64,000 nucleotides of DNA from Thermaerobacter subterraneus DSM 13965 (GTDB lineage: Bacteria; Bacillota; Sulfobacillia; Thermaerobacterales; Thermaerobacteraceae), in the NCBI RefSeq assembly GCF_000183545.2, contig NZ_JH976535.1:1231890-1295889 (forward strand). The letters run 5' to 3'. How positions within the stretch are numbered: position 1 is the first letter of the stretch; every line of letters begins with the position of its first letter. Shown piece by piece: positions 1 to 64,000 of the stretch. Both the position numbers and the translations under genes were made by a program. The notes under the pieces are model-generated. The model searched no databases. It was given only the letters and a program-made list of their open reading frames with translations, and was not told the origin of the DNA.

Positions 1-60
1 GACCGATGGCATGAGAGAACGTGGAGCGCCCAAGATGGCAGGGGAAGGGGGCGACCGCGC

Positions 61-1449
61 GTGGACTCGCTGCTCGCAGCCCGGCTGCAGATGGCCATCT
101 CGCTGGGTTTTCACATGGTCTTCGCCGCGCTGGCGGTGGGCATGCCCTTGCTCATGTTGCTAGCCGAGGGGCTGTACCTGCGCCGGCGAGACCCGCGCTA
201 TCTGGAACTGGCCCGCACCTGGTCCAAGGTGACCGCCATTACCTTCGCCATCGGCGCGGTCAGCGGCACGGCCTTGTCGTTCGAGCTCGGGCTGCTGTGG
301 CCGCGGTTCATGGAGGTGGCGGGGCCGGCCACGGGGCCCGCTTTCACCCTTGAGGGATTCGCGTTCTTCACAGAGGCGATCTTCCTGGGGCTGTACCTCT
401 ACGGGTGGGAGCGTCTCTCACCCGTGGCCCACTGGCTGACGGGCATCCCCGTGGCCATCAGCAGCGCCGCTTCCAGCGTGCTGGTTACGGCGGCCGACGC
501 TTGGATGCAGAATCCCGTCGGGGCGGAGACGCTTGTGGCCAACCCCGAGGCCTTCGACCCCATCGCCGCGCTGTTCCGAAATCCCGCCTGGCCGGTCATG
601 GCCGTGCACTCCACGCTCGCCACGTATGCGGCCACCGCCTTCGCTGTGGCCGCCGTCTACGCCTGGGCGGCGCTGCGCGGCCACCGGGACGAGATGCGGC
701 GCAGCGCCCTGCGCATGGCCGTGGCCATGGCCACCATCAGCGCGCTGCTGATGCCGGTGACGGGCCACACCAGCGCCCAGTTCGTGGCCGGCAACCAGCC
801 GGTCAAGCTGGCGGCAATGGAGGCCCAGTTCAAGACCGAGCGTGCCGCCCCCCTGCGCCTGGGCGGCCTCCCCGATCCCGAGGCACAAACCGTCCGCTAT
901 GCCATCGAGGTCCCGGGAATGTTAAGCTGGCTGGCCTTTGGCGACACATCGGCCGAGGTCCCGGGACTGGACCGGGTGCCCCGGGATCAATGGCCCAACG
1001 TGCCGGTGACTCACATCGCCTTTCAAATCATGGTCATCGCCGGCATCCTGATGGTGCTGGTCGTCGCCTGGTACTGGTCTGCCTCCTGGCGCCGGCGCGG
1101 CCGTGTGCTGTATGACCGCCGCCTGCTGTGGGGTCTTGTGGCCGCCGGTCCCCTCGGCTTTATCGCCCTCGAGGCCGGGTGGGTCGTCACCGAGGTCGGT
1201 CGGCAGCCGTGGATCATCCGAGGCGTCATGCGGACCAGCGAGGCGGTGACACCTGCGCCCGGCGTGGTAGGCACGCTAGTCGCCTTCACCCTTCTGTACG
1301 TGCTCCTCAGCGTGACGCTGATCTGGCTCTTGCGCCGCATCGGCCACGGTGCGGGGACGGCCCGGGGCGCGACCGCCGCAGCGCCGGGCAATGGCACGCC
1401 GGTGAGGAGCACTCCCGCAGGGGCCGGTCCCGCGGGCGGCTCCTCCTGA
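61..1449 (+). CDS. cydA: Cytochrome bd-type quinol oxidase subunit I
   Basis: Membrane subunit of the cytochrome bd terminal oxidase, which oxidises quinol and reduces oxygen to water without pumping protons. The 462-residue protein has the expected multi-helix pattern. His18 in the LGFHMVF segment and His183 in AVHSTLATY match conserved haem-ligand positions, and a GRQPW motif lies near residue 380. The Q-loop region is short, as in the cyanide-insensitive (CioA-like) branch. The GTG start follows a purine-rich stretch (GGGGAAGGGGG). The partner subunit follows 78 bases later but is frameshifted, so whether the complex forms is unclear. Family call is secure. Confidence 0.95.
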   Translation: MDSLLAARLQMAISLGFHMVFAALAVGMPLLMLLAEGLYLRRRDPRYLELARTWSKVTAITFAIGAVSGTALSFELGLLWPRFMEVAGPATGPAFTLEGFAFFTEAIFLGLYLYGWERLSPVAHWLTGIPVAISSAASSVLVTAADAWMQNPVGAETLVANPEAFDPIAALFRNPAWPVMAVHSTLATYAATAFAVAAVYAWAALRGHRDEMRRSALRMAVAMATISALLMPVTGHTSAQFVAGNQPVKLAAMEAQFKTERAAPLRLGGLPDPEAQTVRYAIEVPGMLSWLAFGDTSAEVPGLDRVPRDQWPNVPVTHIAFQIMVIAGILMVLVVAWYWSASWRRRGRVLYDRRLLWGLVAAGPLGFIALEAGWVVTEVGRQPWIIRGVMRTSEAVTPAPGVVGTLVAFTLLYVLLSVTLIWLLRRIGHGAGTARGATAAAPGNGTPVRSTPAGAGPAGGSS

Positions 1450-1527
1450 CGGGGCAGACAGGACCTGGTCCCCGGCTGGCCGGGGGCTGGCGCCCCCCGC
1501 TCCGAGCCCGGTACGGAGGTGAGCCTC

Positions 1528-2606
1528 ATGAGTCCTGCCGCACCCGTCGACCCGGGTACCCCGGAAACGGTCATTGCCGTGGTAATGATGGCCGCGCTAA
1601 CCGCCTACGCCGTCCTCGGCGGGGCGGACTTCGGCGGCGGCGTCTGGGACCTGCTGGCGCGCGGGCCGCGGGCCGAGGCACAGCGGCTCGCCATCGCCCG
1701 CGCCATGGGACCGGTCTGGGAGGCCAACCATGTCTGGCTGATCTTCGTCATCGTGCTGCTGTTCACGGCCTTCCCGCAAGCCTTTAGCGCCCTCAGCATT
1801 GCCTTGTTCCTCCCCTTTCACCTGGTGCTGGCGGGCATCGTGCTGCGCGGGGCCGCCTTTGTCTTCCGCGCCCCGGGCGCCGCGGCGGCGGGGCCCCAGC
1901 GGGCCTGGACCAGCACGTTCGGAGCGGCGAGCACCATCACGCCCTTCTCCTCGGCACCAGCCTGGCGGCCATCTCTTCCGGCGGCATCCGCGTCACGGGT
2001 GGTGCCGTGACGGTGGACCCACTGTATGCCTGGTTCAGCCCGTTTTCGCTGCTGGTCGGGGCGCTGGCCGTGGCTCTGTTTGCCTACCTGGCGGCGGTGT
2101 ACCTGGCGGTGGAGACGGCGGGTGAACTGCGGGAAGACTTCCGGCGGCGGGCGCTCGGCGCCGGCGCCGCCGTGGCGATCCTGGCGGCCATCTTGCTGCC
2201 GCTGGCCCCGCGCACTGCGCCACACCTGTGGGAGTTGCTGTCTGAACGGGGCCGACCCCTGATACTGGCCGGAGCGGCCCTCGCCGCCCTTTCCGGCTGG
2301 CTGGTGTGGCGGCGGCACTACCTGCTGGCCCGGGTGGCGGCGGTGGCAGAAGTGGTGGTCCTGCTCTGGGGATGGGCGCTGGGCCAGTGGCCTTACCTGA
2401 TCTACCCGGACGTGACCGTGTTCAACGCGGCCGCCCCGGATGCCATCCTGCTGTTCGTGCTGCGGGCCCTTCCGGTAGGGTTGCTGATTTTGATTCCCTC
2501 CCTCTTGTTCCTGTTTGCCGTCTTCAAGGGGAACAACCCTGCGACGGAGGAATGGCGGGGAAACCCGCAACCCGGCAGCAGTTGGCCGGCCCGGCACGGC
2601 GAGTAG
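1528..2606 (+). pseudogene. cydB: Cytochrome bd oxidase subunit II, frameshifted
   Basis: Second subunit of the bd oxidase, broken into two reading frames. The first part (1528-2010) carries the GGADFGGGVWDLL and EANHVWLIF motifs of CydB and then turns into unrelated sequence. The second part, in the -1 frame and ending at 2606, continues the family with SPFSLLVGALAV and PYLIYPDVTVFNAAAPD. The reading GAASTITPFLLGTSLAAI is restored if one C is added near 1946, giving about 359 residues, the normal length. The start is taken as ATG 1528 because GGAGG at 1515-1519 is well placed; GTG 1519 overlaps that site. Either a real one-base deletion or a sequencing error; nothing else looks decayed. Confidence 0.85.
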
Positions 2607-2800
2607 ACGGCGTGGTGCCTTGGGAAGGCCCTCGCGCCGCGCGTCGCCCGGAGAGGACCTGCGCCGCTCCGCGTCCCGTCCATATAGGGCCTGCGCCGGA
2701 TGACCGCGGCACCCCGCTGGGCTACGATGAGACTGAGATCCAGTGAGTAGTGGAGGACGCGCGCTGCCGGTCATCTCCCACGAACAGGAGGAACGGGAAA

Positions 2801-3496
2801 GTGAGAAAGCTGTGGTGGGTCGGCCTGGCCGTCCTGGTGCTCCTGGCGGCCGGCTCCTGGTGGTTCGGCACGCGAGCCGGTTCGGACCAGCCGGGTGGTC
2901 CGGGCGCCGGGCCTGCAGGTACGCCCGCTCCTAGCTCGGGGCAGGGAACCGCCGGCACGAACAACGGCTTCAAAGGCATGGTCTTGCAAAACCCCAGGGA
3001 GGCGCCCGACTTCGAGCTGAAGGCCGCCGACGGGTCCACCTTCAAGCTGTCCGACCAGCGCGGCAAGGTGGTGCTACTCTTCTTCGGGTACACCAACTGC
3101 CCTGACGTCTGCCCGGCCACCATGGCCGTCTGGAAAGAGCTGGGCAAGCGGGTGAAGGATCGCGCGGACGACGTGCGCATGGTCTTCATCACGGTCGACC
3201 CCGAGCGGGACACGCCAAAGCGGCTGCGGGAGTACCTGCCGAAGTACGGCGAGCACATCGTTGGCCTGACGGGTACCCAGGAGCAGTTGAAGCCGGTCTG
3301 GGACGCCTACTCGGTCAAGCCGGAGCGGGTCGAGATGCCAGACAGCGCCCTGAAATACGCGATGGCGCACCCGGCCCAGGTGTACCTGATCGACCCCGAG
3401 GGTAAGATCCGCTTGCTCTACCCGCTCGGCTACAAAGCCGAGGACATCGAACACGACATCCGGTTGCTGCTGGAGCAGCGACAGAACCGGGGTTGA
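2801..3496 (+). CDS. SCO1/SenC family copper-binding thioredoxin-fold protein
   Basis: Membrane-anchored, extracytoplasmic thioredoxin-like protein of the SCO1/SenC family, known for delivering copper to the CuA site of cytochrome c oxidase. A single hydrophobic segment (about residues 6-20) anchors it, followed by a Gly/Pro-rich linker. The copper site is visible as TNCPDVCPAT near residues 98-104 plus a distal His in MAHPAQVYLID near 189. GTG 2801 is chosen because AGGAGG (2787-2792) is 8 bases upstream; an in-frame ATG at 2750 lacks such a site. It sits directly before a PCuAC copper chaperone, the usual partner. 231 residues. Confidence 0.92.
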   Translation: MRKLWWVGLAVLVLLAAGSWWFGTRAGSDQPGGPGAGPAGTPAPSSGQGTAGTNNGFKGMVLQNPREAPDFELKAADGSTFKLSDQRGKVVLLFFGYTNCPDVCPATMAVWKELGKRVKDRADDVRMVFITVDPERDTPKRLREYLPKYGEHIVGLTGTQEQLKPVWDAYSVKPERVEMPDSALKYAMAHPAQVYLIDPEGKIRLLYPLGYKAEDIEHDIRLLLEQRQNRG

Positions 3497-3512
3497 GAGG
3501 AGGGCCCTTCGC

Positions 3513-4013
3513 ATGGCTACCCACTTCGCCCGCCGTGCCACCCGGCGCGGCATCCGGGCCGCGGTCCTGGTATTGCTCCTCTTGATGCTCGCCGCCGGCT
3601 GCGGGCAGAGCGCCGAACAGAACCCCGGGAGCGGCACCGGGCAGGCCGGGGAACCGGCCGTCACGGTGACGGGGGCGTGGGTGCGGGCCGCCAGCAAGGG
3701 AGACATGTCCGCCGCCTTTTTCGTGGTCGAGAACAAGGGGAGCAAGGCCGTGCGCCTGACCGGCGTGCGCACCGACGTCGCGGCGACAGCGGAGATCCAC
3801 CAGACCACGCAAGAAGGGTCCACGGCTCGGATGCAGCGGGTGGAGGGGATCGAGGTGCCGGCGGGAGGCCGGGTGGAGCTGGCCCCAGGCGGCTACCACG
3901 TCATGATGATGGATCTCCAGCGCGACCTGAAGGCGGGCGATCAGATCCAGCTCACCCTGCAATTCGACGGCGGGCACGAGGTGACCGTCACAGCCGAGGT
4001 GCGCGAGCCTTGA
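3513..4013 (+). CDS. PCuAC family copper chaperone lipoprotein
   Basis: Periplasmic-type copper chaperone (PCuAC, DUF461) that passes copper to SCO proteins or cytochrome oxidase. The 166-residue protein has a lipoprotein signal with lipobox LAAGC (Cys30). The family copper motif appears as EIHQTT, then a Met-rich stretch (RMQRVEGIEV) and YHVMMMDL, matching the H(M)X10MX21HXM pattern. It begins 16 bases after the SCO1 gene, with a GAGGAGGG ribosome site, so the two form one transcription unit that closes at the hairpin at 4145-4168. Lipid-anchored on the outer face of the membrane. Confidence 0.92.
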   Translation: MATHFARRATRRGIRAAVLVLLLLMLAAGCGQSAEQNPGSGTGQAGEPAVTVTGAWVRAASKGDMSAAFFVVENKGSKAVRLTGVRTDVAATAEIHQTTQEGSTARMQRVEGIEVPAGGRVELAPGGYHVMMMDLQRDLKAGDQIQLTLQFDGGHEVTVTAEVREP

Positions 4014-4144
4014 TGTCGACGCACCAAGCCTATTCCGACGGGTAGCACGCCGCGCCTTATTCCCCGCCCGGGGTCCGCGAGTCCTCCTGCCCGCGGTGCG
4101 GGTCGGCACTCGCCCGAGGACGGACAACATACGGTCGAACGGAG

Positions 4145-4168
4145 GGAGGCAGCCTTGCGGCTGCCTCC
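4145..4168 (+). terminator. Intrinsic terminator hairpin after the copper-chaperone operon
   Basis: Perfect 10-bp inverted repeat (GGAGGCAGCC, loop TTGC, GGCTGCCTCC) followed by GGCGTTTGCT. The short T run is interrupted 10 bases after the stem by the group II intron, so the terminator appears to be the intron's target site. Confidence 0.75.
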
Positions 4169-4178
4169 GGCGTTTGCT

Positions 4179-6064
4179 GTGCGCCCGGCATGGGCGAGTG
4201 CTAAGGGGTGAAAGTCCCCTGCGGAGGGTGGCCCCGTACAACCGCTAGCCGAAGGCAAGGGTGCCCGCGGCGACGCGGGATCCGAAGGAAGCCGGAGGCA
4301 AAGTCGCGACCCGACGACCAGGAACCGCGGGCGAGGCAGTGCCGACTGGGCGAGCCGGCAGCACACGGCGAAGCCCGAGATGGGCCGAAGGGCGGCGCTG
4401 TAAACGCGGCGGGTGTGCGACGAAAGTGCTCGCTCTTACCCGGGGAGGCCTGCCGGTAGGCCAGCATGGCTGGCAACCCGCGACCGCAAGGCGCGGCTGA
4501 GCCGGCAGGAGTCAGCAGAGGCCATAGTACCGCCGGCCGGGCCGGCGGGAAGGGCCGAACGTCGAGTCCGGGAGGGTGTTGGCGCGTTCGCGCCGGGCGC
4601 AAGGAGCGCAGCCAACCCGAGAGGGCCTTGCTCCAGGAGGCGGCGGTGAATTCCGCTGGAGCCTGGGCGAGAGCGGAGCGCCCGGCCGGGACAGACCGGC
4701 GGCCCTCCCCGCGGAGGACGTGGTGGCGTGGACCTGATGGAGCAGGTGGTGGTCCGGGAGAACATGTGGGCCGCCCTGCGACGGGTGGAGCAGAACCGGG
4801 GCGCACCGGGCGTCGACGGGATGACCGTCGAGCAGTTGCGCGGCTTTCTGCGGGAGCGGTGGCCGCAGGTGCGTGCCCAACTGCTGGCCGGAACCTACAA
4901 GCCGCAGCCGGTCCGTCGGGTGGAGATTCCCAAGCCCGGGGGCGGCACGCGCTTGTTGGGCATCCCGACCGTCCTGGACCGCCTGATCCAGCAGGCTTTG
5001 CTGCAAGTGCTGACGCCGATCTTCGACCCCGATTTTTCGGAGCACAGCTACGGCTTTCGGCCGGGGCGCTCCGCCCATCAGGCGGTCGAAGCCGCGCGCC
5101 GGCACGTCGAGGAAGGCTACACCTGGGTGGTGGACCTGGATATCGAGAAGTTCTTCGACCGGGTCCACCACGACGTCCTCATGGCCCGGGTGATGCGGAA
5201 GGTTGCGGACAAGCGCGTCCGGATGCTCATCCGCCGCTACCTGCAGGCCGGTGTGATGGTCGGCGGGGTGAAGGTGCGGACGGAGGAGGGCACGCCCCAA
5301 GGCGGCCCCCTGAGCCCGCTTTTGGCCAACATCCTGCTGGACGAGCTGGACAAGGAGCTGGAGCGGCGGGGACACCGCTTCGTTCGCTACGCGGACGACT
5401 GCAACATCTACGTTCGCTCGGAACGGGCGGGGCACCGGGTCATGGCGGGAGTGCGACGCTTCCTCGAAAAGCGGCTGAGGCTCAAGATCAACGAGCAAAA
5501 GAGCGCGGTGGACCGGCCCTGGCGACGCAAGTTCCTCGGCTTCAGCATGTACCGCGGCCGGGAAGGCATCCGCCTGCGCGTGGCCCCGCAAACGGTGCAG
5601 CGGCTCAAAGACCGCATCCGCGGCCTGACGAGCCGGACCTGGCCGGTTTCCATGCCCGAGCGCATCCGCCGGATCAATGTCTATTTGCGCGGTTGGCTCG
5701 CCTACTTCCGCATTGCGGACATGGCGGACCTGCTCCGCAACGTGGAAGGTTGGCTCCGGCGACGCCTGCAGGCGTGCCTTTGGAAGCAGTGGAAACGGCC
5801 GCGCACCCGGTTGCGGGAACTGCGGGCCCTGGGCCACCCCGAGTGGCGAGCCCGGCAGTGGGCCATGGCGCGACGCGGGTACTGGGCCATGGCCGGTGGC
5901 CCGCTCAACAGCGCCCTGGGCAAGCCGTACTGGCTTGCCCAGGGGCTGCTGAGCCTCACTCAATGCTACCACGAACTTCGCCGTGCTTGACGAACCGCCC
6001 GGTGCGGACCCGCATGCCGGGTGGTGTGAGGGGACGGGGCCTTCACCGGCCCCTCCTACTCGAT
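4179..6064 (+). mobile_element. Group II intron, class C-like, with maturase
   Basis: Complete-looking group II intron of about 1.89 kb. The 5' end matches the conserved GTGCG start at 4179. The non-coding 5' half (4179-4727) is domain I-III RNA, including typical GTGAAAGTCC-like and GGCAAAG segments. Domain V is the hairpin around 5990-6025 (AACCGCC ... GGGTGGT), and domain VI (about 6028-6064) ends in CTACTCGAT. It lies directly behind an intrinsic terminator, the insertion preference known for class C introns. The 5' exon end TTTGCT (4173-4178) can pair with GGCAAA at 4297-4302, a good IBS1/EBS1 candidate. The 3' end is set within 1-2 bases. Maturase at 4728-5990. Confidence 0.88.
4728..5990 (+). 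CDS. ltrA: Group II intron reverse transcriptase/maturase
   Basis: Intron-encoded protein that assists splicing of its host intron and copies it into DNA targets. The 420-residue protein contains the reverse transcriptase blocks, including FRPGRSAHQAV, a YADD active site (Tyr222-Asp225), GTPQGGPLSPLLANILLDELD and the maturase (X) domain with RGWLAYFRIAD. It ends with the PLNSALGKPYWLAQG segment common in class C intron proteins. No HNH endonuclease domain is present, consistent with insertion by reverse splicing at terminators or single-stranded DNA. GTG 4728 is used; ATG 4737 is an alternative three codons downstream. The frame is intact, so the element may be active. Confidence 0.95.
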   Translation: MDLMEQVVVRENMWAALRRVEQNRGAPGVDGMTVEQLRGFLRERWPQVRAQLLAGTYKPQPVRRVEIPKPGGGTRLLGIPTVLDRLIQQALLQVLTPIFDPDFSEHSYGFRPGRSAHQAVEAARRHVEEGYTWVVDLDIEKFFDRVHHDVLMARVMRKVADKRVRMLIRRYLQAGVMVGGVKVRTEEGTPQGGPLSPLLANILLDELDKELERRGHRFVRYADDCNIYVRSERAGHRVMAGVRRFLEKRLRLKINEQKSAVDRPWRRKFLGFSMYRGREGIRLRVAPQTVQRLKDRIRGLTSRTWPVSMPERIRRINVYLRGWLAYFRIADMADLLRNVEGWLRRRLQACLWKQWKRPRTRLRELRALGHPEWRARQWAMARRGYWAMAGGPLNSALGKPYWLAQGLLSLTQCYHELRRA

Positions 6065-6079
6065 TGCATGGCTTCCACG

Positions 6080-6144
6080 TTTACAGAACGTTTACAGCCC
6101 CTTGCCCCCTCGGCAACGGCCGACCCGGAGCGCCGGGTTAAAAT
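6080..6144 (+). promoter_or_regulatory. OmpR-family direct-repeat operator and promoter for htrA
   Basis: Two identical hexamers TTTACA (6080-6085 and 6091-6096) are separated by 5 bases. Read on the minus strand this is TGTAAA-N5-TGTAAA, the WalR (YycF) consensus; read on the plus strand it fits the PhoP TT(A/T/C)ACA repeat. A TAAAAT -10 box lies at 6139-6144 with no good -35 element, as expected of an activator-dependent promoter. Regulator identity is inference. Confidence 0.5.
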
Positions 6145-6230
6145 GACCTCGGTGAAGGCTGCAGTGACATGGCATGGGAAGCTGGGCGGGCGGCCCGGAG
6201 CAGGCCGCCCGCGGGAAGGAGCCGGACGCC

Positions 6231-7712
6231 ATGGATCGCCACGACGGCAGCCCGCTTGACCGTCCCCTCAACCCCCTGGTCCGGTCCGGCCTGGACCCGG
6301 AGTCACCCCAGTCGGCGGTGCCGGACCGGCCCGGACCCGATGGCGGCGACGAGCCCTCGGACCGCATCGGCCCCACCTGGGCCCATGAACAGGCGGGTGG
6401 GTGGAGCGACGACCGGTACGGCGCAGGCGGTGCATACGGCGAGGACCGGGGCAGGTACGAACCGCACGCGGCCGGTGCCGTTGGCCGGCCGCGTCCTCAG
6501 GAGCGGCACGGCTGGTGGTCCCGGCTGGTGACCGCCCTGGTGGGTGGGCTGGTGGGAGGCGGCCTTGTCTTCTACGCCGTGACGGCCGGCCCCCTGGCGG
6601 CCGCGCCGGGCCGGGCGCCCGACGCCGGCCTTGGCGGCTCGGGGACGGGCAACGGCGCGCCCGCCCCGGTGACGGAGCCTGCACCGTCCGGCAGCCCTGG
6701 CGCGCCCGTGGTCGATTTTTCGCAGGTCTACGCCCAGGTGGCGCCGTCGGTGGTGCGGGTGGTGCGCACCGCCCGAGGGGTGAGCCCCTGGCTCGGCATC
6801 TTCCAGGAGGAGAGCTCGGGCTCAGGGGTGGTGATCGATGACCAGGGCCACGTGGTGACCAACTACCACGTGGTCGAGAACGCCTCCCGGCTTTGGATCG
6901 TGCTGGACGACGGCACCCAGGTGGAGGCGCGCCTGGTGGCCCAGGACCCCAGCCACGACCTGGCGCTTTTGCAGGCCGACCTGCCCGCCGGCCAGGTGCG
7001 CCCGGCCCGGCTGGGCGACTCCGATGCCCTGCGGGTGGGCGAGCCCGTCATGGCGGTGGGCTACCCGTTCGGGCTGCCCAAGACGGCGACCACCGGGGTG
7101 ATCAGCGGCCTGCACCGCAACAACCTGCAGGCCCCCAACGGCCGGGTCATCCGCGAGGTGATCCAGACCGACGCGCCCATCAACCCCGGCAACTCGGGCG
7201 GAGCGCTGGTCAACGCCCGCGGCGAGGTGGTGGGGATCAACACCGCCATCCTCTCCAACGTGGAGTCGCGGCCCGGGTCCATCGGCATCGGCTTCGCCGT
7301 GCCGATCAACATCCTCAAGCGGGAGCTGGATCTCTTCCTGGCCGGTGGCACCGTCCAGCACCCGTGGCTGGGCATCGGCGGCGTGGCGGTGGATCCGGCC
7401 TCCTACCGGGAGCGCGGCCTGGCCGTCGACCACGGCATCCAGGTAGCGGAGGTGGTGCCGGGCGGCCCGGCGGACCGGGCGGGCCTGCGGGCCGCCGAGC
7501 CCCGGCGCCTGGGCGGCACGGTGATCCCCTATGGCGGCGACGTGATCCTGGCCGTGGACGGGCAGGCCGTGCGGGACGTACCCGATCTGGTGGCCTACCT
7601 GGACCGGAAGCGGGTGGGGGACCGGGTGACCCTCCGCATCAACCGGGACGGGCAGGAGCTGCAGGTCCTGGTGGTGCTGGGGGCTTTCCCCGACGAGCTG
7701 GGCGGCGACTGA
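6231..7712 (+). CDS. HtrA/DegP-like membrane-anchored serine protease
   Basis: Trypsin-like protease with a PDZ domain, a quality-control enzyme acting outside the cytoplasmic membrane. Order of parts in 493 residues: acidic and Gly/Pro-rich cytoplasmic tail (1-97), one membrane helix (about 98-120), linker, protease domain and C-terminal PDZ (about 375-480). The triad is visible: His213 in VTNYHVV, Asp243 in SHDLALL, Ser322 in GNSGGAL. ATG 6231 follows a GGAAGGAG site. It stands alone between the intron and the trp promoter. The upstream repeats suggest control by a WalR/PhoP-type regulator; htrA-type genes accompany walRK in Bacillus, but walRK itself is not in this window. Confidence 0.93.
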   Translation: MDRHDGSPLDRPLNPLVRSGLDPESPQSAVPDRPGPDGGDEPSDRIGPTWAHEQAGGWSDDRYGAGGAYGEDRGRYEPHAAGAVGRPRPQERHGWWSRLVTALVGGLVGGGLVFYAVTAGPLAAAPGRAPDAGLGGSGTGNGAPAPVTEPAPSGSPGAPVVDFSQVYAQVAPSVVRVVRTARGVSPWLGIFQEESSGSGVVIDDQGHVVTNYHVVENASRLWIVLDDGTQVEARLVAQDPSHDLALLQADLPAGQVRPARLGDSDALRVGEPVMAVGYPFGLPKTATTGVISGLHRNNLQAPNGRVIREVIQTDAPINPGNSGGALVNARGEVVGINTAILSNVESRPGSIGIGFAVPINILKRELDLFLAGGTVQHPWLGIGGVAVDPASYRERGLAVDHGIQVAEVVPGGPADRAGLRAAEPRRLGGTVIPYGGDVILAVDGQAVRDVPDLVAYLDRKRVGDRVTLRINRDGQELQVLVVLGAFPDELGGD

Positions 7713-7728
7713 GACTGAGGCCACTGAG

Positions 7729-7757
7729 TTGACATCGGCGGCGGGTCCTTCTACAAT
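7729..7757 (+). promoter_or_regulatory. Promoter of the trp leader and operon
   Basis: TTGACA (7729-7734), 17-base spacer, TACAAT (7752-7757): a near-consensus sigma-A promoter just after the htrA stop codon. Transcription would begin near 7764, immediately before the T-box leader. Confidence 0.85.
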
Positions 7758-7764
7758 CCGAGGC

Positions 7765-8077
7765 AACAGTTCAGTTCGCCAAAGGCAATGCGCGGGACGA
7801 GTAGGCGTGTACCGGCGGCCAGCGAGCCGGCGACCCGGGCCATCCGGGATGGTGCGAGGCCGGTCCGTCACAGGGCACGCTGAATGGACCCGCAAGCCGC
7901 AGGCCGAACGCGGCGCCCGCCCTCCCGGGCCGCCAGTAGGCCCTGCCGGAGCCCCCACCGTGACCCGGGGGAGGGTATCGGCCGAAAGCCCGTACCCGAA
8001 CGAGTGAGGCCTACCGGCCTAACTCGGGTGGCACCGCGGAAGCTCCCTTTCGCCCCGAAGGCGAAAGGGATTTTTTG
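7765..8077 (+). promoter_or_regulatory. T-box leader sensing tRNA-Trp
   Basis: Complete T-box antitermination leader. Stem I elements are recognisable (GACGAGTAGG and GATGGTGCGAGGCCGG), and the specifier loop reads TGAA-TGG-ACC with the UGG Trp codon at 7885-7887. The T-box sequence GGGTGGCACCGCG lies at 8026-8038; its UGGC bulge pairs with a tRNA ending GCCA, as expected for a G73 tRNA-Trp. The terminator has an 11-bp stem (8044-8054 with 8060-8070) and six T's (8071-8076). Uncharged tRNA-Trp should stabilise the antiterminator and let RNA polymerase reach trpE. Confidence 0.92.
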
Positions 8078-8182
8078 TTACGCCGGCATCGCGTAGCCGG
8101 CGCCGCGGTCCCCGACAGGCACCCTGCCGCCTCCCGCCCGCCGTCGCGACAGCGGGCCGGGCGGCGGGTGCGGGCCCGGTGG

Positions 8183-8245
8183 ACCTAATTGGGGTGGCAC
8201 CACGGAACGGCGCCTTCCGTCCCCGGACGGAAGGCGCCGCTTGTC
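8183..8245 (+). promoter_or_regulatory. Second T-box antiterminator/terminator module without clear Stem I
   Basis: A second T-box sequence GGGTGGCACCACG (8192-8204), preceded by CCTAATTG, lies 154 bases after the first. It is followed by a 15-bp terminator-type stem (8208-8222 with 8225-8239) and a weak CTTGTCTT tail. The UGGC bulge is the same as in the first module, so it should also read tRNA-Trp. The 114 bases between the first terminator and this module contain GC-rich self-complementary sequence but none of the Stem I motifs I can recognise. It may be a relic, or a second gate that relies on only part of the tRNA contact. Confidence 0.75.
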
Positions 8246-8297
8246 TTCCGGCCCCCGCTGACCGGGCGGCCGCCAAGGGAAGGGAGAGGAGACCGCC

Positions 8298-10193
8298 ATG
8301 GCCAGTGCACCCGCGACCCTGGTTCTGGAGCTGGCTCTGGATCAGGAGACGCCCGTGACCCTGTTCCGGCGGCTGGCCGGCGACGGGCCCGGATTCATCC
8401 TGGAAAGCCTGGGCGGCGGCGAGCGGTCGGGGCGCTATTCGTACGTAGGTGTCCGGCCGGTCCGGGAACTGGTCTGCACCGGCTCGGGGTCGGTGATCTA
8501 TCACCGGGACGAACCCGGCGGTACCGTCCTCGACGTCACGCCCGGTCCGGCCGACCCCTTCGCCGCCCTGCGCCGGTTCGTCCCCCGGCGCCCGGTTGCC
8601 CCCGGCTTCCGCTTCGCGGGCGGCGCCGTGGGATACCTGGGCTACGATGCCGTCCGCTTCCTCGAGCGGCTGCCGGGGCGGCCGCCCGCCGATCCCCTGC
8701 TCCCCGTGGCCCGGTTCATGGAGTGCGCCCTGCTGGCGGTGCTGGATCACCGCACCCACCGGCTCTACCTCATGGCGCCCGTGCTGGACCTTCCCGGGCG
8801 GTCCGAGGAAGAAGCGCGCCGGGCCGCCCGGCGCAGGCTGGAGGAAGCGCTGGCCGCCCTGGAGGCGCCCCTGCCGCCCCGGCCCCTTCTTCGCCTGGAC
8901 GGCGGCGCCGGGGCGCAGGCCATGGTCCCGGCCGGCCTGCACAGCAACATGGCGGCGGGGGACTTCCTCGCGGCGGTGCGCCGGGCCCAGGCGTACATCC
9001 GGGCCGGGGACGTGTTCCAGGTGGTGCTCTCCCGCCGGTTCGAGTTCGCCTGGCCTCCCGCAGCGGGCGCCGGAGACGGGCCGGCGGCGGTCGGGCCCGC
9101 CGGCGCCGGGAGCGCGCCGGCGCCGGGCGTGCCGGCCGGGGACGGGCCTGCCGGCGCTGGGAGTGCGCCGGTGACGGGCGCGCAGGCCCGGGACGGGCGG
9201 GCCGGTGGGGGCACGCCGGCGCCGGGCCTTGCCGGTGCCGCCAGTGCGGTCCCAGAGGATCTCGACCTCTACCGGGCCCTGCGGGTGATCTCGCCCTCCC
9301 CTTACATGTTCTTCCTCCGCTTTGACGGGGAGACCACGCTGCTCGGCGCCTCGCCCGAGCTTCTGGTGCGGGTGGAGGGCCGGCGGGCCCTGACCCGGCC
9401 GCTGGCGGGTACCCGGCCCCGGGGCCGGGGCGAGGAGGACGACCGGGCCCTGGAACGCGAGCTCCTGGCGGATCCCAAGGAGCGGGCCGAGCACACCATG
9501 CTGGTCGATCTGGGCCGCAACGACCTGGGCCGGGTGTGCCGCCCGGGCACCGTGCGGGTCGAGCGGTTCATGGCGGTGGAGCGCTACTCCCACGTGATGC
9601 ACCTGGCCTCCGACGTGGCCGGCGAGCTGGCGGAAGGCCGCGACGCCGTGGACGCCCTGGCCGCCTGCTTCCCCGCCGGTACCCTGACGGGGGCGCCCAA
9701 GGTGCGGGCCATGGAGATCATCGACGAGCTGGAACCCGTCGCCCGCGGTCCCTACGGCGGGGCGGTGGGGTATCTGGGCTACGACGGCGACCTGGACATG
9801 TGCATCGCCATCCGGACCCTGGTGCTCCATGCCGGCCGGGGCTTCCTGCAGGTCGGGGCCGGCGTGGTGGCCGGTTCGCAACCGGAGGGCGAGTGGGCCG
9901 AGACGGAGGCCAAGGCCCGCTCGGGGCTGCGGGCCCTGGCCCTGGCGGCCGCCCTGGGCAAGGCCCCGTCCCGTCTACCGGACGAACCCGGCTCGGCGCC
10001 GGCCGCCGCCCGCGTTGCCGGCGGCCGCCGGGGGCTCGCCGCCGGGGGCCCGGCCGCCGGTTGGGCCCCGGCCGGTGGCTCCGGCCCCATCGCCGAGCCC
10101 GCTGCCCCCGGGCCCGTCGCCGGGGGGGCGGCCGCCGGCCCCGCGGCCGCGGCGGTGGTGGCTGCCGAAGGGGAAGGAGGGGGTCCTGCGTGA
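8298..10193 (+). CDS. trpE: Anthranilate synthase component I
   Basis: Converts chorismate and ammonia (from TrpG) to anthranilate, the first step of tryptophan synthesis. The chorismate-binding domain is clear: PYMFFLRF, LLGASPELLVRV, RPLAGTRPRG, HTMLVDLGRNDLGR and FPAGTLTGAPKVRAMEIIDELE. At 631 residues it is well above the usual 490-520. The excess is a Gly/Ala/Pro-rich insertion at about residues 254-319, partly made of 17-residue tandem repeats, and an Ala/Gly/Pro tail after about residue 557. ATG 8298 follows GGGAGAGGAGA. First gene of the trp operon, with a GTGA overlap to trpG; controlled by the T-box leader. Confidence 0.96.
   Translation: MASAPATLVLELALDQETPVTLFRRLAGDGPGFILESLGGGERSGRYSYVGVRPVRELVCTGSGSVIYHRDEPGGTVLDVTPGPADPFAALRRFVPRRPVAPGFRFAGGAVGYLGYDAVRFLERLPGRPPADPLLPVARFMECALLAVLDHRTHRLYLMAPVLDLPGRSEEEARRAARRRLEEALAALEAPLPPRPLLRLDGGAGAQAMVPAGLHSNMAAGDFLAAVRRAQAYIRAGDVFQVVLSRRFEFAWPPAAGAGDGPAAVGPAGAGSAPAPGVPAGDGPAGAGSAPVTGAQARDGRAGGGTPAPGLAGAASAVPEDLDLYRALRVISPSPYMFFLRFDGETTLLGASPELLVRVEGRRALTRPLAGTRPRGRGEEDDRALERELLADPKERAEHTMLVDLGRNDLGRVCRPGTVRVERFMAVERYSHVMHLASDVAGELAEGRDAVDALAACFPAGTLTGAPKVRAMEIIDELEPVARGPYGGAVGYLGYDGDLDMCIAIRTLVLHAGRGFLQVGAGVVAGSQPEGEWAETEAKARSGLRALALAAALGKAPSRLPDEPGSAPAAARVAGGRRGLAAGGPAAGWAPAGGSGPIAEPAAPGPVAGGAAAGPAAAAVVAAEGEGGGPA
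9099..9240 (+). repeat. 51-bp imperfect tandem repeat inside trpE
   Basis: Two full copies (9099-9149 and 9150-9200) and a partial third of a 51-bp unit encode 17-residue blocks such as AGAGSAPAPGVPAGDGP. The period is a multiple of three, so the frame is kept. They lie within the low-complexity insertion that separates the N-terminal part from the PYMFF motif. Confidence 0.8.
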
Positions 10194-10906
10194 GCCTGCG
10201 GGTGCTGGTGATCGACAACTACGACTCCTTCACCTACAACCTGGTCCAGCTGCTGGCCGAGCTGGGCGCCCAGGTGGAGGTCTTCCGCAACGACGCCATC
10301 GACGGGGAGGGAGTGGAGGCCCGGGATCCCGATGCGGTAGTCCTTTCCCCGGGACCCTGCACCCCCCGCGAGGCCGGCTGCTCCATGGAGGTGGTGCGCC
10401 GGCTGGACGCCCGCCGCCCCCTGCTGGGGGTATGCCTGGGGCACCAGGCTATCGCCGCCGCCCTGGGGGGCAGGGTGGTGCGGGGCCCCGAGCCCGTCCA
10501 CGGCATGGCGTCGGCGGTTTTCCATGACGGCACGGGACTGCTGGCGGGCCTGCCCTCGCCCCTGGAGGCCGGCCGGTACCACTCGCTGGTGGTCGACCCT
10601 GCCAGCCTGCCCCCCGAGCTGGAGGCCTGCGCCTGGACTGCCGACGGCCTGATCATGGGCCTGCGGCACCGGCACCGGCCGGTCTACGGCCTGCAGTTCC
10701 ATCCCGAGTCGGTGCTGACGCCCCGGGGCCGGGACATGCTCGAGCAGTTCCTCGCCATTGCCGGCCGGTTCCAGGCCGAGCGCCGCCGGGTCCAGTCCCG
10801 GCCCGCGCCGTCCGGGCACCAGGGCCGCCCGGCGGCGGTGCCGGCCGCCGCGGGCCCGCAGGCAGTGCCGGCCGGTTCGTCCCCACGGGTGGAGGAGGGG
10901 TCCTGA
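10190..10906 (+). CDS. trpG: Anthranilate synthase component II (glutamine amidotransferase)
   Basis: Supplies ammonia from glutamine to TrpE. Class I amidotransferase with the nucleophile Cys in GVCLGHQAIAAALGG (about residue 81) and the His/Glu pair in LQFHPESVLTPRG. The N-terminal VLVIDNYDSFTYNLVQ is typical. The 238-residue protein carries a roughly 40-residue Pro/Ala/Gly tail beyond the family's usual end. The GTG start overlaps the trpE stop as GTGA, with GGAAGGAGG upstream, indicating translational coupling. PabA function is possible, as in B. subtilis, where one protein serves both pathways. Confidence 0.95.
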   Translation: MSLRVLVIDNYDSFTYNLVQLLAELGAQVEVFRNDAIDGEGVEARDPDAVVLSPGPCTPREAGCSMEVVRRLDARRPLLGVCLGHQAIAAALGGRVVRGPEPVHGMASAVFHDGTGLLAGLPSPLEAGRYHSLVVDPASLPPELEACAWTADGLIMGLRHRHRPVYGLQFHPESVLTPRGRDMLEQFLAIAGRFQAERRRVQSRPAPSGHQGRPAAVPAAAGPQAVPAGSSPRVEEGS

Positions 10907-11962
10907 ATGGAGAGCAACGCCCTGCAGGCGGCCCTGGCCCGGGTGCTCTCGGGCCGCGACCTGACGGCCGCCGAGGCCGAAGCGGCCATGGACGTCATCA
11001 TGTCCGGGGCGGCCACCCCGGCCCAGGTGGCCGGCTATCTGGTGGCCCTGCGCATGAAGGGGGAGACGCCGGCAGAGATCGCCGGTTCGGCCCGGGCGAT
11101 GCGGCGCCACGCCACCCCGGTGCCCACCCGGCGCCAGGGGGTGATGGACACCTGCGGCACCGGGGGCGACGGCCGCCACACCTTCAACATCTCCACCCTG
11201 GCGGCCATCGTGGCGGCGGCCGCGGGGGTGCCGGTGGCCAAGCACGGCAACCGGTCCGTTTCCAGCCGCTGCGGCAGCGCCGACGTGCTGGAGGCCCTGG
11301 GCGTGCCCCTGGACCTGGAGCCGGCGGCCCTGGGCCGCTGCCTGGACGAGGTGGGCATCGCCTTCCTCTTCGCACCCCGGCTCCACGGGGCCATGCGCCA
11401 TGCCGCCGGCCCCCGCCGGGAGCTGGGGATCCGGACCATCTTCAACCTGCTGGGCCCGCTGACCAACCCGGCCGGAGCCCGCTACCAGCTGCTGGGCGTC
11501 TACGCCGCCGAGCTGGTGGAGCCGGTGGCCCGGGTGCTGGCCGAGCTGGGGGTGGAACGGGCCCTGGTGGTCCACGGGGCGCCGGGCCTCGACGAGATGT
11601 CCGTTTGCGGTCCCACCCTGGTGGGCCGGGTGGACGGCGACCAGGTCACCCTCACGACGGTGGAACCGGCCGCCGCCGGGCTACCGGTGTATCCCCTCGA
11701 GGCCATTGCCGGCGGCGATCCCGCCCGCAACGCGGCCATCGCCCGCCAGGTCTTGGAGGGGCGCCGGGGGCCGTACCGCGACGCCGTCATTTTCAACGCC
11801 GCCGGCGCCCTTCTGGCCGCCGGCCGGGTGGGCGACCTGCGGGAAGGGGTGGCCGAGGCGGCCCGGCTCCTGGACAGCGGTGCGGCGGCCGCCAAGCTGG
11901 AGGAGTGGGTGCGCCTGGCCCAGGCGCTGGCCCCCCGGCCAGCCGGGGAGGTGGCGGGATGA
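10907..11962 (+). CDS. trpD: Anthranilate phosphoribosyltransferase
   Basis: Transfers phosphoribose from PRPP to anthranilate, second step of tryptophan synthesis. The 351-residue protein shows the PRPP/anthranilate loop MDTCGTGGDGRHTFNISTLAA, KHGNRSVSSRCGSADVLEALG, and FNLLGPLTNPAGA. Length is normal and there is no large insertion, unlike trpE and trpF. ATG follows the trpG stop directly, with GAGGAGGGG upstream, and the stop overlaps trpC as ATGA. Confidence 0.97.
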   Translation: MESNALQAALARVLSGRDLTAAEAEAAMDVIMSGAATPAQVAGYLVALRMKGETPAEIAGSARAMRRHATPVPTRRQGVMDTCGTGGDGRHTFNISTLAAIVAAAAGVPVAKHGNRSVSSRCGSADVLEALGVPLDLEPAALGRCLDEVGIAFLFAPRLHGAMRHAAGPRRELGIRTIFNLLGPLTNPAGARYQLLGVYAAELVEPVARVLAELGVERALVVHGAPGLDEMSVCGPTLVGRVDGDQVTLTTVEPAAAGLPVYPLEAIAGGDPARNAAIARQVLEGRRGPYRDAVIFNAAGALLAAGRVGDLREGVAEAARLLDSGAAAAKLEEWVRLAQALAPRPAGEVAG

Positions 11963-12801
11963 CCCAGGGCGCCCTGGCGGGCCGGCTGGCCGCCATCGTG
12001 GCCAGCGTGGAGCGGCGCCTGGCGGAGCGGCAGGCCCGGCGGCCCGAGGCCGTCCTGGAGCGGGCGGTGGAAGAGGTATTAGCCCGGGAACCCCGCCGCA
12101 GCCTGGCTGCGGCCCTGGCCGGAGGGCGCCGGCGGCCGGTGCCGGCGGTGATCGCCGAGATCAAGCGGGCCTCGCCGGCGGCCGGGCGCCTGGCAGGCGC
12201 CGGCGGCGGGAGCTTCGACCCCGAGGGGCAAGCCCGCGCCTACGTGGAAGGCGGTGCGGCGGCGCTCAGCGTGGTGACCGAACCGGATCACTTCCAGGGC
12301 GATGTGGCGGATCTCGGGCGGGTGCGGCCCCTGGGGCTGCCGGTGCTGCGCAAGGATTTCATCGTCAGTCGGTACCAGCTTCTGGAGTCCGTGCTGGCCG
12401 GGGCCGACGCCGTGCTGCTCATCGCCCGCATCGTGCCGCCCCGGTTGCTGGCCCGGCTGGTGCGGGCGGCTGAAGAGGCGGGCCTTGAGCCCTTCGTCGA
12501 GGTCAACGACCGCCGGGACGTGGAGGCGGCCGTCGCCGCGGGGGCGCGGCTGATCGGCGTGAACCACCGGGACCTGGACACCTTCACCCTCGACCCCGGG
12601 CGGTTTGCGGAACTGGTGCCCCTCCTGCCGGAGGAAGCCATCCGGGTGGCCGCCAGCGGCATCGCCACCCCGCAGCGGGCCCGGGAGCTGCACGCCCTGG
12701 GAGCCGACGCCGTGCTGGTGGGCGAGGCGCTGATGCGCAGCGGGCATCCGGCCGGGTGGCTTCGCCAGCTGGCGGCGGGCGCAGGGGGTGGGGCTCCGTG
12801 A
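11959..12801 (+). CDS. trpC: Indole-3-glycerol phosphate synthase
   Basis: Closes the indole ring from carboxyphenylamino-deoxyribulose phosphate. TIM-barrel motifs are present: VIAEIKRASPAAG, FDPEGQARAYVEGGAAALSVVTEP, PVLRKDFIVSRYQL, GVNHRDLDTF and ASGIATPQRA, including the catalytic Lys of the IKRASP and LRKDF strands. 280 residues, close to family length, with a short extra Gly/Ala stretch before FDPEGQ. The start is the ATG of the ATGA overlap with trpD. Confidence 0.97.
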   Translation: MTQGALAGRLAAIVASVERRLAERQARRPEAVLERAVEEVLAREPRRSLAAALAGGRRRPVPAVIAEIKRASPAAGRLAGAGGGSFDPEGQARAYVEGGAAALSVVTEPDHFQGDVADLGRVRPLGLPVLRKDFIVSRYQLLESVLAGADAVLLIARIVPPRLLARLVRAAEEAGLEPFVEVNDRRDVEAAVAAGARLIGVNHRDLDTFTLDPGRFAELVPLLPEEAIRVAASGIATPQRARELHALGADAVLVGEALMRSGHPAGWLRQLAAGAGGGAP

Positions 12802-13057
12802 GCCGCGGTGGCGGCGGCTTCTATCCGAAGGGCGCCCGGGACCGTTGGCTGGAGGCGAAACCGGTCCGGTCGCGCCCACCGGTCCCAGGCTGGTCGCGGG
12901 GTGCGGCACCCGTCCGGCCCCGGGATCCGGTGCCGGACGGGCTGTCGGACGGGCTGCGGAACCTCGCATGGGGCCGGTCGCGGGACCCGGTGCTGAGCCG
13001 GTGGCCCGGCGCGGCGGCGAACTGCACCCCGAAGGTGCTGCCGGGAGGCGGGGAGCG

Positions 13058-14008
13058 GTGAGCACGGCCGGTCTCTGGATCAAGATCTGCGGCCTGCGGG
13101 ATGCGGCCACCGCCCGGGCGGCCCTGCAGGCGGGCGCCGACGCCCTGGGCTTCGTCTTTGCTCCGAGCCCCCGGCAGGTCGACCCGGCCACCGTGGCGCG
13201 CATCGTAGCCGGGCTACCGCGGGAACTGCCGCTGGAGAGGGGACCGGCGGGGGCCGGCAGGGCCGGTTCCGCCGGCGATTTCGGACCGCGCCCTGCCCTG
13301 GTGGGCGTGTTCGTCAATGCCTCGCTGGCCGAGATCCTGGTCGTCGCTCGCCAGGCGGGGCTGACCCACGTTCAGCTCCACGGCGACGAGCCGGAGGACC
13401 TGGTGGCTGCCCTCCAGGCCGAGGGGCTGCGGGTGATCCGGGCGGTGGCGGCGGCGGCCAGGGGTGCTGCGGGCGGGACCGCCGCGGCCGCGGGCCGCGG
13501 TGCAGCCGTGGCCCATGGCACGGTAGCGGCCGCCAGCGAAGCCACGGGCACCTGCAGCCAAGACGACCCCGGCGAAACTGCGGGGACCGGCGGGGCAGGG
13601 CACTCCAGCGCAGCGGCGACCACGGCCGGGGAAGGGGAGTCCCCCGAGCTCCAGCAGGCCCTGGTCACCCGGGCCGACCGCGTGCTGCTGGATGCGGCGC
13701 TGCCCGGCCAGCGCGGGGGAACGGGGCAGCGGGCCGACTGGGCGGCAGCCGCCTGGCTGGCCCGCCGGCGGCCGCTGATCCTGGCCGGGGGGCTCAATCC
13801 CGAGAACGTGGCCGAGGCGGTGCGGGCTGTGCGCCCCTGGGGCGTCGACGTCTCCAGCGGGGTCGAACGGGCCCGCGGGGTCAAGGACCCTGAGCGGATC
13901 GCCCGCTTCATCGCCGCCGCCCGGGCGGCGGTCGGCGGCGGTCCCGAGCCGGTCCGGGAGAAGCCGCCGGCAAGCCATGCGGACAAGCGATGGGCGGGCT
14001 TGAGATAG
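13058..14008 (+). CDS. trpF: Phosphoribosylanthranilate isomerase
   Basis: Amadori isomerase of the tryptophan pathway. Core motifs: IKICGLRDAATARAALQAGADALGFVF, VGVFVNASLAEI, HVQLHGDE, LAGGLNPENV and GVDVSSGVE. An Ala/Gly/Thr-rich insertion of about 70 residues (roughly 130-203) splits the barrel between the LRVIRAV and DRVLLDAAL strands, so the protein reaches 316 residues instead of about 210. GTG 13058 follows GGGAGGCGGGGAG. The frame stays open upstream to GTG 12788, inside the end of trpC, so a 90-residue N-terminal extension cannot be excluded. This is the largest gap (256 bases) in the front part of the operon. Confidence 0.92.
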   Translation: MSTAGLWIKICGLRDAATARAALQAGADALGFVFAPSPRQVDPATVARIVAGLPRELPLERGPAGAGRAGSAGDFGPRPALVGVFVNASLAEILVVARQAGLTHVQLHGDEPEDLVAALQAEGLRVIRAVAAAARGAAGGTAAAAGRGAAVAHGTVAAASEATGTCSQDDPGETAGTGGAGHSSAAATTAGEGESPELQQALVTRADRVLLDAALPGQRGGTGQRADWAAAAWLARRRPLILAGGLNPENVAEAVRAVRPWGVDVSSGVERARGVKDPERIARFIAAARAAVGGGPEPVREKPPASHADKRWAGLR

Positions 14009-14143
14009 GACGGGACCGTAACCCAGATAGGAAGGGACCGGGGCGGTGAGCGCCGCCTGGAGCAGCGGCAGCGACCACCATCGCCGGCATGCCGGGAAGG
14101 AAACCATCGCCAGCGAGCAGGGCAGGAAAAGAGGGAGAGAGCG

Positions 14144-15643
14144 ATGCACCACCACGCAGCCCAGGGGGCGGCGGCTCCGGGCGGGTCGGGGACGGGGCCC
14201 GACGCCCGGGGCTACTTCGGGCCCTTCGGGGGCCGGTTCGTCCCGGAGACGGTGATCCCCGCCCTGGAAGAACTGGAGCAGGCCTATGGGGAGGCCGCGG
14301 CGGACCCGGCCTTCCGGGCGGAGCTGGAGGGCTACCTGGCGGAGTTCTGCGGCCGGCCCACGCCCCTCTACCGGGCGGACCGGCTGGCGGCCGCCTGCGG
14401 CAACCCGGGGGTGCGGGTCTACCTGAAGCGGGAAGACCTGAATCACACCGGGGCCCACAAGATCAACAACGCTCTGGGCCAGGCGCTGCTGGCCCGGCGT
14501 ATGGGCAAGCGGCGGGTGATCGCCGAGACGGGGGCAGGGCAGCACGGCGTGGCCACGGCCACGGCGGCGGCGGTGCTGGGGCTGGAGTGCGAGGTCTTCA
14601 TGGGCGCCGAGGACATGCGCCGCCAGCAGCTGAACGTCTTCCGCATGGAGCTGCTGGGTGCCCGGGTCCGGCCGGTGACCTCGGGAACGGCCACCCTCAA
14701 AGATGCCACCAACGAGGCCATCCGCCACTGGGTGACCCACGTGCGGGACACCCACTACATCATCGGGTCGGTGGTGGGTCCCCACCCCTATCCCCGCATG
14801 GTTCGGGATTTCCAGTCGGTGATCGGGCGGGAGGCCCGGGCGCAGGTCCTGGAGAAGGAGGGGCGCCTGCCCGACGTGCTGGTGGCCTGCGTGGGCGGGG
14901 GCAGCAACGCCATGGGCCTGTTCTACCCCTTTGTGGACGACGCGGGGGTGGCCATGATCGGGGTGGAGGCGGCGGGAGAGGGCCTGGAGACGGGGCGCCA
15001 CGCGGCCTCCCTGACGGCCGGGCGGCCGGGGATCCTCCACGGGGCCCTGAGCTACCTCTTGCAGGACGAGGACGGCCAGGTGCAGCCGGCCCACTCCGTC
15101 TCCGCCGGCCTGGACTACCCCGGCGTCGGGCCCGAACACGCCTACCTCAAGGCCAGCGGCCGGGCCCGGTACGAGGCGGTGACGGACGAGGAGGCGCTGG
15201 AAGCCTTCGAGTTGCTCTGCCGGACGGAGGGAATCGTCCCGGCGCTGGAGAGCGCCCATGCCATCGCCTACCTGCGGCGCCTGCTGCCCCAGCTGCCGGC
15301 GGGCAGCGTCGTGGTGGTCAGCCTGTCGGGGCGGGGCGACAAGGACGTGGCGGAGGTGGCGCGGCTGCGGGGCCGCGCCGGCCGGGGCGTGAACCGGAGC
15401 GCTCCCGGCGGCAACCCGAGCCACGACGCCGGCCGCCCCATGCTTGGCAACCCAGCGGAAGCCGGGATCACGGCGGGACCTGTGGGGCGGGGGATGCCCG
15501 CAGCGGCGCCGGTGGCTGCCGCGGCCGGAGCGCCCGCGGCGGCGGCCGGGGCCGCGGGCCCCATGGCGCCAGCAGCGGCTTGCGGGACCACGGGCCCCGC
15601 GGGGTCCCGGGGAAAGGAGGAGAGCCGGTGGATCCAGCGGTAG
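14144..15643 (+). CDS. trpB: Tryptophan synthase beta chain
   Basis: PLP enzyme that joins indole and serine to tryptophan. The PLP lysine lies in [18 protein letters not shown] (about residue 106); other motifs are [22 protein letters not shown], and the phosphate-binding [10 protein letters not shown]. The sequence begins [15 protein letters not shown] after a short Gly/Ala leader, typical of the TrpB1 branch. 499 residues; the catalytic fold ends near 408 and the remaining 90 residues are an Ala/Gly/Pro tail. ATG follows GAGAGAG. The 3' end overlaps trpA by 16 bases. Confidence 0.96.
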
Positions 15644-16566
15644 CGGGTGGGGCAGTAGCTGGTGAAGCGGCGGCCGGTGGGGTGGCGGCCGGTGGGGTGG
15701 AGGCCGGCGCGGAGGTGCCCGAGCCGGTCAACCGCCTGGACGCCGCTCTGGCCCGGGCCCGCTCCGAGGGGCGGGCGGCGCTGATCGTGTACGTCACCGC
15801 TGGGCACCCCGACCTGGCGGTCACCCGGCAACTGGTGCCCGCGCTGTTCGCCGCGGGCGCCGACGTGGTGGAGGTGGGGATGCCCTTTTCCGATCCCCTG
15901 GCCGACGGGCCCACCATCCAGCAGTCGACCCAGAAGGCCCTGGCCCGCGGGGTGCGGCTGGCGGGGGTCCTGGATCTGGTGCGGGACCTGCGGGTCCAGG
16001 GCGTGGACGGGGCCCTGGTGCTGCTGACCTACGCCAACCCCCTCTTGGCCCGCGGCCTGCTGGATGACCCCAGCCCCCTGGCCGCCGCCGGCCTGGACGG
16101 GGTGATCGTCCCCGACCTGCCCATGGTGGAGCGGGGCCGGGCCGAGGCCGCCTTCCGGGCGGCCGGTCTGCACCTGATCCCCATGGTGGCGCCCACCAGC
16201 TCGCCCGAGCATGTGCGGCGGGCCGCGGCCGGGCGGGGCGGGTTCGTCTACTGCGTCTCGGTGACGGGGGTGACGGGGGCGCGGAAGAACCTGCCCGACG
16301 AGCTACCCGCGTGGCTCGACCGTATCCGGGCGGCGGGGCCGCGGCCGGTGGCCATCGGCTTTGGCGTCTCGGGGCCGGAGCAGGCCCGGGCCCTGGCCGC
16401 CCATGCCGACGGCGTCATCGTGGGCTCCGCCCTGGTGGAGCGGATCGAGGAGGCGGCCCGGGATGGCTCGTCCACAGACGAACAGGCGAGGGTCCGCGCG
16501 GTGGTGGATGCGGCGACCGCCTTCGTGACGGCCCTCCGGCAGGCTCTGACGGGGAACCGGCCTTGA
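15628..16566 (+). CDS. trpA: Tryptophan synthase alpha chain
   Basis: Cleaves indole-3-glycerol phosphate and channels indole to TrpB. Motifs: [31 protein letters not shown] (catalytic Glu and Asp region), [17 protein letters not shown] and [12 protein letters not shown]. The GTG 15628 start is backed by GGAAAGGAGG 7 bases upstream and gives 312 residues, including a 30-residue Gly/Ala/Val leader before [10 protein letters not shown]. It is the last trp gene; no clear terminator with a T run is visible after it. Confidence 0.95.
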
Positions 16567-16794
16567 CGAGGGCGGGACCGGACGCCGGGCGGCAGCCCAA
16601 CCGCACCGTACCTTCCCTGCTGGCAGAGGTCCGGATCCGGCTGGGGCTGCCGCCCGCCACCAGCGGATGGGCCTGCTGCGGGGGATGAAAGGCGGGTTCG
16701 CCGGAGGATCACCGGTTTGCCGGGCAGCGCTGGGCCAAGGGCAAGCCGGTCGTGGGGCCCGCGACGAGGGGCACGGGGGTGGGGGAACGGCCGG

Positions 16795-17160
16795 CTAGCC
16801 CTTGCCCCCGCCCTCGGGTTCGATGATGGCCGTCTCCCAGGCCTCGGGATCCTCGATCAGCGACTGGGCCACCCGGTGGAGGACGTGGCCCAGCTCCGTC
16901 CAGCGGTCGGCGGCGTTCTTCCCCAGGGGAAAGACGGAGGCGTTGCCCTCCCGGTCCCAGCTGACCAGCACCGACGCCGTCTCCCCCGAGGGCGGCGACG
17001 GCAGGGCATACCCCGCCCCGCGCAGCAGCGACAGCACGATGCCGAACCAGAGGGTGGCGCTGACCGGTCGCAGGGTGCCCTGGGTGGGGGTGCGGGAGGC
17101 GCCGGGAATGTACCCGTAATGCCAGGTGGTGCTGGCCGGGTCGAACATCAGCACGTGCAC
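16795..17160 (-). CDS. Small protein of unknown function
   Basis: Not recognised. The 121-residue product begins VHVLMFDPASTTWHYGY and contains a moderately hydrophobic stretch (about residues 35-52, TLWFGIVLSLLRGAGYAL) and an acidic C-terminal half ending in AWETAIIEPEGGGKG. GTG 17160 is chosen because GGGGAGGG lies 8 bases upstream and earlier sequence in the same frame is low-complexity. It lies 169 bases downstream of the DUF4097 gene on the same strand and could be cotranscribed with it. Mixed residue composition argues that it is real rather than a GC-rich accidental frame. Confidence 0.55.
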   Translation of the reverse strand: MHVLMFDPASTTWHYGYIPGASRTPTQGTLRPVSATLWFGIVLSLLRGAGYALPSPPSGETASVLVSWDREGNASVFPLGKNAADRWTELGHVLHRVAQSLIEDPEAWETAIIEPEGGGKG

Positions 17161-17329
17161 GGGACGAACCCTCCCCGGCGCCCCACCCTCCGCAGGGGTG
17201 GCCCGCTCCCGTGGTGGGGCGCCGGTTCCAAGGTGCCCACGGCTTTCCAGGACTATGCATGGCGCAGGCCGCCGGGCAGGGGCGCGGGGGGTGTCCTGAA
17301 CCGGCAGGCGGCCGGAGGCGGCCGGGCCG

Positions 17330-18598
17330 TCAGGCCTCGCTTTCGCCATCCCGACCGGCACCCTCCAGGACCTCGAGCCAGCGGTCGGCCTCTTCCACCG
17401 TGAGCTCTCCTCGGGCCAGGGCCTCCAGCACCTGGCGCGGGTGGTGGTAGGGGCCGCGGCCTCCGCCCTCGGGGACCGGCGACGGACCGGCCGGAGCGGG
17501 TACATCCCCCCTGGGCCCCGTGGTCTCGGGGGTTCCTGCGGGGGCCGGAGTCCCGCCGGCGGCGGCCGCACCGGCGCCGGAGCCGGGGGCGAAGCCCAGG
17601 GCGGCACCACCGGGGCCAGGATGCCCCGGCGCGGGGTGCCCAGGACCGGATCCCGCTCCCGCTGGCGGCGAGCCGGCTCCGGCCGGGCCGGGACTGGGGG
17701 CCGGATCCTCCGGCCGGGCCGGTCCGGCGGGCGGAGCCGTTGAGGGCCCCGGCACCGGTCCGGCGCCCTCACCCCCGCCGGAGCGGTCCGCCGCACCATA
17801 GCCCACCACCCGGATGTTCCCCGCTCCCGTGGTGATCTCCACGGTGCCCTCGCCGGGCCCCAGGCTGTCCACGACCCGCTGGCCCAGGCCGCCCCGGCGG
17901 CCCACGTGGATCCCCCCGGGCACGTGGATCGTCCCCGCCCCGGTTTGCAGCTCCATGCGCCCGCCCCGCACGCCGGCTAAGTCGAGGACCACGTTGCCGA
18001 ACCCGGATCGCGCCTGGATCCGGGCCGCCCCCTGGTTGCGGGGCCGCAGGTCGACGGAGCCGGCCCCAGTGGTCACCTCGGCCTCCGCCTCCACCTCCGC
18101 GTCGAGGAAGACGTCGCCTGCCCCCGTGCGGATGCGCACCCTGCGCAGCCGGCCGCCCCGCACCGCCACCTCGCCGGCCCCCGCCTGCACCTCCAGGTCC
18201 CCGTGCTGGCCCACCAGGGTGACGTCCCCGGCGCCGGTGCGGATGCGCCAGCGGCCGCGGCAGCCCGAGGCCCTGAGATCCCCCGCCCGCACGTGCAGGT
18301 CGCCCTCCAGGTCCAGGTCCCGCAGGTCGACCTCGCCCGTACAGCGCACCACCAGGGCCTCCACCGCCGGCGGCAAGGTCAGGCTGAGCTGCTCCTCAGG
18401 CCCAATCCAGCCCGTCCAGCGGCGGGGGTGGGGGGTGCGCAGGACCAGGGCCTCGCCCTCCCGTTCTGCCACCAGGGAGGGCGGGCCCTCCCAGTCAAGC
18501 CCGTAGCCCGGACGAACCCGCACCGCCAGCCGCCCGCCGTGGACCTCCACCCGGCGCACGCCTTCCACCAGCCGGGACCCGGCCGTGTGCTCCTTCAT
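17330..18598 (-). CDS. DUF4097 beta-helix protein with C-terminal short helix-pair domain
   Basis: Putative surface or envelope-sensing protein of the DUF4097 (LiaX/YvlB-like) group; biochemical role unknown. Residues about 1-265 are repeats of a beta-strand motif such as IRTGAGDVTLVGQHGDLEVQ, predicting a right-handed beta-helix. Residues about 270-380 are Gly/Pro/Ala-rich. The end carries a helix pair (VLEALARGELTVEEADRWLEVLE), like the short domain of LiaX/YvlB proteins. The ATG overlaps the stop of the DUF2089 gene (ATGA). LiaX-type proteins take part in cell-envelope stress responses to antimicrobial peptides; a similar role here is inference. 422 residues; no signal peptide seen. Confidence 0.8.
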   Translation of the reverse strand: MKEHTAGSRLVEGVRRVEVHGGRLAVRVRPGYGLDWEGPPSLVAEREGEALVLRTPHPRRWTGWIGPEEQLSLTLPPAVEALVVRCTGEVDLRDLDLEGDLHVRAGDLRASGCRGRWRIRTGAGDVTLVGQHGDLEVQAGAGEVAVRGGRLRRVRIRTGAGDVFLDAEVEAEAEVTTGAGSVDLRPRNQGAARIQARSGFGNVVLDLAGVRGGRMELQTGAGTIHVPGGIHVGRRGGLGQRVVDSLGPGEGTVEITTGAGNIRVVGYGAADRSGGGEGAGPVPGPSTAPPAGPARPEDPAPSPGPAGAGSPPAGAGSGPGHPAPGHPGPGGAALGFAPGSGAGAAAAGGTPAPAGTPETTGPRGDVPAPAGPSPVPEGGGRGPYHHPRQVLEALARGELTVEEADRWLEVLEGAGRDGESEA

Positions 18599-19116
18599 TG
18601 TGGTTCCTCCCCTTCCCCAGGCCGAATACGGTGGTCCTCAAGGTCCGGGCCGCCGCCCGAGCCGGCTGCCGGGCGGGAGCCGGGCCCCGGGCTGCTGGCC
18701 GGACCCGCGGCGCTCAACAGTTCCAGCGCCTCGTCCACCGCCAGCTCGCCCCGCCGCACCCGCTCCAGGATGGCCTGCCGGGTTCGTCCCCGGGGGGAAG
18801 CGGTGCCGGGCGAACCGGCTCCCCCTTCGCCGGAGCCCGCAGTGGCGGGGCCGCCCAGGGCCTCGATGATCTCGTCCAGCTTCTTGCGCACCGTGGGGTA
18901 CGACACCCCCAGCATCCGCTCCATCTCCCGCAGGTTGCCGGCTGCCCGCAGGAAGAGCAGGGCAAACCGCCGCTGTTCCGGATCCAGGAGGTCGAAGGGG
19001 CTCAGCCGGTAGCGGGACCGGATCTGGGTCGCGCAGGCCGGGCAGGCCACCTCCCGGACCTCCAGGTCATGGCCGCAGTGGGGGCAGCGGGCGGGAACTT
19101 CAAAGGGCGGTCTCAT
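18595..19116 (-). CDS. DUF2089 family zinc-ribbon/HTH protein, probable regulator
   Basis: Small putative transcription regulator. The N-terminus has a four-cysteine zinc ribbon (CPHCG at about 11-15, CPAC at about 28-31), followed by a helix-turn-helix-like region (AAGNLREMERMLGVSYPTVRKKLDEIIEALGG, residues about 58-90; shown here in full only as a segment position with key residues N60, G70, T75, K78). The C-terminal part holds a helix pair, ILERVRRGELAVDEALELL, similar to the one ending the neighbouring DUF4097 protein. ATG 19116 has GGAGGTG 9-10 bases upstream and overlaps the MFS gene stop. The 174-residue protein is the middle member of a three-gene coupled operon. Confidence 0.82.
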   Translation of the reverse strand: MRPPFEVPARCPHCGHDLEVREVACPACATQIRSRYRLSPFDLLDPEQRRFALLFLRAAGNLREMERMLGVSYPTVRKKLDEIIEALGGPATAGSGEGGAGSPGTASPRGRTRQAILERVRRGELAVDEALELLSAAGPASSPGPGSRPAAGSGGGPDLEDHRIRPGEGEEPQ

Positions 19117-20564
19117 CCGCGATTCACCTCCACAGCCCCGGACCCGCTCGCGGCGTTCCCGGCGGCGGGGTGATCCAGCAGGGTGCGCATGGCCGGGGCC
19201 CGCCACCAGGCCGCCGCCACGGCGAGCACGGTCAAAAGGGCCGTAGTGGCGAAGATCATGGGGACGGGGACCCGGTCGGCCAGGGTGCCGCCGGCCATCT
19301 GACCCAGGGGTTGCAGGATCATGGCCACGGTGTAGAGCAGGCCGAACACCCGGCCGCGGAGATCGGGGGTCACGGCCTGCTGGAGCATGGTGGTGGCGGC
19401 CACGTTGACCAGGGCGTTCACCACGCCGAAGAGGCACCCGGCGGCGATGCTGGCGGGCAGCCAGCGGCTGGAGCCCAGCACGGCGCCAAGGAGGGCCTGG
19501 AGGACGATCAGTTGCATCCAGCCCCGGGCCCGGCGCGGCCCTCGACCGGTCCCCGCCAGCAGGCCGCCGGCCAGTGCGCCCACGGCCAAGGATGCCTGGA
19601 TCCACCCGAGCACCTGGGGTCCCCCTTGCAGCACCCGCTGCACCACCACGGGGATCAGGACGAAGGAAGCGGCGAAAGCCAGGTTCAGGACCGACACCAG
19701 GATGAAGAAGGGGCCCAGGTCGGGCCGCCCGAAGACGGCCGCCACCCCCTCCCGGAACTGGGCGGCGAAGGAGCGGTGGGAGCCCGTGGCCGGGCCGGCC
19801 GGGCGGCTGCCGGCGCCACCGCCCGCTTCGGATATGGCCGCAGCGCCGGCCTCGGAGGCGGTGCCGGGCCGGCCCGCCGTCTCATCGGGAGAGGACGGCG
19901 AGGGCGCCTTCCAGCCCAGGGCCCCCGCCAGCAGGATGGCCACGGCCGAGACGGCATAGGAGACGGCGTCGGCCAGGGCGGCCCAGCCCGGATGCCGGCT
20001 GGCCAGCACGCCGCCCAGGGCGGGACCGGCAATCCGGCCGACGCTCTCGCCGGTGGCCACCAGGCCATTGGCTGCGGCCAGCTGCTGGGGCGGCACCAGC
20101 TCCGGCCAGATGGCACTGCTCAGGGGTACGAAGAGGGCGAGGCCCGCGGCATCCACGGCGAGAAGCGCCAGGACCGCGGGGAGGGTCGCCCGGCCGGTGA
20201 AGAGCAGGGCGGCCAGGGCGGCCATCACCAGGCCGCGCCCCACCTCCAGAATCAGGAAGAACCGGCCGCGGTGCCAGCGGTCGGCCAGCACGCCGGCCGG
20301 CAGGCCGGCCACGGCCATGACCAGGGTGACCACCGCGTTGACGCTGGCCATCCACTGGGCCGAGCCGGTGGTCTCAAGGACCCACCACTGGATGGCCATC
20401 ATGTTGGCCATGCCGCCGGCCACGGAGACGATCCGGGCCAGCCACAGCACGACGAAGGGGCGCCGGCGCCAGAGGGAAGGCGGAGACGCTGCCTTGCGCG
20501 TCGAGGGCCCGGCCGGGGTGGCGTTGCGGGCCGGGGCGCCTTTGGGGTTGCCGGTGACGGACAC
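19113..20564 (-). CDS. MFS transporter, multidrug/macrolide-efflux type
   Basis: Twelve-helix major facilitator of the MFS_3 (enterobactin/macrolide efflux, MefA-like) type. Visible features: WLARIVSVAGGMANMMAIQWWV at helix 1, the loop GVLADRWHRGRFF (family motif A), and GLLYTVAMILQPLGQMAGGTLADR in the C-half. A Gly/Ala/Pro-rich central loop (about residues 215-255) joins the two halves. GTG 20564 follows GGAGGAATCCCC. 483 residues. It is the first gene of an operon with DUF2089 and DUF4097 proteins, joined by 4-base overlaps. Substrate unknown; drug or lipid export is the family tendency. Confidence 0.88.
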   Translation of the reverse strand: MSVTGNPKGAPARNATPAGPSTRKAASPPSLWRRRPFVVLWLARIVSVAGGMANMMAIQWWVLETTGSAQWMASVNAVVTLVMAVAGLPAGVLADRWHRGRFFLILEVGRGLVMAALAALLFTGRATLPAVLALLAVDAAGLALFVPLSSAIWPELVPPQQLAAANGLVATGESVGRIAGPALGGVLASRHPGWAALADAVSYAVSAVAILLAGALGWKAPSPSSPDETAGRPGTASEAGAAAISEAGGGAGSRPAGPATGSHRSFAAQFREGVAAVFGRPDLGPFFILVSVLNLAFAASFVLIPVVVQRVLQGGPQVLGWIQASLAVGALAGGLLAGTGRGPRRARGWMQLIVLQALLGAVLGSSRWLPASIAAGCLFGVVNALVNVAATTMLQQAVTPDLRGRVFGLLYTVAMILQPLGQMAGGTLADRVPVPMIFATTALLTVLAVAAAWWRAPAMRTLLDHPAAGNAASGSGAVEVNRG

Positions 20565-20616
20565 GGGGATTCCTCCTCCCGTTCCCGGGAAGCCTTACAT
20601 AACGATGATGAACACG

Positions 20617-20645
20617 GTATTAAACAAAGTCAATAACATGATCAA
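20617..20645 (-). promoter_or_regulatory. Candidate promoter in an AT-rich island before the MFS operon
   Basis: On the minus strand TTGATC (20645-20640), a 17-base spacer and TAATAC (20622-20617) lie in a strikingly AT-rich stretch (20596-20657) in a GC-rich genome. A second TTGACT overlaps the spacer. The -10 match is weak. The rest of 20565-20947 shows no gene; the part beyond 20660 is ordinary GC-rich sequence leading to the epimerase gene. Confidence 0.45.
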
Positions 20646-20947
20646 CGAATTTAATTAGTGGCTTCGATGTCAGGCCGCCGGCCCCGAATTGGGCAGGCAG
20701 GCCCCCGGAAGATGGCCCGTCCTGGTGACCGCGGCAGCGAGGTGAGCAGGATCCCCCAGTCCGGACCGCGAACTGGCAATATTAGACAGGGGCGCGGCAG
20801 CACCGGGCCCGCGGCTCGCAAGGATGACCTCGATCCCCTGGGCTGATTCGGTTTGGAAACGGACACCGGCCGGTGCGAAGATCGTCTCGATTCCGGTAAG
20901 GGGTCCGAGGCGGAAAGTGCGGCAAAAGCCGCGTGGGAGGGACAGCC

Positions 20948-21922
20948 ATGCGGGTGGTGATCAGCGGCGGCACGGGCCTGATCGGATCGGCCCTCGCCCG
21001 CCGGCTGCGAGCGCTGGGGCATGAGGTGGTCATCCTCACCCGGGGGGCGACGGGCGGGCCCACGGGTACGGCGGCCGGCGCGGCGGCCGGGGAGGGGGCG
21101 GATGGCGGCGGAGGGCTGTTGCGCTACCTGTCCTGGACGGCGAAACCGGTGGCGCCCGGGGACCCCCGGCCGGGCTGGTGGGAGGCGGTGGCCGGCGCGG
21201 GGGCGGTGGTCAACCTGGCGGGGGAGTCCATTGCCGCCGGCCGCTGGACCCCGCGCCAGAAGGAGCGGATCCGGGAAAGCCGGATCCAGGCCACCCGGGC
21301 GCTGGTCCAGGCCATCGAGGCGGCCGAGCCCCGGCCGGCGGTGCTGGTGAGCGGGTCGGCCGTGGGCTACTACGGGCCCCGGGGCGACGAGGTGATCGAC
21401 GAGGAAGCGCCGCCGGGGGACGACTTCCTCAGCCGGGTCTGCGTGGATTGGGAAGCCGAGGCCCGCAAGGCCGGAGCGGCCGGCGTGCGGGTGGTCCTGG
21501 TGCGGACGGGGCTCGTCCTGGCCCGGGAGGGGGGCGCCCTGCCCCGGCTGGTTCTTCCCTTCCGGCTGGGTGCCGGTGGGCCGCTGGGTCATGGGCGGCA
21601 GTGGGTGCCCTGGATCCACCTGGACGACCTGGTGGCCCTTCTGGTCTTCCTCATCGAAACGCCGGGCCTGGAAGGCCCCTTCAACGGCACGGCGCCTGAG
21701 CCGGTGACCAGCCGGGACCTGGCCCGGGCCCTGGGGCGGGTGCTGCGCCGGCCGTCCTGGCTGCCGGCACCGGCCTTCGCCCTGCGCTTGGCCCTGGGGG
21801 AGATGGCCGACGCCCTGCTCTTGAGCGGCCAGCGGGCCGTGCCGCGCCGGGCCCGGGAAGCCGGCTTCCGCTTCCGGTTCCCGGAGGTCGAACCGGCGCT
21901 GCAGGATCTGCTGGATCGCTAG
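20948..21922 (+). CDS. TIGR01777 family NAD-dependent epimerase/dehydratase (SDR39U1/YfcH-like)
   Basis: Extended short-chain dehydrogenase-like protein of unknown substrate. The Rossmann signature is MRVVISGGTGLIGSALARRL; further family features are VVNLAGESIAAGRWTPRQK, SGSAVGYYGPRGDEV (catalytic Tyr region) and a C-terminal DUF1731-like segment with PAFALRLALGEMADALLLSGQRA. 324 residues from ATG 20948, which follows GGGAGGG; a slightly earlier in-frame ATG lacks a site. Single gene, convergent with the rRNA methyltransferase that follows. Confidence 0.9.
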   Translation: MRVVISGGTGLIGSALARRLRALGHEVVILTRGATGGPTGTAAGAAAGEGADGGGGLLRYLSWTAKPVAPGDPRPGWWEAVAGAGAVVNLAGESIAAGRWTPRQKERIRESRIQATRALVQAIEAAEPRPAVLVSGSAVGYYGPRGDEVIDEEAPPGDDFLSRVCVDWEAEARKAGAAGVRVVLVRTGLVLAREGGALPRLVLPFRLGAGGPLGHGRQWVPWIHLDDLVALLVFLIETPGLEGPFNGTAPEPVTSRDLARALGRVLRRPSWLPAPAFALRLALGEMADALLLSGQRAVPRRAREAGFRFRFPEVEPALQDLLDR

Positions 21923-21943
21923 CACCAGGGGTGGGGCTCTCCC

Positions 21944-21963
21944 GCTGGGGGTCGAGCCCCAGC
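21944..21963. terminator. Short hairpin between convergent genes
   Basis: GCTGGGG / CCCCAGC with a 6-base loop, placed between the stop of the epimerase gene and that of the methyltransferase gene on the other strand. There is no T run on either side, so a bidirectional terminator role is only suggested by position. Confidence 0.35.
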
Positions 21964-22000
21964 CTGCGCGATCCCTGCCTTGTGGAAGGAACCAGCCCGT

Positions 22001-23227
22001 CTACCACACCTCGACGATGTAGCACTTCAGGTAATCGCTTTCCCCCGCCCCCAGCAGGACGGGGTGGTCGGGGGCGGCACCCCGCCGCTCCAGGATCCGG
22101 ACCCGCCGGCCCACATCCCGGGCGGCGTCCAGCAGCATCTCTTCGAACAGGTCGCGGGTCATGTGGTAGGAGCAGGAGCAGGTGACCAGGATCCCTCCGG
22201 GCGGCAGCATCTTCATCGCCCGCAGGTTGATCTCCTTGTACCCGCGGTAGGCACCGGCCAGCGCCTGGCGGTTTTTGGCAAAGGCCGGGGGATCGAGGAT
22301 GATCACATCATAGCGCTCGCCTTCGGCCGCCCGAGCCCGCAGAAAGTCAAAGGCGTTGGCGTGGTGGAAGGTCACCCGGGCCTCGCCGCTGCCCAGCTGG
22401 CGGCGCACCTGCTCCACGTTCTCGCGGGCCACGGCCAGGACCTCTTCCTGGATGTCCACCGCCACCACCTCCCGGGCGCCGTACACCAGGGCGTGGCAGG
22501 TGAAGGCCCCGGTGTGGCAGAAGGCATCCAGGACCCGGGCCCCCCGGACGTAGCGCCGCAGGGCGGCCCGGTTGTCCCGCTGGTCCAGGAAGTGGCCGGT
22601 CTTGTGCCCCCGGGCCACGTCGACCACCAGCGGCAGGCCGTTCTCCCGGATCACCACCCGCGGGTCGAACCGGCCCCTGAGGAACCCGGCCCGCTGGGGC
22701 AATCCCTCCAGCTCCCGGACCGGCACGTCGTTGCGCTCGTAGATCCCCTCGGGCGCCACCAGCTCGTCCAGCAGCTCGACGAGCAGCGGCTGCCAGCGGT
22801 CGATGCCCAGGGCCAGGGTCTGGACCACCAGCACCCCGGCGAACCGGTCGACGATCAGGGCGGGCAGCAGGTCGGCCTCGGCGAAGACCAGCCGGAAGCT
22901 GTCGGTGTCGGGCTGGGCCGCCTGCAGGCGCCGGCGCAGGGCCAGGGCCCGCTCCAGGCGGCGGCGGAAGAAGGTGCGGTCGATGCCTTCGTCCGGGTCG
23001 GCGGTCAGCAGGCGGACGAAGATCATGGACCGGGGGTTGATGTAACCCTTGCCTACGAACCGCCCCCGGGCGTCCACCACCTGGACGATGTCGCCGGGGT
23101 CGTAGGCGTCGTCGGAGACGGTGTAGACGTCGGTGCGGTAGACCCAGAGCCGGCCCTGGCGCAGGGCGGCATCCCGCCCCGGCTTGAGCTGGACCCGGGT
23201 CGCCCGTTCCCGCGGCAGGCTCGCCAC
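22001..23227 (-). CDS. Class I SAM-dependent rRNA cytosine methyltransferase (RlmI family)
   Basis: Likely 23S rRNA m5C methyltransferase. The N-terminal PUA domain begins VQLKPGRDAALRQGRLWVYRTDV. A central EEHUP-like region (LLPALIVDRFAGVLVVQ) follows, then the Rossmann methyltransferase domain: GARVLDAFCHTGAFTCHAL (SAM motif I), VVAVDIQEE, YDVIILDPPAFAK (motif IV) and a Cys-rich VTCSCSYHM. Start GTG 23227 gives 408 residues, near the RlmI norm of about 396. The frame runs further upstream to 23617, but that part is Arg/Gly/Pro-rich, and a TTG near 23307 behind GGAGGAAA is another candidate. RlmI-type substrate is inferred. Confidence 0.88.
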   Translation of the reverse strand: MASLPRERATRVQLKPGRDAALRQGRLWVYRTDVYTVSDDAYDPGDIVQVVDARGRFVGKGYINPRSMIFVRLLTADPDEGIDRTFFRRRLERALALRRRLQAAQPDTDSFRLVFAEADLLPALIVDRFAGVLVVQTLALGIDRWQPLLVELLDELVAPEGIYERNDVPVRELEGLPQRAGFLRGRFDPRVVIRENGLPLVVDVARGHKTGHFLDQRDNRAALRRYVRGARVLDAFCHTGAFTCHALVYGAREVVAVDIQEEVLAVARENVEQVRRQLGSGEARVTFHHANAFDFLRARAAEGERYDVIILDPPAFAKNRQALAGAYRGYKEINLRAMKMLPPGGILVTCSCSYHMTRDLFEEMLLDAARDVGRRVRILERRGAAPDHPVLLGAGESDYLKCYIVEVW

Positions 23228-23438
23228 GGCGGGACCGGTGCCGCTTCGTCCTGCGTCCCCTGCGTCCGAGGAGGTTGGAGGCAAGCTTGGACCCTCCAGA
23301 TCAGGCAATGGAATTGTTTCCTCCGCACCAGCCGGCAGGTCCGTCGCCGCATCAAGCCCGGCCTGCCGTTGCGTCCGGTGCGGCACAGGCCGGCTGCGGG
23401 CCGCCGGTGGCCCGGCCCGCGCCGCGGTACGCCAGCCG

Positions 23439-24149
23439 TCACGCCCGCCGGCGCCCCGCCCGGCCCAGCGGGTCCGGGCCGCAGCCCGGCCGGCCCGGCT
23501 CGGAGCCGGGCCGCTCCGGCGGCCGGTGCCGGTGCAGGGCGTAGCTGCCCTGGGCCGTGGCCACCAGGTGGCCGCCGGCGTCCCGCACGTCGGCCTGGGC
23601 AAAGGCGATCCGGCCACCCAGGCGCAGGACCCGTCCCTCGGCCATGACGGTGCCCCGGGCCGGCTCCAGGAACCGGATGGACAGCTCGATGGTACCGCCG
23701 ATGCGGTCGCCGGCCGGCAGCAGCGACAGGATGGCGTTGCTCATGGCACCGTCCACCAGGGTGGCCAGGGCCCCGCCGTGGACATTCCCGAAGCGGTTGC
23801 CGATCTCGGGCCGGGCGGGCAGGCGCAAGAGGGCCCGCCCGGCGGCCGCCTCGACCACCTGGATGCCCAGGTGGCGCCGGAAGGGGATGGCGTCGTCGGG
23901 ATGGCGCGGGTTCGCCAGACCAGCGGCGTCGGGGCCGGCGCCGTGGCCGGAACCGGGGTCCGCGCCGGTGCCGCCCGCAGGCTCGCCGCCCGGAGGGGTT
24001 CCGCCCTGGGGCGCCCCGGGCCCCCTGCCCGGAGGGGTTCGGCCCTGGGGTGGACGGGGCTCCCCGCCCCCAGGGGTTTCGCCCTGCTGTGCACCGGGCT
24101 GCCCGCCCGGCACCGCGGCCCCCGGCGCCGGGACTTCCCGGTGCGTCAT
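23439..24149 (-). CDS. PaaI-type hotdog-fold thioesterase with repeat-rich N-terminus
   Basis: Acyl-CoA thioesterase-like protein. The hotdog domain occupies about residues 83-210 and carries NRFGNVHGGALATLVDGAM (the conserved HGG helix) and LSIRFLEPARGTVMAEGRV. The first 80 residues are a Pro/Gly/Glu tract made of three 13-residue tandem repeats, and the tail is Arg/Pro/Gly-rich, so the protein is 236 residues against the usual 130-150. The ATG overlaps the stop of the pterin dehydratase gene (ATGA). Substrate unknown; family members include phenylacetyl-CoA pathway and broad acyl-CoA thioesterases. Confidence 0.85.
   Translation of the reverse strand: MTHREVPAPGAAVPGGQPGAQQGETPGGGEPRPPQGRTPPGRGPGAPQGGTPPGGEPAGGTGADPGSGHGAGPDAAGLANPRHPDDAIPFRRHLGIQVVEAAAGRALLRLPARPEIGNRFGNVHGGALATLVDGAMSNAILSLLPAGDRIGGTIELSIRFLEPARGTVMAEGRVLRLGGRIAFAQADVRDAGGHLVATAQGSYALHRHRPPERPGSEPGRPGCGPDPLGRAGRRRA
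23992..24108 (-). repeat. 39-bp imperfect tandem repeat in the thioesterase gene
   Basis: Three copies starting at 23992, 24031 and 24070 on the plus strand share GGAGGGGTT-like starts followed by CGCCCTG. They encode 13-residue blocks of the type PQGGTPPGGEPAG and keep the reading frame. Confidence 0.7.
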
Positions 24150-24466
24150 GGGCCCGATCCTTCCCCGGCCGCACCCCGCCAGCGGGCGGTGTGGCGGTCG
24201 ATGGCCGCGGCCAGGGCGAAGTCCAGGTCGGTGAGGCCCCCGGCGCTGTGGGTCGTCAGGACCAGCGTGACCTGCCGGTAGCGGATGTCGATGTCGGGAT
24301 GGTGGTTCATCCCTTCGGCCAGCCCGGCCACCACGCCCACGAAGAACACGGCGTCCCGGAAGGAAGCCAGCCGGTACACCCGGCGGAGGGTGTGGCCCTG
24401 GCGCTCCCACCCCGGCAGGGACGCCAGCCGCTCCTGGATGGCCGGCTCGTCAAGACGCTGGGGCAT
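24146..24466 (-). CDS. 4a-hydroxytetrahydrobiopterin dehydratase (PCD/DCoH family)
   Basis: Small pterin-4a-carbinolamine dehydratase. The 106-residue protein has the family signature MNHHPDIDIRYRQVTLVL, with paired His in the active site, and LTDLDFALAAAIDRH near the end. ATG 24466 has GGAGG 7 bases upstream; another ATG two codons earlier sits on top of that site. Coupled by ATGA overlap to the thioesterase gene. No aromatic amino-acid hydroxylase is seen in the window, so its partner reaction is unknown; lone PCD homologues are linked to molybdopterin or pterin repair in some bacteria. Confidence 0.9.
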   Translation of the reverse strand: MPQRLDEPAIQERLASLPGWERQGHTLRRVYRLASFRDAVFFVGVVAGLAEGMNHHPDIDIRYRQVTLVLTTHSAGGLTDLDFALAAAIDRHTARWRGAAGEGSGP

Positions 24467-24649
24467 TCCCATGCCTCCCCCCGTCCAGGCGGCGGCCCAG
24501 ACCCCGGGCCAGGCCGCACCGCCGCCCCATCCGGTCCGGGCCCCCAACCGCCATGGGAGGAAGGTCCTGAAGGCCCGCCCCCCCTGGAGGGCCCGGGTTC
24601 GCCCTTCCATGGTACACCACGCCCGTACACCACGCCGCCGGGCCGGGCT

Positions 24650-25600
24650 TCAACGGTCCCGGACGGCGGTTTTTCCGGCGTGGCCGGCGTGGCCCGGGTC
24701 CTCCGGGTGGCCGGGGTGGCGGGCGGCAGCCCCGGCGAAGGATGCCGCGGCGTCGATTGCGGCCGCGGGGCCGGCGGCCGCGATCAGGGCCGCCAGCTCG
24801 GCCGAGCGGGCCGCGGCCCGGTGGACGGCCCGCCGCACGGCGTCGGGGACCGCCATCTCTTCCAGCACCGCCAGGGCGGCGGCGGTGGTGCCGTTGGGGG
24901 AGGTCACCTGGCGGCGCAGTTCCTCGGGCGGCAGGCCGGTATCCCGCAGCATGCTGCCCGCCCCCACCACCGTCCAGACCGCCAGCTGGCGCGCCACCTC
25001 GGCGGGGAGCCCTAGCTCGTGGGCGGCGGTGAGCATGGCCTCGACCAGCAGGTAAACATAGGCGGGGCCGCTGCCGCTCAGGGCCGTGACGGCATCGAAG
25101 GCCGATTCGTCCACCTCGACGGTGGCCCCCACCAGGTCGAAGAGCCGCCGGACCCTGGCAAAGGCTTCCTCGCTGCACCCGGGCGCGGCGCAGAGGGCCG
25201 TGACCGACTGGCGCAAGCGGCTGGCCGTGTTGGGCATCGCCCGCACCAGGTGCCGCCGGCCCGGCAAGCGGCGGGCCATGTCCTCCAGCCGGATGCCCGC
25301 CGCCACCGACACCACCACCGCCCCGGGGTCCAGGTAGGGCGCCACCTGCTCCAGCGCCACCGCCATGTCGGCGGGCTTGACCGCCATCAGCACCACCTGG
25401 GCACCGGCCAGCACGGCGCCCTTGTCGCGTTCCGCCCGGACGCCGTACCGGGCCGCCAGTTCGGCCAGCCGCTGGTCGTTGCGCCGGTTGGTCACGGCCA
25501 GGGCCTGGGGGTCGAACCCGGCATCGACCCAGCCGGCGATCAGGCACTCGGCCATCTTGCCGGCACCGATGAGGGCCACCGCGATGTCAAGGCCGGTCAT
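24650..25600 (-). CDS. proC: Pyrroline-5-carboxylate reductase
   Basis: Last step of proline synthesis, reducing pyrroline-5-carboxylate with NAD(P)H. Rossmann motif VALIGAGKMAECLIAGW at the N-terminus, then LMAVKPADM, RAMPNTASRLRQSVTALC, and the C-terminal signature ALSGSGPAYVYLLVEAM plus VTSPNGTTAAAL. 316 residues, with a His/Gly-rich tail of about 30 residues. ATG 25600 follows GGAGGTG. The gene is preceded on the same strand by a T-box leader with a proline specifier, which fits its role. Confidence 0.96.
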   Translation of the reverse strand: MTGLDIAVALIGAGKMAECLIAGWVDAGFDPQALAVTNRRNDQRLAELAARYGVRAERDKGAVLAGAQVVLMAVKPADMAVALEQVAPYLDPGAVVVSVAAGIRLEDMARRLPGRRHLVRAMPNTASRLRQSVTALCAAPGCSEEAFARVRRLFDLVGATVEVDESAFDAVTALSGSGPAYVYLLVEAMLTAAHELGLPAEVARQLAVWTVVGAGSMLRDTGLPPEELRRQVTSPNGTTAAALAVLEEMAVPDAVRRAVHRAAARSAELAALIAAAGPAAAIDAAASFAGAAARHPGHPEDPGHAGHAGKTAVRDR

Positions 25601-25735
25601 GGAGGCCACCTCCCTGGGATGTGCTTGCGGCTTCGGGTTTGCTTCCTGCCTCGGGGCTGTCCGGGCGGGCGGCGGGCCGCCCCAGGTCCAGCCGGCCCGG
25701 CAGGAGCTGTTTCGGTGCCGCCGCGCCGGGAAATC

Positions 25736-26224
25736 AAAAACCCCCGCCCTGCAAGGGCGGGGGTACCGCGGTACCACCTTGCTTCACCGGACGGCCGGCC
25801 GCGGCAGGGCGTGGTCCCATCCTTGCCGCGCCCTCCCCGCCAGGCGCGAAGGCGAGGGGGCGACGGCGCCGGGGCGAGGGGCGCCGTCGGCGCCGGCCCG
25901 CCCGATCCGGGGCGAGACCACCCGTGGCGGCCGCCGGCGGCAGGCCTACCAGGGGCCGGACCTGCCAGCCGCCCGTCCGGTCTTGAGGGATGGCGGGATG
26001 GCGCCATCCCCTGGCCCGCGTAACGGGCGGGCGCCGGTGCGGTTCGGGCCGGTTCTTCCTGCGGCGGTTGGTCCTGCAGGGCGAACACGGCCGTTGCCGC
26101 ACGGCTCAGGGGTGGGTCGAGGCACCGGGCCGGGCCGGCCCTTGCAGCCGCCGGGGCCGGCTCTCTGTCCCGGCCGTGGGGGTGCCTCCGGGTCCCGTCA
26201 TCGCCAGGACCGGATAGGTGCTTT
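25736..26224 (-). promoter_or_regulatory. T-box leader sensing tRNA-Pro, upstream of proC
   Basis: Minus-strand T-box leader of about 490 bases. The Stem I segment GACAGAGAGCCGG and GGCTGCAAGGGCCGGC is typical. The specifier loop reads CTCGA-CCC-ACCCCTGAG, with the Pro codon CCC at 26116-26114. The T-box AAGGTGGTACCGCGG lies at 25780-25766; its UGGU bulge fits an A73 tRNA-Pro. The terminator is a 10-bp stem (25763-25754 with 25750-25741) followed by five T's. Starved proline pools (uncharged tRNA-Pro) should switch proC on. Confidence 0.92.
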
Positions 26225-26230
26225 CGGATA

Positions 26231-26259
26231 TTTATACATGCCGGCCGGCGAGATTACAA
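26231..26259 (-). promoter_or_regulatory. Promoter of the proC T-box leader
   Basis: On the minus strand TTGTAA (26259-26254), 17-base spacer, TATAAA (26236-26231). The predicted start near 26224 is just before the T-box Stem I. Confidence 0.8.
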
Positions 26260-26530
26260 GCCTGCGCGAAGCCGCCGTCCCGCCGAACCGGGCCGAGCCG
26301 CCGCACCAGCCACCGGCGGGTGCCTGTCCGGTCCTGTGCAACCGGCGCGGGGCCGCCGCCTGAGGGCCCAGGGGAGGTCGAAAGGGGTCGCCCGGCCGCT
26401 GGCAGCAGCAGGGTTTGACTGGTTTCTGCCGAAAGCAAGGATCTATCGCCGAATTCCGGCGGCGGCGGGCCGATTGAGTCCCTGGGCCCGCGGGATTCCT
26501 CAACGCACCAGTCTCCTGGGGGTGGTCTTT

Positions 26531-27631
26531 TTGTCGTTACGGCGCATTCGGGTGGCCGCGGCCGCCCTGGTGGCGGCGGTCGCCCTGGTGGCGGCCGCCT
26601 GCTCCAGCGGCGGCTCCCAGCCGGCCGGTTCGACCGGCGGTGGAAGCGGCGGCAGCGGGGGCACGGGGGACCAGGCGGGGCAGAGCCGGCTGCAGGTGGT
26701 GCTCAGCCGGGGCAAGCTGATCTGCGGGGTCAACGGCCAGCTGCCCGGCTTCAGCTACCTGGACCCCAGCGGCCAGATGACGGGCTTCGATGCCGACTTC
26801 TGCCGCGCCATCGCCGCGGCCCTGTTTGATGATCCCAACGCCGTGGAGTTCCGGCCCCTCAGCGCCCAGGAGCGGTTCACCGCCGTGCAGTCGGGCGAGG
26901 TGGACGTCCTGATACGCAACACCACCTGGACCCTGGGGCGGGACACCGTCAACGGCATGGAGTTCCTGCCCACCACCTTCTACGACGGCGGGGGCGTGAT
27001 GGTCCGCAAGGACCGCAACGTCAAGAGCCTGGCGGACCTGGACGGCGCCACCATCTGCGTGCTGAGCGGCACGACCAACGAGATGGTGCTGACCGACCGG
27101 ATGCGCGCCCTGGGCGCCAGCTTCACGCCCAAGACCTTCGAAGATGCGGACCAGCTCTATGCTACCTATGAATCGGGCGGCTGCGATGCGGTGACCAGCG
27201 ACAAGTCGCAGCTGGCCGGGCGGCGGGCGGTCCTCTCGGATCCTGACAACCACGTGATCCTGGACGAGATGCTGTCCAAGGAGCCGCTGGGACCGGCCGT
27301 CAAGAACAACGACTCGACCTGGTTCGACGTGGTGAAGTGGATCGTCTTCGCCACCATCCAGGCCGAGGAGTTCGGCATCAACTCGCAGAACGTGGACCAG
27401 TTCAAGAACAGCGACAACCCGGACATCCGGCGCTTCCTGGGCGTCGAGGGCGAGCTGGGCAAGGGGCTGGGCATCAGTAACGATTTCGCCTACCGCGTGA
27501 TCAAGCACGTGGGCAACTACGGCGAGATCTACGAGCGCAACCTGGGACCCGACACGCCCTTCAAGCTGGAGCGGGGCCTCAACGAGCTCTGGACCAACGG
27601 TGGTCTCCTCTACTCGCCGCCCTTCCGTTGA
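26531..27631 (+). CDS. Amino-acid ABC transporter substrate-binding lipoprotein (AapJ-like)
   Basis: Extracytoplasmic solute-binding protein of the polar amino-acid type, closest in layout to AapJ of general L-amino-acid transporters. A lipoprotein signal with lipobox VAAAC sits near residues 19-23, then a Gly/Ser linker. The PBP2 domain includes GQMTGFDADFCRAIAAALF, RFTAVQSGEVDVLIRNTTWTLGRD, CVLSGTTNEM, and GCDAVTSDKSQLAGRR. TTG 26531 is used (GGGGGTGG upstream); GTG 26522 is a near alternative, and the frame stays open further back. 366 residues. First gene of a four-gene transporter cluster; a long hairpin follows its stop. The AT-richer stretch 26415-26460 may hold its promoter (TTGACT at 26415-26420, no clear -10). 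Confidence 0.9.
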   Translation: MSLRRIRVAAAALVAAVALVAAACSSGGSQPAGSTGGGSGGSGGTGDQAGQSRLQVVLSRGKLICGVNGQLPGFSYLDPSGQMTGFDADFCRAIAAALFDDPNAVEFRPLSAQERFTAVQSGEVDVLIRNTTWTLGRDTVNGMEFLPTTFYDGGGVMVRKDRNVKSLADLDGATICVLSGTTNEMVLTDRMRALGASFTPKTFEDADQLYATYESGGCDAVTSDKSQLAGRRAVLSDPDNHVILDEMLSKEPLGPAVKNNDSTWFDVVKWIVFATIQAEEFGINSQNVDQFKNSDNPDIRRFLGVEGELGKGLGISNDFAYRVIKHVGNYGEIYERNLGPDTPFKLERGLNELWTNGGLLYSPPFR

Positions 27632-27639
27632 TGCCGCGG

Positions 27640-27681
27640 GCCGCTGGCGGCGGGAACGTGGCGGTTCCCGCCGCCAGCGGC
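27640..27681 (+). terminator. 18-bp perfect hairpin between aapJ-like gene and permease gene
   Basis: GCCGCTGGCGGCGGGAAC (27640-27657), 6-base loop, and its exact complement (27664-27681), starting 8 bases after the stop. No T run follows. Such hairpins between binding-protein and permease genes usually stabilise the upstream mRNA or partly block read-through. The rest of the 250-base gap shows no gene. Confidence 0.6.
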
Positions 27682-27883
27682 ATCCGGGCAGGCGCCCGGC
27701 GTGGTCGCCTCGGGCCCGTTCCGCTGGCCCCGGCGCTGCGGGCCCCCAGAGGTTCGGCCGATCCGCCGCCGCGGCGAGCAGCGGTGCCGGCCCAGGACGC
27801 GGGCCCGGAGCCGCCGGGCCACGCCGCCGGGCGTCAGGGGCGTCCGCAGATCCCGCGTTTTCTGGTCAAGAGGAGGGGGGTTT

Positions 27884-29062
27884 ATGACGGCATGGCCCAC
27901 CCGACGGGTGCGGTCCGGGGTGGGTGACATCCGCCTGCGGAGGCTGCTCCTTCAGCTGGCCGTGGTGCTGGTTACGGTAGCAGCGGGTACCTACCTTTTC
28001 GGCAACGTCCAGCGCAACCTGCAGCAACTGGGCATCACGCCCGGCTTCGACTTCTTGCGCCATCCCGCCTCCTTTGCCATCGGGGAAAGCTCGATCCCCT
28101 ACCAGGCGACGGACCCCTACGGCCGCGCTTTCCTGGCCGGCCTGGTCAACACCCTGCGGGTGGCCGTGCTGGGGGTCGTCCTGGCGACGGCGGTGGGGGT
28201 GGTGGCGGGGCTGGCTCGCCTGTCCGCCAACGGGCTGGTGCGGCTCCTGGCCTCCCTGTACGTGGAGGTGACCCGCAACACGCCCCTCCTGCTGCAGCTC
28301 TTCTTCTGGTACGGTGCCATCGTCTACACCCTCCCGCCGGCGAGCCAGGCCCTGGCCCTTCCCGGGTCCGTGTTCCTGATGAACCGGGGGCTGGTGCTGC
28401 CGGCCCCGCGGCCCGGTCCGGGCTTCCCCACGGCGGTGGCCATCCTGGGGCTGGCCCTGGTGGCAGCGGCGACGGCGTACCGGATCCTCCTGCGCAAGCG
28501 GCTGGAGGAAGGCCGGGCAACCAGGCCGGGCCTGGTTGCCCTGGGCCTGCTGGCGGCGGGCGGTCTGGCGGCCGCGATCCTCCCCGCGGGCCCGGCCCTG
28601 GTGCTGGAGAGGCCCCAGCTGGCCCGGTTCAACTTCCAGGGCGGCCTCATGCTGTCCGCGGAATTCACCGCCCTGCTGCTGGCGCTGGTGATCTATACCG
28701 GAGCCTTCATCGCCGAGGTGGTGCGGGGCGGCGTCCTGGCCGTTCCCCGGGGCCAGTGGGAGGCGGCCCGGTCGCTGGGGCTCTCGCCTTTCTTGGTGCA
28801 GCGCCTGGTGGTGTTCCCCCAGGCCCTCCGGATCATCGTGCCGCCCCTGACCAGCCAGTACCTCAACCTGATCAAGAACTCGAGCCTGGCCATGGCGGTG
28901 GCATTCCCCGACCTGCTGAACGTGAGCAGCACCATCGTCAACCAGACGGGCCGGACCCTGGAGATGCTCCTGCTGGTCGGCGCCACCTATCTGGCCTTCA
29001 GCCTGCTGACGTCCCTGCTGATGAACCTGTACAACCGGTCGCTGCGGCGGGGGGTGGCGTAG
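27884..29062 (+). CDS. Amino-acid ABC transporter permease (AapQ-like)
   Basis: Integral membrane subunit of the HisM/GlnP type. First helix at about residues 22-41, an extracytoplasmic loop with FDFLRHPASFAIGESSIPYQ, the TLRVAVLGVVLATAVGVV helix, and the EAA contact loop EAARSLGLSPFLVQRLVVFPQALRIIVPPL (about residues 286-315; key residues E286, A287, G292). It has the enlarged N-terminal periplasmic region and a central insertion between helices that distinguish AapQ from shorter HisM proteins. ATG 27884 follows AGAGGAGGGGGG. 392 residues. Stop abuts the next permease start. Confidence 0.92.
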   Translation: MTAWPTRRVRSGVGDIRLRRLLLQLAVVLVTVAAGTYLFGNVQRNLQQLGITPGFDFLRHPASFAIGESSIPYQATDPYGRAFLAGLVNTLRVAVLGVVLATAVGVVAGLARLSANGLVRLLASLYVEVTRNTPLLLQLFFWYGAIVYTLPPASQALALPGSVFLMNRGLVLPAPRPGPGFPTAVAILGLALVAAATAYRILLRKRLEEGRATRPGLVALGLLAAGGLAAAILPAGPALVLERPQLARFNFQGGLMLSAEFTALLLALVIYTGAFIAEVVRGGVLAVPRGQWEAARSLGLSPFLVQRLVVFPQALRIIVPPLTSQYLNLIKNSSLAMAVAFPDLLNVSSTIVNQTGRTLEMLLLVGATYLAFSLLTSLLMNLYNRSLRRGVA

Positions 29063-30190
29063 ATGGACGAACCCGCGACGGGTCCTGCCCTGCCCGAACC
29101 GGCACCGGGCCGGCCGGCGGCAGGGCAGGCCGGCCCGGCCGCAACCACGGTGGCGGTGCCGCCGCCCCAGGCGCCCTGGCCGCAGCGGGCCGCCGCCTGG
29201 GCCCGCCAGAACCTGCTGGCCAGCTGGTATCACGGCCTGCTCACGCTGGTGGCCCTGGCCATCCTGGCCCTGGCCGGCCGGGCGGTCCTGTCCTGGGCCT
29301 TTGGCCGGGCCCGGTGGGACGTGGTGACCGACAACCTGCTGCTCCTGCTGGTGGGCGCCTACCCCCGCGACCAGCTGTGGCGGGTGGTGGCTGCCCTGGT
29401 GCTGCTGGCGGTGCTGGTGGTGGTCAGCGGCCTGGCGTGGGCCGGGCCGGCCCGCTGGCGGCGCGCCCAGATGCCGGTGGTGGCGGCCTGGGTCGTGCTG
29501 GTGCCGGCGGCCATGGTGCTGGTGCTGTCGGTGCCGCGACAAGGCGGCGCGGGCACGGGGTACGGGTTGATCCTGACCCTGGTGCTGGCGGTGGCCGGCA
29601 TCACGCTGTCCTTTCCGCTGGGGGTGCTGCTGGCCCTGGGCCGCGTCAGCTCCCTGCCCGTGGTCCGGGCCCTGTCCATCGCCTACATCGAGCTGGTGCG
29701 CGGCACGCCCCTCATGGTGGTGCTGTTTTTCTCCATGACGGCGCTGCCGCTGTTCCTGCCGCCGTCGGTGCGGCCGGACCTGGTCACCCGGGCGGCGGCC
29801 GGGCTCGTGCTGTTCACCGCGGCGTACGTGGCCGAGGCGGTGCGCGGCGGCCTGCAGGGTGTGCCCCGCGGGCAGGTGGAGGCCGCCCAGGCCCTGGGCC
29901 TGACGGGAACCCAGGCGGTGCTGCTGATCATCCTGCCTCAGGCCCTGCGGGCGGTGATCCCCGCCCTGGTGGGCCAGTTCATCAGCCTGTTCAAGGACAC
30001 GTCGCTGGTGGCGGTGTGGGGCCTGCTGGAGTTCGTCGGCGTCGCCCAGAGCGTGCTGTCCAACCCCTCCTACCTGGGCCGGCACGTGGAGATGTATGCC
30101 TTCGTCGCCGCAGTGTACTGGGTCTTCTGCTACGGCATGTCGCTGGCCAGCCGGCGGCTGGAGCGGCGTCTGGGCGTGGGGGAGCGCTGA
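29063..30190 (+). CDS. Amino-acid ABC transporter permease (AapM-like)
   Basis: Second permease of the general amino-acid importer. Visible: WARQNLLASWYHGLLTLVALA, typical of AapM N-termini, the LSFPLGVLLALGRVSSLPVVRALSIAYIELVRGTPLMVVLFF transmembrane stretch (positions about 177-220), and the EAA loop EAAQALGLTGTQAVLLIILPQALRAVIP. The start immediately follows the previous stop. 375 residues, including a Pro/Ala-rich cytoplasmic leader. The two permeases would form the heterodimeric membrane channel. Confidence 0.92.
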   Translation: MDEPATGPALPEPAPGRPAAGQAGPAATTVAVPPPQAPWPQRAAAWARQNLLASWYHGLLTLVALAILALAGRAVLSWAFGRARWDVVTDNLLLLLVGAYPRDQLWRVVAALVLLAVLVVVSGLAWAGPARWRRAQMPVVAAWVVLVPAAMVLVLSVPRQGGAGTGYGLILTLVLAVAGITLSFPLGVLLALGRVSSLPVVRALSIAYIELVRGTPLMVVLFFSMTALPLFLPPSVRPDLVTRAAAGLVLFTAAYVAEAVRGGLQGVPRGQVEAAQALGLTGTQAVLLIILPQALRAVIPALVGQFISLFKDTSLVAVWGLLEFVGVAQSVLSNPSYLGRHVEMYAFVAAVYWVFCYGMSLASRRLERRLGVGER

Positions 30191-30319
30191 GGCCCCGGCG
30201 GGATCAAGGACCCCGGCTATCGGACGGCGGGTCGCCCCGGCAGGCCGGGGGCGCGGGCCGGCGCGGGCCGGAAGGGCGCGGGCCCGCCGCCGGCGGCGAC
30301 CGGGAGGGAGGCGAGACGG

Positions 30320-31225
30320 ATGATGCCCAAGGGCATGGCCAGTGAGGGCGCCCGGAACGGCAACCGGCCGGGCGCCACGGGGCCGGAAGGACGCGGCGGA
30401 ACCGCATTCCCGGCGACGGGCCGGGCGGCCGCGACCGGCGGTTCGGCGACGCCGGCCGCGGCGGGTGGCACGGCGCCGGCAATCGGAGCCCAGCCCATGG
30501 TGATCTGCGAAGACGTCCACAAGTGGTTCGGTGCCGTCCACGTGCTGAAAGGGGTGAGTCTTCAGGTCCAGCCCGGCGAGGTGGTGGTGATCATGGGCCC
30601 CTCGGGTTCGGGCAAGTCGACCCTGATCCGGACCATCAATGCCCTTGAGCCCATCCAGCGGGGCCGCATCGTCGTGGACGGCATCGAGCTGGGGCCCGAC
30701 CTGCACCGGATCGAGGCGGTGCGCCGGGAAGTGGGCATGGTCTTCCAGCAGTTCAACCTGTTCCCCCACCTGACGGCGTTGCAGAACGTGACCCTGGGGC
30801 CCATCTGGGTGCGCAAGTGGCCCCGCCGCCGGGCGGAGGAACTGGCCCGCGAGTTACTGGCGCGGGTGGGCCTGGCCGACCATGCCCACAAGTATCCCGC
30901 CCAGCTGTCGGGCGGCCAGCAGCAGCGGGTGGCCATCGCCCGGGCCCTGGCCATGCAGCCGCGCATCATGCTGTTCGACGAGCCCACCTCCGCCCTGGAC
31001 CCGGAGATGATCAAGGAAGTCCTGGACGTCATGCGGGAGCTGGCCGCCTCGGGCATGACCATGCTGGTGGTCACCCACGAGGTGGGCTTTGCGCGGGAGG
31101 TGGCCGACCGCATCGTCTTCATGGACGAGGGCATGCTCCTCGAGGAGGCGCCGCCCGACCGGTTCTTCCGCGAGCCGGCCCACGAGCGGGCCCGGCGCTT
31201 CTTATCCCAGATCCTGCACCCCTGA
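30320..31225 (+). CDS. Amino-acid ABC transporter ATP-binding protein (AapP/GlnQ-like)
   Basis: ATPase of the importer. Walker A GPSGSGKST (about residues 94-102), Q-loop QQFNLFPH, signature LSGGQQQR, Walker B IMLFDEPTSALD and switch His in VVTHEVGFA are all present. ATG 30320 follows GGGAGGGAGG and gives 301 residues with a 55-residue Gly/Ala leader before MVICEDVHKWFG; a start at that Met (near 30497) would give the normal 243-residue enzyme. Lies 129 bases after the permease gene with no terminator between. Confidence 0.95.
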   Translation: MMPKGMASEGARNGNRPGATGPEGRGGTAFPATGRAAATGGSATPAAAGGTAPAIGAQPMVICEDVHKWFGAVHVLKGVSLQVQPGEVVVIMGPSGSGKSTLIRTINALEPIQRGRIVVDGIELGPDLHRIEAVRREVGMVFQQFNLFPHLTALQNVTLGPIWVRKWPRRRAEELARELLARVGLADHAHKYPAQLSGGQQQRVAIARALAMQPRIMLFDEPTSALDPEMIKEVLDVMRELAASGMTMLVVTHEVGFAREVADRIVFMDEGMLLEEAPPDRFFREPAHERARRFLSQILHP

Positions 31226-31338
31226 CTGGTTCAAGATCCTGCAGCCCTGGCCGGGAACCGGCGGCAGGGGGCAGGGGGATGGCGGAGGCGGCCGCCACGG
31301 GATGCCGCCGCGTAGGGCTACAGGGGACGGGCGATTGG

Positions 31339-31367
31339 TTGCGCTGCCCACGACAGACCAACATAAT
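31339..31367 (+). promoter_or_regulatory. Candidate promoter for the FAD oxidoreductase gene
   Basis: TTGCGC (31339-31344), 17-base spacer, CATAAT (31362-31367). Good -10, fair -35, placed about 140 bases before the start codon in a gap after the transporter cluster. Confidence 0.6.
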
Positions 31368-31509
31368 GGATGTGGTCTGCATACCGGCGCGCCGGGTGAC
31401 GGGCGCGGGACGAACCGGCCCCAAGGTGGCCGGGCCCGCGGAGCCCCGGGTGGCCGCCCCGCGGGGCGCCGCCCTCGGCGCCCGCCGGGGGCGGCGAGGA
31501 GGAGCGTCG

Positions 31510-32724
31510 ATGGCCGACTCGAAGCGATACGTCATCGTAGGCAACGGTGTCGCCGGCACCACGGCGGCCGAGACCATCAAGAAGCTGGAGCCCCAGAGCC
31601 AGGTCACCCTGCTGGCGGCCGAGCCCTACCCGCTCTACAACCGGGTCTCCCTGCCCCACTACCTCAAGGGCACGGTGTCCGAAGACAAGGTCTTCATGCG
31701 GTCGGTGGAGCAGCACGCCGACAAGGGGATCGACCTGCGCCTGGAGACGCGGGTGGTTTCGGTCCACCCGGACGAGAGGGTCGTGGTGACCGAGGCGGGC
31801 GAGACCTATCCCTATGACCGGCTGCTGATCGCCACCGGGGGCCGGCCGCGGCCCCTGCCCGCGCCGGGCGCCGACACACCCGGCGTCTACTATTTTCAGA
31901 CCCTGGACGACACCCGCCAGATGGTCGAGCGCTTCGCCACCGCCCGGCGGGCCGTGGTGGTGGGGGGAAGCTTCATCGCCTACGAGCTGGCCGAAGGGTT
32001 CCGCCGCCGCGGCCTCGAGGTGGTGTGGCTGATCCGCGGCCCCCGCTGGCTGCGCCGCATCCTGGATGAGGACGGCGGCCGGCTGGTGGACCTGCTGGCC
32101 CGGGACCACGGAATCGAGATCCTCTACGGCGAAGAGGTGGCCCAGGTCCACGCCGCCGGCGGCACCGTCAAGGCCGTGACCACCACCGGCGGGCAGACCA
32201 TCGAGGCCGACATGGTCGGCTGCGGCCTGGGCCTGGACTTCTACACGGAGCTGCTGGCGGGCAGCGGGGTCGAAGTCCAGGGCGGCGTGGTGACCAACGA
32301 GCGGCTGGAGACCAGCGTGCCGGGGATCTATGCCGCCGGGGACGTGGCCCGCTTCTTCGACGTGTTCATCGGGCGGCACAACCAGATGGGCACGTGGAAC
32401 AACGCCATGACCCATGGCCGTGTGGTGGGCGCCAACATGGTGGGGGCCAACCGGTCCTACCGCGAGGTGCCCGTCTACTCCAGCGGCCTGTTCGACTCGA
32501 AGATCACGGCTATCGGCGCCACCCCCGAGAACCACCCCGAGGTGGAGGCCGTCTCCCACGTCGACTGGGAGAACCGCCAGTACCAGCGCCTGTTCTTCCT
32601 CGAGGGCCGGCTGGTGGGGGCGGTGTTGATCGGCGACCTGCGGGCGCGCAAGAAGATCGTCGACATGATCACCCAGCGGGAGACGGTGGACGATCCCAAC
32701 CGGCTGATCCTGTCCCTGACCTGA
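31510..32724 (+). CDS. FAD-dependent pyridine nucleotide-disulphide-type oxidoreductase
   Basis: Flavoprotein of the NirB/rubredoxin-reductase-like Pyr_redox_2 family. The FAD site is YVIVGNGVAGTTAAETIKKLEP at the N-terminus, the NAD site is AVVVGGSFIAYELAEGFRRRGLEVVWL near residue 155, and VPGIYAAGDVARFFD is the second FAD signature near residue 272. A short C-terminal domain (RQYQRLFFLEGRLVGAVLIGD) matches the NAD(P)H-nitrite-reductase-type tail. No redox-active CxxC is visible, so it is not a disulphide reductase. ATG 31510 follows GAGGAGCG. 404 residues. Electron acceptor unknown; the 2-oxoacid oxidoreductase genes lie downstream behind their own promoter. Confidence 0.88.
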   Translation: MADSKRYVIVGNGVAGTTAAETIKKLEPQSQVTLLAAEPYPLYNRVSLPHYLKGTVSEDKVFMRSVEQHADKGIDLRLETRVVSVHPDERVVVTEAGETYPYDRLLIATGGRPRPLPAPGADTPGVYYFQTLDDTRQMVERFATARRAVVVGGSFIAYELAEGFRRRGLEVVWLIRGPRWLRRILDEDGGRLVDLLARDHGIEILYGEEVAQVHAAGGTVKAVTTTGGQTIEADMVGCGLGLDFYTELLAGSGVEVQGGVVTNERLETSVPGIYAAGDVARFFDVFIGRHNQMGTWNNAMTHGRVVGANMVGANRSYREVPVYSSGLFDSKITAIGATPENHPEVEAVSHVDWENRQYQRLFFLEGRLVGAVLIGDLRARKKIVDMITQRETVDDPNRLILSLT

Positions 32725-33391
32725 TCCCGGAACCCATCCCGCACCACGGACCCCCCCCGGACCTCCGGGGGGAGGCTGGGGGGGCCGGCGGGCAGCAAGC
32801 CGCCGCCCCCACGGCGATGCCCGCCGGGCCCGGCCGCCCCGGGCATCGCAGTTCCTGCCTGCCATGGAGCCCCGCCCGCGGACGGGGCCGCCCTTTCAGC
32901 CCGCCGGCGGCTGCTCTCGCCCGCGCGGGTCCGGCCGGCCCGGGCGAGCCCCCCTGCCGTTCCGCCGCAGGCCTCGCCCTGCCGTGCCACCTCCCACCGG
33001 CCTGGGCCGCCCTTCCGGGCCCAGGCCGCCGCACCGCTGGAGAGTTCCCTCGCTGCCGCTCCGTCCCCGTGCCGAACGCCCCTGATGCCCGAGCCGATGG
33101 GCGCCGATCCCCAATGTGCCCGGGCGGGCGCCCCCCGGCTGCCCGGCGCCGGCGACGGGCAGCCGGGAGCCGTGGGCTGCAAGGGGCGGCTTACCCAACT
33201 TGCTTGGGACTGCGGCGGGTGCAAGTCCGATGCTCCCCACTTGCAGAGAAGGCCCCCGGATGCGCTGTGCAAGTCGTTCCGCCATGGCAACGGCTGGTTC
33301 TTCCGGTACCAACCTGGCGCCGCCAGCGGTCGTTCCCCGGAGGTGAACGGTCGGCCCTCGACGGTGAAATGCATGGCAGCGGCAGGATGCC
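32725..33391. other. Gene-free interval of about 670 bases
   Basis: No credible gene seen on either strand: open frames here are Arg/Pro/Gly-rich and lack family motifs. The start holds a C-run/G-run inverted repeat (about 32752-32772) that could end the upstream transcript. The interval 33180-33380 has repeats of TTGC/GCAA-type words and is less GC-rich, perhaps a structured leader or decayed sequence. Confidence 0.5.
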
Positions 33392-33420
33392 TTAGAATCA
33401 TCGCCAACTGGTGGTATAGT
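33392..33420 (+). promoter_or_regulatory. Promoter of the 2-oxoacid oxidoreductase operon
   Basis: TTAGAA (33392-33397), 17-base spacer, TATAGT (33415-33420). The -10 is strong. The predicted start near 33427 rules out the earlier GTG at 33419 as start codon of the next gene. Confidence 0.6.
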
Positions 33421-33445
33421 GGTGTTAGGCAAAGGGGTGAGGGCA

Positions 33446-35239
33446 GTGGCCAGGGAGTTGCACGACCCTGCAACGGGTGCACCCAGGACCTTGACCGGAG
33501 AGTTCAACTGGAAGGTGGGCGGGCAGCAGGGCGAGGGCATCGACAGCACGGGCGAGATCGTGTCCCAGACCCTCAACCGCCTGGGCTATTACGTCTACCA
33601 GTACCGGCACTTCATGTCCCTGATCAAGGGCGGCCACACCAACTACAAGGTGCGGGCCGCGGACCATCTGATCCGGCATCACGGGGACGAGCTGCACGTC
33701 CTCATCGCCTTCGACCAGAAGACCATCGACCACAACCTGCACGAGCTGGTCCGGGACGGCGTGGTGGTCTACGACGACACCTTCAAGGCGCGGGTTCCCG
33801 AGGGCCGGCCGGTGCGGGTCTACGGCGTGCCGCTGACCAAGATCGCCCGGGAGCTGGGCAACCCCATCATGAAGAACATGGTCGCCGTGGGCGTGACCGC
33901 CGCCCTGGTGGGCCTGCCCGTGGAGGAGTTCCGGCCCACCATCGAGGCGCGCTTCGGCGGCAAGGGCGACCAGGTGGTCGAGCTCAACATGGAGGCCCTG
34001 CGCCGGGGATTCGAGTACGGCGTTCGGGAGATCGGCCAGGTGGCCACCCTGCCCCGGCGCCCCCAGGTGCAGCGGCGCCTGTTCATCTCCGGCAACGAGG
34101 CCATCGCCTTCGGCGCCCTGGCGGCCGGCTGCCGCTTCCTGGCCGCCTATCCCATCACGCCGGCCACGGAGATCATGTACTGGTTCCTCAAGAACTTCCC
34201 GAAGTACGGCGGCGTGGTGGTCCAGGCGGAGGACGAGATCGCGGCGGTCAACATGGCCATCGGCGCCAACTATGCGGGCGTCCGGGCCATGACCTCCACC
34301 TCGGGGCCGGGCATCTCCCTCATGCAGGAGGCCGTGGGCCTGGCCGGGATGTCGGAGACGCCGCTGGTCGTCGTCGACGTGATGCGGGGTGGCCCCTCCA
34401 CGGGCCTGCCCACCAAGACGGAGCAGAGCGACCTGAACGAGCTGATCTTCGGCACCCACGGCGAGATCCCGCGCATCGTGCTGACCCCGGCCACGGTGGA
34501 GGACTGCTTCTACCTGGCGGTCGAGGCCTTCAACCTGGCGGAGCGCTACCAGTGCCCGGTCTACCTGGTGAGCGACCTCTCCCTGGGCATGTCGCGCCAG
34601 TCCATCGACGGCCTGGATTACAGCCGGGTGCGGATCGACCGGGGCGCCCTGATCACCCAGGAAGAGCTGGACGCCATGGAGCGCGGGGCCTACAAGCGCT
34701 ATCTGGTCACCGAGTCCGGAATCTCCCCGCGCAGCCTGCCGGGCATGCGCAACGGCCGCTACGTGGCGCTGGGCAACGAGCACGACGAGGCGGGCACCGA
34801 GGAGATCGAGGACACCGCCACCCGCGAGATCCAGATGAAGAAGCGCATGCGCAAGCTCGACAGCCTGGATCTCAGCGACTACGTCGACTACTACGGGGAC
34901 GAACCGGCGGAGCGGGTCGATCTGCTGCTGGTCGGCTGGGGATCCACCATCGGCCGCATCCAGGAGGCGGTAGCCCGCCTGGAAAAGGACGGCTACAAGG
35001 TCGGCCACCTGCACCTGCGGGCCCTGTACCCCTTCCCCCGGGCGAAGGTGCGCGGCTACCTGCAGGCGGCGCCCCGGGTGCTGGTGGTGGAAAACAACTA
35101 CACCGGCCAGCTGGCGGGGTATCTGGCGCGGGAAGTGGGCTTCCACGACAAGATCCAGAACTGCACCAAGTACGACGGCGACCCCTTCCTGGCCAGCGAG
35201 ATCTATTCCCGGGCGCGTGAGGTGTTGCTCCATGGCTAA
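33446..35239 (+). CDS. 2-oxoacid:acceptor oxidoreductase subunit alpha (KorA/PorA type)
   Basis: Large subunit of a two-subunit 2-oxoacid:ferredoxin oxidoreductase, linking pyruvate or 2-oxoglutarate to CoA and reduced ferredoxin. Residues about 10-180 are the gamma-type domain (NWKVGGQQGEGIDSTGEIV). The alpha domain follows (GNEAIAFGALAAGCRFLAAYPITPATEIMYWF; VVVQAEDEIAAVNMAIGANYAGVRAMTSTSGPG, positions about 260-305), then a transketolase C-type domain near the end. GTG 33446 has AAAGGGG 8 bases upstream; GTG 33437 is the other option. 597 residues. Overlaps the beta gene by 8 bases. Substrate preference cannot be fixed from sequence alone. Confidence 0.92.
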   Translation: MARELHDPATGAPRTLTGEFNWKVGGQQGEGIDSTGEIVSQTLNRLGYYVYQYRHFMSLIKGGHTNYKVRAADHLIRHHGDELHVLIAFDQKTIDHNLHELVRDGVVVYDDTFKARVPEGRPVRVYGVPLTKIARELGNPIMKNMVAVGVTAALVGLPVEEFRPTIEARFGGKGDQVVELNMEALRRGFEYGVREIGQVATLPRRPQVQRRLFISGNEAIAFGALAAGCRFLAAYPITPATEIMYWFLKNFPKYGGVVVQAEDEIAAVNMAIGANYAGVRAMTSTSGPGISLMQEAVGLAGMSETPLVVVDVMRGGPSTGLPTKTEQSDLNELIFGTHGEIPRIVLTPATVEDCFYLAVEAFNLAERYQCPVYLVSDLSLGMSRQSIDGLDYSRVRIDRGALITQEELDAMERGAYKRYLVTESGISPRSLPGMRNGRYVALGNEHDEAGTEEIEDTATREIQMKKRMRKLDSLDLSDYVDYYGDEPAERVDLLLVGWGSTIGRIQEAVARLEKDGYKVGHLHLRALYPFPRAKVRGYLQAAPRVLVVENNYTGQLAGYLAREVGFHDKIQNCTKYDGDPFLASEIYSRAREVLLHG

Positions 35240-36092
35240 GGTGGCGGATTTCCGGGCGGCGCGGCCCACGTGGTGCCCGGGTTGCGGTGACTTCGGCGTG
35301 CTGAACGCGCTGACCCGGGCGGTGATCGACCTGGGGTTGGAGCCCGAGGACGTGGTGGTCGTCTCGGGCATCGGCTGCTCGGGCAAGATCTCCCAGTACT
35401 TCGGCGGATACGGGTTCCACGGCATCCACGGCCGGGCGTTGCCCATCGCCCAGGGCGTCAAGCTGGCCAACCGGGAGCTGACGGTCATCGCTGCCGGCGG
35501 CGACGGGGACGGCTACGGCATCGGTCTGAGCCACGTGATCCACGCCATCCGGCGCAACGTCGATCTGACCTACATCGTGATGGACAACCACATCTACGGT
35601 CTCACCACGGGCCAGCTGGCGCCCACCAGCGACAAGGGCATGAAGACCAAGACGTCGCCCTACGGGTCGGTTGAGGAGCCCATCCGGCCCCTGGAGCTGG
35701 CACTGGCCCAGGGTTGCGGGTTCGTCGCCCAGGCCTTCTCCGGCGAGATCAACCACATGGCCGAGGTGTTCAAGAAGGCCATCCAGCACAAGGGGTTCTC
35801 GCTGGTCAATGTCTTCAGCCCCTGCGTGACCTTCAACAAGCTGAACACCTACGATTACTTCAAGGCGCGGCTGGTCAACCTGGACGAAGACCCGGACTAC
35901 GACCGTCACGACCGGGCCGCCGCCCTGCGCAAGGTGATGGAAACGGGCGGCATGGTGATCGGCGTGGTCTACGAGACCGACAAGCCGACCTTCGAAGAGC
36001 AGCTGCCCGGCTTTCCGGAGGAGGGCCTGGTCCAGCAGGACCTGGAGCTGGGCGAGGACGACTACCGGGAGCTGGAGGCCCAGTTCGCCTAA
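35232..36092 (+). CDS. 2-oxoacid:ferredoxin oxidoreductase subunit beta (TPP-binding)
   Basis: Thiamine diphosphate-binding subunit. N-terminal TWCPGCGDFGVLNAL is the iron-sulphur/TPP family signature, and the Mg-TPP motif is GGDGDGYGIGLSHVIHAIRRN with DNHIYGLTTGQLAPTS. 286 residues, normal for KorB/PorB of the two-subunit enzymes. ATG 35232 lies inside the end of the alpha gene, implying coupled translation and a 1:1 complex. The protein acts in the cytoplasm with ferredoxin as electron acceptor. Confidence 0.94.
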   Translation: MAKVADFRAARPTWCPGCGDFGVLNALTRAVIDLGLEPEDVVVVSGIGCSGKISQYFGGYGFHGIHGRALPIAQGVKLANRELTVIAAGGDGDGYGIGLSHVIHAIRRNVDLTYIVMDNHIYGLTTGQLAPTSDKGMKTKTSPYGSVEEPIRPLELALAQGCGFVAQAFSGEINHMAEVFKKAIQHKGFSLVNVFSPCVTFNKLNTYDYFKARLVNLDEDPDYDRHDRAAALRKVMETGGMVIGVVYETDKPTFEEQLPGFPEEGLVQQDLELGEDDYRELEAQFA

Positions 36093-36375
36093 AGGTTCGT
36101 GGCAAAGCTGCCGGAGGGCAAAGGGGGCCGGGCAGTCCACAGCAGGATGGGCCCGGCCCCGTCCTTTGGAACGCTTGGGTCGCGGTCCGGGCGGTGTCTC
36201 GCAGGAGCGGCTGCTCGCAGGTTGACCGCCCCGTGCCGCAGCGTAGCCTGCACCCATTGCGATCCGGCCCCTGCCGCCGGCCTCGGGCGGCTGTGATAAG
36301 GTGTATGAAAAAGGGGGGTGGGCGGCCCGGCGGCCGCGGCCCGGTTCGCTTGTCCCTGGCCAGGGAGGTGAGGGC

Positions 36376-36750
36376 ATGATCACCCTGACACCGGAAGCGG
36401 TGGCCAAGGTGAAGGAACTGCTGGCCGAGCGCCAGCGGGACGACCTGGCCCTGCGCGTCTTCATCCAGCCCGGGGGCTGCAGCGGCTTCAACTACGGGCT
36501 GGCCCTGGACTCCAACCTTCACGACGACGACACCGTGATCGATCAGGACGGGGTGCGGGTGGTGGTCGACTCCGCCAGCGCCCGCTTCCTCAAGGGTGCC
36601 CGGGTGGACTACGTCGAGTCGCTGTCGGGCTCGGGCTTCGCCATCCACAATCCCAACGCCGTCCACACCTGTGGCTGCGGCCAGTCCTTCCGCACCCGGG
36701 ACGAAGCCGGCCAGCCGGCCTCCTGTGACGAAGCGGGCGCCGCCCTCTGA
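36376..36750 (+). CDS. HesB/IscA family iron-sulphur cluster carrier
   Basis: A-type Fe-S carrier or assembly factor. The three invariant cysteines are visible: one in QPGGCSGFNYGL (about residue 36) and two in the HTCGCGQSF motif near 101-103. 124 residues from ATG 36376, with AGGGAGGTGAGG upstream. The C-terminal tail adds a fourth Cys (SCDEAG). It lies 280 bases after the Fe-S-dependent 2-oxoacid oxidoreductase genes and may supply clusters to them, though it has its own leader region (GTGATAAGGTGT near 36293 could be part of a promoter). Confidence 0.93.
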   Translation: MITLTPEAVAKVKELLAERQRDDLALRVFIQPGGCSGFNYGLALDSNLHDDDTVIDQDGVRVVVDSASARFLKGARVDYVESLSGSGFAIHNPNAVHTCGCGQSFRTRDEAGQPASCDEAGAAL

Positions 36751-36762
36751 AGGGCGGCGCCC
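36735..36762 (+). terminator. Terminator hairpin overlapping the HesB/IscA stop codon
   Basis: 12-bp perfect stem (GGGCGCCGCCCT at 36735-36746, loop CTGA, AGGGCGGCGCCC at 36751-36762) followed by CTGCTCTCT. The loop contains the stop codon. Confidence 0.65.
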
Positions 36763-36835
36763 CTGCTCTCTCCGGGGACCTGGGCGGCCCGTTCCTGGCG
36801 ATATGGCGGTCCCGGCACCGCCGTGAGGCTGCGCT

Positions 36836-38713
36836 TCACGCCTGCCGCGCCTGTCTCCCCTGTGCCGGCTGCGTTGCCGGCGCTGTGTGCCTCGCGGCGG
36901 CGCCGGGCGGCGCGGGTACGGTGGGCCGGGCTTCCGGGCCCGGGTCCGGTCCGCCGGGGGCCGGGGCCGTGGCCAGCCCCAGAAGGTAATATCGCAAGCC
37001 GTCGGCCAGAGCTTGCCAGGATGCCTCCAGGATGCTGGTGGAGACGCCCACCGTCCCCCAGCGGGCCCGGCCGTCGGTGGACTCCACCAGCACCCGTACC
37101 CGGGCTCCGGTGCCGGCATCCCCTTCCAGCACCCGCACCTTGTAGTCCACCAGGCGCACCTGCTCAAGATCGGGGTAGACCTCCGACAGCGCCTTGCGCA
37201 GGGCGGCGTCCAGGGCGTTGACCGGGCCGTTGCCTTCGGCCGCCGTGTGGACGATCCGCTCACCTACCCGGACCTTGATGGTGGCCTCCACCCGCGATCC
37301 CGCCGCCGGGTCGTGCAGGGCGGTGACCCGGTAGGACTCCAGGAGGAAGGGCCACCCGGGGTTGGCCGCCTCCGGGACGGGCGCTTCAGGGAAGGCCGCC
37401 TGCCCGCCCGGGGTGCCGGCGCTGCCCGCCGCCTGCTGTACTTCCCAGGCCAGCAGGGCCAGGGTGCCCTCGGCGCCTTCGAACTGGTAGCCTTCGTGCT
37501 CCAGCTCCTTGATCCGCTCCAGCAGCCGGGCCAGGGCCGGTTCGTCCAGCTCCGCTCCCAGCACATAGCGAAGGTTGGCGCGGCCGCTCAGCTCCGACAC
37601 CAGCACCCGGCGGTCGTTGCCCACCCGGGCCGGATCCACGTGCTCGTAGAGGGCCGGCTCCTTGAGCAGGGCGGAGACGTGGATGCCCGCCTTGTGGGCG
37701 AAGGCGTTGGCCCCCACGTAGGGCGCCTCCTCCCGGTGGGGGAGGTTGGCCACCTCGCTGGCGAAGCGGCTCACGGCGGTCAGTTCGGCCAGGGCCCCGG
37801 GGGGCAGGCAACGCAGGCCCAGCTTGAGCTCCAGGTTGGCGGCCACGGTGAGCAGGTTCGCGTTGCCGCAGCGCTCGCCGTAGCCATTGATCGTGCCCTG
37901 GACCATGCGGCACCCGGCGGCCACGGCGGCCAGGGAGTTGGCCACGCCGAGGCCGGCGTCGTCGTGGCAGTGGATGCCCAGGGGAGTCCGGGTGGCGGCG
38001 GCCGCCGCCCGGACGGCCCGGGTCACGGCGTCCGGCAGGGAGCCGCCGTTGGTGTCGCACAGGACGAGCCAGCTGGCGCCGGCTTCTTCCGCCGCGGCCA
38101 GCACGGCCAGCGCATACTCCGGGTTGGCGGCAAACCCGTCGAAGAAGTGCTCCGCGTCGAAGATCACCTCCCGCCCGTGAGCCACGAGGTGCGCCACCGT
38201 CTCCCGGATCATGGCCAGGTTCTCCTCCAGGCGGGTGCCCAGGGCGACGGTCACGTGCCGGTCCCAGGCCTTGCCCACCACGCAGACCGCCGGCGTGCCG
38301 GCGGCCAGGGCGGCCGCCAGGGCCGGGTCGTGCTGGACCGCTACGCCCGGGCGGCGGGTGCTGGTGAAGGCGACCAGCCGGGATCGCTGGAGGGGCTGGT
38401 CCTCCAGGGCCCGGAAAAAGGCGGCGTCCTTGGGGTTCGATCCCGGCCAGCCGCCCTCGATGTAGGGGATGCCGAAGTCGTCCAGGCGGCGCGCCAGGCG
38501 CAGCTTGTCGGCCAGGGTGAGGTGGATGCCCGCCCGCTGGGTGCCGTCGCGCAGGGTGGTGTCATAGAGCACCACGTCAACGGGCCCAGTCCCTGGTCCC
38601 GCGGCGAGGGATCCGGGGCCTGGACGCACTGCCGGGTGGGTGCGGCCGGGGGAACGCGCCTGGAGCGGGGCGCCGCCGGCCTGGGGGAGACGGGCTGCCT
38701 TGCCGTCGCCCAT
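36836..38713 (-). CDS. cimA: (R)-citramalate synthase
   Basis: Condenses pyruvate and acetyl-CoA to citramalate, the threonine-independent entry to isoleucine synthesis. HMGL-like barrel motifs: LYDTTLRDGTQRAGIHLTLADK, YIEGGWPGSNPKD, HCHDDAGLGVANSLAAV and NAFAHKAGIHVSALLK, typical of the TIGR00977 (CimA-like) group rather than LeuA. A C-terminal regulatory domain (about 480-590) should bind the feedback inhibitor. 625 residues, with a 40-residue Gly/Pro leader and a Pro/Ala tail. ATG 38713 follows AGGAGGTG. It is controlled by the T-box leader upstream, whose best specifier is an Ile codon. Confidence 0.92.
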   Translation of the reverse strand: MGDGKAARLPQAGGAPLQARSPGRTHPAVRPGPGSLAAGPGTGPVDVVLYDTTLRDGTQRAGIHLTLADKLRLARRLDDFGIPYIEGGWPGSNPKDAAFFRALEDQPLQRSRLVAFTSTRRPGVAVQHDPALAAALAAGTPAVCVVGKAWDRHVTVALGTRLEENLAMIRETVAHLVAHGREVIFDAEHFFDGFAANPEYALAVLAAAEEAGASWLVLCDTNGGSLPDAVTRAVRAAAAATRTPLGIHCHDDAGLGVANSLAAVAAGCRMVQGTINGYGERCGNANLLTVAANLELKLGLRCLPPGALAELTAVSRFASEVANLPHREEAPYVGANAFAHKAGIHVSALLKEPALYEHVDPARVGNDRRVLVSELSGRANLRYVLGAELDEPALARLLERIKELEHEGYQFEGAEGTLALLAWEVQQAAGSAGTPGGQAAFPEAPVPEAANPGWPFLLESYRVTALHDPAAGSRVEATIKVRVGERIVHTAAEGNGPVNALDAALRKALSEVYPDLEQVRLVDYKVRVLEGDAGTGARVRVLVESTDGRARWGTVGVSTSILEASWQALADGLRYYLLGLATAPAPGGPDPGPEARPTVPAPPGAAARHTAPATQPAQGRQARQA

Positions 38714-38740
38714 GGGGAATCACCTCCTGGGGGGTCTGGA

Positions 38741-39229
38741 TGCAAAAAGCCCCCGTCCCGAGGGACGGGGGCTTTCCTTTGCGATGCCATCCGCGGTACC
38801 ACCCTCATTGGCCTGCAGCCCCGCCGGACCGCTCCCACCAGGCTGGGCGGTGGGAGCCGGCGCGGGAGGAGACGGAGCATGGGCTGCCGGCCCTCTCGCC
38901 GGGCACGGCCCGCAAGGGGCGATGCCCTGTCCCGTTAACGGGAGAACCCGGCCGCGTCTACTGGGGTGGAACCCGGACGCGATGCAGGCGGCACCTGAAC
39001 GCGATGCAGGGAACCACCCGTTCGGGCGGCGGCGGGCCGGTTCCTGCCCCTGCTGCGGCAGGGGCAGGAACCGGCCTGGGAGGGGATCTTCCCGCGGGGC
39101 CGCCGGACGGGACTTTCAGCGCTCAGGTCCCGCTCTCTGGCCGGGCGGCCGCCGAGTACTCGTCCTCCCGGCGCCGTTGGGCACGATGAGGCCGGTCACG
39201 GCCGTTGTCACGGGGCTACCACGGTTTGC
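38741..39229 (-). promoter_or_regulatory. T-box leader upstream of cimA, probably tRNA-Ile
   Basis: Minus-strand T-box leader. Stem I words GACGAGTACTCGG and GCCAGAGAGCGGGACC are present. The best specifier alignment is GGGAAG-ATC-CCCTCCC, with ATC (Ile) at 39087-39085, though the base after the codon is C rather than the usual A. The T-box GAGGGTGGTACCGCGG ends near 38791, and its UGGU bulge fits an A73 tRNA such as tRNA-Ile. The terminator is a GC stem (AAAGCCCCCGTCCC with its complement, 38744-38777) followed by T's. Between them are an 18-bp hairpin (39036-39075) and two 24-base-spaced GCATCGCG repeats. Confidence 0.85.
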
Positions 39230-39234
39230 CGATT

Positions 39235-39263
39235 ACTATGGGGTCCCGGCGCCGGCCTGTCAA
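39235..39263 (-). promoter_or_regulatory. Promoter of the cimA T-box leader
   Basis: On the minus strand TTGACA (39263-39258), 17-base spacer, CATAGT (39240-39235): perfect -35, good -10, placed just before the T-box Stem I. Confidence 0.85.
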
Positions 39264-39324
39264 GGGGTCAGGCGGCTCTGGCCGGCGAGCCGGGACCTGG
39301 CGTTGGGGCCGCCGGGACGGCCCC

Positions 39325-39783
39325 TCACACCGCCGGGGTCGACCCGGGCCTGCGGATCCAGCCGCGCCGCACCAGCTGGTAGTAGATGGTGCAGCCCAGG
39401 CAGAACCCGCGGGTGGCGATGAAGGCCACCGTCGCCACCGCCAGCAGCGCCCCCCAGCCGACGATGGCGCCCCACAGGGGCGCCACCGGCGCCAGCAGGT
39501 ACAGGCCCGCGGCACCGATGCCGAAGAACAGGCTGGCCAGGGTCTGGTTGAAGCGCTGCACGTGGGCGTCTTCCCGCTCGGCCCCGGGCAGGCGGCGGGC
39601 CAGCAGCGGCCGGGCCAGGTGGAACACCAGGTGGGCCCGGGGACCGAAGACCAGAGGCAAAGCCAGCACGACCAGCCCGATCAGGGCGCCGGGGCGGAAC
39701 TGGAACAGGAAGCTCAGCACCGCGGCCAGGATGATGAAGGTCTGGTTGGCCCGCACCAGGGGCACCGGGATGCCGTCGTGCAC
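39325..39783 (-). CDS. DUF4395 family membrane protein
   Basis: Integral membrane protein of unknown function. The 152-residue product begins near RANQTFIILAAVLSFLF, has four hydrophobic helices (about 12-28, 34-52, 86-105, 107-125) and ends with FCLGCTIYYQLVRRGWI, a Cys-containing segment conserved in DUF4395. GTG 39783 is backed by GAGGAGGGA 6-7 bases upstream. The gene is followed on the same strand by the cimA promoter. DUF4395 proteins are often found near thioredoxin-like or sulphur-transfer genes; none is adjacent here. Confidence 0.8.
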   Translation of the reverse strand: MHDGIPVPLVRANQTFIILAAVLSFLFQFRPGALIGLVVLALPLVFGPRAHLVFHLARPLLARRLPGAEREDAHVQRFNQTLASLFFGIGAAGLYLLAPVAPLWGAIVGWGALLAVATVAFIATRGFCLGCTIYYQLVRRGWIRRPGSTPAV

Positions 39784-40151
39784 GGTGGATCCCTCCTCGG
39801 GGTAGGCGGCCAGGGGTCATCGGGCAGGCCGTGGGGCCGCTCACGCCTTACCCAAAAACCCTATCGACTTACTCGCAAATCCCTGGCCCGATTATGGGAC
39901 CCCGCCGTCATCCTCGTCAACGGCAAACTGCCCATCGGAAGACCCGCTCGAGGCGCCGCCGTTCGAGGCGCCCGCAGTGGCACCCCGGCCGGCGTCCCGG
40001 CCGTGACGGCCGGCGCTGCGGCCGTCACGGCCGGGGCTCACCGGGTCACCGGACCTGCTGTCCCCCCAGACACGGGAAACCCGCTCCTCAGGCCGCCGCG
40101 GGAACGGGCCGGTAAGGGCCGGTGCGGGCGGTGCGGCTCGGGTGGTGCGGC
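39784..40151. other. Intergenic region with a 15-bp hairpin
   Basis: No gene seen in about 370 bases. A perfect inverted repeat CCGGCCGTGACGGCC / GGCCGTCACGGCCGG (39997-40011 and 40020-40034, 8-base loop) lies downstream of the minus-strand monooxygenase gene and could end its transcript, but no T run follows. An AT-richer stretch at 39840-39900 may hold the promoter of the DUF4395 gene. Confidence 0.45.
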
Positions 40152-40499
40152 TCACACCCGGCGCAGCACCTCGTAAACCGCCAGCTCGCTGCGCGCTCCG
40201 GCGGAGGCCCCGGTGTCGCGATGGGCATGCTGGAAGTGGGCACTCCGGCGCCAGGCCTCGAACGCCTCCCGGGACTCCCAGCGGGTCACCACCAGGTACT
40301 CGCTGCGGCCGCCGGCGCCGCCCGCAGCATCCGCTGCGCCGGCCCCGGGATGACCGGCCGGGCCGGTCGCTTCCCTGCGCCAGAACTCGAATCCCAGGCA
40401 GCCGGGGACATCCTTCATGCCCGGGGAGCGGGAGAAGGCCTCCTCCAGGCGCTGCTCGGAGCCCGGTTCGGGCCAGATGCGGTTGATGACGATCAGCAT
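40152..40499 (-). CDS. Antibiotic biosynthesis monooxygenase-like (ABM/IsdG fold) protein
   Basis: Small dimeric alpha-beta barrel protein of the ABM superfamily, which includes haem-degrading IsdG/HmoB and quinol monooxygenases. The N-terminus MLIVINRIWPEPGSEQRLEEAF and the core YLVVTRWESREAFEAWRRSAHFQHAH are typical; the conserved Trp and His in the second segment are seen. A Gly/Ala insertion (about residues 47-64) lies between strands. ATG 40499 follows GGAGGAGGTAGG. 115 residues. Haem or quinone substrate is not decidable here. Divergent from the purine operon. Confidence 0.82.
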   Translation of the reverse strand: MLIVINRIWPEPGSEQRLEEAFSRSPGMKDVPGCLGFEFWRREATGPAGHPGAGAADAAGGAGGRSEYLVVTRWESREAFEAWRRSAHFQHAHRDTGASAGARSELAVYEVLRRV

Positions 40500-40828
40500 G
40501 GCACCTACCTCCTCCTTGCGGTGCAGGGCGCCCCGGGGGCATGGCCCTGCGCGGGGCTGGCCCGGGGCACGGGCGGGCGGCCCCTGGGCCCGATGATCCC
40601 CGGGGCGAAAAGCGCCTGCCGAATGCTGTTGAACGCCGGCGGCCCCCTGCCAACGGGCGCCATGGGGGCGGCGCCTTGCCCCAGGACCGCCCGGCCGCAC
40701 GGGTCGCGCCGGGCGGCGGCCGCTCCGCCGGGGGCCGTCCCCGTAGCGTGCAGGGTGGGCGGCGGGCGGCTCCCCTTCCCAGGGTTCCCCGGGCGGCCAC
40801 AGGGCTCCTGCCGTCCCGCCCGCCGCCG

Positions 40829-40930
40829 GTAACCGAACGTTCCTCCCGACAATGCGGGATTGACATTCGATAATGATCCGCCTGAAATGGGAGGTGGACG
40901 AGGAACGTACCCACTATACAACCGAACAAT
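40829..40930 (+). promoter_or_regulatory. pur operon promoter with PurBox-like operators
   Basis: Promoter TTGACA (40860-40865), 17-base spacer, TGAAAT (40883-40888). Two close matches to the Bacillus PurBox AWWWCCGAACWWT are seen: GTAACCGAACGTT (40829-40841) and ACAACCGAACAAT (40918-40930). A weaker inverted copy (GACATTCGATAAT, 40862-40874) overlaps the -35 element, so the first pair faces each other as in B. subtilis, but with 20 rather than 16-17 bases between. Suggests PurR repression relieved by PRPP; the purR gene is not in the window. Confidence 0.6.
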
Positions 40931-40973
40931 GGTCAGCAACCCGTTGCCATCCACGTACCGGGGAGGGATCACC

Positions 40974-41702
40974 GTGGAACGGGACGAACCGGCGGGCAGC
41001 CCGGCCGAAGCCCTGGGCGGGCGGGCCGCCGCGCCCCGGGTCGGCATCCTGATGGGGAGCGATTCGGACCTGCCCACCCTGCGCGAGACCTTCGCGGTTC
41101 TCGAGGAGCTGGACATCCCCTTCGAGGCCACCGTCGCCTCGGCCCACCGCACCCCCGAGCGCGTAGCCCATTACGCCACCACGGCTTCCGAGCGAGGCCT
41201 GGAGGTCCTGATCGCCGCCGCGGGCAGTGCCGCCCACTTGGCCGGCGTGGTGGCGGCCCATACCCTCCTGCCGGTGATCGGCGTGCCCCTCAAAGGCGGC
41301 GCGGCCGGAGGCCTGGACGCCCTGCTGGCTACGGCCCAGATGCCGCGGGGCGTGCCGGTGGCCACCGTCGCCCTGGACGGTGCAGCCAATGCCGCCCTGC
41401 TGGCGGCCCGCATCCTGGCCCTCAAGGATCCTCAGCTGCGCCGGCGCCTGGAGGCCTACCGGCAGCGCATGCAGGCCCGGGTGGAGGAGGCCGACCGGCG
41501 GCTGCAGGCCGAGCTGGGGAGGGCCACGGCCCACCTTCAGGAGGCCTCCGAGCCCCCGTCGCCGTCGCCGGCCCGGCCGGTGTCCCAGCCCCCGTCTCAT
41601 CCTCAGGCTCATCCTGGGTCCGAGCCGCAGCCCGAGCGCCAGCCCCAGCCCCGGTTTGGCGGCGGGCGGGCCACCCCCGGAGGGCAGGCGGTGGCCTCAT
41701 GA
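40974..41702 (+). CDS. purE: N5-carboxyaminoimidazole ribonucleotide mutase
   Basis: Moves the carboxyl group to form CAIR in purine synthesis. Motifs GILMGSDSDLPTLRE, SAHRTPERVAHYA, AAAGSAAHLAGVVAAHT and PVIGVPL identify class I PurE. 243 residues: the fold ends near residue 175, followed by a helical and then Pro/Ser/Gln-rich tail. GTG 40974 follows GGGGAGGG. It is the first gene of the purine operon. No purK, the usual source of N5-CAIR, is adjacent; in B. subtilis purK follows purE. Confidence 0.95.
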   Translation: MERDEPAGSPAEALGGRAAAPRVGILMGSDSDLPTLRETFAVLEELDIPFEATVASAHRTPERVAHYATTASERGLEVLIAAAGSAAHLAGVVAAHTLLPVIGVPLKGGAAGGLDALLATAQMPRGVPVATVALDGAANAALLAARILALKDPQLRRRLEAYRQRMQARVEEADRRLQAELGRATAHLQEASEPPSPSPARPVSQPPSHPQAHPGSEPQPERQPQPRFGGGRATPGGQAVAS

Positions 41703-43009
41703 TCGAGCGCTACACCCGGCCCGCCATGGGCCGCCTCTGGACCCTGGAGCACAAGTACGCCACCTGGCTGGAGGTGGAGCTCCTGGCCGTCGAGGCCTGG
41801 GAGGAACTGGGCACCGTGCCCCGCGGCACCGCGTCCCGCATCCGGCAGCGGGCCCGCATCGACGTCGACCGCATCCTGGCCATCGAGCGCCAGGTGCACC
41901 ATGACGTCATCGCCTTCACCACGGCCATCGCCGAGCAGGTGGGCGACGACGCCCGCTGGGTCCACTACGGCCTGACCTCCTCCGATGTGGTCGACACCGC
42001 CCTGGCCGTCAACCTGGTCCAGGCCGTGGACCTGCTGCTGGGCGAGGTGCGGGCGCTGCGCCAGGCGGTGGGCGAGCAGGCCCGGCGCCACAAGCACACG
42101 GTGATGATCGGCCGCACCCACGGCGTCCACGCCGAACCCATCACCTTCGGCCTGAAGCTCGCCCTCTGGTACGCCGAGCTGGGGCGCAACCTGGAGCGCC
42201 TGGAGCGGGCTCGACGCACCGTGGCGGTGGGCAAGATCTCGGGGGCCGTGGGCACCTACGCCCGGGTCGACCCGCGGGTGGAGGCCTACGTCTGCCGCCG
42301 CCTGGGCCTGGAGCCCGAGACGGTCTCCAGCCAGATCGTGGCCCGGGACCGCCATGCCGAGCTCCTGGCCGCCCTGGCCATCCTGGCCGGCACCTACGAC
42401 AAGATGGCCGTGGAAATCCGCCACCTCCAGCGGACCGAGGTCCGGGAGGTGGAAGAACCCTTCCGCGCCGGCCAGAAGGGCTCCTCGGCCATGCCCCACA
42501 AGCGCAACCCCGAGAAGTGCGAGCGCATCTCCGGCCTGGCCCGGGTCCTCCGCGGTTACCTGGTCAGCGCCCTGGAAAACCAGGCCCTCTGGCACGAGCG
42601 GGACATCTCCCACTCTTCGGTGGAGCGCATCATCCTGCCCGACGCCCTGATCCTGGCCGATTACATGACGGCCCTGCTGGCGGAGATCGTCCGCGACCTG
42701 CACGTCTATCCCGAGTCCATGGCGGCCAACCTGGAGCGGACCGGCGGCCTGATCTACTCCCAGCGGGTGCTGCTGGCGCTGGTCGAACGCGGCCTGCGCC
42801 GCGAGGAGGCGTACGCCATCGTCCAGGAGCTGGCCATGCGGGGCTGGCAGGGGGAGGCGCCCTTCCGGCAGCTGGTGGCCGCCGACCCCCGGATCCGGCG
42901 GGTCCTGGCGCCCGGCGAGATCGAGGCCCTGTTCGACCCCCGGGACGACCTGCGCCACGTGGATTTCATCTTTCGCCGGGCCGGCCTGGAGCCCGGCGAG
43001 GACGGCTGA
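41699..43009 (+). CDS. purB: Adenylosuccinate lyase
   Basis: Removes fumarate from SAICAR and from adenylosuccinate. Fumarase/aspartase superfamily motifs: HHDVIAFTTAIAEQ, WVHYGLTSSDVVDTA, MIGRTHGVHAEPITFG and the signature loop KGSSAMPHKRNPEKCERISGLAR, with the catalytic Ser and His in their usual places. 436 residues, standard length. ATG 41699 overlaps the purE stop as ATGA. It is free of the low-complexity insertions found in many neighbours. Confidence 0.97.
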   Translation: MIERYTRPAMGRLWTLEHKYATWLEVELLAVEAWEELGTVPRGTASRIRQRARIDVDRILAIERQVHHDVIAFTTAIAEQVGDDARWVHYGLTSSDVVDTALAVNLVQAVDLLLGEVRALRQAVGEQARRHKHTVMIGRTHGVHAEPITFGLKLALWYAELGRNLERLERARRTVAVGKISGAVGTYARVDPRVEAYVCRRLGLEPETVSSQIVARDRHAELLAALAILAGTYDKMAVEIRHLQRTEVREVEEPFRAGQKGSSAMPHKRNPEKCERISGLARVLRGYLVSALENQALWHERDISHSSVERIILPDALILADYMTALLAEIVRDLHVYPESMAANLERTGGLIYSQRVLLALVERGLRREEAYAIVQELAMRGWQGEAPFRQLVAADPRIRRVLAPGEIEALFDPRDDLRHVDFIFRRAGLEPGEDG

Positions 43010-43036
43010 CGCGGCGTTTCAGGGAGGGGAGCAGCC

Positions 43037-43951
43037 GTGGCGATGGCGGAACCGGCCCTGCCCCCGCGCGGGGAGCGGCTCTACGAGGGGAAGGCCAAGG
43101 TCGTCTTTGCCACCCCGGATCCGGGGCTGGTGCGGATCTGCTTCAAGGACGATGCCACCGCCTTCGACGGGCGCAAGCGCGGCACCATCGGGGACAAGGG
43201 GCGCCTCAATGCGCGGATCAGCGCCCACCTGCTGAGGGTGGTGGAGGCGGCGGGCATTCCCACCCACCTGGTGGCCGAGGCGGGCGAGCGGGAGCTCCTG
43301 TGCCGGCGGGTAGAGATCATCCCGCTGGAGGTGGTCGTACGCAACGTGGTGGCCGGCAGCCTGGCCCGCCGCCTGGGTCTGGAGCCGGGCCGCGTGCTGG
43401 ACGAACCGGTCACCGAGCTCTACTACAAGCGGGACGATCTGGGCGATCCCCTGATCAACCGCGCCCACGTGCGGCTGCTGGGGCTGGCGACCGCGGAGGA
43501 AGTGGACCGCATCGAGGCCATGGCCCTGGCCGTGAACCGCGTGCTGCGCTCCTACCTGCTGGAGCGCGACCTGGTGCTGGTCGACTTCAAGCTGGAGTTC
43601 GGGCGGGCATGGACCCCGGCGGCTCCGCCGGCCGCCGCCCCCGCCGCCGTGCCGGCTGAAGGCGCGGGGGCGGTCCTGCCCACGGAACCTGGGGCCGGTC
43701 CCTCCGGTCAGAGCACCGGCCCCGCGCCGGGCCAGGACGGAGGCGGCGGGTCCGGCCCGGGCACCGGCTCGCGGGGCACCCCGGGGCCGGGTTCCACCTT
43801 GCTGCTGGCGGACGAGATCTCCCCCGACACCTGCCGCCTCTGGGACCGGGTCACGGGCGAGCCCCTGGACAAGGACCGCTTCCGGCAGGACCTGGGCGGC
43901 GTGGCCGGCGCCTACGCCGAGGTGTGGCGGCGGCTGGAGGGACAGCGATGA
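43037..43951 (+). CDS. purC: Phosphoribosylaminoimidazole-succinocarboxamide synthase
   Basis: ATP-dependent ligase adding aspartate to CAIR. Motifs: LYEGKAKVVF, FKDDATAFDGRKRGTIGDKG, VVVRNVVAGSLARR, ELYYKRDDLGDP and LLADEISPDTCRLWD. A Pro/Ala/Gly insertion of about 60 residues (194-255) separates the LVDFKLEFGRA and LLADEISPD motifs, raising length to 304 from about 240. GTG 43037 follows AGGGAGGGGAG; ATG 43043 is an alternative. The stop overlaps purS as ATGA. Confidence 0.95.
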   Translation: MAMAEPALPPRGERLYEGKAKVVFATPDPGLVRICFKDDATAFDGRKRGTIGDKGRLNARISAHLLRVVEAAGIPTHLVAEAGERELLCRRVEIIPLEVVVRNVVAGSLARRLGLEPGRVLDEPVTELYYKRDDLGDPLINRAHVRLLGLATAEEVDRIEAMALAVNRVLRSYLLERDLVLVDFKLEFGRAWTPAAPPAAAPAAVPAEGAGAVLPTEPGAGPSGQSTGPAPGQDGGGGSGPGTGSRGTPGPGSTLLLADEISPDTCRLWDRVTGEPLDKDRFRQDLGGVAGAYAEVWRRLEGQR

Positions 43952-44565
43952 GTCGCCTGTGCGAGGCCGGCGAAGGCCTGGCGGCGGGCCGCGGCCCGGC
44001 CCGGGACGGCGCCGGGGCGGCGGCCCCCGCTCCGGGGCGGCACGGACGCCCGGTGGCAGGCCGGGCGCCTTCGGGGACCGGCGGCAACCCGGCGTCAGGG
44101 GCTTCCCGCAAGTCCGGCCAGGGCGAAGCCCTCCGGCCGCAGGGGAAACCGGCCCGGGGACGGTCGAGAGAGAAAGGCCGGGCCGCCATCGCGGCGACAA
44201 GCGGTGATCCAGGGTCTCCCCTCGGCGGGCCCGCCCCCGGCGTGAGGCCGGCAGGGCGCCGGTTCTTCCGGGTGGTGGTGGAGGTGAGCCTGCGCCCCGG
44301 GGCGCTGGATGCCCAGGGGGAGGCGGTGCGCTCGGCCCTGCGGGCCCTCGGCTACCCGGGCGTGGCCGCGGTCCGGGTGGGCAAGCGCATCGAGCTGGAC
44401 CTGGCGGCGCGGGACCCGGGGGAGGCGGCGGAACAGGCCCGGGCCATGGCCGAGCGGCTCCTGGCCAACCCGGTGCTGGAGGTGTACCGGGTGCGGGTGG
44501 AAGGGGGCCTCGACCCGGCCGCCGCCGGGGTGTCGGCGGAGCATGGTGCCGATCGCGGCGTCTAA
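43948..44565 (+). CDS. purS: FGAM synthase subunit PurS with long N-terminal extension
   Basis: Small subunit of the three-part formylglycinamidine synthase (PurS-PurQ-PurL), thought to organise ammonia transfer. The PurS fold is in the last 90 residues: FFRVVVEVSLRPGALDAQGEAVRSALRALGYPGVAAVRVGK, then VYRVRVEGG. From ATG 43948, which overlaps the purC stop (ATGA), the protein has 205 residues, more than twice the normal 80-85; the first 110 are Gly/Ala/Arg/Pro-rich. A GTG near 44241 would give the standard form but has no ribosome site. Confidence 0.85.
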   Translation: MSRLCEAGEGLAAGRGPARDGAGAAAPAPGRHGRPVAGRAPSGTGGNPASGASRKSGQGEALRPQGKPARGRSREKGRAAIAATSGDPGSPLGGPAPGVRPAGRRFFRVVVEVSLRPGALDAQGEAVRSALRALGYPGVAAVRVGKRIELDLAARDPGEAAEQARAMAERLLANPVLEVYRVRVEGGLDPAAAGVSAEHGADRGV

Positions 44566-44647
44566 GGGAACCTGCGACCCGGGCCGGGGGAACCAACCTT
44601 GGCTCGGGGCGGGACGCGGGCGACGCGCAGGGAATGGGGGATCGCCG

Positions 44648-45586
<939 letters not shown>

Positions 45587-45591
45587 GATCC

Positions 45592-48378
45592 ATGGAGCGC
45601 CAGGTTCGAGAACCGCAATCCCGATCGAAGCCCCAGGGCGGGCCCCGTAGCCGGCACCGGGCCCAACCTCCGTCCGGGGTGCCGGCGTCCCAGGACCCCG
45701 CGGGCCGGGCCCCCGGCGCGGCCGGCGAGCCCTGGCAGGCGGCCGGCCTGACCGCTGCCGAGTACCGGCGGGTCCTGCAGCTGCTCGGACGGGAACCCGG
45801 TCCCGCCGAACTCGGCCTGATCGGGGTGCTCTGGTCGGAGCACTGCGCCTACAAGCACTCCCGGCCGCTGCTGCGCCGGCTGCCCACCCGCGGGCCCCAG
45901 GTGCTGCTGGGGCCGGGGGAGAACGCCGGCGCCGTCGACCTGGGCGACGGGACGGCGGTGGTCTTCCGCATCGAGTCCCACAACCACCCGTCCTTCGTGG
46001 AACCCTTCCAGGGCGCCGCCACGGGCGTGGGCGGCATCCTGCGCGACGTGCTGGCCGCAGGGGCCCGGCCCGTCGCCCTGATGGACTTCCTCTGCTTCGC
46101 GGAGCCCCGCCATGACCGGGACCGCCGGCTGGTGCGGGGTGTGGTGGCCGGCATCGCCGCCTACGGCAACTGCACCGGGGTGCCGGTGGTGGGCGGCCGG
46201 GTCCTGTTCGAGCCGGGGTACAAGACGAACCCCCTGGTTAACGTGCTCTGCGCCGGGGTGGCGCCGGCCCGGCGGCTGCTCAAGGGCGTGGCGGCAGGGC
46301 CCGGTGCGCGGCTGGTGCTCATCGGCCCGCCCACGGGGGCCGACGGCGTCCACGGCGCCACCTTCGCCTCGGCCAGCCTGGGCCCGGATGACGCCGCCGG
46401 CCGCCGGCCCGCGGTGCAGGTGGGCGACCCCTTCGCCGGCAAGGTGCTGATCGAAGCGTGCCTGGAGCTGGTGGAAGCCGGTCTGGTGGCCGCCTTCCAG
46501 GACCTGGGGGCGGGCGGCCTGGGTGCCGCGGCGGCCGAGCTGGCGTCCCGGGCAGGCACGGGTGCGGCGCTGCACCTGGACCGGGTGCCCCTGCGGGAGC
46601 CGGGCCTGCCTGCGGAGGTCATCCTGCTCTCCGAGTCCCAGGAGCGCATGCTGGCGGTGGTCGAACCGGCCCACCTACCGCGGCTGCGGCGGGTGACCCG
46701 GCGCTGGGGCCTGCCCGCCGCCGTGGTAGGCCGGCTGGAGGAAGCCGGTGACCGGGGCACCCGATTCCGGGCCCGCCACCGGGGCCGGTGGGTGGTGGAC
46801 CTGCCCGTCGATCTCTTGACCCGCCAGGCGCCGGTGTACGGGCCGCCGGGGCAGGGGCTGGCGGGCGAGGACCGGCGGGGGGACGGCGGGCCCGGTGGCG
46901 GGCCGGTGGCCGCCGGGGCCCTGGCGGTGCTCCCGGGAAGCCGGGACCATGCCCCGGCGGGATGGGGCGGGTCCCAGCCAGCCGGGGCCCCGGCCGGTCC
47001 ATGGCCGGGTTGGGCCCCGCCGCGGCCCGGCGCCGGCCCCGGCGCCACCAGGGCGGCGGCGGGCCGGCTGGACCCCGGCGAGGCCGGGGACGGCCGGGCG
47101 GAGCCCCCGGACCTCAGCGACCCCCAGGCCGTGGCCGGTGCCCTGCGCCGCCTGCTGGCAGCCCCCGCCCTGACCAGCAAGAGCTGGATCTACAGCCAGT
47201 TCGACCACCTGGTGGGCGGCCGCACCCGGCTGCGCCCGGGGGCGGGCCCGGCGGCGGTGCTGGAGGTCCCGGGCAGCGACCGGTTGCTGGTACTGGCCAT
47301 GGCCGGGACGGGCCGGCAGGCGACCCTGGACCCCTTCCGGGCCGCCGCCCTGGCCGTGGCCGAGGCGGCCCTGCGGGCCAGCTGTGTGGGCGGGATTCCC
47401 CTCGGCCTGACCAACGGGCTCAACCTGGGCGACCCGGGACGGCCGGCGGTCTACGCCCAGCTGGCCGGCCTGATCGAGGGCATGGCCGCGGCCTGCCGCG
47501 CCCTGGACCTGCCGGTGACGGGCGGCAACGTCAGCCTCTACAACGCCACGGGCGAGCACGACATCGACCCCACGGTGGCGGTGGGCGTGGCCGGGGTGAT
47601 TCCCCCGCCGGGCCGCTGGGCGGCCGGGTTCTTCCCCGGACCGGGGCTCCGGGTGGCCCTGCTGGGACCTCTGGCCGGCCACCTGGCGGGCAGCGAGTAC
47701 GTGAAGGGGGGCGGGGCGGCCGGCGCTTCGCCGGAGCGGCCCGCGGGCCTGGCCGGCCATGCGGCCCAGGCCCGGGGCGGCGGGGACCCGGCGGCACGGG
47801 CCGGGGATCAGGTGCTGCGGTCCGGCGACCCGGTGCCGCGGCCCGGGGACCGGGTGGCACTAGGCGGGGGCCAGGCGGCCCTGCCCCAGGTGGAGTGGGA
47901 GCTGCAGCGCCGGCTGCAGCGGCTTCTGCAGGAGGCGGTGGCCCAGGGCTGGGTGGTGGCCGCCCGCCCGGCCGGCCGGGGCGGGCTGCTGGTCACCCTG
48001 GTGGAGATGGCCTTTGCCGGCGGCCCCTTGCCGCCGGGCGAGACGGCGGAAGGGGCGGCCCTGGGGCTTGACATCGCCATCCGGCGGCAGCCGGGTGCGC
48101 CCGCCCCGCGGCGGGACGCCCTGCTCTTCGGTGAAGGACCGACCCGGGTGGTGGTGGCCGTCCCGCCGGGGGCATGGGATGCCCTGGCCCGGCGGGCGGC
48201 CGCCCTGCACGTCCCACTCCACCCCCTGGGCCTGACGGCGGAACCCGGCGGCCGCATCCGGGTCCGGCTGGACGGCGGGCTGTGGCTCGACGAACCGGCG
48301 GCTTCCCTGCGGACCCTGTGGGAGGAGGCGCTCCCGTGCCGGCTGGACGGTCCGGAATCCCAGGTAGCGGCGGGGTGA
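45592..48378 (+). CDS. purL: FGAM synthase subunit PurL
   Basis: ATP-dependent large subunit making FGAM from FGAR. Motifs: LWSEHCAYKHSRPLLRRLPT, FRIESHNHPSFVEPFQGAATGVGG, DLGAGGLGAAAAELA, VTGGNVSLYNATGE and YSQFDHLVGG. 928 residues against about 740 for the small-type PurL. The excess consists of a 50-residue N-terminal leader, a roughly 90-residue Gly/Pro/Ala insertion at about 420-510, and a second of about 50 residues near 710-760. ATG 45592 is 5 bases after the purQ stop with only a weak site (GGAGGCTGAGATCC). Confidence 0.95.
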   Translation: MERQVREPQSRSKPQGGPRSRHRAQPPSGVPASQDPAGRAPGAAGEPWQAAGLTAAEYRRVLQLLGREPGPAELGLIGVLWSEHCAYKHSRPLLRRLPTRGPQVLLGPGENAGAVDLGDGTAVVFRIESHNHPSFVEPFQGAATGVGGILRDVLAAGARPVALMDFLCFAEPRHDRDRRLVRGVVAGIAAYGNCTGVPVVGGRVLFEPGYKTNPLVNVLCAGVAPARRLLKGVAAGPGARLVLIGPPTGADGVHGATFASASLGPDDAAGRRPAVQVGDPFAGKVLIEACLELVEAGLVAAFQDLGAGGLGAAAAELASRAGTGAALHLDRVPLREPGLPAEVILLSESQERMLAVVEPAHLPRLRRVTRRWGLPAAVVGRLEEAGDRGTRFRARHRGRWVVDLPVDLLTRQAPVYGPPGQGLAGEDRRGDGGPGGGPVAAGALAVLPGSRDHAPAGWGGSQPAGAPAGPWPGWAPPRPGAGPGATRAAAGRLDPGEAGDGRAEPPDLSDPQAVAGALRRLLAAPALTSKSWIYSQFDHLVGGRTRLRPGAGPAAVLEVPGSDRLLVLAMAGTGRQATLDPFRAAALAVAEAALRASCVGGIPLGLTNGLNLGDPGRPAVYAQLAGLIEGMAAACRALDLPVTGGNVSLYNATGEHDIDPTVAVGVAGVIPPPGRWAAGFFPGPGLRVALLGPLAGHLAGSEYVKGGGAAGASPERPAGLAGHAAQARGGGDPAARAGDQVLRSGDPVPRPGDRVALGGGQAALPQVEWELQRRLQRLLQEAVAQGWVVAARPAGRGGLLVTLVEMAFAGGPLPPGETAEGAALGLDIAIRRQPGAPAPRRDALLFGEGPTRVVVAVPPGAWDALARRAAALHVPLHPLGLTAEPGGRIRVRLDGGLWLDEPAASLRTLWEEALPCRLDGPESQVAAG

Positions 48379-50060
48379 CGGCCGGCGCCCTTGCAGCGGG
48401 CGGCTCCCCGGCGGCGGGCGGCAGCCATGCGGCGCTTGGCAGCCCCGCGGGAAGCCGTTGCGAGGCGCCGGCCGGGCCCTTCGGCCCCCGGGAGGCCTGC
48501 GGGATCTTCGGCATCTGGGGCCATCCCGAAGCGGTGGCGTGCACCGTGCGGGCGCTGGTGGCCCTTCAGCACCGCGGGCAGGAGAGCGCGGGAATCGCCG
48601 TCCTGGACGGCTCGGGGCGGCTGCGGGTGCACCGGGGCCCGGGCCTGGTTGGCCACGTCTTTGGCCGTCCGGGGCGCCTGGCGCGACTGGGGGAGGGGGC
48701 CACGGCGGCCATCGGCCACGTTCGCTACGCCACGGCCGGCGACCCCGGTCCCCGCAACGCCCAGCCCCTGCTCTTCGGGGGCGACTTCGCCCTGGCCCAC
48801 AACGGCCAGCTGGCGGGCGGCGAGCGCTGGCGGGCCGTCCTGGAGCGCCTGGGGGTTCCCCTGGCCACCACGGCCGATTCGGAGGTCATCGGCCGGGTCG
48901 CGCAGCGGCACGCGGCCCTGGCCTCGCGCCTGCCCGTGTCCCGGAGCGCCCTCACCGGGACCTGCCCCGTCCAGCCGGCGGCGCCGGAGGGCGGTGGGGC
49001 CATGGCGGCGCCGCCCGGGCCGGGCGGGACCAACCCCGCCGGCGGCCCGCCGGCCCCCTTGCTCAAGGCGCTGGCGGCGGTGCCCGGAGCGTATGCCGTG
49101 GTCATCCTGACACCCCGCGGGCTTTTGGCGGCCCGCGATCCCTGGGGCATCCGGCCGCTGGTCCTGGGCCGCATCGGCGACGCCTGGGCCGTGGCCTCGG
49201 AGAGCTGTGCCCTGGAGACGGCGGGGGGCCGGGTGGAAGAGGAACTGCCGCCCGGCAGCTGGGTGTGGCTGGGCTGCGGGGAGGCCCCTGGACCCGCCCG
49301 CGGTGCCCTGCCCGGCTGGGACCGGGCCGGGCTTGCCCGGGAGGCCTTCTGCGTCTTCGAATACATCTACTTCGCCCGGCCCGACAGCTGCTTCGCCGGC
49401 CGGAGCGTGTATGCCGTGCGCAAGGAGCTGGGCCGGCGTCTGGCCCGGGTCCACCCCGCCAGCGCCGACGTGGTGGTGGGGGTGCCCGACTCCAGCCTCC
49501 CCGCCGCGGCGGGCTATGCCGAGGCGGCGGGGCTGCCCCACGAGCTGGGCCTGGTGAAGAACCGGTACACCGGCCGCACCTTCATCCGCCCGGGGGCGCG
49601 GGAGCGGGAGGAGGCGGTGCGCCTCAAGCTCCATCCCGTGCCCGGCGTCCTGGCGGGGCGGCGGGTGGTGCTGGTCGACGACTCCCTGGTCCGCGGCACC
49701 ACCGCCCGCTGGCTGGTCACGGCCCTGCGGGAGGCGGGGGCCCGGGAGGTGCACCTGCGCATCACCGCCCCACCCTACCGCTTCCCCTGCCACTTCGGCG
49801 TGGACACGGGCCGGGCCGAAGAGCTCCTGGCCGCCGGCCACTCGCCCCAGGCCATGGCCCGGGCCGTGGGGGCCGACTCCCTGGCCTTCCTGCCGCTCGA
49901 TCAGGTGGTGGAGGCCACCGGCCGGCCCGCGGGGTCCCTGTGCCTGGGCTGTTTCACCGGGCGCTACCCCCTGGATCCGGAAGGCAAGGTGCGCCGGATA
50001 GGGCACCGTGGGGACCCCGGCGACCGTGGGATCCCCGGCGGCGGCGCGGGGGGCGGCTGA
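48375..50060 (+). CDS. purF: Amidophosphoribosyltransferase
   Basis: First committed step of purine synthesis, PRPP plus glutamine to phosphoribosylamine. The N-terminal nucleophile Cys is in EACGIFGIWGHPEA (about residue 44), so a 43-residue propeptide would have to be removed, longer than usual. Other motifs: LQHRGQESAGIAV, HVRYATAG, AHNGQL, PRPP-binding VVLVDDSLVRGTTARWLV, and the C-terminal SLCLGCFTGRYP, a typical Fe-S cysteine region. A Pro/Gly/Ala insertion lies at about 186-230. GTG 48375 overlaps the purL stop (GTGA). 561 residues. Confidence 0.95.
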   Translation: MTAGALAAGGSPAAGGSHAALGSPAGSRCEAPAGPFGPREACGIFGIWGHPEAVACTVRALVALQHRGQESAGIAVLDGSGRLRVHRGPGLVGHVFGRPGRLARLGEGATAAIGHVRYATAGDPGPRNAQPLLFGGDFALAHNGQLAGGERWRAVLERLGVPLATTADSEVIGRVAQRHAALASRLPVSRSALTGTCPVQPAAPEGGGAMAAPPGPGGTNPAGGPPAPLLKALAAVPGAYAVVILTPRGLLAARDPWGIRPLVLGRIGDAWAVASESCALETAGGRVEEELPPGSWVWLGCGEAPGPARGALPGWDRAGLAREAFCVFEYIYFARPDSCFAGRSVYAVRKELGRRLARVHPASADVVVGVPDSSLPAAAGYAEAAGLPHELGLVKNRYTGRTFIRPGAREREEAVRLKLHPVPGVLAGRRVVLVDDSLVRGTTARWLVTALREAGAREVHLRITAPPYRFPCHFGVDTGRAEELLAAGHSPQAMARAVGADSLAFLPLDQVVEATGRPAGSLCLGCFTGRYPLDPEGKVRRIGHRGDPGDRGIPGGGAGGG

Positions 50061-50234
50061 GGCCGGCTGGACGGCCAGGGCCGGCCGGGCGGGCAGGGCC
50101 GGACGGGGTTGGACGGTGGACCCGCCGGACGGCGGGCCGATGGCTCCCCGGTAACGGGCGGGGCAGGGGAAGAACCAGGCAGGGCTGGATTCGGTTTGGA
50201 CAGGGCAGGGTGGGGGAGGAAGGAGGGCCGCGGG

Positions 50235-51350
50235 ATGAGCGACAGGGCACCCGGGGAGGCGGTCCCCGGGGGTATGGGGGCCGGGGGCAACAGGCTCACC
50301 TACCGGGAGGCCGGGGTCGACCTGGAGGCGGCCGAGGCGGCCGTGGCGGCCATCGGCCGGGTGGCGGCCACGGCCCGCCGCCCCGAGGTGGTGGGCGGCA
50401 TCGGCGCCTTTGCCGGGTTCTTCCGCTGGGGCGGGGCGGGGGGCGGTCTCCTCGCCGCCACCTGCGACGGCGTGGGGACCAAGCTGGCCGTGACCCTGGA
50501 GCAGGACGCCCTGGAGACCGCCGGCTGGGACCTGGTGGCCATGAACGTCAACGACCTGGTGGTCCACGGGGCCGAGCCGCTGTTCTTCCTGGACTACGTG
50601 GCGGTGGGGCGGCTGGATCCCCAGCGGGTGGCGCGGGTCGTCCAGGGCATGGCGGAGGCTTGCCGGGAGGCGGGTTGCGCCCTCTTGGGGGGCGAGACGG
50701 CGGAGTTGCCCGGCCTCCTGCCGCCCGGCGGCATGGAGCTGGCGGGCTTCGCGGTGGGCCACGTGCCGGGCGGGGAACCCCTTGACGGGCGGGCGGTGCG
50801 ACCCGGGGACGTGATCCTGGGCCTGCCGTCCAGCGGTCCCCACAGCAACGGGTTCGCCCTGATCCGGCGGGTGGCCGCGGCGGCGGGCGCCCGGTGGGAA
50901 GATCCCCTGCCGGGCACCGCCGGCACCCTGGGCGAGGCCGTCCTGGCCCCCACGCGGCTCTATGCAGCCGCCGCCCGCCGCCTGCGGGAGGCCTTCGAGG
51001 TGCGAGCCCTGGCTCACATCACCGGGGGCGGCCTGCCGGGCAACGTGCCGCGCACCCTGCCTGCCGGGTGCCGGGCGGTGCTGGAGTGGGGTAGCTGGCC
51101 GGTGCCGCCGGTATTCCACTGGCTCCACCGGCAGGGCGGGGTGCCTTGGGCTGAGATGGTGCGGGTCTTCAACGTGGGCATCGGCATGACCGTGGTGGTG
51201 CCGGCGGCCCAGGCGGAAGGGGCCCGCCGGCTGGCGGCGGAGGTGCTGGGGACCGAGGTGCCGGTCATCGGCCGGATCGTGGCGGGGCCCCGCGGGGTCG
51301 AGTTCGAACCGCCGCCGGGGACGAACCCGCCGGGGGGTGCTGGGCTGTGA
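50235..51350 (+). CDS. purM: Phosphoribosylformylglycinamidine cyclo-ligase (AIR synthetase)
   Basis: Closes the imidazole ring. Motifs: LTYREAGVDLEAAEAAV, GGIGAFAGFF, LLAATCDGVGTKLAV, DLVAMNVNDLVVHGAEPLFFLDYVA, LLGGETAELPG, LPSSGPHSNGFALIR and HITGGGLPGNVPR. 371 residues; slight extension at both ends. ATG 50235 follows GGAAGGAGGG, and a 174-base gap separates it from purF, one of the few gaps in this operon. The stop overlaps purN as GTGA. Confidence 0.96.
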   Translation: MSDRAPGEAVPGGMGAGGNRLTYREAGVDLEAAEAAVAAIGRVAATARRPEVVGGIGAFAGFFRWGGAGGGLLAATCDGVGTKLAVTLEQDALETAGWDLVAMNVNDLVVHGAEPLFFLDYVAVGRLDPQRVARVVQGMAEACREAGCALLGGETAELPGLLPPGGMELAGFAVGHVPGGEPLDGRAVRPGDVILGLPSSGPHSNGFALIRRVAAAAGARWEDPLPGTAGTLGEAVLAPTRLYAAAARRLREAFEVRALAHITGGGLPGNVPRTLPAGCRAVLEWGSWPVPPVFHWLHRQGGVPWAEMVRVFNVGIGMTVVVPAAQAEGARRLAAEVLGTEVPVIGRIVAGPRGVEFEPPPGTNPPGGAGL

Positions 51351-52039
51351 CGCAGGGGGTAGCGCCCGCCGGGCCGGGGCCGTGCCGGATGGTGGTGATG
51401 GCCTCGGGGGCCGGGACGAACCTGCAGGCGCTCCTCGACGCGGAGGCGGCGGGCCGCCTGGGCGGGCAGATCGCGGCGGTGCTGTCCGACCGCCCCGGCG
51501 CGGGGGCCCTCGAACGGGCACGGGCGGCGGGCAAGCCCGCGATACTGCTCCGGCCGGCGGGGGACTGGGACCGGGCCGTCCTGGACGAGCTGGCACGCTG
51601 GCAGCCGGACCTGGTGGTCCTGGCGGGGTTCATGCGCCTGCTGGGGCCGGCGGTGGTGGCGGCGTACCGGAACCGGATCCTCAACATCCACCCCTCCTTG
51701 CTGCCGGCCTTCCCGGGCAAGGACGCGCCCCGCCGGGCCCTGGAACACGGCGTCAAGGTGACGGGCTGTACCGTGCACTTCGTCGACGAGGGTGTGGACA
51801 CCGGCCCCATCCTGCTGCAGGCGGCGGTGCCGGTGCGGGACGGCGACGATCCCCAGACCCTCCACCGCCGGATCCAGCGGGTGGAACACCGCCTCTACCC
51901 GGCGGCCGTGCGGCTGGTGGCGACGGGGCGGGTGCGGCTCGAGGGGCGGCGGGTGCGGATCCTGAAGGGGCCTTCAGGGGGGCGGGGCGCCGGCCCGCGG
52001 CCGGGCGCCCCGGTGCGGGAAGGAGGCGTGGCGGGTTGA
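51347..52039 (+). CDS. purN: Phosphoribosylglycinamide formyltransferase
   Basis: Transfers formyl from 10-formyl-tetrahydrofolate to GAR. Motifs: VVMASGAGTNLQALLDA, VLAGFMRLLGPAVV, the catalytic NIHPSLLPAFPGKDAPRRAL (Asn-His pair) and VDEGVDTGPILLQAAVPV (Asp). 230 residues; the last 20 are Gly/Arg/Pro. GTG 51347 overlaps the purM stop, and the purN stop overlaps the purH start. Confidence 0.97.
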   Translation: MTQGVAPAGPGPCRMVVMASGAGTNLQALLDAEAAGRLGGQIAAVLSDRPGAGALERARAAGKPAILLRPAGDWDRAVLDELARWQPDLVVLAGFMRLLGPAVVAAYRNRILNIHPSLLPAFPGKDAPRRALEHGVKVTGCTVHFVDEGVDTGPILLQAAVPVRDGDDPQTLHRRIQRVEHRLYPAAVRLVATGRVRLEGRRVRILKGPSGGRGAGPRPGAPVREGGVAG

Positions 52040-53976
52040 CGGAGCAGCAGCAGAAGGGCAGCCGGCCAGGACCTGCCGCCGAGGAGGACCGCCCGGAGGT
52101 GGCGTCCGGCCCTGGCCGGCCCCTTGCCCGGCGGCGGGCCGTCCTGAGCGTGGCCGACAAGCAGGGCATCGCCGAGCTGGGCCGGGCCCTGCACCGCCTG
52201 GGCTGGGAGCTGGTCTCCACCGGGGGGACGGCCCGGGTGCTGGAAGAAGCCGGCTTGCCGGTGACCCCCGTCCAGGCGGTGACGGGCTTTCCCGAGCTGC
52301 TGGAGGGGCGGGTGAAGACCCTGCACCCGGCCCTCCACGCCGGCATCCTGGCCCGGCGCCGGCGGCCGGACGACATGGCGGCCCTGGCCGCCCACGGCAT
52401 CGTGCCGGTGGACCTGGTGGTGGTCAACCTCTACCCCTTCGCGCAAGCGGCCGCCGCCGGCGTGGCCGGCACCGCCCTGCTGGAAGAGATCGACATCGGC
52501 GGGCCCGCCCTGATCCGGGCCGCCGCCAAGAACTGGCCCCACGTCGCCGTGGTGGTCGATCCGGCCGACTACCCGGAGATCGTCGCGGCCCTCGCGCAGG
52601 GCGGGCTGCCGGCGGCCCTGCGCCACCGGCTGGCCGTCAAGGCCTTCGCCCACACCGCCGCCTACGATGCGGTCATCGCCCAGGTGCTGGCGGGGACCCG
52701 GCCGGAAGACTTTGTGCCCGCAGACCGGATGCCGGGGGAGGTGCTGCCTCTTGAAACGGAGCGGCCGGCCCCTGCTGGAACGGTGCGGCCGGCCGGGGAG
52801 GAGGCGCCTGTCGCCGGGGCCGCTTCCGCCCAAGGCGCTCCGGACCGGGTGGGGGACGGCGCCTGGCCTCAACTCCTGGTGCTGCCCCTGCGCCGGGAAA
52901 GCGTCCTCCGTTACGGTGAAAACCCCCACCAGGCGGCGGCCGTCTACCGGCCGCTGCTGCCGCCGGGAGGTTTCCACACGCCTCAGGACGGCGGCGCGGC
53001 CACCGGCGACCTCGTGACCGCCGCCGCGCCGGCGGGGGCGCCGGGCGGGTTCGTCCAGCGCGGCGGCAAGCCCATGTCGTACAACAACTGGCTCGACACC
53101 CTGGCCGCCTGGCGGGCCGTCCAGGAGTTCGCCCTGCCGGCGGCGGTGGCGGTCAAGCACGCCACACCCTGCGGCATCGGCGCCGCCCCGACCCCGGCGG
53201 ACGCCTTCCGGCTGGCCCGCGACGCCGACCCCGAGTCCATCTTCGGCGGCATCGTCGCCTTCAACCGCACCGTGGACGAGGTCACCGCCCGGCTGCTGGC
53301 GGAGATCTTCCTGGAGGTGGTCGTCGCCCCGGGCTTCAGCCGGGAGGCGCTAAACCTCCTCGCCGGGCGGAAGAACCTGCGGATCCTGGAGGCGCCGGGC
53401 GCGGCGGCGGCCGCCGGCGGATCACCCCCACCCGGGCCGGGGCACGCCGGTCCAGCCGGAAGGGCCGTAGCGGCAACGGGCAGCAGCGGGTCCTGGGGGG
53501 CCTGGGAGGTCCGGGGTCTGGGCGATTGCTGGCTCGTCCAGGAGGCCGACCCGCCCCTTCCCGCCGGCGTCCGGACCGGCTGGCAGGTGGTGACCCGGGC
53601 CGCTCCCTCGCCCGGGCAGTGGGAGGCCCTGGACTTCGCCTGGCGGGCGGTGAAGCCCTGCCGCTCCAACGCCATCGTGGTGGCGGCCGCCCAGCCGGGC
53701 GGCGGCTGGCGCACCCTGGGCATCGGCGCCGGCCAGACCAGCCGGGTGCGGGCGGTGGAACAGGCGCTGGCCCTGGCGGGCGAGTCGGCCCGGGGGGCGG
53801 TGCTGGCCTCCGACGGGTTCTTCCCCTTCCCCGATTCGGTGGAACGGGCGGCGGCGGCGGGGATTGCCGCCATCGTGCAACCGGGCGGGTCGGTGCGTGA
53901 CGCCGAGGTCATCGCCGCCGCCGAGCAGGCGGGCATCGCCATGGTCTTCACCGGCCGGCGGCATTTCCGGCACTGA
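52036..53976 (+). CDS. purH: Bifunctional AICAR transformylase / IMP cyclohydrolase
   Basis: Last two steps to IMP. The IMP cyclohydrolase domain shows LSVADKQGIAELGRALHRLGWELVSTGGTARVLEEAG, GRVKTLHPALHAGIL and VNLYPF; the transformylase domain shows LRYGENPHQAAAVY, NNWLDTLAAW, VAVKHATPCGIG and KPCRSNAIVVA. 646 residues against about 510: insertions of about 40 residues at 237-278 and about 35 at 455-490 are Gly/Ala/Pro-rich. The start is taken as TTG 52036, overlapping the purN stop (TTGA), because no ATG or GTG precedes the conserved region and AGGAGG lies upstream. Confidence 0.94.
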   Translation: MTEQQQKGSRPGPAAEEDRPEVASGPGRPLARRRAVLSVADKQGIAELGRALHRLGWELVSTGGTARVLEEAGLPVTPVQAVTGFPELLEGRVKTLHPALHAGILARRRRPDDMAALAAHGIVPVDLVVVNLYPFAQAAAAGVAGTALLEEIDIGGPALIRAAAKNWPHVAVVVDPADYPEIVAALAQGGLPAALRHRLAVKAFAHTAAYDAVIAQVLAGTRPEDFVPADRMPGEVLPLETERPAPAGTVRPAGEEAPVAGAASAQGAPDRVGDGAWPQLLVLPLRRESVLRYGENPHQAAAVYRPLLPPGGFHTPQDGGAATGDLVTAAAPAGAPGGFVQRGGKPMSYNNWLDTLAAWRAVQEFALPAAVAVKHATPCGIGAAPTPADAFRLARDADPESIFGGIVAFNRTVDEVTARLLAEIFLEVVVAPGFSREALNLLAGRKNLRILEAPGAAAAAGGSPPPGPGHAGPAGRAVAATGSSGSWGAWEVRGLGDCWLVQEADPPLPAGVRTGWQVVTRAAPSPGQWEALDFAWRAVKPCRSNAIVVAAAQPGGGWRTLGIGAGQTSRVRAVEQALALAGESARGAVLASDGFFPFPDSVERAAAAGIAAIVQPGGSVRDAEVIAAAEQAGIAMVFTGRRHFRH

Positions 53977-54063
53977 GGCGCCCGCCCGGTCGTGCGGCGA
54001 CACCGCCGGCCGGTGGCGCCTGGAGCGGCACGCCGTGAGGTCCCAAGGGGAGGGAGGAGGGGC

Positions 54064-55410
54064 ATGCGGGTCGCGGTCATCGGCAGCGGCGGGCGGGAAC
54101 ACGCCCTGGTGCGGGCGCTCATGCAGAGTCCCCGGGTGGAGCATGTCCTGGCCCTGCCCGGCAACGACGGCATGGCGGCTCTGGGCGCCGAGTGCCTGGG
54201 CGGCGATCCCCTGGACCTTGACGATACCGCCCGGCGCCTTCAGGCCCGGCGGGTCGACCTGGCCCTGGTCGGGCCCGAGGCTCCCCTGGTGGCCGGGCTG
54301 GCCGGCCGGCTGGAGGCCGCCGGCATCGCCGTCTTCGGACCGGGCCGGGAGGCCGCCCGCATCGAAGGGAGCAAGGCTTTCGCCAAGGCCTTCATGGCCC
54401 GCCACGGCATCCCCACCGCCCCGGGCTGGGTCTTCGACGACCCGGCGGCGGCGGAGGACTTTCTCCGCCGCCACCCGGGCCCGTGGGTGGTCAAGGCCGA
54501 CGGCCTGGCGGCGGGCAAGGGCGTGCTCGTGTGCGACGATGCCGCCGCGTCCCTGGAAGCGGTCCGGCGCCTCATGCGGCAGGGCGTGCTGGGGGCCGCA
54601 GGCCGCCGGGTGGTGATCGAGGAGCGGCTGGAGGGGCGGGAGCTCTCGGTCCTGGCCGTGACCGACGGCCGCCGGGCCCACCTCCTGGCCCCGGCCCGCG
54701 ACTACAAGCGCCTGGAAGACGGCGACCGCGGACCCAACACCGGCGGCATGGGGGCCTTCTCCCCCGTGCCGGGCGTATCGCCCGCCCTGCTCGATGCCAT
54801 CCGGCGCTCCATCGTGGAGCCCGCGGTGGCGGGCCTGGCGGCGGAGGGGTGCCCCTTCCGGGGTGTGCTCTACGCGGGGCTCATGCTGACGGCCCAGGGA
54901 CCCCGGGTGCTGGAGTTCAACTGCAGGCTGGGCGACCCGGAGACCCAGGTGCTGGTGCCGCGGCTGGCCGGCGACCTGGCGGAGCTGGCCTGGCAGGCGG
55001 CCACGGGCCGGCTTCCGGCCGAGCCGCCGGCCTGGCGACCGGAGGCGGCGGTGTGCGTGGTGCTGGCGACGCCCGGCTACCCGGACGAACCCGCCCGGGG
55101 CCTGCCCATCACGGGCCTGGAGCAGGCGGCGGGCCTGCCCGGGGTGTTCATCGACCACGCCGGCACGCGGCGGGAGGGCGGCCGCTGGGTCGCCGCGGGC
55201 GGCCGGGTGGTGGGGGTGACGGCCCTGGGTTCTTGCCTGGAGGAGGCGCGGCGGAAGGCCTATGCCGCCGTCGAGCAGATCCGCTTCCCGGGGCTGCGGT
55301 TCCGCAGGGACATCGCTCGGTTCCACCACGGGGAAGGAACGGGCAACTCCCTCACCGATCAAGAGCAGGACCCGGCCAATGGCAGGACCCGGCCGTTCTC
55401 TGTGGAATGA
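54064..55410 (+). CDS. purD: Phosphoribosylamine-glycine ligase
   Basis: ATP-grasp ligase joining glycine to phosphoribosylamine. Motifs: VAVIGSGGREHALVRAL, LVGPEAPLVAGLAG, GPGREAARIEGSKAFAKAFM, VVKADGLAAGKGVLV, DYKRLEDGDRGPNTGGMGAFSP and LEFNCRLGDPETQVL. 448 residues, close to the norm, with a 25-residue tail. ATG 54064 follows GGAGGAGGGGC. Last gene of the purE-B-C-S-Q-L-F-M-N-H-D operon, the B. subtilis order without purK. Confidence 0.97.
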   Translation: MRVAVIGSGGREHALVRALMQSPRVEHVLALPGNDGMAALGAECLGGDPLDLDDTARRLQARRVDLALVGPEAPLVAGLAGRLEAAGIAVFGPGREAARIEGSKAFAKAFMARHGIPTAPGWVFDDPAAAEDFLRRHPGPWVVKADGLAAGKGVLVCDDAAASLEAVRRLMRQGVLGAAGRRVVIEERLEGRELSVLAVTDGRRAHLLAPARDYKRLEDGDRGPNTGGMGAFSPVPGVSPALLDAIRRSIVEPAVAGLAAEGCPFRGVLYAGLMLTAQGPRVLEFNCRLGDPETQVLVPRLAGDLAELAWQAATGRLPAEPPAWRPEAAVCVVLATPGYPDEPARGLPITGLEQAAGLPGVFIDHAGTRREGGRWVAAGGRVVGVTALGSCLEEARRKAYAAVEQIRFPGLRFRRDIARFHHGEGTGNSLTDQEQDPANGRTRPFSVE

Positions 55411-55413
55411 CTG

Positions 55414-55431
55414 TTGTGAAACCGATCACAA
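55414..55431 (+). promoter_or_regulatory. CRP/FNR-type palindrome before the riboflavin leader
   Basis: TTGTGA-N6-TCACAA, a perfect 6+6 inverted repeat that matches the TGTGA-N6-TCACA half-sites of CRP-family regulators. It starts 4 bases after the purD stop and 19 bases before the FMN riboswitch, so it could overlap the rib promoter. No strong -10 box was found between them. Confidence 0.45.
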
Positions 55432-55449
55432 GTAGCGGACAACCGAGCC

Positions 55450-55655
55450 GTGTCTCCTTCGGGGCAGGGTGAGGTCCAGGAACCGGCCCGCCGAGGCTGG
55501 TTCCTGCGCGCCAATTCCCGACCGGCGGTGATGCGCGGCACCTCCGGTGCCGCGACGAGCCCGCGAGCCCGGTGGCGGGGATCCAGTGACCCCCGCAGGG
55601 CAGGAGCCGGTGCGATCCCGGCGCCGACGGTAAAGTCCGGATGGGAGAAGGGGGC
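55450..55655 (+). promoter_or_regulatory. FMN riboswitch (RFN element)
   Basis: The RFN element is recognised by CTTCGGGGCAGGGTGA, AATTCCCGACCGGCGGTGATG, GAGCCCGCGAGC, CCGGCGCCGACGGTAAAGTCC and GGATGGGAGAAGG in the canonical order. The second stem's loop carries an extra 30-base hairpin (55477-55506, 11-bp stem with one G-U), and a GCGGCACC/GGTGCCGC hairpin follows at about 55534-55553. FMN binding should favour the terminator downstream and shut off ribD-ribEBA-ribH. Confidence 0.95.
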
Positions 55656-55717
55656 AGGGCGTCGGGCCGTGGAACCTTTGTCCTTTCCCGCGGCCTGCCG
55701 TTGACCTGTCTCGTCCC

Positions 55718-55743
55718 GCCCCGGCGTCTGCTGGGGCCTTTTT
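55718..55743 (+). terminator. Riboswitch-controlled intrinsic terminator
   Basis: GCCCCGGC / GCTGGGGC stem (with one G-U pair) and loop GTCT, followed by CTTTTT (55738-55743). It lies 62 bases after the FMN aptamer. The 309 bases from here to the ribD start (55744-56052) stay open in the ribD frame but encode Pro/Gly/Arg-rich sequence with no family similarity; I see no other element there. Confidence 0.85.
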
Positions 55744-56052
55744 CGTGGTGGGGCGATGGGATTTCGTGCGCCTCTCGACCGGCGCCAGGCCGGGCGGGTG
55801 CCCGCCTGCCTTCGCCCCGCCTCCGGGGCCTGCTTCTCCCTTTTCCCCCATCCCTGGCAACGGTTTCACCTGCCCGTGGGGCGAGGGCTCGCCGGCACGG
55901 ATCCCGGTCCGTGTCCCGGCTTGGGCCCTGGCGGGCGCCGGCCTTCCCTCACCCCGCACCGGACGTTCCGGGTCGGGGTCGATCGGCAAGGCAGGGCGCC
56001 GGCCATCGCCCGGCAGCCCGTGGGGGCGGCTCTCGAGGGGGTTGGCTGCACG

Positions 56053-57384
56053 ATGGGCGACGATCGCGCGCCCGGGTCCTCGCCCGGGACAATCCTCCCG
56101 TCCCGTGCCTCCGCTGGCGGGGCGGCTCCTGTTGCCGGCCGTGCCCGACTGGCGGTGGACCGGGAGGCCGACCGCCACTTCATGAGGCGGGCTCTGGACC
56201 TGGCGGCGAGAGCCGGCGGGCGGACCCATCCCAATCCCATGGTGGGGGCCGTCATCGTCCGGGACGGGGTGGTGGTGGGCGAAGGGTACCACCGGCGCGC
56301 GGGGGAGCCCCACGCCGAGGTTGAGGCCCTGCGGTCGGCAAGAGACCAGGCCCGGGGGGCGACCCTGTATGTCACCCTGGAACCCTGTTGCCATCATGGC
56401 CGGACGCCACCCTGCACCGAGGCCATCCTGGCGGCGGGTCTGCGGCGGGTCGTGGTGGCCATGGTGGACCCCGATCCGCGGGTGGCGGGCCGCGGCCTTT
56501 CCGTTCTGGCGCAAGCGGGCGTAGAGGTTGCCGTCGGGGTCGAGGCGGACCGCGCGCTGCGCCTGAACGAAGCGTATGTCGTGCACCGCGTGCTGGGTCG
56601 TCCCATGGTGACGGCCAAGTATGCGATGACCCTGGACGGCCGGATCGCCACCGCTCGGGGCGAAAGCCGCTGGATCACGGGTCCCAGGGCCCGCCGCTGG
56701 GTCCACCGCCTCAGGGACCGGGTCGACGCCATTCTGGTCGGGGTGGGAACGGTCCTGGCCGACGACCCCAGCCTTACCGTCCGCTGGCATCCAGGAGGCC
56801 GGGACCCCGTCCGGGTCATCCTGGACAGTCACGCCCGCACCCCCCCGGACGCCCAGGTGATCCGGGCGGCCCGGCATTCCCCGGCGCCCACATGGGTTGC
56901 CGTGACACCCCAGGCTCCCGCCGTCCGGACCGCCCGCCTGGAGGCGGCGGGGGTGCAGGTCTTGCGGGTGCCGGCGGATCCCCACGGCCGTGTTTCGATT
57001 CTCCATCTCCTGCGGGAGCTGGCGTCCCGCGGGATCGTGCACCTGCTGGTCGAGGGAGGGGCGTCGGTCCACGGATCCTTCTTCGCCGCCGGGCTGGTTG
57101 ACCGGGTGGTGGCCTTCATCGCGCCCAAGCTCGTCGGGGGCCGTGCGGCCCCGGGACCCATCGGGGACCCGGGGGTGGATGCGCTGGCTGCCGCGCCCGC
57201 CCTGCACCGGCCCACCTGGCGCCGGATCGGCGAGGACTGGATGATCAGCGGCTACCTTCGGGATCCCGCGGCCCTGGTCTGCGATCAGCCGCCGGCCTGC
57301 CGGGAAGGCCCGCCACCTGCGCCCCGGGCTCCCGGCGGTACACCGGGGCCGGCGACTCCAGGAGAGAGCGCGGGAACCCGCTAA
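56053..57384 (+). CDS. ribD: Bifunctional riboflavin deaminase/reductase
   Basis: Second and third steps of riboflavin synthesis: deamination of the pyrimidine and reduction of the ribosyl side chain. The deaminase domain has FMRRALDLAARAGGRTHPNPMVGAVIV, HAEVEAL (zinc His and catalytic Glu) and TLEPCCHHGRTPPC (zinc Cys pair). The reductase domain has YAMTLDGRIATARGESRWITG, DAILVGVGTVLADDPSLTVR and LLVEGGASVHGSFF. ATG 56053 gives 443 residues; GTG 56155 (VDREADRHFM) would give a more standard 409, and the frame is open to ATG 55756. Under FMN riboswitch control. Confidence 0.93.
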   Translation: MGDDRAPGSSPGTILPSRASAGGAAPVAGRARLAVDREADRHFMRRALDLAARAGGRTHPNPMVGAVIVRDGVVVGEGYHRRAGEPHAEVEALRSARDQARGATLYVTLEPCCHHGRTPPCTEAILAAGLRRVVVAMVDPDPRVAGRGLSVLAQAGVEVAVGVEADRALRLNEAYVVHRVLGRPMVTAKYAMTLDGRIATARGESRWITGPRARRWVHRLRDRVDAILVGVGTVLADDPSLTVRWHPGGRDPVRVILDSHARTPPDAQVIRAARHSPAPTWVAVTPQAPAVRTARLEAAGVQVLRVPADPHGRVSILHLLRELASRGIVHLLVEGGASVHGSFFAAGLVDRVVAFIAPKLVGGRAAPGPIGDPGVDALAAAPALHRPTWRRIGEDWMISGYLRDPAALVCDQPPACREGPPPAPRAPGGTPGPATPGESAGTR

Positions 57385-57459
57385 TACGTCCTGCCCTCCT
57401 GTCCGGAGGCCGTCTCGGTCCCTCGCGGGGTGGGGCAAGGGCACGAGGGAGGTCTGGTG

Positions 57460-59499
57460 ATGTTCACCGGTATCGTTCAGGGCAGGGGCCGGTGCGTTGA
57501 CCTGAAGGCGACGGGCTCAAGCCTGCAGATCTGGATCGAAGCGCCCTTTCTCGGCCAGGTGCGCCCCGGCGACAGCGTGGCCGTGGACGGGGTGTGTCTG
57601 ACGGTCGTCGCCATCCGAGGGAACCGGCTGGCTTTCACGGCGGTCCCCGAGACCCTGCGTGTCACCACCCTGGGCGACCTGCGACCCGGCGACGAGGTCA
57701 ACATCGAACCGGCCTTGCGCTGGGGCAGTCCCTTAGGAGGACACCTGGTGATGGGCCACGTGGACGGCACCGGCACGGTGATGGCGGTGTCGGCTCAGGA
57801 CGCCGGCGTGTTGATGGAGATCGAGGCACCGGCAGACCTGGCCCCCTTGATCGCGCCGAAGGGCTCGATCGCGGTGGACGGTGTGAGCCTCACGGTGGTC
57901 GAAGTGCGGGGCCGCCGCTTTACCGTGGCGCTGGTTCCCCACACCCTCGAGTACACGACGTTGGGCCGGCACCGGCCTGGCGACCGGGTCAATCTGGAGG
58001 TCGACTGGCTGGCCCGGTATGCCGCCCGGCACCGGCCGGCGGCGGGGGCCCCGGTGCCGGAACCGCCGGCCCGCTTGCCGGGAGCGGCCATGACCCTGGC
58101 CACTCTGGAACGGCCCAAGCGCGGCGCCGGCCCCCACGTCCAGGAGCCCGACGCGGTCGGGCGGGTCCGGACGGCCCTGGCCGCACTGCGGGCGGGAGGC
58201 ATGGTGGTGGTCCTCGACGACGACGACCGGGAGGGCGAAGGGGATCTGGTGCTGGCGGCGCAGCATGCGACCCCGGACCGCATCAATTTCATGTTGCTTC
58301 ATGGGCGCGGGCTGATCTGTGCGGCCATGGCGGCGGACCGCTGCCAAACCCTCGGGCTGCCGCTGATGGTGGATCCGCCCGCCGATCCCATGGGTACGCC
58401 TTTCACCGTCAGCATCGACGCCCGGCACGGTGTCACCACCGGCATCTCGGCGGCCGACCGGGCACGGACGTTGCAGGTGCTGGCAGATCCGGCCAGCACG
58501 GCGGCGGACCTAGTCCGGCCCGGCCACGTCTTCCCGTTGCGGGCGCGTCCGTGGGGCGTCATGGAACGCCGGGGCCACACGGAGGCCGCCGTGGACCTGG
58601 CGCGCCTGGCAGGGATGGAACCGGTGGCGGCCATCTGCGAGATCCTGGGGGGCGACGGCACGCCCCTGCGGGGAACGGAGATCATCGCGTGGGCCATGGC
58701 CAACGGCCTGCCGTGGGTCACCGTCGGCGATCTGGTGGCGTACCGCCTTCGCCATGACACGCTGGTGCGGGCGGTGGCCGAAACGCGACTGCCCACGCGC
58801 TATGGCGAGTTCCACTTGACGGCCTTCGAATACATGCCGGACGGCACGGTCCACCTGGCTCTGACCTGCGGCCTGGACCGCCCGGCTTCGCGGCACCACC
58901 CGGCGAGGTCAAGCGCGGTTCAGCCGAGTCCTGCGGCGGCCGGGTCGGCGCCCGTCCTGGTCCGCATCCATAGCCAGTGCCTGACGGGAGATGCCCTGGC
59001 ATCCTGGCGCTGCGACTGCGGAGACCAGCTCCATGCCGCCCTGGAGCGGATCGGCTCCGAAGGCAGGGGTGCCCTCGTCTACCTGGCCCAGGAAGGACGC
59101 GGCATCGGGCTGGCGGCCAAGATCAAGGCGTACGCCTTGCAGGACCGCGGGTTGGATACGGTGGATGCCAACCGGGCCCTGGGCTTCCCTGCGGACGCCA
59201 GGGATTACGGAGTGGCGGCCCAGATCCTGCGCTCCCTGGGGCTCCGCCGGATCCGGCTTCTGACCAACAACCCGGACAAGATCGCCCAACTGGAGGGTTA
59301 CGGCATCGAGGTCGCAGAACGGGTCGCCCTGCCGGCCGCCTACCATGCGGAGAACCTTCGCTACCTGATGACGAAGCGCGACCGTCTCGGACACTCTTTG
59401 GACTGGCTCCCGGCCACGGAGGCCGCGGTGCCGGCCGGCCCCTCTGGAGGGGGCGGGCGGCGCCGGGTAAGCGGAGAGCCTGCACAGGAGGGGGAATGA
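57460..59499 (+). CDS. Trifunctional RibE-RibB-RibA fusion
   Basis: One uninterrupted 679-residue frame with three riboflavin enzymes. Residues 1-205: riboflavin synthase alpha (MFTGIVQGRGR, GVCLTVV, GGHLVMGHVDGTG, GVSLTVV, two lumazine-binding repeats). After a Pro/Ala linker, residues about 235-440 are DHBP synthase (DDDDREGEGDL, THHG-like ARHGVTTGISAADRA, RPGHVFPLRARP, RGHTEAAVDLARLAG). Residues about 445-660 are GTP cyclohydrolase II, with the zinc motif CLTGDALASWRCDCGDQ, QEGRGIGLAAKIKAY and LLTNNPDKI. Separate ribE and ribBA genes are the norm. ATG 57460 follows GAGGGAGG. Acts in the cytoplasm, supplying both precursors and the last step. Confidence 0.93.
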   Translation: MFTGIVQGRGRCVDLKATGSSLQIWIEAPFLGQVRPGDSVAVDGVCLTVVAIRGNRLAFTAVPETLRVTTLGDLRPGDEVNIEPALRWGSPLGGHLVMGHVDGTGTVMAVSAQDAGVLMEIEAPADLAPLIAPKGSIAVDGVSLTVVEVRGRRFTVALVPHTLEYTTLGRHRPGDRVNLEVDWLARYAARHRPAAGAPVPEPPARLPGAAMTLATLERPKRGAGPHVQEPDAVGRVRTALAALRAGGMVVVLDDDDREGEGDLVLAAQHATPDRINFMLLHGRGLICAAMAADRCQTLGLPLMVDPPADPMGTPFTVSIDARHGVTTGISAADRARTLQVLADPASTAADLVRPGHVFPLRARPWGVMERRGHTEAAVDLARLAGMEPVAAICEILGGDGTPLRGTEIIAWAMANGLPWVTVGDLVAYRLRHDTLVRAVAETRLPTRYGEFHLTAFEYMPDGTVHLALTCGLDRPASRHHPARSSAVQPSPAAAGSAPVLVRIHSQCLTGDALASWRCDCGDQLHAALERIGSEGRGALVYLAQEGRGIGLAAKIKAYALQDRGLDTVDANRALGFPADARDYGVAAQILRSLGLRRIRLLTNNPDKIAQLEGYGIEVAERVALPAAYHAENLRYLMTKRDRLGHSLDWLPATEAAVPAGPSGGGGRRRVSGEPAQEGE

Positions 59500-59502
59500 C
59501 CG

Positions 59503-59976
59503 GTGGCCGTTTACGAGGGGCGGTTGGATGCCGGCGGACTTCGGATGGCTGTGGTGGTCGCCCGGTACAACCGGCCGATCACCGCGGCCTTGCTGGCAGG
59601 AGCCCAGGACGCGCTGCGGCGCAACGGGATCGGGGATGAGAACGTGGACGTGGTCTGGGTGCCTGGCTCTTTCGAACTCCCCCTGACGGCACGCCGTCTG
59701 GCAGAAACAGGGCGCTATCAGGCGGTGATCGCCCTGGGCGCGGTGCTGAAAGGGGCCACGGCCCACTTCGAATACGTGGCCGGTGCGACAACCCAAGGGC
59801 TGATGCAGGCCGGCCTTCTGAGCGGCGTGCCCGTGATCTGCGGCGTGCTCACCTGCGAAACCCTTGAACAAGCCCTGGACCGGACCGGCCTGCGGGCAGG
59901 CGACCGGGGCGCCGAGGCGGCCCTGACCGCCGTGGAGATGGCCAGCTTGTTCCGGCAGCTCCCCGGGCGGGCCTGA
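59503..59976 (+). CDS. ribH: 6,7-dimethyl-8-ribityllumazine synthase
   Basis: Joins the pyrimidine and the four-carbon unit to lumazine, the RibE substrate. Motifs: VVVARYNRPITAALLAGA, WVPGSFELPLTARRLA, ALGAVLKGATAHFEYVAGA (catalytic His) and GVLTCETLEQALDR. Glu replaces the usual Asp in HFDYV and the TTDT stretch reads TCET, conservative changes. 157 residues, standard. GTG 59503 comes 3 bases after the fusion gene stop, behind AGGAGGGGG. Completes the rib operon; it would be expected to assemble as an icosahedral shell as in B. subtilis. Confidence 0.95.
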   Translation: MAVYEGRLDAGGLRMAVVVARYNRPITAALLAGAQDALRRNGIGDENVDVVWVPGSFELPLTARRLAETGRYQAVIALGAVLKGATAHFEYVAGATTQGLMQAGLLSGVPVICGVLTCETLEQALDRTGLRAGDRGAEAALTAVEMASLFRQLPGRA

Positions 59977-60125
59977 CCCGCGGTCCGGCTCGGGACGGTC
60001 GGCGGGAGGCATGGTCCGGTACCTGGGACGGCCGGCCGCCGCCCATGCATGATGCCGGCCCCGCCTGGATCGGAATGGCGCCCCTGCCACCGGCACATGC
60101 TGAACTCGTGCCGGGGGTGGGGCTC

Positions 60126-61700
60126 ATGGTGCGTGGCGCCGGGCCGGACGGGCAGCGACATGCCCGGCTGGCCCACCAGGTCAAGGAACTGACCCGGCTG
60201 TCCTCGGCTTTGTCGGAGCGGCTGGGCGATCTGGTCCAGCAGCTGGAGTCCGCCAACCGGGCGGGGTTCACCGGCGGGTTCACCGGCGTGGTGGCCGTGG
60301 ACGTGGAGCGGCTGCGGGCGGCCCTTCACCACACCGCCGACCTCAACGTGAAGACCTTTCGCTGGCGGGGGCGCCTGGTGGCCGCGTTGCTCTTCCTCGA
60401 ACCCCTGGTGGACACCCGGCGCCTGGGCGGGCTGGTGGAAGACCTGGACAAGTTCCTGCGCCAGGGAACGGCCAAGGCGGCCCTGGACCCGGCCTGGTGG
60501 CGCCTGGGCGACGAGGCGGAGACCCTGCCCGGGCTGGACGAGGCGGTGATGCGGTTGCTCACGGGTCACGCCGTCCTCTGCCTGGAAGGGCAGCGGAGGG
60601 TCTGGGTCTTCGAGGTGCGCAGCTTCCGGCAGCGGGCCGTGGACGAGCCCCAGGCGGAGCGGCTGGTGCGGGGCCCCCGGGACGGGTTCGTCGAGAGCGT
60701 CGAGGTCAACGTGGCCCTGATCCGCCAGCGCCTGGTCACCCCAAACCTGGTGCTCAGGACCTACCGCCTGGGGGATGTGGCCCGCACCCGGGTGTGCATG
60801 GTCTACCTGGAAGGGATCGCTCCCGCGGAGCTGGTGTCGGAGGTCGAGCGGCGGCTGGCTCGCATCCGCTCCGACGCGGTGCTGGATTCGGGGCAGCTGG
60901 AACAGTGGCTGGAAGACCGGCCGTGGTCGCCCTTCCCCCAGCTGATGGAGACGGAGCGGCCGGACCGAGCCGTGGCCAACCTGCTGGCCGGGCGCATCGT
61001 GCTCTTGACCGACGGGAGCCCCTTCGCCCTGGTGGCGCCTGCCCTGTTCAGCCAGTTCTACCAGTCGCCCGAGGACTACTACCAGCGGTGGATCATCTCG
61101 ACCCTGATCCGGCTGATCCGAGTCCTGTCCATGGCGCTGGCCCTGCTCATGCCGGCGCTGTACATCGCCTTCGTTTCCTTCCATCCGGAGATGATTCCCA
61201 CGCCCCTGGCGGTGCTGCTGGCTTCCATGCGCGGCGGCGTGCCCTTTCCCGCCATCGGCGAGGCGCTGCTGCTGGAAACGGCGGTGGAGATCCTGCGCGA
61301 GGCCAGCATCCGGCTGCCCGGACCCATCGGCCCTGCCATCAGCATCGTGGGTGGCCTGATCATCGGCGAGATGACGGTCTCGGCGGGCCTGGTCAGCCCC
61401 GCCATGGTGATCGTGGTGGCCGTGACCACCATCGGTTCCTTCGCGACGCCCAACTACAGCGCGGCCATCGCCCTGCGCATCCTGCGTTATCCTCTGATGC
61501 TGGCCGCGTCGGTGTTCGGTCTCTACGGGGTGGTCGTCGGACTGCTGCTGATCATCGTCCACCTGGCGGACCTGGAATCCTTTGGACTACCCTACCTGTA
61601 TCCCTTCACCCCGCCCCGGTCGCTGAAGGAACTCAGGGACACCCTGGTGCGGGCGCCCCTGCCCGCGGTGCAGCGGGGTGAGGGTGCCACCCGCCCGTAG
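60126..61700 (+). CDS. Spore germination receptor A subunit (GerA family)
   Basis: Inner-membrane subunit of a Ger-type nutrient receptor of spores. Residues about 50-330 form the N-terminal soluble domain; the membrane part follows, with ALFSQFYQSPEDYYQRW, LMPALYIAFVSFHPEMIPTPLAVLLASMRGGVPFPA (positions about 345-385), the helix GPIGPAISIVGGLIIGEMTV and ATPNYSAAIALRILRYPLML, all typical of GerAA. ATG 60126 has GGGGGTGGGG upstream and gives 524 residues; earlier in-frame starts back to ATG 60045 lack a site. First gene of a gerA-gerB-gerC operon, expected to be expressed in the forespore. Confidence 0.92.
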   Translation: MVRGAGPDGQRHARLAHQVKELTRLSSALSERLGDLVQQLESANRAGFTGGFTGVVAVDVERLRAALHHTADLNVKTFRWRGRLVAALLFLEPLVDTRRLGGLVEDLDKFLRQGTAKAALDPAWWRLGDEAETLPGLDEAVMRLLTGHAVLCLEGQRRVWVFEVRSFRQRAVDEPQAERLVRGPRDGFVESVEVNVALIRQRLVTPNLVLRTYRLGDVARTRVCMVYLEGIAPAELVSEVERRLARIRSDAVLDSGQLEQWLEDRPWSPFPQLMETERPDRAVANLLAGRIVLLTDGSPFALVAPALFSQFYQSPEDYYQRWIISTLIRLIRVLSMALALLMPALYIAFVSFHPEMIPTPLAVLLASMRGGVPFPAIGEALLLETAVEILREASIRLPGPIGPAISIVGGLIIGEMTVSAGLVSPAMVIVVAVTTIGSFATPNYSAAIALRILRYPLMLAASVFGLYGVVVGLLLIIVHLADLESFGLPYLYPFTPPRSLKELRDTLVRAPLPAVQRGEGATRP

Positions 61701-61722
61701 CCCGGCGGGGGAGGTGTCGCCG

Positions 61723-62952
61723 TTGCAGAACAGCCAGGCGGTCACCGTACGGGGGGCCCTGACGGTGATCGTCAACGTCATGATCGGGGTGGGCATCCTC
61801 ACCTTGCCCCGGGAGGTGGCGGCCCGCAGCGGCCCCGACAGCGTGGTGGCCACCCTGCTGGGGGCCCTGCCGGTGGCCGTGGTGCTGGCCGCCCTGAACG
61901 GGCTCTCCCCATGGATGCACCGGCGCCGGCTGCAGCACGGGCTGGAAATGCTGGTGGGGCGCTGGCCGGCCCGGATCCTGCTCGTGGCCTACGCGATCTA
62001 CTTTGGCGTGCTGGCATCGGTCATCGCCCGGGCCTTTGCCGAGGTGGTCAACGCCAACGTGCTGCGCAACACCCCGGTCGAGGCCATCATGATCCCCATG
62101 CTGCTCGCCGCGGTCTTCCTGGTCCACCACCGCACCGTCACCGTGATGCGGGCCATCGAGCTGACCTTCCCCGTGCTGGTGGTGACCCTGGTGCTGCTGG
62201 CCCTGGCCACCATGGGCCGGGTCAACCTCATCTACGTGCGGCCCCAGTGGGCGCTGGGCGCCGGCCCCCTCATCCAGGGCGCCGCGGCGTCGCTGTTTGC
62301 CTATTCAGGGTTCGCAGTGTACCTCTTCCTGCTGCCCGAGCTGGAAGCCCGGCCCCGCCGGGCCATGCCCTGGCTGGTGGCAGGCCTGGTCGGCCTGATC
62401 TACAGCATGGTGGTGTTTTCGGCGGTGGGCACCTTCGGGGTGGTGGAGGTCCAGCGCATCACCTGGCCCACCATCGAGCTGGTGAAGGTGACCCAGATCC
62501 CTGGCCGGGTGTTCGAGCGGCTGGAGTCGGCCTTCCTGGCCGTGTGGGTGACGGCGGTGTTCACCACCGTGGGTCCGGCCCTCTTCGCCGCGGCCAAGGC
62601 CTTGCAGGCCCTGTTCGAGCTCGACGAGCACCGGGTCCTGGCCCCCATGGCCCTGCCCCTCATGTACGTGGTGGCGCTCCTGCCGGCCAACTTCGCGGCT
62701 GTGGGCCAGCTGATGACCGTGCTGGGCTGGGTGAGCCTGGGCCTGGAGGTGGCCGTGCCCCTGCTGCTCTGGGCGGTGGCGGCGATCAAGGGCCGGCGCC
62801 TGCAGCGGGCTCACCGCGGCCCCGCGGCGGCGGCTGCCGCCGGGGCCGGTCCCTCCCCCGTCCGCCCGTCCGGGGGTCCATTCGGGCGGGTCGCCGGTGC
62901 TGGATCGCCCGCCGGGTCCGGGGCGGCCTCCGGCCCCGAGCGCGGGGTGTAG
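61723..62952 (+). CDS. Spore germination permease-like B subunit (GerB family)
   Basis: Membrane protein of the amino-acid/polyamine/organocation superfamily that acts with GerA and GerC in germinant sensing. N-terminal NVMIGVGILTLPREVAARSGPDSV is the GerB signature, and about ten helices follow, including SLFAYSGFAVYLFLLPEL. TTG 61723 is chosen because GGGGGAGGTG lies 6-7 bases upstream; the frame could extend to GTG 61678 inside gerA. 409 residues with an Ala/Gly/Pro tail. Translation is probably coupled to gerA. Confidence 0.92.
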   Translation: MQNSQAVTVRGALTVIVNVMIGVGILTLPREVAARSGPDSVVATLLGALPVAVVLAALNGLSPWMHRRRLQHGLEMLVGRWPARILLVAYAIYFGVLASVIARAFAEVVNANVLRNTPVEAIMIPMLLAAVFLVHHRTVTVMRAIELTFPVLVVTLVLLALATMGRVNLIYVRPQWALGAGPLIQGAAASLFAYSGFAVYLFLLPELEARPRRAMPWLVAGLVGLIYSMVVFSAVGTFGVVEVQRITWPTIELVKVTQIPGRVFERLESAFLAVWVTAVFTTVGPALFAAAKALQALFELDEHRVLAPMALPLMYVVALLPANFAAVGQLMTVLGWVSLGLEVAVPLLLWAVAAIKGRRLQRAHRGPAAAAAAGAGPSPVRPSGGPFGRVAGAGSPAGSGAASGPERGV

Positions 62953-62955
62953 CCC

Positions 62956-64000
62956 GTGGCCCGGTGCTTCCAGGGCGCCCGGCGGGCGGTGGCTGCGGAC
63001 CGGCGTCCCTCTCGCCGCCCCGGCGGGCGGCTGGTTCTGGTGCTGGTGGCGGCCGCTCTGGTGCTGGGCGGGTGCTGGGACGCCCGGGACGTGGAAGATC
63101 GGGCCATCGTGGTGGGGGTCGGCCTGGACCGGGCCCGGGGCGGGCGCATCGAGGTGAGCCTGGAGGTGACCATTCCCGGGGGCACCACCACGCGGCCGGG
63201 CATCAGCGGCAACCAGCCGGGGCAGCGTGGCGGCCTCCAGGGGGGCACCAAGGTGGTGCTTGCTGCTACGGGAGCCACGGTCCACGAGGCGATCGCGCAC
63301 CTTCGGGATGCCGCCCGCTTTGACATCTTCCTCGGCCACGTGCGGGTGGTCCTCGTCGGGGAGGACCTGGCCCGGGCTGGGGTCCTGCAACACCTGGAGA
63401 TGCTGGTGCAGAACCCCGAGATCCGGCGGCTGATCCCGCTGGCCGTCGTGCGGGGCCGGGCGAAGGATTTCCTGACGACGACCATGGCCCAGGACGCCAC
63501 GGCCGCCCTCTACCTGAGCCAGATGCTGGACGATCTGACCCGCACCGGCCGTGCCCCCAACGTAGACCTGTCGCGGTTCCTCACCGATGTCTCGGAGCCC
63601 GGCGTCGATCCCGTGGCCTCCGTGCTGCGGCAGGCGGCGGGAACGGAAGCGGGCATCGACTGGGCCGGCCTGGCGGTGTTCCGGGACGACCGCCTCCAGA
63701 CGATCATCCGGCCGCCCGAGGCATGGTACCTGATGTGGGCCATGGGCAGCCCGCGGCGGACCACCCTGTACGTCCCCGTGCGGGAGCCTGTATCGGGCGG
63801 CGTGGTGCTCGACATCTTCCACGTGGACTCGCGCCTCAACCTCCAGGGGCCGCCGGACAGCCGTGAGGCGGTGCTTCGCCTGCTGGTGGAGGGGCGGGTG
63901 GTCGAGCACCGGGCCGGCGGGATCGACCTGACGGACACCGCCACCATGCGCCGGATCCAGGCCCGTACCCAGCGGGACCTGCAACAGCGGGTGCAGCGGA
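62956..64000 (+). CDS. Spore germination lipoprotein C subunit (GerC family), cut by the window end
   Basis: Partial: 348 codons before the sequence ends. A lipoprotein signal with lipobox VLGGC (Cys near residue 37) is followed by the family start WDARDVEDRAIVVGVGLDRA. Next come FDIFLGHVRVVLVGEDLARAGVLQHLEMLVQNPEIRR (about residues 120-156) and ATMRRIQARTQRDLQQRVQR at the edge. These match the Ger(x)C lipoprotein, which anchors to the outer face of the inner spore membrane. GTG 62956 is 3 bases after the gerB stop; a GTG at 62989 is an alternative. Completes the germination operon. Confidence 0.9.
   Translation, partial: MARCFQGARRAVAADRRPSRRPGGRLVLVLVAAALVLGGCWDARDVEDRAIVVGVGLDRARGGRIEVSLEVTIPGGTTTRPGISGNQPGQRGGLQGGTKVVLAATGATVHEAIAHLRDAARFDIFLGHVRVVLVGEDLARAGVLQHLEMLVQNPEIRRLIPLAVVRGRAKDFLTTTMAQDATAALYLSQMLDDLTRTGRAPNVDLSRFLTDVSEPGVDPVASVLRQAAGTEAGIDWAGLAVFRDDRLQTIIRPPEAWYLMWAMGSPRRTTLYVPVREPVSGGVVLDIFHVDSRLNLQGPPDSREAVLRLLVEGRVVEHRAGGIDLTDTATMRRIQARTQRDLQQRVQR

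Follow-up and report, generated by a model that had tools for sequence, protein, structure and literature searches.

The pairing of DUF2089 proteins with Toastrack (DUF4097) proteins has been described before. Ravi et al. (2024, PMC11237479) present the pair as a four-gene context of Phage-shock- and Lia-like type, and those parts of their paper that treat DUF2089-Toastrack contexts propose that they transduce membrane signals to transcription. Among Toastrack homologues, LiaX controls resistance to membrane-active peptides (PMC10269926), and the LiaXYZ/YvlBCD systems of Enterococcus and Bacillus are the second group with which our locus invites comparison. DUF2089 proteins also occur, together with ABC efflux genes, in clusters for leaderless bacteriocins, where the relevant portions of the reports at most guess at an immunity role (PMC7332713, PMC10707071, PMC9484092).

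Our locus lies in Thermaerobacter subterraneus DSM 13965, within what we call the window, the whole stretch of 64,000 nucleotides that was analysed. Four genes follow one another on the minus strand: an MFS transporter gene (19113..20564, 483 aa, with a GTG start 7 nt past a GAGGAGG), a DUF2089 gene (18595..19116, 173 aa), a DUF4097 Toastrack gene (17330..18598, 422 aa) and an orphan gene of 121 aa (16795..17160). The MFS stop and the DUF2089 start have the ATGA at 19116-19113 in common, and the DUF2089 stop and the DUF4097 start the ATGA at 18598-18595, so that the coordinates, the strand and both 4-base overlaps that an initial sequence-only reading had given for the first three genes are borne out. 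The same reading placed a 121-residue gene after the trio; it is there, but 169 nt past the DUF4097 gene and so outside the overlap coupling. GC content at third codon positions is 84-94% in all four reading frames, in a window of 73.6% GC, which supports all four as coding. Genes resembling trpB and trpA (14144-16566, plus strand) converge on the 3' end of the operon, and a related genome (G004, locus L071) likewise has convergent genes at that end. On the other side, a TIGR01777-type epimerase-like gene (20933-21922, plus strand) diverges from the operon and has its intergenic region in common with the MFS promoter.

Like the context of Ravi et al., the locus encodes a zinc ribbon-HTH-SHOCT protein beside a Toastrack protein; SHOCT-like domains recur and PspA is absent (PMC11237479). 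It differs in that, set against the gene list for the published context, the window operon is without PspC, LiaI-LiaF-TM, a SHOCT-only protein and YvlD/holin, and in that it is led by an MFS pump, a transporter type that goes unmentioned where that paper describes the context. PspC has no match in the genome, and the two PF04020 genes that the genome does contain lie elsewhere, none of them in the operon. With LiaXYZ/YvlBCD (PMC10269926) the common ground is a DUF4097 Toastrack with a helical module and a link to the envelope-peptide response; however, the module is C-terminal here and N-terminal in YvlB, PspC/YvlD neighbours are missing, a DUF2089 protein stands in place of LiaFSR, and the score against LiaX is far under the cut-off. 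The self-immunity clusters of EntDD14, bawcin and thucin (PMC7332713, PMC10707071, PMC9484092) resemble the locus in encoding DUF2089 with efflux transporters, but theirs are ABC/HlyD exporters accompanied by a bacteriocin gene, no Toastrack is named in the gene lists of these reports, and the DUF2089 proteins given for the EntDD14 and bawcin clusters are short, at 89-98 aa.

The first protein of the operon matches the general MFS models well (PF07690, 102 bits against a cut-off of 33.4; PF05977, 75 bits against 27), and it is the sole match of its kind in the genome at E 1e-10. Its best subfamily match is to the TIGR00900 H+ antiporters, at 190.7 bits and thus under the 319.6 cut-off, followed by the exporters Mef, Tet(V), Tap and EntS; the protein has an unbroken motif A (GVLADRWHRGR). 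The likeness to DHA3-type exporters such as Mef(A), Tet(V), Tap and EntS consists in this motif and in these being the best-matching families, while the difference is that the pump falls below the cut-off in every curated exporter model. We regard the protein as DHA3/MefA-EntS-like and, by best match, of exporter type, with antimicrobial export as a putative function.

The second protein carries clear DUF2089 HTH (PF09862, 76 bits, cut-off 33.4) and zinc ribbon (PF22747, 44 bits, cut-off 27.6) domains, and its C-terminus gives a match to the SHOCT-like PF22746 that is under the cut-off. Its architecture is that of a zinc ribbon, a three-helix HTH and a SHOCT-like hairpin, and an AlphaFold2 model from two sequences places the HTH helices at pLDDT 71-86 and a C-terminal bihelix at residues 109-136. 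It is the only DUF2089 copy in the genome above the cut-off, and we take it for a putative cytosolic one-component regulator and a candidate DNA-binding protein.

The third protein, the single DUF4097 copy in the genome, scores 30.1 bits against the Toastrack model PF13349 (cut-off 22.9), and the domain is followed by a linker of about 110 aa, rich in proline, glycine and alanine, and then by a C-terminal SHOCT-like hairpin. No signal peptide was seen on inspection of the protein, and hydropathy plots of its homologues within the genus gave no transmembrane segment. The curated LiaX model (NF038025) reaches 14.9 bits against a cut-off of 350, and the LiaG model gives a marginal 16.9 against 285. 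By these models the protein is a cytosolic-looking Toastrack protein and not LiaX. The LiaX-like character first ascribed to it must be abandoned given this score, the missing signal peptide and transmembrane segment and the missing PspC/YvlD neighbours; nor is there support for its acting as a surface sensor of envelope attack, the role that went with that assignment.

A SHOCT-like helical hairpin is found in both non-transporter proteins. Our own SHOCT profile matched the Toastrack protein at residues 388-406 (E 2.4e-5), and among the DUF4097 proteins encoded near DUF2089 the SHOCT-like module is present in 97 of 108, N-terminally in 66 and C-terminally in 28; DUF2089 proteins have the same module at the C-terminus. 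The profile was seeded with SHOCT proteins and DUF2089 ends, possibly including the C-terminus of the window's own DUF2089 protein, and its match to DUF2089 is for that reason partly circular, the match to DUF4097 not; the SHOCT matches in the window fall under the Pfam cut-off. The presence of this hairpin in each partner suggests that the DUF2089 and DUF4097 proteins contact one another.

The 121-aa protein has no match in Pfam or NCBIfam, and a single-sequence fold, at pLDDT 53, was of too low confidence to be used. The gene occurs in 5 of the 154 genomes of the class, all of them in the window's own family and always just 3' of DUF4097; it is a family-specific orphan that may be part of the operon transcript. 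Two other interpretations were rejected. A divergent SHOCT protein received 0.1% probability in profile comparison, and a gene independent of the operon, as suggested by a genome (G004) seemingly without DUF2089 and DUF4097, is contradicted by the contig itself, which has DUF4097 and a cut DUF2089 gene adjoining.

All three other species of the genus have the four genes in the order MFS-DUF2089-DUF4097-121 aa, with identities of 68-86% for the MFS protein, 79-90% for DUF2089, 63-91% for DUF4097 and 88-98% for the 121-aa protein. In another genus of the family, DUF2089, DUF4097 and the 121-aa gene lie at a contig end, where the sequence breaks off on the upstream side. Across the region 16600-21000 there is one promoter-like site (against 0.0 in shuffled sequences), a sigma-A-type TTGACT-N17-CATCAT at 20605..20633 on the minus strand, directly upstream of the MFS gene, where the three relatives align with TTGACA-N17/18-CATCAT/CACGAT. 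The genus has kept the TTGAC of the -35, the spacing, an AT-rich block and the GAGGAGG ribosome site, and the remainder of the upstream region diverges. The AT-rich block, AATTAAATTCGTTGATCATGTTATTGACTT (20628..20657, minus strand), is kept in four species between diverged flanks and overlaps the -35; it is a candidate operator, or it may be a plain UP element instead. With up to 3 mismatches allowed, the 2.9-Mb genome contains the genus-consensus pattern of block and -35 a single time. An Rfam search of the leader returned no match of note, and a riboswitch or other RNA there was dropped. The locus arrangement is not fortuitous, since the order of the four genes is kept in the genus and the only promoter-like site stands directly 5' of the MFS gene. 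A lack of conserved order among relatives, which had been named as grounds for giving up the proposed unit, was not what we found, and of the original suggestion that efflux, regulator and sensor are made as one set, the conserved unit with its one promoter-like site survives and the surface-sensor role does not.

Beyond the genus, DUF2089 matches occur in 109 and DUF4097 matches in 103 of the 154 class genomes, and most loci of a sample of 99 from the class have DUF4097 next after DUF2089. The usual genes downstream of the pair are a SHOCT protein of 120 aa and a four-TM PF04020 (YvlD-like) protein, which recall LiaXYZ/YvlBCD. In most relatives within the class no MFS gene accompanies the pair, and the pump is thus an optional member of the operon. 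Yet it recurs: in the 99-locus sample, 7 of 34 families have a co-oriented MFS gene within the operon, before the pair in f1 and f8, after DUF4097 in f9, f14 and f28, and after the SHOCT gene in f25 and f26. Of 20 loci taken from the phylum outside the class, 2 have an MFS gene within the operon or directly behind it. The survey of DUF2089-DUF4097 neighbourhoods for efflux pumps that the sequence-only reading had called for returned an association that recurs in unrelated families. MFS genes are 4.5 times as dense between -2.5 and +4.5 kb around DUF2089 as in the remaining, outer stretches of these loci, with one in-operon MFS gene at 5.7 kb scored as outside. Family f9 has one or two MFS genes directly 3' of DUF4097, the first of which overlaps or almost overlaps that gene (L156, L143, L175), and in L156 two stand in tandem. 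In three f8 loci (L127, L134, L142) a 12-TM MFS gene is divergent and directly upstream of DUF2089-DUF4097, not in the operon.

MFS genes are common and our loci are clustered by relatedness, and these facts would favour the chance co-location of an unrelated transporter gene in a compact genome. Same-strand MFS genes were found inside the operon in 7 families and outside it in 2-3, MFS proteins outside being rarer and several of the confirmed ones of other types; as this contrast is modest, the case against chance leans also on the ATGA overlap and on conservation in four species. Together with the two loci beyond the class, these make a chance origin highly improbable.

The linked transporters, exporter-like by their best matches, fall into two subfamilies or more, DHA3-like in f1, f9, f14, f25 and f26 and YdeE/MdtH-like in f8, with weak mixed matches only in f28. 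On a DUF2089 tree built from few columns by a quick method, the MFS trait requires at least 10 gains or losses. Given the number of subfamilies, the changes on the tree and the loci outside the class, several events of pump recruitment or loss are probable. Some of the weaker matches of the linked proteins are to EntS, to the lysophospholipid transporter LplT and to the MFS part of acyl-ACP-phospholipid O-acyltransferases, and Toastrack genes, in the parts of Ravi et al. that treat their neighbours, mostly accompany membrane maintenance proteins (PMC11237479). The pump could on these grounds export a lipid or metabolite, so that the operon would repair or balance membrane composition instead of exporting antimicrobials. 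However, all these matches are under curated cut-offs, and the f8 pump resembles YdeE/MdtH/Tet-type drug exporters, so that substrates would vary; we consider lipid or metabolite export distinctly improbable.

A more serious alternative is that the DUF2089-Toastrack pair controls genes elsewhere as a general regulator in envelope stress, and that the pump is an optional passenger effector that gains from stress-linked transcription without being specifically coupled to it. The pair is class-wide and the pump missing from most genomes; pumps of differing subfamilies and positions have been gained and lost; and in family f18 an MFS gene adjoins DUF4097 but not DUF2089, the DUF2089 gene and the DUF4097-MFS genes being on different contigs. 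Against this, the promoter element is found nowhere else in the genome, which favours local autoregulation, and the repeated gain of one class of effector suggests a functional coupling. We find the general regulator possible but rather doubtful. In genome G022, which belongs to f18 (L046 4520-5989, L158), the DUF2089 gene is the nearest to that of the window and is followed by a frame that motif inspection marks as PAP2-like phosphatase; with DUF4097 and MFS elsewhere, this suggests a reshuffling of the same parts.

In proposing a mechanism, we extend the membrane-to-transcription proposal made in the relevant part of Ravi et al. (PMC11237479) and the evidence that LiaX governs peptide resistance (PMC10269926). 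Our essential suggestion is that the locus is a self-contained efflux operon for envelope stress that controls itself through a one-component regulator, a reading to which we give a little less than an even chance and in which the single transcript, the regulation, the inducer and the pump substrate are all inferred. One promoter would drive an MFS exporter, a cytosolic DUF2089 DNA-binding protein and a cytosolic, membrane-proximal Toastrack scaffold, and the scaffold would hold or activate the DUF2089 protein near the membrane through SHOCT-SHOCT contact. When an amphipathic or membrane-active compound disturbed the membrane, that contact would change, and the DUF2089 protein would act on the AT-rich element that overlaps the -35 of its own operon, with the presumed result that more pump is made. 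A broader proposition is that the locus stands for a widespread and so far undescribed class of efflux operons of one-component type. In these, a Toastrack scaffold and a zinc ribbon-HTH regulator would communicate by paired SHOCT hairpins, different MFS exporters would have been recruited repeatedly, and membrane damage would turn on efflux directly, with no two-component system involved; this is in our estimation unlikely.

The sequence-only reading had regarded the set as unfamiliar among described systems, and this holds in part: the DUF2089-Toastrack pair is among the contexts that Ravi et al. do describe (PMC11237479), while the addition of the pump seems to be undescribed. Among open-licence papers, in their main texts, we found none linking DUF4097 to an MFS transporter, and loci of this kind could appear in a supplementary table to the 2024 paper; a Streptomyces cluster in the literature lists both, unlinked. 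The new part seems to be that a pump has been added to the pair repeatedly and in many families of bacteria. In Gram-positive bacteria, resistance to membrane-active drugs of last resort is under the control of Toastrack proteins, and an operon of a Toastrack protein, a candidate one-component DNA-binding protein and a pump offers a three-protein setting for the step by which a signal would pass from Toastrack to DNA. The recurrence of the pump suggests that the Toastrack stress system has adopted efflux as an output again and again.
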